Shown one piece after another: positions 1 to 32,025 of a DNA stretch of 32,025 bases (position 1 is the first letter of the stretch; every line of letters starts with the position of its first letter). The stretch is from a virus: positions 1 through 32,025 of the IMG/VR virus record IMGVR_UViG_3300010885_073568, one strand, 5' to 3'. The translations under genes and the position numbers were made by a program. A model generated the notes under the pieces. It was not told the DNA's origin and searched no databases. It was given only the letters and a program-made list of their open reading frames with translations.

Positions 1-1
1 C

Positions 2-58
2 GATTATATCGAGTCGCCACTGATTGAGTCTATTCTTGGTATTTCTACTCTGGACTGA
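2..58 (+). CDS. 3' end of an unidentified upstream gene (partial)
   Basis: An open frame enters from the left edge and ends at TGA 56-58, giving 18 residues that finish ESPLIESILGISTLD. The codons look like ordinary phage coding sequence and the other two forward frames are less convincing. I do not recognise the family from so short a tail. The gene would be co-directional with everything else here. It could be chance, since only 57 bases are visible. Confidence 0.4.
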   Translation, partial: DYIESPLIESILGISTLD

Positions 59-318
59 TATAACTCACTGTGTGCCCTCTGGTCGTTAGACAGAGCGTCA
101 GCGATGTTGACACTGGGGGGCACCTTATGTTATGATATGAGTATCACATAGGGTGATGCGTAAATGACAGCGTTTGACAGTGTTTTGCGGTTGTGGGGTT
201 ATGCGCCGTGCGGGCGTTGCGGTTATAAAAAAGGCAAACTACCCTAACCTACAAACCTTTGAAAGAGCGAGAGAGATATCAATCTAAAAAAATTTCTGCC
301 AGGTAAAAATCTCCTCAC
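59..318 (+). other. GC-rich, hairpin-rich intergenic block (candidate structured RNA)
   Basis: This stretch has no convincing gene. By hand count GC is about 57% at 61-120, 40% at 121-180 and 52% at 181-240, against roughly 20-40% in nearby structural genes. Visible pairings: 72-79 with 116-123 (8 bp, one G-T); 97-102 with 106-111 (6 bp, loop GAT) inside it; 77-81 with 91-95 (5 bp), which excludes the first stem; and 141-147 with 153-159 (7 bp). A promoter-like pair lies at 107-136 and a strong terminator at 319-348, so a short non-coding transcript is possible. I see no tRNA signature (no TTCRANNC-like arm). Bases 240-318 are AT-rich and featureless. Confidence 0.35.
107..136 (+). promoter_or_regulatory. 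sigma70-like promoter (candidate)
   Basis: TTGACA at 107-112 and TATGAT at 131-136 are separated by 18 bases, an exact -35 and a five-of-six -10. It would transcribe towards the terminator at 319-348. The -35 also forms the 3' arm of a hairpin (97-111), so the match may instead reflect RNA structure. Confidence 0.35.
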
Positions 319-348
319 AGAGTCTCATATATAATGGGACTCTTTTTT
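319..348 (+). terminator. Rho-independent terminator
   Basis: A 10-bp stem (319-328 paired with 334-343, one G-T wobble) closes a five-base loop ATATA and is followed by six T (343-348). It would end transcription coming from the left edge or from the GC-rich block, insulating the genes that follow. An 11-A run sits just downstream (358-368). Confidence 0.75.
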
Positions 349-395
349 ATGTGAGTTAAAAAAAAAAATTCTGACAAAATTTTATGCCGCCCACT

Positions 396-596
396 ATGAA
401 TTTAACGGAAAAAGTATACCACATCTATGCAAAGGATAGATGCTTATATCATAGTCTTTCAAAGGAAAAATTCGACGAATTATGGGAAACTATTCACATA
501 ATGATTGAGTTACTTGATGGAAATGTTAGGAAAGAAGAGTTATCCTATGAAGAAGTTACGGTTAACCGGTTTATTTCTACAAACTCTTCCTATTGA
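396..596 (+). CDS. conserved small cyanophage protein, function unknown
   Basis: This 66-aa acidic protein begins MNLTEKVYHIYAKD and ends with a VNRFISTNSSY tail; it resembles short proteins I recall from T4-like cyanophages, none with a known role. It has no membrane segment or signal peptide and is mostly predicted helical. The frame stays open upstream to an earlier ATG at 384, giving MPPT plus the same protein. I prefer 396 because the family resemblance starts there, but neither ATG has a Shine-Dalgarno sequence. Its stop overlaps the -35 box of the promoter that serves the next gene. Confidence 0.75.
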   Translation: MNLTEKVYHIYAKDRCLYHSLSKEKFDELWETIHIMIELLDGNVRKEELSYEEVTVNRFISTNSSY

Positions 597-621
597 CAAA
601 TTCTAAATAAACTGATAAAAT
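593..621 (+). promoter_or_regulatory. sigma70-like promoter for the glycosyltransferase cassette
   Basis: A perfect TTGACA (593-598) is followed after exactly 17 bases by TAAAAT (616-621, five of six to consensus). The -35 overlaps the TGA of the preceding gene. The next ATG is at 646. The host sigma70-type signal, rather than a late TATAAATA box, suggests expression early in infection. Confidence 0.6.
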
Positions 622-645
622 TGATCTGAAGGTTGATTAAACTTT

Positions 646-1413
646 ATGGCAAAAGGATTTACGGTTAAGGCTGCAGCACCAAAGGTTTCAGAACAAGAAT
701 GGGACTTTGATGCAATTCGAGAAAGAATGCGAGGAAAGTCAATTGTATTTTGTCTTCCAGGTCGTGGGTGTTCTTTCACATTTTTAAAAGCATTTGTACA
801 ATTATGCTTTGACTTAGTACAGAATGGAATGAGTATTCAAATCTCACAAGATTACTCATCAATGGTGAACTTTGCCCGTTGTAAGGTACTGGGGGCAAAT
901 GTACTACGTGGTCCCAAGCAAATTCCCTGGGATGGCAAACTTGAATATGATTATCAACTTTGGATTGACTCGGATATTGTTTTTGATTCTACCAAGTTCT
1001 GGCAATTATGTGATCTTTCTCTTCCTGCTAATGGAGAAGAAAAGGAAATTGCTGCAGGATGGTATGCTACTGAAGATGGTGTCACAACCTCTGTCGCACA
1101 CTGGTTGGAAGAAGATGACTTCCGCAGTAATGGTGGAGTCATGAATCATGAAACTACAGAGTCAATGGCAAAGCGTAAGAAGCCCTTCACTGTTGATTAC
1201 ACTGGGTTTGGTTGGGTATTGATTAAGAAGGGTGTTTTTGAAAACCTTGAATATCCTTGGTTTGCTCCGAAGATGCAAGTATTTGAATCTGGTGCAGTTC
1301 AGGACATGTGCGGCGAAGACGTTTCATTCTGTCTTGATGCAAAGGATCAAGGATTCGAAATCTGGTGCGATCCACGGATTCGTGTTGGACATGAGAAAAC
1401 TCGTATTATCTGA
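646..1413 (+). CDS. putative GT-A fold glycosyltransferase-like protein
   Basis: The 255-aa protein looks like a family 2-type (GT-A) glycosyltransferase. A first beta strand and nucleotide-binding region is seen around residues 32-40 (IVFCLPGRG). A DxD-like metal/sugar-nucleotide motif sits in WIDSDIVF near residue 108. A C-terminal GEDVSFCLDA segment supplies the usual acidic catalytic region, and a VGHEKT histidine follows near the end. It has no signal peptide or transmembrane helix, so it would act in the cytoplasm, perhaps on virion protein or a cell-surface precursor; the substrate cannot be read from sequence. Its stop overlaps the next start (TGATG) and it has its own sigma70-like promoter, so it heads a three-gene unit ahead of the baseplate genes. 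Fold assignment is moderately sure; activity is inferred. Confidence 0.7.
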   Translation: MAKGFTVKAAAPKVSEQEWDFDAIRERMRGKSIVFCLPGRGCSFTFLKAFVQLCFDLVQNGMSIQISQDYSSMVNFARCKVLGANVLRGPKQIPWDGKLEYDYQLWIDSDIVFDSTKFWQLCDLSLPANGEEKEIAAGWYATEDGVTTSVAHWLEEDDFRSNGGVMNHETTESMAKRKKPFTVDYTGFGWVLIKKGVFENLEYPWFAPKMQVFESGAVQDMCGEDVSFCLDAKDQGFEIWCDPRIRVGHEKTRII

Positions 1414-1577
1414 TGGCAGAAAAATATTACAATCTTTTATACAAAGGTCGTAAAATCTATCAGGATCTCACTGCAGAAGATTGTAGTGAGATTCTTCAAG
1501 ACTTCTCCGAACGTTTTTACGAAGGAGAAGACATTGATCCAAATTTAATTGAACTGGAGGAAATTTATGGCAGTTAG
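1413..1577 (+). CDS. small acidic conserved hypothetical protein (54 aa)
   Basis: The ATG overlaps the stop of the glycosyltransferase-like gene by one base (TGATG), a sign of translational coupling. The product starts MAEKYYNLLYKGRKIYQDL and is acidic towards the C-terminus (EGEDIDPNLIELEEIYGS). No Cys-rich or membrane motif is present, and I recall no function for the family. The 3' end overlaps the next gene by 11 bases in another frame and also contains that gene's ribosome binding site. Overlap on both sides, together with a clean frame, is the main support that it is real. Confidence 0.65.
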   Translation: MAEKYYNLLYKGRKIYQDLTAEDCSEILQDFSERFYEGEDIDPNLIELEEIYGS

Positions 1578-1713
1578 GGCAAAAAATGGTCCAAGCTCAT
1601 TGGCACCGGGTTCTCCTAAGAAGAGTCGTCAGGGGCAATCGTCTCGTACTTTATTATCGGCAACCTCTCGTAATGGTAAAAAGAAAAAATATAGAGGACA
1701 AGGGAATAGATAA
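1567..1713 (+). CDS. very basic small conserved protein (48 aa)
   Basis: A strong Shine-Dalgarno GGAGG (1556-1560) lies six bases before the ATG, inside the preceding gene. The product begins MAVRAKNGPSSLAPGSPKK and ends NGKKKKYRGQGNR. It is Ser/Gly/Lys/Arg-rich with essentially no acidic residues, and probably disordered. Such composition fits nucleic-acid binding, but that is inference. It resembles a short protein I recall from many cyanomyoviruses. It is the last gene of the cassette that starts at 646, and the terminator at 1777 follows. Confidence 0.7.
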   Translation: MAVRAKNGPSSLAPGSPKKSRQGQSSRTLLSATSRNGKKKKYRGQGNR

Positions 1714-1776
1714 ATCCCATCTCAGAGGCACCTGTGTGGTCCTGTAAGAGGATTAATTACATTCTTAGATTACTAT

Positions 1777-1807
1777 ATCGCCCGCTTCATTGAAGTAGGG
1801 CGATTTT
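1777..1807 (+). terminator. intrinsic terminator ending the 646-1713 cassette
   Basis: ATCGCCC (1777-1783) pairs with GGGCGAT (1798-1804). An inner CTTC/GAAG stem with a three-base loop continues the hairpin past a small bulge, and four T follow (1804-1807). The T run is short, so efficiency may be modest. It separates the sigma70-type cassette from the late structural genes. Confidence 0.6.
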
Positions 1808-1825
1808 CTCGTATAGATAGGTAAA

Positions 1826-1833
1826 GATAAATG
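1826..1833 (+). promoter_or_regulatory. possible weak late promoter (GATAAATG)
   Basis: GATAAATG matches six of eight bases of the T4 late consensus TATAAATA. It lies just after the terminator and 57 bases before the ATG of the 80-aa gene. The position is right, but the sequence is the weakest of the late-promoter candidates. Confidence 0.3.
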
Positions 1834-1834
1834 C

Positions 1835-1883
1835 ACGGGATAGCAACCCCGTAAAAAGTTCTGATTTAATCAAATCAGGAGAG
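1835..1883 (+). promoter_or_regulatory. two 5'-leader hairpins, the second touching the ribosome binding site
   Basis: The first hairpin pairs 1835-1839 (ACGGG) with 1848-1852 (CCCGT). The second is a perfect 7-bp stem, 1861-1867 (CTGATTT) with 1872-1878 (AAATCAG), loop AATC. The Shine-Dalgarno AGGAG begins at 1877, so it shares its first two bases with the 3' arm of the stem. The leader could modulate translation or stabilise the message of the 80-aa gene. Confidence 0.45.
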
Positions 1884-1890
1884 CAAACAA

Positions 1891-2133
1891 ATGGGAAAAT
1901 CATCAGATCGTGATTCCAAATACATGCATCATATGTGGGGAACAGATAAATTAGTGACTGATTATGACGCTTTAACGAAGCAATCAATGCTTCGTGAGAT
2001 AGCAAATGATGAAATCACACCTAAAAAGCACGATTTCTTCTCTCAGAATGAGATTCATAAAAATATTCGCAATGATTCTGATTATGATGATTGGGAGTAC
2101 GGTACAGAACCACTCTATGAAGCCAAAAAATGA
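1891..2133 (+). CDS. conserved hypothetical protein (80 aa)
   Basis: The 80-aa product starts MGKSSDRDSKYMHHMWGTDK, is charged, and ends in an acidic DYDDWEYGTEPLY stretch. It has no membrane helix, signal peptide or recognised domain. It directly precedes the baseplate wedge genes. A good Shine-Dalgarno (AGGAG, 1877-1881) partly buried in a leader hairpin decides the start. The frame ends with stacked in-frame stops (TGA 2131, TGA 2134, TAA 2137), the last forming part of the late promoter for gp25. Its function is unknown; proximity suggests a late or structural role, no more than that. Confidence 0.7.
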   Translation: MGKSSDRDSKYMHHMWGTDKLVTDYDALTKQSMLREIANDEITPKKHDFFSQNEIHKNIRNDSDYDDWEYGTEPLYEAKK

Positions 2134-2134
2134 T

Positions 2135-2142
2135 GATAAATA
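2135..2142 (+). promoter_or_regulatory. T4-type late promoter for gp25-gp6 and downstream
   Basis: GATAAATA matches seven of eight bases of the T4 late consensus. It lies just past the stop of the 80-aa gene and 30 bases before the gp25 ATG. No other promoter is visible before the giant gene at 4505, so it may serve the gp25-gp6-giant transcript. Confidence 0.6.
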
Positions 2143-2172
2143 AGTTATAATTATAAACTTTGCGGTATTTTA

Positions 2173-2574
2173 ATGCCATTACAGAGGGTTAGTCAGGGAT
2201 TTAAAGATTTGAGTATGTCATTTCAGATTAACCCTCTGAACAATGACTTGATTGCACTCAAAAATGAAAATGCGATAGCAAGATCAATAAGAAATATTGT
2301 ATTTACTGTTCCTGGTGAAAAATTTTTTAATGAAAATTTTGGATCTATAATTAGCGGAGCACTTTTTGAAAATTTGGATGACATTTCTGCTGTTCTTATC
2401 AAGGAAGAAATTGAAAACTCCATCAGAAACTATGAACCAAGAGTCAAATTGAGGTCTGTTTTGGTAAATGCTAATTATGATAACAATTCCTTTGACGTAA
2501 CAATCACATATTCTGTCATCGGAGCAAATGTTACTCCACAACAACTAGAATTCGTTTTGCAGTCAACTCGATAA
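2173..2574 (+). CDS. gp25: gp25-like baseplate wedge subunit
   Basis: The 133-aa product matches T4 gp25 (132 aa) in length and belongs to the gpW/gp25 lysozyme-like structural family. The conserved core is seen as an early LNPL/N..A..RSIRNIV region, the FTVPGEKFFNENFGS strand-helix segment near residue 45, and the NYEPRVKL signature (the EPR of the family) near residue 90. In T4 it joins gp6 and gp53 in the baseplate wedge next to the sheath. It is followed without a gap by gp6, as in other cyanomyoviruses, and preceded by a late promoter. Confidence 0.92.
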   Translation: MPLQRVSQGFKDLSMSFQINPLNNDLIALKNENAIARSIRNIVFTVPGEKFFNENFGSIISGALFENLDDISAVLIKEEIENSIRNYEPRVKLRSVLVNANYDNNSFDVTITYSVIGANVTPQQLEFVLQSTR

Positions 2575-4500
2575 ATGGCACTATCAAATTTTACAAATCT
2601 GGATTTCGACCAGATAAAGACAAATATAAAAGATTACTTAAAAGCCAATTCAGATTTTACTGATTATGACTTTGAAGGATCCAACCTTTCATCAATTCTT
2701 GATGTCTTAGCATACAATACGTACATTACCTCATATAATGCCAACATGGTGGCAAATGAGGCATTTATTGATAGTGCAACTCTTAGAGAAAACGTCGTTG
2801 CTCTTGCAAGAAACATTGGTTATGTTCCCAAATCAAAGAGAGCATCAAGAGCAACCGTAAGTTTCTTTGTAGATACCTCAAATATTACTCCAGCACCAGC
2901 AACTTTAACTCTTCAAAGAGGTCCTGTAGCGACAAGTAATGGTGCATTTGGAAATCAATCCTTTGTATTTTCAATTTTAGACGATATTACAGTACCAGTT
3001 TACAATAATATTGCATCATTTAATGAAATTGAGATTTATGAAGGTATTTTGCTAACAAATACTTTTGATTATAATCTAAGAAATCCATATCAAAAGTTTG
3101 TTCTTCCAAATTCCGGAATTGATACTACATTAATGTCTGTAGTTGTAAGAAATAGTCAACAATCTTCAATTTCAGTCAAATATAATCTTCAGGATAGTTT
3201 ATTTGATATTAATGGTTCTTCAAAGGTGTATTTTATTCAAGAAATTGAGGATGAAAGATATGAATTGATATTTGGTGATGGAGTTTTTGGAGCATCTCTT
3301 TTAGATGGAAGTTTTATTTCTGCATCATATATTGTTACTAATGGTGATGCAGCAAACGGAATAAATCAATTTGCATTTTCTGGTAGAATTGTATATATCA
3401 GAAACTCCAATGAATACGTAGTCTCTTCGGGAATTTCATTAATATCTACTGGACTTGTTGCAAATGGCGGAGAAAATATTGAGTCTGTAGAATCCATTAG
3501 AAAATATGCACCAAGAATCTATGCGTCTCAAAATAGAGCTTTAACAGTTAATGACTATGAAACCTTGATTCCAGAAAAAATTTATCCAGAAACAGAATCA
3601 ATATCAGTATTTGGTGGTGAAGAATTAATTCCACCTCAATATGGAAAGGTCTTTATTAGTATTAAACCAAGAAGTGGGGATTTTCTTCCCAATGTGATAA
3701 AAGAAAATATAAAAATGCGATTGAAAAAGTATGCAGTTGCAGGAATTGTTCCTGAAATTTTAGATCTTAAATATCTTTACTTGGAAATTGATTCAAAAAT
3801 CTACTATAATTCAAACTTAGCACCCAGTTCTACATACGTTTCTTCAATTATTCAAGATAATGCAAATAAATATGCAGAATCTAGTGAGTTAAATAAGTAT
3901 GGAGCAAGATTCAAATATAGTAAATTTTTGAAAGTTCTTGATGATAGTCATGAATCAGTTACTTCTAATATTACAACTCTTCAAATGAGAAGAGATCTGA
4001 GAGTATCAATTAACTCAATAGCAGAATATTCTATTGGATTTGGAAATGAGTTTCATATTAAAAGTATGAACGGTTATAACATAAAAACAACTGCATTTAA
4101 GGTAAGTGGACTTATAAATGATGTTTACCTTTCAGATGTTCCAGATACAAATAGAACAACCGGTTCTTTGTTCCTATTCACTGTTCCAACAGTTTTTTCT
4201 ACTACACCCACAATTGTTAAGAGAAATGTTGGAAAAATTGACTATAAGAAAGGAATTCTTACATTATATCCAATTAGCATTTCATCTGCAAAAATAAAGG
4301 ACGGACAATCAATTCTTGAAATCTCTGCATCTCCACAATCAAATGATGTGATAGGATTGCAAGACTTATATCTACAATTAGATATTAGTAAAAGCAATTT
4401 TGAAATGGTTATTGACGAGGTTTCATCTGGGTTGGATCCATCAGCATCAAACTATATCGTAACTTCAAGCTATTCAAACGGAAATTTAGTAAGATCATAA
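2575..4500 (+). CDS. gp6: gp6-like baseplate wedge protein
   Basis: The 641-aa product is close in size to T4 gp6 (660 aa). The N-terminal block DYDFEGSNLSSILDVLAYNT (residues about 27-46) corresponds to the DYDFEGSRL...LLAYNT block I remember in T4 gp6. Further shared blocks are the LRENVV...NIGYVP segment, the FGDGVFGASL beta region and the TVNDYETLIPEKI segment before the C-terminal dimerisation part. gp6 dimers link wedges into the hexagonal baseplate. The ATG directly abuts the gp25 TAA and there is no separate promoter, so the two are co-transcribed and probably coupled in translation. Confidence 0.92.
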   Translation: MALSNFTNLDFDQIKTNIKDYLKANSDFTDYDFEGSNLSSILDVLAYNTYITSYNANMVANEAFIDSATLRENVVALARNIGYVPKSKRASRATVSFFVDTSNITPAPATLTLQRGPVATSNGAFGNQSFVFSILDDITVPVYNNIASFNEIEIYEGILLTNTFDYNLRNPYQKFVLPNSGIDTTLMSVVVRNSQQSSISVKYNLQDSLFDINGSSKVYFIQEIEDERYELIFGDGVFGASLLDGSFISASYIVTNGDAANGINQFAFSGRIVYIRNSNEYVVSSGISLISTGLVANGGENIESVESIRKYAPRIYASQNRALTVNDYETLIPEKIYPETESISVFGGEELIPPQYGKVFISIKPRSGDFLPNVIKENIKMRLKKYAVAGIVPEILDLKYLYLEIDSKIYYNSNLAPSSTYVSSIIQDNANKYAESSELNKYGARFKYSKFLKVLDDSHESVTSNITTLQMRRDLRVSINSIAEYSIGFGNEFHIKSMNGYNIKTTAFKVSGLINDVYLSDVPDTNRTTGSLFLFTVPTVFSTTPTIVKRNVGKIDYKKGILTLYPISISSAKIKDGQSILEISASPQSNDVIGLQDLYLQLDISKSNFEMVIDEVSSGLDPSASNYIVTSSYSNGNLVRS

Positions 4501-4504
4501 TAAC

Positions 4505-7500
4505 ATGGTAGAAAAGAGAATTAAAATCAGCAACGTTGTAAAGAATCAACTACCTTCTTATGTGAGGGAGGAATTTCCGTTAGTTTCTGAATTTTTATCA
4601 CAATACTATTTGTCTCAGGAATTTAAGGGAGCTCCTGCAGATCTAATTCAAAATATTGATCAATATATCAAAATAGATGAGAGCAGCAGAACTCCTGAAT
4701 CAGTTATCCTTGCATCCAATATATCATTTGTTGATACAACCATCTACATTGAATCACTATATGGTACAAGAGGATTCCCAGATTCTTATGGAATCTTACA
4801 AATTGATGATGAAATTATTACCTACACAGGAAAAACTTTCGACTCCTTTACTGGATGTATAAGAGGATTTTCTGCAATAACATCATTAAAGGGCAATAAT
4901 GATTTAAATCAATTAGTATTCAAAGATACCGATTCTCAAGAACATGCTGCGGGAGCAGTTATTCTCAATCTAAGTGACTTATTTTTAAAAGAATTTCTAT
5001 TAAAAACAAAATATCAGATTCTTCCTGGTTTCCAAGATAGAATTCTATACAGTGAACTAAACCAATCACTTTTCATAAAACAAGCAAAAGACTTCTATAA
5101 TAGCAAAGGAACTGATAAATCTTTTTCTATCCTATTTGGTGCTTTGTACGGAGAGGAAGTAGAAATCATTAGACCAAAAGATTTTCTATTGAAACCATCA
5201 AATGCTAATTGGAAAAATACTTTAGATTTAGTTGTAGAAAGTATTTCTGGCAATCCTATCGATATTCAGGATTCTACCTTAAGGCAGGATACGTATAAGA
5301 ATATATCAAAAGCACGTGCTCCAATATCAAAAGTAGAATTAATAAGTTCAAATGGCAATAATGAATATTATAGACTAAGTTTGGATTCTGGATATAATAG
5401 AGATCTGGAGTTTAATGGGGCTGTTTATGGAGAATTTTCGGTACACCCAAGAACTTATTTGATTGGAAACTCGAATTCAAATGCATCAACATTGGATGTT
5501 GATTCTACAATAGGATTTCCGGAATATGGAGATCTTAGAGTTACTTATGATGATGCAACAGTAGGGACAATATCATATACTTCAAAATCAATAAATCAAT
5601 TTTTTGGATGTTCTGGAATAGTAGGAATAATTCCCGATGCATCTCCAATCGATATCGATACTTATGCATATGCACCATCATTTAAAAATCCAAGTGAAAC
5701 AGTTAAGTTAAGAATAACTTCTGTTTTGAATGATATTGTAATTGATAGACAAACTTACAATTATGGAGTAGATGATGAAATTAAAATAATAACTCTTGGC
5801 AAAAAATCCAATAATTACGGTAAAAACAATTGGTTCTTCAATACCGCACAGAGTTATGAAGTAAAGTCATTATCACTTGTTGATGCTTCTGATATGACAT
5901 ATTCAATTTTATTGAATGTTACACATTCTTTAAGAATTGGAGATAAAATACTGCTATCAGACGATTCTGGATTAGAAAAGCAATCTATAGTTTCTTCAGT
6001 CTTATCTGAGAAAAGTTTTACTGTTAAGGGACAGGGAGAATTATCACTTTCCAGAATTTATACTATTCGGAGATCTATTTTAAAGGTAGAATCTCAAATT
6101 TACCCAGAACTTTCTAATGTATGTGCCAATATACAGAATGTCTATGAATATAAGAGAAAAGTGTTGGCATCTACAAACTCTCTTCCATATTATTACAACC
6201 AACCAATTAATGCCACAGATAGATCTATAGTATTTTCTGGCAATTTTATTGGATCTGAATTTGAAATAACTACAAATTCAGATCATGGATTTTATAGTGG
6301 GGAATGTGTATACTATACACCAGAGAAGTATGGAGAAAGTTTAGCAGTTTATTCTTCACTATTCAGTGAAGGGATATACTATATTAAAAGAGTGAGTTCA
6401 ACCAAGGTCAAATTTGCAAGAAGCAAATCTGATTTATACAATTCAAAGTTTGTATCATTAGACAACTTAACACCAGTAAATAATAACAAAATTGAATATT
6501 TTAAATTTAAAGGAAAAAAACTTACTCCACAAAAGATTTTTAGAGAGATTTCTGAACCCATAGCATCTGATAAAGTCAATGCCACAAATACTGGATCGAC
6601 TGGTATTTTTATCAATGGTGTCGAACTTCAAAATTACAAATCAACAGATGTAATTAATTATGGAAAACTTGAAAAGGTTGATATTATTGCATCTGGATCA
6701 GATTGGGATATTATTAATCCACCAAAGTTAATCATTGACGATTTAGTTGGAGTAGGTGCTACTGGTTATTGTTCTGTTAAAGGATCACTTTCAAAAATTC
6801 AGATTGTAGATCCTGGTTTTGGATATTCTGAAATGCCATCAATAAAAATAACTGGTGGTAATGGGTATGGAGCAGTTGTAGAACCAGTTCTAACTTTAGT
6901 AAAGCATAGTGCTACATTTAATTCAGAATTGACATCAAATTTGGTTGGAATCGGAACAACTCAATCTACTATTGAATTTTCAACATATCACAAATTTACT
7001 ACTTCTGAAAGAGTATTATATAAAACTAATGGACAAAAAGCAATTAGTGGTTTGACGACAAATTCTGAATATTATGTTTCAGTAAAAACTCCATATAGAA
7101 TAACTTTACATAAAAATATTGAAGATTCAATATCGGGCATAAACACAATTACCTTACTTTCATACGGAATAGGTAATCATGAAATTGAAGCATTTACTAA
7201 GAAAAATATTATTTCTTCAGTTAATGTAAAAAATTCTGGAAGTGGTTATGAAAATAAGAAAAGAACCGTTTCGGTAAGTGGAATTAGTACGGCTTCCGAT
7301 ACTATTAATATTACAAATCATAATTATTCTGATGGAGAAATTGTATATTATTCAACATTAGGGACGCCAATTGGTGGGTTGACTAATGGCACAGAGTATT
7401 ATGTTACTTTTATTGATAATGATAATTTCAAGTTATCAAATGTTGGAATTGCATCAACCTTAAAGGATTATTATTACACAACAAAACAATACATTAAATT

Positions 7501-10500
7501 AACTTCTACTGGGTCCGGAATCCATGAATTTAATTATCCAGAAATTAAAGTTGAGATAGAAGGAAAAATTGGCATTTCTTCAGTTTCTCAAGATTATTTT
7601 TCAGCAGAAGTGCAACCTATTTTTAGAGGAGAAATAACTTCTGTTCATTTATCCAATAATGGAGTTGGGTATGGATCTTCCGAAGTTATTAACTTTGACA
7701 GACAACCAACTTTTGAATTAATTTCTGGGTCAGATTGTCAACTAACTCCTGTAGTGTCAAATGGGAAGATTATCGAAGTTTTAATCAATTCAAAAGGAAA
7801 AAATTATAATTCTCCACCAGAACTTGCGATTATTGGTTCTGGAGTTGGTGCTGTCCTGACTCCAATCATATCAAATGGAGAAGTAGTTTCTGTTAAGGTT
7901 ATTCAGGGTGGAATTGGTTATATCCAAGGATCTGCATTTATAACAGTTACTCCATCCGGAGCAAGATCATCTACATCTTTTAGAGCAAAAATAACATCTT
8001 GGAGAGTAAATCTCTTTGAAAAATATTTCAATTCAATTTCAAATGATGATGGATTTTTAGCAGAATCACTGGACCAAAAATCTGGATTAAAATATACCCA
8101 TTTATATGCTCCAAGAAAATTAAGAGAAATTATATATTCTTCAGACCAATCGGGAAAAGTTTTATTTGGCAAGTATGATCTCAAAAAAGCAAGGAATACT
8201 GAAGTAACCTCAACAGATCATTCACCAATTATTGGTTGGGCTTATGATGGGCATCCAATTTATGGTCCATATGGATATACCAATAAATCAGGTGGTAGTG
8301 TACTGCAGATGAAATCTGGGTACAAGTTAGATCTAAAGAGTAATCGTCCACCTCTAAGTATTTTCCCTGAAGGATTTTTTATTGAAGATTATACATATAA
8401 AAAAATTAGCGATGAAGATGTATTGGATGAAAAAAATGGAAGATTCTGTGTAACACCAGAGTTCCCACAAGGAACGTATGCATATTTTTCAACTTTCAAT
8501 ACACTTCCAGATTCTTCAGGAAAATTCCTTGGATATAAAAGACCAACCTTCCCATATGTAATTGGTGATTCTTATAATTCAGAACCAAATGAATTCAACT
8601 TCAAATCAACTTCAAACCAAGAAGACTTTGATCTTAATACTAATACTTGGTTAAGGAATACCTCCACATATAATTTACTGGAAGGGACTGTTGATTACAA
8701 ATATTTGCAAATACCAAATAAACTAAATCAAACTTCAAAAATTAAGTACGTTTCTTCTGGGTCAATAGAATCTGTAGGTATTTTTACTGGAGGTAGAGAT
8801 TATAAGGTTGGAGATAGGATTAAATTTGACAATACTGGAACAGATGGATTTGGAGCAGAAGCAACAGTTTCCAGTTTGGAAGGTAAGAAGGTAGATTCTA
8901 TTAGTGTAGCATCAACTTCTATTAGTAATTTTGAGATATCTGTAGGGACAGATAGAGGAGAATTTTTACTTTTTTCCAACTATAATCATAACTTTAAAAA
9001 TAACGATATTGTAAGAATATCTGGGATGAATACGTCATCATCTCTGATAGAAGGTTCTTATAGAGTGGGCGTATCATCAAATACTCTATATTTAAAATCT
9101 GGAGTTGGAACTGCAGGATACACTGGAATTGTTACATATTTTACTGTATTTGGCAACCTCAACTATCCGTATGTAAAAGTTAATGATGTATTGAGTATTG
9201 GTACTGAGAATGTAAAGGTATTAAAAGTTCATAAGGAGTTCTCAAGTATTAGAGTTTTAAGGCAAACTGAAGGCACTGTTGGAATATCACATACTGCATC
9301 CGAAGTCCTTTATGAAAATTCAAGAAAATTATCAATAAACGTTGGATATAACACAACATTTGATTATAAGTTAAATAAAGAAATTTATTTTTATCCCCAA
9401 GAATCTGTTGGTGTTGGTACACGATCAGGAGTTGGTATTGGATCAACACTTAGAACTTACAGTCCTGTTGGAATTGTAACTATCTTTGTACCAACAAAAT
9501 CGATTCTGTTGCCATCCCACGGACTAAAGACTGGAGATCAAATTACATATTATACCAATAGTGGATCGCCAATTGGAGTGTCTACAAATGGAATCTCCAC
9601 TTCTCTATCGTTGTCAAATGGATCTACGTTATATGTTGCCAAATTAACGGACGATTTAATTGGTATTGCAACAGTTAAAGTTGGACTTGGTTCAACAGGA
9701 ACTTTTGTTGGGATTAATAGTACCACTTCTAACACAAGTACATTATTCTTTACTGGAATTGGAACAGGTTCTTATCACAGCTTTAAAACAAACTACCAAA
9801 AACTTACCGCAAATGCAACTAAGAATGTAGTAACTGTAAGTACAGCAGAAACTCATGGATTGTCAATTTATGACAAGGTAACTGTCAACATTAATCCTAA
9901 TGCAAATATAACGTACATTATTGCATATGATGATTATCACAGAAAGATGTTGGTTAATCCCAAATCTTTTTCATCTGTAGGGATAACAACATCGACAGGA
10001 AATATTAATATACCTAACCATGGGTTTGTTAGAGGTCAAAAAGTTCTTCACACTTCAAATTCTCCTGCAATTGGATTATTGAATGAAAAGTTCTATTATA
10101 TAATAGATGTTGATTCTGATAATATTAAACTTTCGGAAAATTACTATGATTCGTTAAGCACAAATCCATCTATTGTCGGCATTTCCAGTGCTTCTAATGG
10201 AATTTTATCTGCAATAAATCCTCCAATTAAAGCATATAAGGATTCTACTGTAGTATTTGACGTATCAGACTCTTCTTTATCATATATTAAGCAATCATCA
10301 AATTATTCTGCATTCAAATTAGAATTTTTTACAGATTCAAATTTTAAAGATGTTTTTGAAAAAACAGAACTTAATACAACTTTTGAAATTGAAAGATCTG
10401 GAAAGGTTGGAATATCATCTAATGCAAAAGTTACTCTAAAAGTCAATAAGTATTTTCCACAAAAATTATATTATAAATTAATTCCAGTATATGAAAGTGA

Positions 10501-13500
10501 TCTACCGACAGAAAAAGTAGAAATTTCTATTGATACAAGCATCGATGGATATGGAAGTATTTCTATTGACAATAGTTTATATAATGGAACTCATACTGTA
10601 AAATCATCCTCAAATACATTATTTACTTATGATTTGGAAGTATTGCCCGAATCAGTTTCTTATGCATCATCAACATCCGATCTCAGGTATACCACAACTT
10701 CAACAACTGCCACTGGACCAATTGATAATGTAGAAATTAATAGTCGTGGTAAAAACTATTACTCACTACCAACAATATACTCAATAAATTCTGGAATTGG
10801 CACTGAAGCATTGCTTGATGTCAAAAGTACTTCCATTGGAAAGATTGAAAGAACCAAAATTGTTGATATTGGATTTGATTTTTCTTCTGATAAGACAGTT
10901 AGACCAACTGCGATTTTACCACAAATTATAAAAATTGACTCTTTAGCATCTTTTGAATCTATTGGAATCAGTTCATTTGGTAAAGGTTACAATTCACCTC
11001 CAAAGTTGTTAGTATTTGATGGAAAAACAAACAAATTGGTTCCAGAAGCTGACATTCGATATAATTTAGGAGATATAAATGTAAAAATTTATAAAAATGT
11101 TGATGGAATTAATGGCATAACTCCAATTATTTTGCCAACACAAAATACTAATGGTGTTGGAATATCATCAATTTCATATGATTCAGTAACAAATAATGTT
11201 ACAGTAACACTTTCCGTTGGATTTAGCACTACAAATTCATTCCCATTTGAAGTTGGTGATAAGGTTCTTATTGAGAATATAGGCGTAGGGATAAACTCCG
11301 AAGGTAAAGGATATAATTCGGAAAATTATGACTATAAATTATTCATAATCAATAACGTTGATGCAAATATTGGAGGAATAGGTACAGTTTCTTATAGTTT
11401 GTCCGGACTTCTAAATTCCTCAGAATATCCAGGAATTCATGATATTGAAAATTCTGTTGGTAGAATTATCCCACAAAAGCATTTTCCAATTTTTAATCCT
11501 GTCCTAAAGAAAAATGATTATAAGACGGGTGAAATTGTTGAATCAGGCACATCAACAGGAATTGTAGAAAATTGGGATCCAAATACAAATTATTTAAGAG
11601 TTTCTACTAAGGATGAATTCAAAGTTGGAGAAACTATTGTTGGAAAGGGAAGTAAAACTATTGGAATTGCCTCTTCAACAACTCCATTTATCACAAGTTA
11701 CGTAGTTGAAGCATATTCGGACGTTACTTCTGGTTGGAATTCTGATAGTGGATTTTTGAATAATAATTTACAAAGATTGCATGATAATGAATACTATCAA
11801 AATTTCTCATATTCAATTAAATCCAAGGTGGATTATGATACTTGGAAAGATGCAGTGAGTTCTTTGAATCATGCGGCTGGGTTTAGAAAATTTGCAGATT
11901 TGCAAATTGAATCTAAATTGGAAGATGGTTTAGAAAATTCATTAGTAGTAGGTCTTTCAACACAGTCTACTTCATTTGAAGTTATCAATGACATCATTGG
12001 GTTTGCAAATCTCAATTGTGTATATGATTTTGATCTTGTAAAAGAAAATTCATTGAAAGTTGCACCTAATATAATTTCAAATGAGATTACTTTTACAAAC
12101 AGAGTTTTGAGTGATTACTTGGAGTCTGTTGGCAATAGAGTTCTTACTATTGATGATATTTCACAATATTTCAATAGCAACCCAAGACCAAGTAAATTTA
12201 GTGCAGCAAAAAGATTTTATCTATCTGATGCAAGGGCACAAAAATACATCGTTTATGTAAGAGATAAAAGGTATTTGGATAGACGACAGATAATGCTCGT
12301 TTCCCTACTTCATGATAATAGTTTTGGATTTATTAGTCAATATGGGAGAGTGGAAAGTGAAAAAGATTTAGGATCTTTTGACTTCGTTATTGAAGGAATT
12401 GAAGGTATACTTACATTCTATCCAAATTTTTATTCAGTAAATGATTATGATATTACAACTCTTTCATATAACATTCATGACGATTTAATTGCAACTGGAG
12501 AAGTACTAAATTGTGGAGGAGTTGTTGAAGTTGATAGCACTTCATCAGTTATTAGTATTGGATCCACAAACTTAATTTCTATTCCAAACACGTTTAGATC
12601 TATTAAAGTTTTTACTGAAATTATTTCAGACAATAATGAATATCAATCAGATGAACTATTAATTATTCACGATGGTAATGATGTTGACTATATTGAATAT
12701 GGGCAATTATCTACAACTTCTCTCGATACTTATGGAAATTCCGGTTTTGGTACTTATTATCCAAAACTGAGTGGATCTCAAATAAAACTTGATTTTGTAC
12801 CAAGGGTTGGTGTTGCAGCGACAGTAAATACAATTTATATCGCATTAAAGGACGAATCTTCGTCAGGTATTGGTACTGTTGAACTGAAGCATTCTCTTTT
12901 AGAGGGAAGATCTACATCTATTGCATCAACTGTATCACCAGTTCCGGTAGTAATTTCAGATTATATTGATAACTATGACGGTGCATATGCAATAGTTCAA
13001 GTTTCGGATATTACAAATAATAAACATTTTGTCTCCGAAGTTACTTTAGTTGATGACGATAATGAAGTGTATCTTTCGGAGTTTACATTTAGTGATGGTT
13101 CTGGGATAGGAACTATTGGAGCTCAAAGGAATTCAAAAACGCAATTGATATTTACTCCAAATCCAAATATCAATGTTAATGTAAAGGTATTTCTCAATGC
13201 ACTTAGATATGAAGATGATGAGCGTGACTCTATTTCTATTGATAATACAACAATTGAAACGTCTTATGGGCAATATTTTGGAACTGAGAGAGAGATTAAA
13301 AAATCTTTTGAAATTTATCATAAAAATTATAAAATATTTGAGAGAGATTTTGATGGTAGCAATTCCTCAGTAGTTGATATTTCAGAAAACACAATTCAAA
13401 TTCCAAACCATTTCTTTGTTAGTGGCGAAAAATTAATCTATAGTCATTCTGGTGCAGGAAGTACGCAAGCAATTGGAATTGCAGCAACTAATTTTGTAGG

Positions 13501-16500
13501 AATTGGAGTAACAACAAAATTACCCTCAGATGTATATGCTGTTAAGGTAAATGAAAATATTATTAAACTTGCAAGAAGTGCAGAAGATTCTCTTCTAAAT
13601 GTACCAAAAGTTATTAATATAACAAATGTTGGAATAGGTACATCCCACACACTTACTGCAACTAATCAAAATGCAAGAGTAATTATTGCCATAGACAATA
13701 TTATCCAATCTCCAATTGTATCGACCGCACTAACAAGTTCATTGTCAGTAAATCTTTTTAGCACTGATGACGTTCTTTACTTCAATTCTGGCATTTCATC
13801 TTTCTTTGGTGGAGATTTAATTAAAATTGGCGATGAAATTATGAAGATTTCATCTGTTGGTGTTGGAAGTACGAATGCAATTAGAGTTCAAAGACCTTGG
13901 TTAGGAACAAATGCTTCGGCATATTCTAACAATACTTTAGTCACCAAAGTTACTGGAAATTTTAATATTATAAAAAATACTCTCAATTTTGTTGAGGCAC
14001 CTTATGGAAGACTTCCATTTAGCAGTTCAACGAATGCTGCAGATGACATAGATTGGAGTGGAATATCTACCAGTTCTAATTTCCAAGGAAGAACATTCCT
14101 GAGGTCAGGTTCTCCAAATTCATCTTATGAAACTTATTCCAGAAATTACATTTTTGATGATATATCAACACAATTTAACGGATCAGAAAGAAACTTTAAT
14201 TTAAAATCAAATTCTTCCAATATCACCGGAATTTCATCAGAAAAAGCAATCATTCTTATTAATGATGTATTCCAAGGTCCAGGATTAACATATGATTATA
14301 CATTAAACGAAACTACTGGAATTACATCAATTAGATTTACTGGAACTGCAACATCATTTAGATCTGATGTCAATACATCAAATCTGCCAATTGGAGGAGT
14401 AATCATATCCGTAGGTTCATCGCAGGGATTTGGTTATCAACCATTGGTTTCTGCTGGAGGAACTGCAATTGTGTCTATAGCAGGCACAATTTCTTCTATT
14501 AGTATTGGAAATAGTGGTTCTGGATACCGAAGTGGGTCTCAGATTGTCAGAGTTGGTGTAGGAACTTCCTCAACGGGTACTCCAAAAATTGAATTTATTG
14601 GAACAGCAGTCGTAAGTAATGGTCGAGTTGTAAGTGTTGCAATTACAAACCCAGGATCTGGATATACTTCAACAAAAGCACCATATGTTGTAATTGATGA
14701 TCCACTTTCATATTCAGATATTCCACTGAAGTATACATCTTCCTCATCCGGTTTTGGAACAGAAGCAACGGTTGATGTTGTCGTTGGTTCTGGTTCAAGT
14801 ATTATTGAATTTGAATTCAAAAATAATGGATATGGATATGGTCAGGGAGATATCTTAACAATTCCTATTGGCGGCATAACCGGAATTCCTACTACATCTG
14901 GGTATAAAGAATTCCAAGTTACAGTCCAAAAAACTTTCTCAGATAAATTTACTGGATGGTCTCTTGGAGAATTGCAAATCTTAGACAATCTAAATGAACT
15001 ATTTGATGGAGAAAGGGTTGTATTTCCACTCAAACTTTCCAAAAATTTCATAACTATCAGATCAGCAAGAGGATCCAATGTTAATATTGAAGACACTCTT
15101 CTAATATTCATTAATGACATTCTCCAAGTTCCAGGAAAGGCATATAAATTCCCAGGTGGTAGTACCATAACATTTACTGAAGCTCCCAAGGAAGGAGATA
15201 CATCAAAAATTATTTTCTATAAAGGAAGTGGTGTAATTGATGTTATTGATAAAAATATTATGGAAACAGTCAAGGTAGGAGATGAACTGACAATATCATA
15301 TGATCCATCAATAGGACAGCAATCAATTTTACAGGAAAATGAAAGAACGGTAAGTAGCATAAATTCTACAGATATTGTCAACACAAACCCATACTTTGGT
15401 CCAGGAAATATTGAGGATAATACCTTAGTTAGACCAGTTGTGTGGTGCAGACAAACTGAAGATAAGATTATTGATGGATTGGAGGTTGGAAAGGATAGGA
15501 TTATCTATGAACCAATTATTAGTCCATTTGCATATATTATTAAGTCTGTTGGAATTGGATCTACAACCATATATGTTGATAATATAAGACCATTCTTTAA
15601 TCCACAAAATGAAAATGATGTTACATTAGAATTCCAGAAGAAAATTACCATTACATCTCAGGATACAAAAATCTCTGCTGCTGCAACAGCATTGGTATCA
15701 ACTGCAGGAACAATCCACTCAATTTCATTAAATGATGGTGGTATTGGTTACGATACTTCCCCAATAGTTACCATTCAAAATCCAGTGGGTCTTGGAACGA
15801 CTCAGAGGGCAACAGCAGTAGCATCAATATCTCCAGTTACTGGAATTATCACATCATTAGTTGTTACTGGACCAGGAACTGGATACCTACAATCAAAACC
15901 ACCGGTTATTCTCATTGAACCACCGACCCTCTCGGAAGAAATTAATATTGTCAATGAGTACAAAGGTGATTCCGGAGTAATTGTTGGATTTGGAATTACA
16001 ACTACAGTTGGTCTTGAGAATAAAATCATATTTGATTTACATATTCCAACAGATTCATATTTAAGATCCACAAATGTCACAGGAATTGCAGTAACTCTCA
16101 GTTCTTTGAGTCGGGGAGATTACTTCGTTGTTTACAATTCAAATGTTGGTTCATCATCAACGGCAATATATTCTGGAAATCTTGACGGTGGATTTGTTGC
16201 AATTGGAACTCAATTTGTAGATAATGTATATCAAGTTGATACTTCAGAATTAGTTACTGCAAATGTAACTGGGATTGGAACAACTATCTTTAGAAGAGTA
16301 TTTGCTAAAATTATTGGAATTTCTTCTTTAACATTCAGTTCCACATATGTTACCTTTGATTCAAGTATCATCAAATTTGATTCTGCAGTTGGTGTGGGAT
16401 CAACTTCATACAGTGGAACTATTACTAAATCAAATTATTTTGGAAACTTTAGTTGGGGAAGAATTTCTATCCCATACAGAAGTGGTGAAAATAATTTTAA

Positions 16501-16591
16501 TTTCTATGGAACAAATGGAGTTGGAGGTATTTCATCTTCATCTATAGTTAGAAGAACCAATCCACTAAAATATACCAGTTACATTCAATAA
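4505..16591 (+). CDS. giant (4028 aa) gp7-like baseplate wedge protein with YHYH domain and many repeated modules
   Basis: This is one uninterrupted frame, about 38% of the window. Residues 10-60 and 160-225 look like a core wedge domain; FYNSKG (197-202) and LYGEEVEI (214-221) match FYSTKG and LYNEEVEI in the C-terminal part of T4 gp7 (1032 aa). A second gp7-like block, YYQNFSYSIKSKV then W2447 and HAAGF (ending 2460), lies about 2200 residues later; in T4 the two are about 100 apart. Between and after them are a YHYH-type region (about 1190-1380; GHPIYGPYGY at 1249-1258), about six modules with HGF...YYV...IKL signatures, several runs of GSGY beta repeats and modules ending in an RG..GT-like turn. 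The C-terminus (SWGRISIPY...NPLKYTSYIQ) resembles other cyanophage virion proteins. gp7-like wedge initiator is my best call; position after gp25-gp6 fits. It starts four bases after the gp6 stop. Confidence 0.75.
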   Translation: MVEKRIKISNVVKNQLPSYVREEFPLVSEFLSQYYLSQEFKGAPADLIQNIDQYIKIDESSRTPESVILASNISFVDTTIYIESLYGTRGFPDSYGILQIDDEIITYTGKTFDSFTGCIRGFSAITSLKGNNDLNQLVFKDTDSQEHAAGAVILNLSDLFLKEFLLKTKYQILPGFQDRILYSELNQSLFIKQAKDFYNSKGTDKSFSILFGALYGEEVEIIRPKDFLLKPSNANWKNTLDLVVESISGNPIDIQDSTLRQDTYKNISKARAPISKVELISSNGNNEYYRLSLDSGYNRDLEFNGAVYGEFSVHPRTYLIGNSNSNASTLDVDSTIGFPEYGDLRVTYDDATVGTISYTSKSINQFFGCSGIVGIIPDASPIDIDTYAYAPSFKNPSETVKLRITSVLNDIVIDRQTYNYGVDDEIKIITLGKKSNNYGKNNWFFNTAQSYEVKSLSLVDASDMTYSILLNVTHSLRIGDKILLSDDSGLEKQSIVSSVLSEKSFTVKGQGELSLSRIYTIRRSILKVESQIYPELSNVCANIQNVYEYKRKVLASTNSLPYYYNQPINATDRSIVFSGNFIGSEFEITTNSDHGFYSGECVYYTPEKYGESLAVYSSLFSEGIYYIKRVSSTKVKFARSKSDLYNSKFVSLDNLTPVNNNKIEYFKFKGKKLTPQKIFREISEPIASDKVNATNTGSTGIFINGVELQNYKSTDVINYGKLEKVDIIASGSDWDIINPPKLIIDDLVGVGATGYCSVKGSLSKIQIVDPGFGYSEMPSIKITGGNGYGAVVEPVLTLVKHSATFNSELTSNLVGIGTTQSTIEFSTYHKFTTSERVLYKTNGQKAISGLTTNSEYYVSVKTPYRITLHKNIEDSISGINTITLLSYGIGNHEIEAFTKKNIISSVNVKNSGSGYENKKRTVSVSGISTASDTINITNHNYSDGEIVYYSTLGTPIGGLTNGTEYYVTFIDNDNFKLSNVGIASTLKDYYYTTKQYIKLTSTGSGIHEFNYPEIKVEIEGKIGISSVSQDYFSAEVQPIFRGEITSVHLSNNGVGYGSSEVINFDRQPTFELISGSDCQLTPVVSNGKIIEVLINSKGKNYNSPPELAIIGSGVGAVLTPIISNGEVVSVKVIQGGIGYIQGSAFITVTPSGARSSTSFRAKITSWRVNLFEKYFNSISNDDGFLAESLDQKSGLKYTHLYAPRKLREIIYSSDQSGKVLFGKYDLKKARNTEVTSTDHSPIIGWAYDGHPIYGPYGYTNKSGGSVLQMKSGYKLDLKSNRPPLSIFPEGFFIEDYTYKKISDEDVLDEKNGRFCVTPEFPQGTYAYFSTFNTLPDSSGKFLGYKRPTFPYVIGDSYNSEPNEFNFKSTSNQEDFDLNTNTWLRNTSTYNLLEGTVDYKYLQIPNKLNQTSKIKYVSSGSIESVGIFTGGRDYKVGDRIKFDNTGTDGFGAEATVSSLEGKKVDSISVASTSISNFEISVGTDRGEFLLFSNYNHNFKNNDIVRISGMNTSSSLIEGSYRVGVSSNTLYLKSGVGTAGYTGIVTYFTVFGNLNYPYVKVNDVLSIGTENVKVLKVHKEFSSIRVLRQTEGTVGISHTASEVLYENSRKLSINVGYNTTFDYKLNKEIYFYPQESVGVGTRSGVGIGSTLRTYSPVGIVTIFVPTKSILLPSHGLKTGDQITYYTNSGSPIGVSTNGISTSLSLSNGSTLYVAKLTDDLIGIATVKVGLGSTGTFVGINSTTSNTSTLFFTGIGTGSYHSFKTNYQKLTANATKNVVTVSTAETHGLSIYDKVTVNINPNANITYIIAYDDYHRKMLVNPKSFSSVGITTSTGNINIPNHGFVRGQKVLHTSNSPAIGLLNEKFYYIIDVDSDNIKLSENYYDSLSTNPSIVGISSASNGILSAINPPIKAYKDSTVVFDVSDSSLSYIKQSSNYSAFKLEFFTDSNFKDVFEKTELNTTFEIERSGKVGISSNAKVTLKVNKYFPQKLYYKLIPVYESDLPTEKVEISIDTSIDGYGSISIDNSLYNGTHTVKSSSNTLFTYDLEVLPESVSYASSTSDLRYTTTSTTATGPIDNVEINSRGKNYYSLPTIYSINSGIGTEALLDVKSTSIGKIERTKIVDIGFDFSSDKTVRPTAILPQIIKIDSLASFESIGISSFGKGYNSPPKLLVFDGKTNKLVPEADIRYNLGDINVKIYKNVDGINGITPIILPTQNTNGVGISSISYDSVTNNVTVTLSVGFSTTNSFPFEVGDKVLIENIGVGINSEGKGYNSENYDYKLFIINNVDANIGGIGTVSYSLSGLLNSSEYPGIHDIENSVGRIIPQKHFPIFNPVLKKNDYKTGEIVESGTSTGIVENWDPNTNYLRVSTKDEFKVGETIVGKGSKTIGIASSTTPFITSYVVEAYSDVTSGWNSDSGFLNNNLQRLHDNEYYQNFSYSIKSKVDYDTWKDAVSSLNHAAGFRKFADLQIESKLEDGLENSLVVGLSTQSTSFEVINDIIGFANLNCVYDFDLVKENSLKVAPNIISNEITFTNRVLSDYLESVGNRVLTIDDISQYFNSNPRPSKFSAAKRFYLSDARAQKYIVYVRDKRYLDRRQIMLVSLLHDNSFGFISQYGRVESEKDLGSFDFVIEGIEGILTFYPNFYSVNDYDITTLSYNIHDDLIATGEVLNCGGVVEVDSTSSVISIGSTNLISIPNTFRSIKVFTEIISDNNEYQSDELLIIHDGNDVDYIEYGQLSTTSLDTYGNSGFGTYYPKLSGSQIKLDFVPRVGVAATVNTIYIALKDESSSGIGTVELKHSLLEGRSTSIASTVSPVPVVISDYIDNYDGAYAIVQVSDITNNKHFVSEVTLVDDDNEVYLSEFTFSDGSGIGTIGAQRNSKTQLIFTPNPNINVNVKVFLNALRYEDDERDSISIDNTTIETSYGQYFGTEREIKKSFEIYHKNYKIFERDFDGSNSSVVDISENTIQIPNHFFVSGEKLIYSHSGAGSTQAIGIAATNFVGIGVTTKLPSDVYAVKVNENIIKLARSAEDSLLNVPKVINITNVGIGTSHTLTATNQNARVIIAIDNIIQSPIVSTALTSSLSVNLFSTDDVLYFNSGISSFFGGDLIKIGDEIMKISSVGVGSTNAIRVQRPWLGTNASAYSNNTLVTKVTGNFNIIKNTLNFVEAPYGRLPFSSSTNAADDIDWSGISTSSNFQGRTFLRSGSPNSSYETYSRNYIFDDISTQFNGSERNFNLKSNSSNITGISSEKAIILINDVFQGPGLTYDYTLNETTGITSIRFTGTATSFRSDVNTSNLPIGGVIISVGSSQGFGYQPLVSAGGTAIVSIAGTISSISIGNSGSGYRSGSQIVRVGVGTSSTGTPKIEFIGTAVVSNGRVVSVAITNPGSGYTSTKAPYVVIDDPLSYSDIPLKYTSSSSGFGTEATVDVVVGSGSSIIEFEFKNNGYGYGQGDILTIPIGGITGIPTTSGYKEFQVTVQKTFSDKFTGWSLGELQILDNLNELFDGERVVFPLKLSKNFITIRSARGSNVNIEDTLLIFINDILQVPGKAYKFPGGSTITFTEAPKEGDTSKIIFYKGSGVIDVIDKNIMETVKVGDELTISYDPSIGQQSILQENERTVSSINSTDIVNTNPYFGPGNIEDNTLVRPVVWCRQTEDKIIDGLEVGKDRIIYEPIISPFAYIIKSVGIGSTTIYVDNIRPFFNPQNENDVTLEFQKKITITSQDTKISAAATALVSTAGTIHSISLNDGGIGYDTSPIVTIQNPVGLGTTQRATAVASISPVTGIITSLVVTGPGTGYLQSKPPVILIEPPTLSEEINIVNEYKGDSGVIVGFGITTTVGLENKIIFDLHIPTDSYLRSTNVTGIAVTLSSLSRGDYFVVYNSNVGSSSTAIYSGNLDGGFVAIGTQFVDNVYQVDTSELVTANVTGIGTTIFRRVFAKIIGISSLTFSSTYVTFDSSIIKFDSAVGVGSTSYSGTITKSNYFGNFSWGRISIPYRSGENNFNFYGTNGVGGISSSSIVRRTNPLKYTSYIQ

Positions 16592-16594
16592 ATA
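16587..16594 (+). promoter_or_regulatory. possible late promoter (AATAAATA) for the fibre-like gene
   Basis: AATAAATA matches seven of eight consensus bases and contains the TAA stop (16589-16591) of the giant gene. The next ATG is 18 bases beyond its end. The same octamer also occurs inside gp6 at 3865-3872, so the sequence alone is not specific; position is the main support. Confidence 0.42.
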
Positions 16595-16612
16595 CTTAAA
16601 AACTTTTTAAAA

Positions 16613-18121
16613 ATGGCAAAGTTAGGAATAAGCACTGGAACTATTCCAAATGATGGGACGGGTGATAGCCTTCTTGTTGCAGGTGTTAAGATCAATAGCA
16701 ACTTTGCTGAGTTATACACTTTACTTGGCAATGGTACGAATTTATCTGCAGGAATTGTAACATCAATTGTTGCTGGTACTGGAATTACCATTTCCGGATC
16801 AACTGGAATAGTAACCATACAGGTTGAGCCATCTATTTCCGGTACTGCTGGAACGTGGGCAACTACTGCGGTAGGTATTCACACACTAAAAAATGTTGGG
16901 ATAGGTACTACAAATCCAACACAAAAACTTTCTGTTACCGGAAACGTTTATATTAGTGAATTTGTTGGAGTTGGAACTGCAAGTCCGAGTTATCCTCTGC
17001 ACATAAGATCAAATCCAGGAACAACTGAACCATCAATTTCCATTATTCCAAATAATTCAACAAGACCAGCAACTATTAGACTTTCAAATAATAGTGCATC
17101 CAAGTTTGTTTTAGGTTTACAAAATTCATCTGGAAATAGTGATCTTAGCACATTTCCAGCATATGCCGGTGTTGTTGGATTAACATCAACAAATCCTCTA
17201 ATTTTTGTAACAAACAGCATTGAAGGATTTAGACTGTCCGAGAATGGAAATCTTGGTCTCAATAGAACCACTCCAACATCAAAACTTGATGTATTTGGAG
17301 ACGCCAAGATTAGTGGCATAGTTACAGCTGCTGGGTTTGTTGGATCTGGTGTTGGTTTAACTGGTGTAAGTGCAAATTATACCAATACTGCAGGTATAGC
17401 AACTTATGCACCTAATGCTGGTATTTCTACTTATTCCACTAATTCCGGTATAGCAACTTATGCCACAATTGCTGGATATTCTACCTCCAGTGGTATTGCT
17501 ACTTATTCAACTAATTCTGGTATTGCTACCTATTCAACTAATTCTGGTATTGCTACCTATTCAACTAATTCTGGTATAGCAACTTATGCAACAATTGCCG
17601 GATACTCCACAAGTTCTGGTATATCAACAAATTCCACTTATGCCGGATATGCAACTACTGCTGGAATTTCTACCATAGCGCAAAATCTCACTGGAAATCC
17701 TAATATTACAGTTTCCTCCATTAATTCTTCCGGGATTGCCACGATTGGCATTCTTACCGCAACATCTTTATATGGAGATGCTTCATATACAGTTAGTGGT
17801 AAATGGACTGTTACTGGAGATGGTTACGATTTCTTCTTTACGGGTATTGGATTTACAAATCCATCAGGAACTGCTGATCCAGTATTATATTTGGCAAGAG
17901 GTCTTACATATCATATTGTAAATAGCACTCCAGATCATCCATTCGAAATTAGAAATCAAAATAATGGAACTTCATATAATAATGGAGTAGTAGGAAACGG
18001 TCAAACCATGACAACAATCAAATTTACAGTTCCATTTAATGCACCAAACACACTTTATTACCAATGTCCGGATCATACTGGAATGGGAAATACCATCAGA
18101 ATTTATCCAGATCTTATTTGA
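16613..18121 (+). CDS. tail-fibre-like virion protein with tandem repeats and C-terminal cupredoxin-like domain
   Basis: The 502-aa product has three parts. The N-terminus (ISTGTIPNDGTGDSL...KINSNFAELY, residues 6-36) is an attachment-like segment common in marine phage fibres. The middle carries fibre-type VGIGTTNPTQKLSV and LGLNRTTPTSKLDVFG motifs and then a 9/6-residue repeat array (about 261-350). The C-terminal 105 residues form a beta domain with DHPFEI (His442) and YYQCPDHTGM (Cys485, His488, Met491), the ligand pattern of a type-1 copper site with the C-x2-H-x2-M spacing of amicyanin. It lies between baseplate genes and probably decorates the baseplate or forms a short fibre. Receptor binding and copper binding are both inferred. 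Confidence 0.72.
   Translation: MAKLGISTGTIPNDGTGDSLLVAGVKINSNFAELYTLLGNGTNLSAGIVTSIVAGTGITISGSTGIVTIQVEPSISGTAGTWATTAVGIHTLKNVGIGTTNPTQKLSVTGNVYISEFVGVGTASPSYPLHIRSNPGTTEPSISIIPNNSTRPATIRLSNNSASKFVLGLQNSSGNSDLSTFPAYAGVVGLTSTNPLIFVTNSIEGFRLSENGNLGLNRTTPTSKLDVFGDAKISGIVTAAGFVGSGVGLTGVSANYTNTAGIATYAPNAGISTYSTNSGIATYATIAGYSTSSGIATYSTNSGIATYSTNSGIATYSTNSGIATYATIAGYSTSSGISTNSTYAGYATTAGISTIAQNLTGNPNITVSSINSSGIATIGILTATSLYGDASYTVSGKWTVTGDGYDFFFTGIGFTNPSGTADPVLYLARGLTYHIVNSTPDHPFEIRNQNNGTSYNNGVVGNGQTMTTIKFTVPFNAPNTLYYQCPDHTGMGNTIRIYPDLI
17393..17662 (+). repeat. in-frame tandem repeat, 27-base units alternating with 18-base units
   Basis: Three near-identical 27-base units (17492-17518, 17519-17545, 17546-17572), each encoding GIATYSTNS, sit in a longer degenerate array. 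The order is three 9-residue units, one 6-residue GYSTSS, four 9-residue units, GYSTSS, one 9-residue unit and GYATTA. Every unit is a multiple of three bases, so copy-number change keeps the fibre gene in frame and alters only shaft length. Confidence 0.85.
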
Positions 18122-18128
18122 GTTAACC

Positions 18129-18136
18129 TATAAATA
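18129..18136 (+). promoter_or_regulatory. T4-type late promoter for gp8
   Basis: This is a perfect TATAAATA 18 bases before the gp8 ATG. It lies eight bases after the stop of the fibre-like gene, and its TAA (18131-18133) is in frame with that gene. It probably drives gp8, the DUF4815-type gene and the two small genes that follow. Confidence 0.78.
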
Positions 18137-18154
18137 ATAAAAAAACTCTACAAA

Positions 18155-19705
18155 ATGGCAGCAATTATAACCGATCAGATTAGAATATTAAATGCCAAAA
18201 ATTTTGTGGCAGGTGTCTCAACGTCCGATAATTCATATTATTCATTTATTGGACTACCCAATCCATCAGACATTCAAAGTAATTGGGATAGTACTCCACC
18301 TCCGCCAAAAGATAGTTTCAACGAAGAAAATAATTATTGGGACACTATGATTGCTTTGAAGAAAATAACTTCAAGTGATGTTAGACAGGTAGTTGCAAGA
18401 AAATTGTGGTCTTCTGGCACAGTTTATGATATGTATCGTCATGATTATAGTAGGTCAAACATTGCAAAGGTGTCGGGTGCGACAAGTTTATATTCAGCAT
18501 CTTACTATATTTTAAATAGTGATTATAGAGTTTATATCTGTCTTCAAAATGGAACCGATGTTGATAATCCAAGTGGAAGACCGTCACTAGATGAACCAAC
18601 ATTTACCGACTTAGAACCAAGAGCAGCTGGAACTAGTGGTGATGGTTATATTTGGAAATATCTTTACACAATTAGACCAAGTGACATTAAGAAGTTTGAT
18701 TCAACAGATTTTATTCCTGTCCCATCTGATTGGCAGACAAGTATCGATAATTCTTCAGTTAGAGATAATGCTGTAGATGGATCAATTAAGATAATCACCA
18801 TAACGAATAGGGGAGTTGGTCTTGGTACAGCAAATGTAACTTACACCAGAGTTCCGATTAAAGGTGATGGCACCGGGGCAGAATGTACCATTGTAATTAA
18901 TAATGACCAACAAGTAGAGTCTATCACAGTTTCAAGCCAGGGGTCTGGATATACATATGCAAATGTTGACTTGGTATCAGGAAATGTTCCCACAGGATTA
19001 ACCAGACCATCCTTTGATGTAATAATTACCCCAAAAGGAGGTCATGGAGCAGATATTTATAGGGAATTGGGTGCATATAATGTTCTCTTATATTCAAGAA
19101 TTGAAAATGACATACAAAATCCGGATTTTATTATAGGAAATCAAATAGCAAGAATAGGAATTGTTGAAAATCCTAAGGCATATGGGTCAAATCAAAATCT
19201 TGGTATAGATAAGGCAAGTGCAGTTTATGCCATGAGATTAACAGGAGCAGGATACAGTTCAGCATCATTTATTGCAGATTCTATAGTATCTCAAACAGTT
19301 CAAACTGGAAAAATTGCTGTAGGTAAAGTTATTAATTATGACCAAACAACTGGGGTTCTTAAATATTGGCAAGATAGATCTCTTGCAGGATTTAATACTG
19401 TAGGAACAGCACAAACAAATCCATTATATGGATTTGATCTTACTGAATTTACCAGTTTTCCTTCTGCCGGTGGAAATTTGGTTATATCTGGTGGATCGGT
19501 GAATCTATCAATAAGTACATCATTTACAGGTATTTCGACTGTAATAAATAATAGAACCTATTATCTGGGTCAATCTTTTGTTAATGGGTTATCCAATCCT
19601 GAAGTCAAAAAATATTCAGGAAATATCATTTACGTGGATAATAGACCATCTATCACAAGATCGTCAAATCAAAAAGAAGATATTAAAGTCATTTTGCAGT
19701 TCTAA
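18155..19705 (+). CDS. gp8: gp8-like baseplate wedge protein, expanded by an internal module
   Basis: The 516-aa product is about 180 residues longer than T4 gp8 (334 aa). The N-terminal half shows the gp8 pattern (W near residue 44, YWDTMIALKKI, RVYICLQN, GDGYIWKYLYTIRPSDI). The C-terminus IIYVDNRPSITRS...EDIKVILQF parallels MIYMENRPPI...EEINILFTF at the end of T4 gp8. The extra length is mainly residues about 207-275, a GSGY-type beta repeat (ITITNRGVG..., VSSQGSGYTYA), and a following segment resembling modules in the neighbouring proteins. In T4 gp8 dimers bind gp7 and gp10 in the wedge. It has a perfect late promoter upstream and ends six bases before the next gene. Confidence 0.88.
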   Translation: MAAIITDQIRILNAKNFVAGVSTSDNSYYSFIGLPNPSDIQSNWDSTPPPPKDSFNEENNYWDTMIALKKITSSDVRQVVARKLWSSGTVYDMYRHDYSRSNIAKVSGATSLYSASYYILNSDYRVYICLQNGTDVDNPSGRPSLDEPTFTDLEPRAAGTSGDGYIWKYLYTIRPSDIKKFDSTDFIPVPSDWQTSIDNSSVRDNAVDGSIKIITITNRGVGLGTANVTYTRVPIKGDGTGAECTIVINNDQQVESITVSSQGSGYTYANVDLVSGNVPTGLTRPSFDVIITPKGGHGADIYRELGAYNVLLYSRIENDIQNPDFIIGNQIARIGIVENPKAYGSNQNLGIDKASAVYAMRLTGAGYSSASFIADSIVSQTVQTGKIAVGKVINYDQTTGVLKYWQDRSLAGFNTVGTAQTNPLYGFDLTEFTSFPSAGGNLVISGGSVNLSISTSFTGISTVINNRTYYLGQSFVNGLSNPEVKKYSGNIIYVDNRPSITRSSNQKEDIKVILQF

Positions 19706-19711
19706 AGAATT

Positions 19712-22700
19712 ATGTCTCAGGAAACCAATCTCAATGTATCGCCATATTTTGATGATTTTGATGCAAATAATGACTATTATAAAGTTCTTTTTAAACCTGC
19801 ATATCCAATACAGGCAAGAGAACTAACTACTTTACAGTCTATTCTTCAAAATCAAATTGAAAAATTTGGTCAACATTTTTTCAGAGAAGGTGCTAAGGTT
19901 ATTCCAGGAAATACTGGATATAATGCACTGTATTATGCTGTTCAAATTAATAATACATATCAAGGAGTTCCGGTAGAAGCCTACGTATCTCAATTGGTTG
20001 GGGCAAAAATAACAGGACAAACATCTGGAGTTACTGCCGTAGTAGAGCAAGTTCTGTTCTCAAAAGATTCTGAAAGAGGAAATGTAACTCTTTATGTAAA
20101 TTATTTGGGTTCCAGTACAGAAAATAATACTTCTCAACAATTTTCTGATGGAGAGTTATTAACTTCCAATAATATTATTTCATCTGGATTATTGGGAAAT
20201 TCAACTATTGCTGCAGGAGAACCATTTGCATCAACGATTGCTAGTAACTCTGGTGCAATCGGATCTGCATTTTCAATTCAAGATGGTGTTTATTTTATTC
20301 GTGGTCAGTTTGTAAGTGTAAGCAAAGAGACTATTATACTTGATCAATATACTAATAAACCAAACTATAGGGTAGGTTTGTATGTAAGTGAAGAAATTAT
20401 AACTTCAGATATTGATCAATCATTAAATGATAATTGTCAAGGGTTCAATAACTATGCTGCTCCTGGAGCAGATAGACTAAAAATTACAGCATCTCTTTAT
20501 AAAAAGAGTCTGAATGATTTTAATGATAATGGATTTGTAGAACTTGCTACCATTACCGATGGTGTAATTAGATCTCAACAAAAACCTGGAGGGAGCAGTT
20601 CTGCTGGCGGAATGGCATATCAGGATTGGACTGATATCTTAGCAAGAAGAACTTATGCAGAATCTGGGGATTATTATGTTTCTCCATTTGACATCAGCAC
20701 TAAAGAATCATTAAATGACAATGAAGGGAATAGAGGAGTCTTTAATATAGGTCAATTTACTTATGGTGGTTCAACGCCATCAAATGACCTGGCATTATAT
20801 CAAATTTCTCCAGGTAAAGCATTTGTTAGAGGATATGAATGCGAATCTCTGAATTCAACCTTTTTGGACGTTCCAAAACCAAGAACTACTACTACACTAT
20901 CAAATCAAGCAATTAATTATAACACAGGTCCAACCTTCAAATTAAATAGAGTATTTGGGGCACCAAAGGTAGGACTGGGAAATACTTACTATGTAAGTTT
21001 AAGGGATACTAGAGTTGGTACGTCCCAGACTACCTCTCCAGGAAAAGAAATTGGTGTTGCAAGAGTTTATGATTTCAAATTAGAGTCAGGATCTTACAAC
21101 TCGACAAATTCAAATTTAAATGAATGGAGTGTTGCTTTATATGATATTCAAACAACAACAGAGATTACATTAAACGAAACTATATCTCTTGCCGTTCCCT
21201 GCAGAATCAAAGGAAATAGTAGTGGGGCTACTGCGTTCCTGAAGGATGACGTAACTAATTCAAAAGCAATTGTTGTTTATGGTAAGAGGGGAGATTTCAT
21301 TGTAAACGAATCTTTCAGTTTTGATGGAATTGTAGATGGCAGAGTTGGGGTTGCAATTACTTCATATGATATTTCTGATGTAAAATCCATATATGGTTCT
21401 GTCGGCACTGCATCAACATTTACTGCAGATACAATCCAATCCCCAAAACTTAATGTTGGTATAGCGTCTATTAGTCCAGTATCGGGAGGAATTAGTACAG
21501 TAAGAAGTACATATCCATATTTTCCAGGAACAACAAAAGTTGGCAATGTTGTAAGATTTACAGATGTTACTAGTGTTGATCCAATATATGCCCAAGTAGT
21601 TGGAGTAACAACAAATTCATTAACAATTAGTGGGATTACTACTGTAGCAGGTATTTGTAATAATAAACTTCCATCAGCATTTGCCACTGCAACAGATTTT
21701 ACAATACTTAGTACCAATTTAGAATCATCATCTGACAATACATTATATACAAGATTGCCAAAGAAGAATATCTCTTCAGTAGATTTAACAGATGCTTATC
21801 TAACCATCCGAAAGACATTTACAGTAAATATTACTAATAATAAATTATCAACTGCTGTTGATGCTGGACAAAATGAAACTTTTTTGCCATTTGATGAGGA
21901 AAGATATGCAATTATAAGATCTGATGGGTCAACCGAAGTATTAACTTCAGACAAATTATCTTTTACTAATGGTGGAGCAACTGTTCAAATTTATAATTTG
22001 GGTACTAATAATACAGGAGCAACTTTAGTTGCAACTTTAAGAAAGAATAAACCAAAAGCAAAAATTAAAAGAAAAAATAGAGTAAATTATACTACAGTAG
22101 ATAAATCAAAATATGATGGATCAGGTACGGGTGCAACTACACTAGATGATGGATTAACATATGGAAACTATCCGTTTGGCACCAGAGTTCAAGATGAATT
22201 AATTTCTCTTAATGTATCAGATATTGTTGAAATTTATGGAGTATTTGAATCTTTAGATTCATCTTCTAGTCCATCAGCACCAACAATGATTATTTCTGCT
22301 GCAGGAGGAGGAATTACTCAGACTACAGATTTGATTATTGGAGAAAAGTTTACTGGTGAGTCTAGTGGAGCAACTGCTATTGTTGCAGAAAGATTAACTA
22401 ACTCCAAAATTTCTTTTCTCTATAAAAATAACAATACATTTAAAGAGGGAGAAAGAATTAAATTTGAAGAGTCTGGAGCACAGGCTCAAATTACAATCTT
22501 AGATACACCTAGCAAAAATATTTCAGCAAACTTTACTTTTACAACAGGTCAAGAATCTACATATTATAATTATGGAACTATTAATAGAAAATCTAATGCA
22601 AACGAACCATCCAAGAAATTAAAAATATATTTTTCAAATGGTTATTATGAGTCAACAGATGATGGGGATGTCACAACAGTAAATTCTTATACTGGATTCT

Positions 22701-25700
22701 CTTATGCAAAAGAAATCCGATCAATCAATGGTATAAGAAATTCTGATATGATAGATATCAGACCAAAAGTTTCTGATTATACAGTTTCCGAAAATGCAAG
22801 ATCGCCACTAGAATTCTATGGAAGAACTTTTAATGCTACAGGAAATTCTGCTTCTAATGTTTTAGCATCGGACGAATCTATATTAGCATCATTTTCATAT
22901 TATCTTGGCAGAATTGATAGAATTTATTTGTCAAAGGATGGAAAGTTTCAAATAAACTATGGAACGCCTTCAGAAAAATATGAAAAACCTGTATCAGTAG
23001 ACGATTGCCTTGAAATTGCCACAGTAACTTTACCACCATATCTTTATAATACTTCTGATGCAATTATAGAATTTTTGGATCATAAGAGATATCAAATGGT
23101 TGATATCAAAAATCTTGAGAATAGAATTAAAAATTTAGAGTATTATACAACATTATCTTTACTTGAGGCAAATACTGCAAGTCTATTTGTATCTGACAAT
23201 AATGGTCTTAATAGATTCAAATCCGGTTTCTTTGTTGACAACTTCACAACTCTAAGAGCACAAGAAGATGGTATTCTATACAAGAATAGTATTGATCTCG
23301 AAAATAAAGAACTTCGTCCACAACATTACACAACATCAGTAGATTTAATTAATGGTCCAGTTGTTGGTATTAACTATGCTACAGAAGATCTTGCCTTTGG
23401 AACTATCGAGGGCATTAATGTAAGGCAAAGTAATGATGTTCTTACATTAGATTATTCTGAAGTTGAATGGCTCAAGCAATCATTCGCAACTAGATCAGAA
23501 AGCGTAACTCCATTCCTAATTAGTTTCTGGCAAGGAACTCTGGAATTAACTCCAGCAACGGATACTTGGGTCGATACGGTAAGATTAGAAGCAAAAATTA
23601 TTAATACTGAGGGTAATTATGCAGAAACTCTCTCTGATGCAGTTAAGAGACTGAATGTAGACCCTCAAACTGGCTATGCTCCAACTGTTTGGAATGCTTG
23701 GCAAACTACATGGACGGGGCAAGAAACCGTCAATGGAACTGAAACAAGAACGGTCACCTCTGGAGGAAATTGGCGAGGTGGTGGTGGAGCTATAGAAATT
23801 GTAGATACTGAAACAACAACTGTTTATCTCGACACAACAAGAGAAGTCAGAGAAACTGGAGTTGAAAGTAGAACAGGATCTACAACTATTGTTACTGCAC
23901 AATTTGATAAGACATCTGTTGGTGACCGAGTTGTTAGTAGAGATATAATCTCTTTCATGAGATCTAGAAATATAGAATTTGTTGCCAAGAAAGTTAAACC
24001 ACTCACCAGATTATATGCATTCTTTGATGGAATTAATGTAACAAAATATTGTATTCCAAAACTTCTTGAAATTCAGATGGTTTCTGGAGTTTTTAGAGTT
24101 GGAGAAACTGTTACTGGTATTTCTCGTGGAACTGGTCTCGGAATCAACGAATCTGCAGATAGACCGAAAATTACATTTAGAGTTGCTAAGTCAAATCATA
24201 GAGAAGGACCTTACGATGCACCTTCTATAACATATCCACAAAATCCATACACATCACAACCATTACAAGATACTTATTCATCAACTTCAACTATAATTAA
24301 CGTAGATACCTTTTCATTAGCAAATCAACCGCAAGGAGAGTATAGTGGATGGGTTGAAAGTGATATGACTCTTGTTGGAAAAACAAGTGGGGCTCAGGCA
24401 ATCATCACAAATGTAAGATTGGTATCAGATCTTGCTGCCAATCTTATCGGCAATTTCTATATTCCCAATCCAAATAATGGAGCACATCCAAAATTCCAAA
24501 CAGGAACAAAAACACTAACTTTTGTCAACAATGATGCGAATGATCAAAATGTTGCAACAACGGTTGCCGAAGAGGCATTTAGTGCCAGTGGAACATTGGA
24601 AACGGTTCAAGAAAATATTATTTCGGTAAGAAATGCAAGGATTCAAAATAAGCAGGAATTTGATCAGAGAGCTGTATCCAGAACAACTGGAACGCAGATT
24701 GTTAACAGTACTGTAATTTCACAGTCAAGTAGACAAGTCGTAGTTGGTTGGTATGATCCTTTAGCACAATCATTCTTAGTTGACAATGATACTGGAATAT
24801 TCTTAACCAGATGTGATGTTTTCTTTAGATCAAAGGATGACATGGATATTCCAGTCACCTTCCAACTGAGAACTATGAATAATGGTTTCCCAACACAAAA
24901 AATTATCCCATTCTCGGAAATTACTTTAGATCCAGAACAAATTCAAACTTCAGGTGACGGATCTGTAGCAACATCATTTAATTTCAAAGCTCCTGTTTAC
25001 TTGGAAGGTGGTAAGGAATATGCAATATGTTTAGCATCAAATTCAACAAAATATAGTGTTTATATTTCCAGAATTGGAGAAAATGATTTATTGACACAAA
25101 CATACATTTCAAATCAACCATATTTGGGGTCTCTATTTAAATCGCAAAATGCATCCACTTGGGAAGCAAGTCAATGGGAAGATCTTAAGTTTACTCTTTA
25201 TAGGGCAGAATTTGCATCTTCTGGAAGTGTAGAATTCTATAATCCAGCATTGACTCAAGGTAATAGTCAGATTGCAAAATTAATGCCAGATTCTATGGTA
25301 TTAAACTCAAGAAAACTTTCAATCTCTATTGCATCAACTATAACTGATGCAAATATGAGAATTGGTAATACAATCTTACAATATAATACTACAGGAAGTG
25401 GTAATTATGTTGGAAGTGCTGGTAGTGCAACTGGAACTTTGAATATTATTAATGCTGGAATTGGATATACTCCAGCAAGTAGTGCTCTTCAGTTTAACGG
25501 AGTATCTCTACAAACAATAACTGGTAGTGGAAATGGAGCAACAGCAAACATTACAGTAAGTAATGGTGTTGCCGTTGCGGCAACTATTGTAAGTGGTGGG
25601 TATGGATACAGTAAAGGTGACGTTTTAGGAATTACTTCAATTGGCAATTTTAATACTGGATATAATGCCAGATTCTCTCTTGTATCAATTGCAGGAACAA

Positions 25701-27193
25701 ATCAATTAATTCTTGACAACGTTCAGGGAGATTTTCAAGTTGGAGTTGGGAATACTTTAAGATTTACAAATAATTCGGGAATAACAACCAATATTAATGG
25801 AATATCTGGAAATGTATTAATTAATGCAATTAATGTTAAACAAGATGGTTTGCATATTAGGGTAAATCATAAAAATCATGGCATGTATGCCAATCAAAAC
25901 CTGGTCTATATTTCAGGAGTTCAATCTGATGTCAAACCAACAAGGTTATTGGTTCCAATTAAATATAATTCAACTTCAACAATTTCTGTTGAGGATGTTG
26001 CAAACTTAACAACTTTTGAAGGAGTTGGAATTGGAACAACAAATCCTGGATATTTGCTAATTGGTAATGAAATTCTTTCATATACAGCAACATCTTCCGG
26101 AACAGTTGGTGGCACAATTGTAAGGGCAATAAATGGTGTCAGTGAGGACTATCCTGCCGGAACGCCAGTCTACAAGTATGAAATGGGATTAATTTCATTA
26201 CTCAGAATTAACAGAACTCATGATCTCCAAGATGTAACTACATCAAATTCAATAGGATTTGATTATTATGACATAAAGATAAACACCGCAGAAAATGGTA
26301 TTGATCGATCAACTTCAAGTATTGGATTCCCAACTCTTTATTTTGACCAAACAAAATCTTCAGGCGGAACAGAAATAACAGCAACACAAAATATTCCATT
26401 TGAAATTATTACACCAATTGTTCAGAACGTAACAGTTCAAGGAACATCACTCAGTGCAGAAATGAGGACTATTACCGGAACAAGTATAAGTGGAAATGAG
26501 TTGCCATATATTGATAATGGATATGAGACGCTCGCTATTAACAAATCAAATTATCTTGACAGTACCAGACTTATTGCTTCTACAGTAAATGAATATGACA
26601 AACTTGATAATCTTGAAGGCAATAAATCATTCAATATGAGATTATTATTAAATACTACTAATACAAAATTAAGTCCAGTAATTGATACCCAAAGAGTTGC
26701 TGCTATTTTTACTTCAAATAGGATTAATAGTGTAATTACAGATTATGTTGCTGATAATAGAGTCAATTCTATTACAGATGATCCAACAGCATTCCAATAT
26801 CTATCTAAAGAAATTATATTACAAAACTCAGCAACTTCTATCAAAGTTTTATTATCTGCACATATTAATATCTACTCAGATATTCGCGCATTTTATGCAA
26901 TTGGTGATAAGCAAAACTTTACTCCAATTTATGTCCCATTCCCAGGATGGTCAAACTTAGATTCAAGAGGTCAAGTTATTAATTATGCAAATAGTGACGG
27001 TTCTTCTGATAGTTATGTTTCAAAATCAACTACTATAGGATTTTCTCCTGAAACTATTCAGTATACTGAATATAGTTTTACTGCTGATAAGTTACCATCA
27101 TTTAGGAATTATAGAATAAAAATTATAGCAACCGGAACAAACCAAGTTTATGTACCAAGAATAAAAGATCTAAGAGTTATTGCACTAGCTTGA
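19712..27193 (+). CDS. DUF4815-type giant virion structural protein (2493 aa)
   Basis: The N-terminus (YFDDFDANNDYYKVLFKPAY, then QARELTTLQSILQNQIEKFG, residues 12-53) is the hallmark of the DUF4815 family of marine phage virion proteins. Other recognisable parts are a LENRIKNLEYYTTL coiled-coil near 1135, RFKSGFFVDNF near 1170, a Thr-rich segment with WNAWQTTWTG at about 1325-1335, GDRVVSRDIISFMRSR near 1405, and a beta region about 1681-1835 (DPLAQSFLVD...DDMDIPVTFQLR...KAPVYLEGGKEYAI) seen in phage spike or adhesin-like proteins. GSGY repeats occur near 1905-1990 and other shared modules near 92-150, 491-560, 871-932 and 2085-2160. It occupies the place of T4 genes 9-12 (fibre socket and short tail fibre genes), so a peripheral baseplate or host-contact role is likely but inferred. 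It has no own promoter. Confidence 0.8.
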   Translation: MSQETNLNVSPYFDDFDANNDYYKVLFKPAYPIQARELTTLQSILQNQIEKFGQHFFREGAKVIPGNTGYNALYYAVQINNTYQGVPVEAYVSQLVGAKITGQTSGVTAVVEQVLFSKDSERGNVTLYVNYLGSSTENNTSQQFSDGELLTSNNIISSGLLGNSTIAAGEPFASTIASNSGAIGSAFSIQDGVYFIRGQFVSVSKETIILDQYTNKPNYRVGLYVSEEIITSDIDQSLNDNCQGFNNYAAPGADRLKITASLYKKSLNDFNDNGFVELATITDGVIRSQQKPGGSSSAGGMAYQDWTDILARRTYAESGDYYVSPFDISTKESLNDNEGNRGVFNIGQFTYGGSTPSNDLALYQISPGKAFVRGYECESLNSTFLDVPKPRTTTTLSNQAINYNTGPTFKLNRVFGAPKVGLGNTYYVSLRDTRVGTSQTTSPGKEIGVARVYDFKLESGSYNSTNSNLNEWSVALYDIQTTTEITLNETISLAVPCRIKGNSSGATAFLKDDVTNSKAIVVYGKRGDFIVNESFSFDGIVDGRVGVAITSYDISDVKSIYGSVGTASTFTADTIQSPKLNVGIASISPVSGGISTVRSTYPYFPGTTKVGNVVRFTDVTSVDPIYAQVVGVTTNSLTISGITTVAGICNNKLPSAFATATDFTILSTNLESSSDNTLYTRLPKKNISSVDLTDAYLTIRKTFTVNITNNKLSTAVDAGQNETFLPFDEERYAIIRSDGSTEVLTSDKLSFTNGGATVQIYNLGTNNTGATLVATLRKNKPKAKIKRKNRVNYTTVDKSKYDGSGTGATTLDDGLTYGNYPFGTRVQDELISLNVSDIVEIYGVFESLDSSSSPSAPTMIISAAGGGITQTTDLIIGEKFTGESSGATAIVAERLTNSKISFLYKNNNTFKEGERIKFEESGAQAQITILDTPSKNISANFTFTTGQESTYYNYGTINRKSNANEPSKKLKIYFSNGYYESTDDGDVTTVNSYTGFSYAKEIRSINGIRNSDMIDIRPKVSDYTVSENARSPLEFYGRTFNATGNSASNVLASDESILASFSYYLGRIDRIYLSKDGKFQINYGTPSEKYEKPVSVDDCLEIATVTLPPYLYNTSDAIIEFLDHKRYQMVDIKNLENRIKNLEYYTTLSLLEANTASLFVSDNNGLNRFKSGFFVDNFTTLRAQEDGILYKNSIDLENKELRPQHYTTSVDLINGPVVGINYATEDLAFGTIEGINVRQSNDVLTLDYSEVEWLKQSFATRSESVTPFLISFWQGTLELTPATDTWVDTVRLEAKIINTEGNYAETLSDAVKRLNVDPQTGYAPTVWNAWQTTWTGQETVNGTETRTVTSGGNWRGGGGAIEIVDTETTTVYLDTTREVRETGVESRTGSTTIVTAQFDKTSVGDRVVSRDIISFMRSRNIEFVAKKVKPLTRLYAFFDGINVTKYCIPKLLEIQMVSGVFRVGETVTGISRGTGLGINESADRPKITFRVAKSNHREGPYDAPSITYPQNPYTSQPLQDTYSSTSTIINVDTFSLANQPQGEYSGWVESDMTLVGKTSGAQAIITNVRLVSDLAANLIGNFYIPNPNNGAHPKFQTGTKTLTFVNNDANDQNVATTVAEEAFSASGTLETVQENIISVRNARIQNKQEFDQRAVSRTTGTQIVNSTVISQSSRQVVVGWYDPLAQSFLVDNDTGIFLTRCDVFFRSKDDMDIPVTFQLRTMNNGFPTQKIIPFSEITLDPEQIQTSGDGSVATSFNFKAPVYLEGGKEYAICLASNSTKYSVYISRIGENDLLTQTYISNQPYLGSLFKSQNASTWEASQWEDLKFTLYRAEFASSGSVEFYNPALTQGNSQIAKLMPDSMVLNSRKLSISIASTITDANMRIGNTILQYNTTGSGNYVGSAGSATGTLNIINAGIGYTPASSALQFNGVSLQTITGSGNGATANITVSNGVAVAATIVSGGYGYSKGDVLGITSIGNFNTGYNARFSLVSIAGTNQLILDNVQGDFQVGVGNTLRFTNNSGITTNINGISGNVLINAINVKQDGLHIRVNHKNHGMYANQNLVYISGVQSDVKPTRLLVPIKYNSTSTISVEDVANLTTFEGVGIGTTNPGYLLIGNEILSYTATSSGTVGGTIVRAINGVSEDYPAGTPVYKYEMGLISLLRINRTHDLQDVTTSNSIGFDYYDIKINTAENGIDRSTSSIGFPTLYFDQTKSSGGTEITATQNIPFEIITPIVQNVTVQGTSLSAEMRTITGTSISGNELPYIDNGYETLAINKSNYLDSTRLIASTVNEYDKLDNLEGNKSFNMRLLLNTTNTKLSPVIDTQRVAAIFTSNRINSVITDYVADNRVNSITDDPTAFQYLSKEIILQNSATSIKVLLSAHINIYSDIRAFYAIGDKQNFTPIYVPFPGWSNLDSRGQVINYANSDGSSDSYVSKSTTIGFSPETIQYTEYSFTADKLPSFRNYRIKIIATGTNQVYVPRIKDLRVIALA

Positions 27194-27194
27194 C

Positions 27195-27422
27195 ATGAAT
27201 TATTATAAAGTTGAGGGTCATAACCATTTAGTGAGAGATCCGGAAACAAATTCCATTATTAATGCAAATATGACAGATCATCAAGAATATCTTGCAAAAC
27301 GTAATGCAAGAGATGAAGAGAATCAAAAGATACAAAATTTGGAATCAGATGTTGCTAACATTAGAGGTGATTTGGATGAAATTAAATTTTTATTGAGGAG
27401 TATAGTTAATGAATCCCGATGA
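27195..27422 (+). CDS. small coiled-coil conserved hypothetical protein (75 aa)
   Basis: The start lies one base after the stop of the DUF4815-type gene. The product opens MNYYKVEGHNHLVRDPETN, a short possible beta-hairpin, then has a charged helical C-terminal half (about 30-72) whose LESDVANIRGDLDEIKFLL heptads predict a coiled coil. Similar small proteins occur at this place in other cyanomyoviruses as far as I recall; the role is unknown. The 3' end overlaps the next gene by 14 bases. A chaperone or trimerisation partner for the preceding large protein is conceivable from context only. Confidence 0.75.
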   Translation: MNYYKVEGHNHLVRDPETNSIINANMTDHQEYLAKRNARDEENQKIQNLESDVANIRGDLDEIKFLLRSIVNESR

Positions 27423-27588
27423 TATAACGATTAACAATCTTAGCAAAAATTTTGAGTATTATAAATCTGCATCAGAAATTGATTCAATAGATAGTTTGGA
27501 AGATCTCAAATTAATTGCAAAGTCATATTGCAAACTTTATTATGCCCAGCAAGAGGCAATAATGAACCTTGCTGATATTAATCTATAA
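27409..27588 (+). CDS. small conserved hypothetical protein (59 aa)
   Basis: A good Shine-Dalgarno GAGGAG (27395-27400), inside the preceding gene, lies eight bases before the ATG. The product runs MNPDDITINNLSKNFEYYKS..., is acidic and helical, and ends YYAQQEAIMNLADINL. The SLEDLKLIAKSYCKLYYAQQ segment looks like a helical hairpin. I recall a comparable protein just before gp13 in T4-like cyanophages but know no function. It overlaps the 75-aa gene by 14 bases, and its TAA lies inside the late promoter of gp13. Confidence 0.7.
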   Translation: MNPDDITINNLSKNFEYYKSASEIDSIDSLEDLKLIAKSYCKLYYAQQEAIMNLADINL

Positions 27589-27591
27589 ATA
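27584..27591 (+). promoter_or_regulatory. T4-type late promoter for the neck operon (gp13-gp14)
   Basis: This perfect TATAAATA contains the TAA stop (27586-27588) of the 59-aa gene and lies 21 bases before the gp13 ATG. It would start a neck-gene transcript. Confidence 0.8.
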
Positions 27592-27612
27592 TTTTTAAAA
27601 GGTAAACAATAA

Positions 27613-28458
27613 ATGGCGCAACCATCTACTAGACAAGAACTAATAGATTATTGTAAAAGAAAACTGGGGGCGCCAGTTTTGGAGATCAACGTTGCCGATG
27701 AGCAAATTGAGGATCTGGTTGACGATGCAGTACAATTTTTCCAAGAAAGACACTTTGATGGCGTCTATCCAACATTCTATAAGTACAAACTAACAGACCA
27801 GGATATTTTAAGAGGAAGAGCAACAATAGATAAAAGTCCTGTTGGACTTGCAAGTACATCTGCCACAACAAATATTGTCGGCACTGCAACGACTTTTACA
27901 TATTATGAAAATAGTAATTATTTACAAGTTCCACCAAACATAATAGGTGTGACAAAGATTTTTCATTATGATGGTTCAAATACAATCACCAGTAGCATGT
28001 TTAGTGTGAAATATCAATTATTTTTAAATGATGTTTATTACTGGGGTACGACCGAACTTTTGAGTTATGCAATGGTTAAGACGTACTTAGAAGATTTAGA
28101 TTTCTTACTGACGACTCAAAAACAAATACGTTTTAATAAAAGACAAGATAGACTTTATTTGGATATTGATTGGTCTTCCGTTAGAGCTGGAGAATTTATA
28201 ATTTTAGATTGTTTTAGTACGGTGAATCCAAATGATTATGGTAGAGTTTGGAATGATTCTTTTATAAAACCATATCTAACTGCCCTAATTAAAAGACAAT
28301 GGGGACAAAATCTAATTAAATTCAATGGTGTTAAACTTCCAGGTGGAGTTGAACTAAACGGAAGACAACTTTATGATGATGCACAAAGAGAAATTGATGT
28401 TTTGATGGAGAAGATGTCAAATACATACGAACTTCCACCGTTCGATATGATAGGATAA
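27613..28458 (+). CDS. gp13: gp13-like neck protein (head completion)
   Basis: The 281-aa product is near the size of T4 gp13 (309 aa). The N-terminal signature RQELIDYCKRKLGAPVLEI followed by IEDLVDDAVQFFQERHFDG corresponds to the RRLGAPIINVEL...YHFDG region of T4 gp13. The C-terminal part (YGRVWNDSFIKPYLTALIKR, QWGQNLIKF, LNGRQLYDDAQREID) is typical of cyanophage gp13. gp13 and gp14 form the neck after DNA packaging and let the tail attach. The gene is preceded by a perfect late promoter and followed by gp14 after four bases. Confidence 0.92.
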   Translation: MAQPSTRQELIDYCKRKLGAPVLEINVADEQIEDLVDDAVQFFQERHFDGVYPTFYKYKLTDQDILRGRATIDKSPVGLASTSATTNIVGTATTFTYYENSNYLQVPPNIIGVTKIFHYDGSNTITSSMFSVKYQLFLNDVYYWGTTELLSYAMVKTYLEDLDFLLTTQKQIRFNKRQDRLYLDIDWSSVRAGEFIILDCFSTVNPNDYGRVWNDSFIKPYLTALIKRQWGQNLIKFNGVKLPGGVELNGRQLYDDAQREIDVLMEKMSNTYELPPFDMIG

Positions 28459-28462
28459 GCAT

Positions 28463-29905
28463 ATGGCACTCAATCCATTCTTTCTTCAGGGTTCAAAGGG
28501 AGAACAAAATCTCATTCAAGATTTAATTAACGAACAAATACAAATTTATGGTGTAGAAGTTCACTATTTGCCAAGAAAATTTCTAACAGAAAAGACGGTA
28601 ATAAGAGAAGTTATCGAATCTATGTTTGATGACGCATATCCAATTGAGGCATATTTAGAAAACTTTGATGGATATGGAGATAATACAACAATACTTTCCA
28701 AATTTGGTATTCAGGCATTAAATGAACTTTCAATTACAATTTCAAGAGAAAGATTTGAGACATATATTACACCATTACTGAAGAAAGAAACTGACGTAAA
28801 ACTTCGCCATAGACCCAAAGAAGGAGATTTAATTTACTTTCCTTTGGGTGATAGATTATTTGAGATCAAATTTGTAGAGCACGAACAACCATTTTATCAG
28901 TTACAAAAAACTTATACATATACACTAAAATGCGAACTCTTTAGGTATGAAGATGAGGTTATTGCTACAGGTGTTGGAGAAATTGATGACACCTTGGAAA
29001 CAGGAATTGCTCAGTTAGGATCTGGTGAGAATGATAGTTTGCATGGAATACCAATCGGACAAATTCAAAGACTAACCGTTGTTGGAATTGCATCAACTGC
29101 TACAGCAACTGCAACTTTGGTAAATGGTGGAATTAGGTTCTTCACTATCAATAATAGAGGCGGTGGATATTCTGCTGCACCAAGAGTTGCAATATCTTCA
29201 GCACCATCTGGAGGAGTTACTGGAGTTGGATCTGCAACAATGATTAGTGGAATTGTTGTATGCAACGACAACGTAGACCCAGGACTACAATCAATTCAGT
29301 CTCTTGAGGTAATTAATGCTGGTTCTGGTTATATACTGCCACCAAAAGTTGCGTTCTTTGGTGGCGGGGGAGCAGGAGCAGCTGCAACAGCAACTATTGG
29401 AAATGGTGTTGTTGGTACAGTTAATCTAATAAATGGTGGATCTGGATATACAGTATCGCCATTAATTACGTTTGTTGGAGTTTCAACTTATAATGTTTCG
29501 GCAGCTGCAACTGCTATTGTAAGTGCTGCAGGAACTATCACACAAATCAGATTAGTTAGTGCCGGACTTGGTTATACTATTGCACCGACCATTTCAATTT
29601 CCTCCCCAAATTCAACAGGAACGGGAGATTTTGAATTTAATGAGGTAATTGTTGGATCAGCAACAAGTACAATGGCAAGAGTAAGATCTTGGAACTCTGT
29701 TACTAATCTTTTAGAGGTTTCTCAAGTAACTGGTTCTTTTGCTATTGGCGAAAATATCGTAGGACAAGTATCAGGAGCTACGCACGAACTTCGTACAATC
29801 AACATTGATCCGATTGATGATGGTTATACTGCAAATAGTGAAATTGAAACAGAAGCAGATCTTATTATAGATTTTTCAGAAAAAAATCCTTTTGGAATGC
29901 CATAA
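28463..29905 (+). CDS. gp14: gp14-like neck protein with large C-terminal beta-repeat extension
   Basis: Residues 1-185 match T4 gp14 (256 aa): VEVHYLPRKFL, a YLENFDGYG block, EGDLIYFPLGDRLFEI and FYQLQKTYTYTLKCELFRY. At 480 aa the protein is almost twice the T4 length. The extra part, residues about 205-445, consists of GSGY-type beta repeats (NNRGGGYSAAP, NAGSGYILPP, NGGSGYTVSP, SAGLGYTIAP) and one SGAT-type module (NEVIVGSATSTMARVRSW...GENIVGQVSGATHEL). The C-terminal EADLIIDFSEKNPFG tail resembles the end of cyanophage gp14. AGGA lies seven bases before the ATG and the gene follows gp13 after four bases. Whether the repeats project from the neck is unknown. Confidence 0.9.
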   Translation: MALNPFFLQGSKGEQNLIQDLINEQIQIYGVEVHYLPRKFLTEKTVIREVIESMFDDAYPIEAYLENFDGYGDNTTILSKFGIQALNELSITISRERFETYITPLLKKETDVKLRHRPKEGDLIYFPLGDRLFEIKFVEHEQPFYQLQKTYTYTLKCELFRYEDEVIATGVGEIDDTLETGIAQLGSGENDSLHGIPIGQIQRLTVVGIASTATATATLVNGGIRFFTINNRGGGYSAAPRVAISSAPSGGVTGVGSATMISGIVVCNDNVDPGLQSIQSLEVINAGSGYILPPKVAFFGGGGAGAAATATIGNGVVGTVNLINGGSGYTVSPLITFVGVSTYNVSAAATAIVSAAGTITQIRLVSAGLGYTIAPTISISSPNSTGTGDFEFNEVIVGSATSTMARVRSWNSVTNLLEVSQVTGSFAIGENIVGQVSGATHELRTINIDPIDDGYTANSEIETEADLIIDFSEKNPFGMP

Positions 29906-29908
29906 ATA
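29901..29908 (+). promoter_or_regulatory. late promoter (CATAAATA) for gp15-gp16
   Basis: CATAAATA matches seven of eight consensus bases, contains the TAA stop of gp14 (29903-29905) and lies 43 bases before the gp15 ATG chosen here. Its position upstream of 29952 argues against the longer upstream start for gp15. Confidence 0.6.
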
Positions 29909-29951
29909 TAAGTTATTATATGTAAATAGTAACATTAGAGGATTTCATACA

Positions 29952-30953
29952 ATGTTTGAATATTTTTACAACGAAATTTTGAGAAGAACAGTTGTTGCCT
30001 TTGGTTCCCTGTTTAATAACATAACTATCAAACATACAAATTCTTCCAAAGAAGTTGTAAGTGAATTTAAAGTTCCTCTCGCATATGGACCAACTCAAAA
30101 GTTTTTGGCAAGACTGGAGCAATCACCAGATCTCAATAAATCAGTTCAAATTACATTGCCAAGAATGTCATTTGAATTTACTGGATTAACATACGATTCA
30201 ACAAGAAAAGTTACTACAACTCAAACACTTACTGCAAGATCATCTGTTGATGGGGCAGAAACAAAGAAAGTATATATGCCAGTACCTTACAATATGGCAT
30301 TTGAATTGAGTATTATGGCAAAATTAAATGATGATGCCCTACAAATTATAGAGCAAATATTACCATATTTTCAACCAGCATATAATTTAACAATAGAACT
30401 TGTAGATATTATTGACGAAAAAAGAGATGTTCCAATTGTTTTGGAAAACATAACAATGCAAGACGACTATGAGGGTGATTTTTCTTCCAGAAGAGTTTTA
30501 ATCTATACTCTAAGATTTACTGCAAAAACATATCTATTTGGTCCTACAACGTCAGCAACAAAAGATATTATCAAAAAAACTACTATCAGCTATATTACTG
30601 GATCGAGTACAGATACCCCATCAAGAGAAGTTGTTTATTCGGCAACACCAAGAGCAATTAAGAATTATACGGGTGTAGTCTTAACAAATATTTCAAAAGA
30701 TATCACTTCTGAAGATATATTGATTCATACCATCAATGCAAGTTCCATTCAAGAAAATACGTATATTGATATTGATGGTGAAGAAATGTATATTAAAGCA
30801 ATTGATAATAATATCTTAACCGTAATTAGAGGTAAAGATGGAACTAAAAAAACATCACATTTATCTGGATCAGAAATAAAGTCAATTACAATCACAGACA
30901 ATGAATTGATTGAAGAGGGTGATGATTTTGGATTTTCTGGGTTAACGGAATAG
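29952..30953 (+). CDS. gp15: gp15-like proximal tail sheath stabiliser
   Basis: The 333-aa product starts MFEYFYNEILRRTVVAFG, matching MFGYFYNSSFRR of T4 gp15 (272 aa); QIIEQILPYFQPAYN and the SRRVLIYTLRF segment also correspond. gp15 forms a hexamer on top of the last sheath and tube ring and joins the tail to the neck. I chose 29952 because homology begins there, GAGGA (29938-29942) precedes it by nine bases, and an upstream ATG at 29892 would overlap gp14 and lie before the late promoter. Residues about 238-318 are an added C-terminal module (NASSIQENTYIDIDGEEMYI...VIRGKDGTKKTSH) of the type also found in the giant baseplate protein. Confidence 0.92.
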   Translation: MFEYFYNEILRRTVVAFGSLFNNITIKHTNSSKEVVSEFKVPLAYGPTQKFLARLEQSPDLNKSVQITLPRMSFEFTGLTYDSTRKVTTTQTLTARSSVDGAETKKVYMPVPYNMAFELSIMAKLNDDALQIIEQILPYFQPAYNLTIELVDIIDEKRDVPIVLENITMQDDYEGDFSSRRVLIYTLRFTAKTYLFGPTTSATKDIIKKTTISYITGSSTDTPSREVVYSATPRAIKNYTGVVLTNISKDITSEDILIHTINASSIQENTYIDIDGEEMYIKAIDNNILTVIRGKDGTKKTSHLSGSEIKSITITDNELIEEGDDFGFSGLTE

Positions 30954-30964
30954 TAAAAATCAAG

Positions 30965-31396
30965 ATGACAAAAAAATTTGATAGTTTAAACGACACATTC
31001 AATGTTAGTGGTGAAATTGTATCTGCCGATTTTGAACCTGTTGACAGTAAGGTAGAAAAAGTTTCTACAGCCACAGAAGATATTAAGAAGGACTATGAAT
31101 ATACAAGAGGAAATTTATATTCGCTCATAGAAAAGGGGCAGGAAGCAATTAATGGAATTCTTGAACTTGCCAGAGAAAGTGAAATGCCTCGTGCATATGA
31201 AGTGGCAGGACAACTAATCAAAAATGTATCCGATGCAACCGATAAATTAATGGATCTTCAAAAGAAACTAAAGGATATTGAAGAAGAAAGGGGTGTAAGA
31301 GGACCTACAAGCGTTACAAATGCCCTTTTTGTTGGATCAACTGCAGAATTATCAAAATTGCTTAAAAATAATCAACTGAATCAAGATAATAAATAA
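30965..31396 (+). CDS. gp16: gp16-like small terminase subunit
   Basis: The 143-aa product compares with T4 gp16 (164 aa). The central block DYEYTRGNLYSLIEKGQEA followed by ILELARESEMPRA and the helical DATDKLMDLQKKLKDIEEE segment is the conserved small-terminase core. It recognises viral DNA and stimulates the large terminase gp17 at the packaging motor. It is largely alpha-helical and forms ring oligomers in the family. The C-terminus (TSVTNALFVGSTAELSKLL) matches other cyanophage gp16 proteins as I recall them. It starts 11 bases after gp15; the large terminase should follow beyond the right edge. Confidence 0.88.
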   Translation: MTKKFDSLNDTFNVSGEIVSADFEPVDSKVEKVSTATEDIKKDYEYTRGNLYSLIEKGQEAINGILELARESEMPRAYEVAGQLIKNVSDATDKLMDLQKKLKDIEEERGVRGPTSVTNALFVGSTAELSKLLKNNQLNQDNK

Positions 31397-31404
31397 AAAT
31401 AAAA

Positions 31405-32025
31405 ATGCCTAAACTGAAATCCCATAAAACAGTTGAACAGATTGCAAAAAAGCATAATCTTGATGTTTCTTTTATTCAGAAGCAACTGGACATGGGAGAA
31501 CCCATAGAGCACGAGCATACTAAAGATCATACTCTTGCGATGGATATTGCTCTTCAACATTTAGATGAAATTCCTGATTATTACACTCGCTTAAAAAAAA
31601 TGGAAGCATCAGCAAAGAAAGAACATAAGAAGTTTAAGGATGTAAAAGAATCTAATGAAGAGCAAAGATATTGTCCTCTTTGCGACAAAAGAGAATCAAG
31701 ATCAGAATGTTCCTATGGAGAGAAAGCATGGGATAAGGTTTCTGTAAGAGATCACGAATATTCTATGGCAAGATCTGAACTTGCTACTATGTCAGATGCC
31801 ATAAAGAGACTTCAAAAGAAAATGGGAAAGGGTGAAGGAAATATTGAGGCTTGGGTTCAATCAAAAATTACCAAGGCAGCAGATTATATTGATACCGCAG
31901 CAGATTACGTTGCAAGTGGAGAGATGGAAGAATCTTGCTGGGTGGGATATAAGCAGGAGGGTTTAAAGAAAAAAGGAAAGAGAATGGTTCCAAACTGTGT
32001 TCCAAAACTAAAGGAACATAGAGGA
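31405..32025 (+). CDS. DUF5661-like cyanophage protein (5' part, runs off the window)
   Basis: The frame is open from the ATG to the window edge: 207 residues, no stop. Residues 1-65 (MPKLKSHKTVEQIAKKHNLD, EHEHTKDHTLAMDIAL, LDEIPDYYTRL) look like a DUF5661 domain. Residues 89-110 carry Cys90, Cys93 and Cys102 (YCPLCDKRESRSEC) followed by YGEKAWD, perhaps a metal-binding loop. Residues 150-207 hold SKITKAADYIDTAADYV and a second Cys pair (SCWVGYKQEG, VPNCVPK), a block widespread in cyanophage virion or prohead-associated proteins as I recall. It lies between gp16 and the expected gp17. The role is unknown; a packaging or capsid-associated part is plausible from position. Confidence 0.72.
   Translation, partial: MPKLKSHKTVEQIAKKHNLDVSFIQKQLDMGEPIEHEHTKDHTLAMDIALQHLDEIPDYYTRLKKMEASAKKEHKKFKDVKESNEEQRYCPLCDKRESRSECSYGEKAWDKVSVRDHEYSMARSELATMSDAIKRLQKKMGKGEGNIEAWVQSKITKAADYIDTAADYVASGEMEESCWVGYKQEGLKKKGKRMVPNCVPKLKEHRG

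Follow-up and report, generated by a model that had tools for sequence, protein, structure and literature searches.

A cupredoxin-like domain with a predicted copper site at the C-terminus of a marine phage fibre protein

The fibre gene and its surroundings

The window, i.e. the entire stretch of viral DNA analysed here (32,025 bases), contains a block of structural genes with T4-like order: gp25, gp6, gp7, a fibre gene, gp8, a gene for a 2493-aa protein, and genes for Ad2 (head-tail adaptor), Hc2 (head closure), a sheath stabiliser and the small terminase subunit. Of these, gp7 was assigned by its position against the genome of Synechococcus phage S-SM2, whose gp6 protein is 72% identical to that of the window. 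The DNA appears to belong to a marine phage of the T4-like kind that has Synechococcus phages as relatives; the host is inferred in this way, the source being a virus contig of 32,025 bases.

The fibre gene (16613–18121, plus strand) codes for a protein of 502 amino acids that consists of three parts, all encoded on the plus strand. Residues 1–45 (16613–16747) form an anchor of the T4 gp9/gp10 type (Pfam T4_gp9_10_N, PF07880, 7.3e-07) with a predicted helix at residues 18–38. A variable, low-complexity shaft with tandem repeats of the 'SGIATYSTN' type follows (16748–17776), and its length among relatives ranges from 45 to 709 amino acids. The C-terminal domain, an independent β-sandwich supported by the AlphaFold2 (AF2) model, PDB fold matches and profile matches, comprises residues 389–502 (approximately 114 residues; about 17777–18118). 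The initial annotation, which had placed a fibre domain with an intact type 1 copper ligand set at 17795–18118, was thus right about the presence of the domain and set its start slightly too late.

The entire protein matches phrog_677 ('baseplate wedge tail fiber protein connector') with an E value of 5.1e-34 over profile positions 1–410 of 412, and the C-terminal domain by itself matches positions 308–410. This full-length match makes the protein a member of the gp9-like connectors of cyanophages, with which it forms one family over nearly its full length and whose annotation mentions neither a copper site nor a cupredoxin fold. Likeness to gp9 and gp10 of T4 itself is confined to the N-terminal anchor, and no relationship of the C-terminal domain to any T4 part was found.

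Predicted fold and the four candidate ligands

The AF2 model of the C-terminal domain, built on 42 sequences from the window and viral contigs, has a pLDDT of 94.1 and a pTM of 0.86. It comprises eight strands and, together with its fold matches, corresponds to the eight-stranded Greek-key β-sandwich of type 1 copper cupredoxins. The full-length model is weak, with a pLDDT of 44 overall, below 50 in the shaft and about 50–54 in the N-terminal helix. The best 50 PDB fold matches of the domain model are cupredoxin-fold or copper proteins, among them nitrite reductase, rusticyanin, AcoP, CuA subunits, laccases, amicyanin and pseudoazurin, plus EfeO, an entry named metal-binding. Copper nitrite reductase 6tfo ranks first, and TM-scores to solved cupredoxins are modest (0.37–0.57; rmsd 3–11 Å). 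The cupredoxin-like β scaffold proposed in the initial annotation is supported at the level of structure prediction.

The predicted copper ligands are His442 in an HPF motif (17936–17938), Cys485 as the thiolate ligand (18065–18067), His488 in C-x2-H (18074–18076) and Met491 as the axial ligand in H-x2-M (18083–18085), all encoded on the plus strand. Codons and translation place these residues, and the peptides DHPFEI and YYQCPDHTGM, exactly where they had been described. In the model (domain numbering), the first histidine lies in the loop preceding strand 56–59, the cysteine follows strand 92–96, and the methionine stands directly ahead of strand 104–110. This order of strands and ligands is that of plastocyanin and amicyanin. 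In the model the ligands thus occupy the canonical strand positions, which agrees with the in-register alignment to plastocyanin 2plt described below. Positions and register together served as an indirect check on the clustering of the four residues.

Conservation of the ligands was assessed in three sets of sequences. An alignment of the window domain with 18 relatives, selected among phage-genome and viral-contig copies that have the motif, has eight invariant columns, all four ligands among them. Among 128 copies found by profile in all fetched loci, the first histidine is present in 127 of 127, and cysteine, second histidine and methionine are each present in 122 of 122; well-populated invariant columns are only five, namely the four ligands and the tyrosine of Y-x-C. 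Part of the loci behind these copies had been fetched using patterns that include the cysteine or a histidine, and the position of Met491 was absent from all seed patterns. The search was repeated with the N-terminal half of the domain only, a query that is free of ligands. It returned 80 loci, 79 of which contain a complete domain, the remaining one stopping at a contig edge. All four ligands are kept in each of the 79 complete domains, so that the wide substitution in homologs that would have spoken against the site is not seen. Each of these domains has exactly one cysteine. An internal disulfide therefore cannot account for the conservation of the cysteine, and we reject such a role of Cys485.

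The C-x2-H-x2-M spacing is that of amicyanin, as initially proposed, in 121 of 122 copies. The sole loop-length variant (C-x4-H-x2-M) occurs in a protein encoded at 2945–5779 of a locus from Rhodobacteraceae bacterium SB2 (L113). The residue that follows the first histidine is proline in 123 of 127 copies. Classical type 1 sites usually have asparagine there, although this is not strictly defining, since rusticyanin has serine. None of 122 copies matches the PROSITE blue-copper signature PS00196. In seven loci (L004, L005, L007, L009, L010, L013 and L018), the baseplate-wedge gene that comes next downstream of gp9 also has a motif of the type HP/HG...Y-[FYH]-C-x2-H-x2-M; several of these have a long insertion, and profile support is weak and split.

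Relationship to known copper proteins

The cupredoxin relationship is visible only through family profiles, as the window domain alone had no significant match in Pfam, NCBIfam or a single-sequence PDB search. With a diverse family profile, the best PDB match was copper nitrite reductase 6hbe (1.2e-5), and plastocyanin (3.2e-4) and amicyanin (3.6e-4) were also found. All four ligands align with those of plastocyanin 2plt, including the ligand histidine that corresponds to His442 and, in register, His488. In the amicyanin alignment the C-x2-H-x2-M loop is in register and the first histidine is out of register. A more uniform profile reached copper proteins only at E values of 0.03–0.05, with BTK domains at 0.08. 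Given this borderline result, the sequence link to copper proteins rests on the diverse profile. Neither the alignment behind that profile nor one of the N-terminal half was well enough conserved at any stretch to serve for scanning contigs. Copper nitrite reductase provides both the best sequence-profile match and the best fold match, yet the phage domain shows no evidence of a type 2 site or of a catalytic partner domain.

With the amicyanin, plastocyanin and pseudoazurin family (PF00127, Copper-bind) the phage domain has in common the strand order, the four-ligand set and a Y-x-C strand that leads into the ligand loop; with amicyanin it also shares the spacing of this loop. By contrast, those proteins are free soluble carriers, whereas the phage domain is part of a fibre, has proline after the first histidine and, in its window copy, does not match PF00127. 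Weak matches to PF00127 were obtained for 21 of 42 relatives (best 8.9e-05). Nothing in the window domain exceeded the curated cut-off, and one relative scored as a whole protein (L102) reached 18 bits against a cut-off of 21.2. The closest curated relative is probably the At5g54830-like domain (PF25489), named for a plant protein, to which 16 of 42 phage members match below an E value of 0.1 (best 5e-4). The window domain itself has no match to PF25489. A relative from a planctomycete-labelled bin (L115) passes the cut-off with 1.4e-12 and has the H...C-x2-H-x2-M set. A description of a plastocyanin-like domain was sought in papers on Knickkopf and Skeletor and was not found there.

Distribution and modular exchange of the domain

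As the initial annotation had supposed, the domain is common in marine phages: 321 phage records match at E≤1e-3, almost all of them Synechococcus or Prochlorococcus phages or cyanophages. P-SSM2 has four profile matches, the podovirus P-GSP1 also has the domain, and Pelagibacter phage HTVC028P gives a weaker tblastn match and a clear profile match. Genomes with the labels Rhodobacteraceae, Bacteroidetes and Planctomycetota have it as well. Bacterial genome collections contain it in phage-like contigs and in secreted-looking proteins that also have FG-GAP domains, collagen domains, or an RTX domain together with an M64 peptidase domain; bins may include viral contigs, and a cellular origin of the bacterial copies is likely, though not necessarily for every one. 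No match among plasmids was obtained with the planctomycete-labelled relative. Matches in a viral structure library include tail fibres, proteins with subtilase, S74 or YHYH domains, and giant-virus β-sandwich proteins. The matches from BFVD, A0A481YY19 and A0A481Z6J5 among them, include 'beta-sandwich proteins' of Marseillevirus LCMAC and Pithovirus LCPAC. A YHYH-domain phage protein is thus among the library matches to the cupredoxin-like model, and the 4028-aa protein in the gp7 position of the window (4505–16591) has a YHYH domain at residues 1233–1331 (PF14240, 2.2e-23). Among 122 copies, 86 lie at the C-terminal end of their protein, and the other 36 sit inside a protein or are followed by further sequence. 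The domain is a mobile module, shared by numerous structural proteins of marine phages and by certain bacterial proteins of the secreted type. The tie to photosynthetic hosts that use plastocyanin, suggested at the outset, does not hold up in view of the diverse kinds of proteins and of genomes in which the domain occurs; its restriction to such hosts is ruled out by the pelagiphage and bacterial-genome copies.

Among 45 proteins that combine a gp9/10-type anchor with the C-terminal domain (990 pairs, with close relatives retained), two sequences are on average 60% identical in the first 45 residues, 24% in the shaft and 60.5% in the domain. Since the domain itself served to retrieve the loci, its conserved copies are favoured, and setting it against the anchor gives only a rough comparison. 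The end of a usual receptor-binding fibre is its most variable part. That the tip is here far more conserved than the shaft argues against a role in determining host range.

No gene occupies the slot between gp7 and gp8 (window 16592–18154) in S-SM2, Bellamy and SynMITS9220M01, and gp9-like fibres that differ in length and in end domain fill it in the window, RB11-B, P-TIM68 and S-B05. Over about 430 residues the fibres of RB11-B and S-B05 share approximately 89% identity, yet the domain stands at the end of the RB11-B fibre alone, which indicates that it is exchangeable. Both records name the same host, Synechococcus sp. MW02. Together with the conserved tip, this pair weakens the initial proposal of receptor recognition, in so far as a host-specific role is meant. 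Since both genomes hold another copy of the domain elsewhere, the pair is no proof that the domain as such is dispensable. The entire genomes of S-SM2 and SynMITS9220M01, however, contain no copy, and some phages of this kind thus manage without it. The S-B05 fibre that lacks the domain (L210, 6781–8157, minus strand) is annotated as 'unclassified head protein' despite its T4 gp9/10 anchor.

A predicted copper site on the virus particle

Taking into account these data, we propose that the gene located between gp7 and gp8 encodes an accessory, presumably trimeric fibre in which a conserved gp9/gp10-like anchor and a variable shaft would present a cupredoxin-like C-terminal end. The virus particle probably carries a copper site, and it is likely that the domain binds copper; with a complete type 1 ligand set of amicyanin spacing, one copper ion would most likely be bound. 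One point against this reading is that assembly in the cytoplasm leaves little free copper. Because the fibre is made in a copper-poor cytoplasm, the metal would probably be picked up following release from the cell. Once bound, it would hold the ligand loop in place and shield the lone cysteine. We somewhat favour the view that the domain, predicted to bind copper, is an exchangeable module for capping or adhesion whose ligand loop is stabilised by the metal. It would most likely have a generic partner or a structural role and be neither a determinant of host range nor an electron carrier.

That the domain is a metal-free adhesion domain, a plain β-sandwich derived from a cupredoxin whose ligand residues are kept for packing or hydrogen bonding, appears rather improbable to us. 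The fold does recur as an Ig-like building block in numerous structural proteins, and the classical asparagine after the histidine is missing; yet the four ligands are invariant even in distant copies while most positions drift, and, if no metal were bound, an unpaired, invariant cysteine on an extracellular part would be hard to explain. It is less probable still that the site is real and holds zinc, nickel, iron, cobalt or another spectroscopic class of copper for structural stabilisation only. The metal does not follow from the identity of the ligands alone, and phage tips with structural metals are known. Against this, cysteine, two histidines and methionine on a cupredoxin fold constitute the classical type 1 copper set, and copper proteins come out closest both by profile and by fold.

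A copper centre on the virion might also exchange electrons with a component of the host surface, or offer copper to it, and thereby trigger or ease entry, a role that we regard as distinctly unlikely. The ligand loop is as complete as in electron-transfer cupredoxins, and such a role would carry the Ferrojan Horse idea over to copper; for marine phages, entry mediated by a metal has been put forward (Bonnain 2016, as cited in PMC10892097). Neither a partner nor a redox gene was found beside the fibre gene, however, S-SM2 lacks the domain genome-wide and S-B05 lacks it on the fibre (with a copy elsewhere), and in PMC10892097 the tested host gave no support to the iron version as sole route. 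A role in electron transfer or as a copper decoy, though possible, is unsupported. Some cyanophages encode plastocyanin (petE; PMC2984593), and the tip might have arisen by recent capture of such a gene from host or phage. We reject this origin as most improbable since the profile scores alike for amicyanin, nitrite reductase and plastocyanin, the loop almost invariably has amicyanin-type spacing, and relatives occur outside cyanophages, in pelagiphage and bacterial genomes.

Returning to a predicted copper-binding cap, a search of the open-access literature, without subscription papers and preprints, brought up no account of a phage fibre that contains a cupredoxin; for a cyanophage cupredoxin, only the Borg paper matched there. 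The known petE genes of cyanophages (PMC2984593; PMC5083919) are separate metabolic genes, unlike the fibre domain.

Even if metal-free, the domain gives a structural identity to the end of a large family of 'baseplate wedge tail fiber connectors'. If copper is bound, hundreds of sequenced marine phages would carry a blue-copper-type domain on their particles. The biology of phage attachment would gain one more metal, part of a fibre would become accessible to spectroscopy, and the effect of scarce or excess copper in seawater on phage infection could be tested. It is conceivable, though in our estimation unlikely, that virions have true type 1 copper centres on their fibre ends that are loaded from the environment, and that copper binding or redox state controls attachment or entry; abundant marine phages would then have a copper-dependent step of infection.
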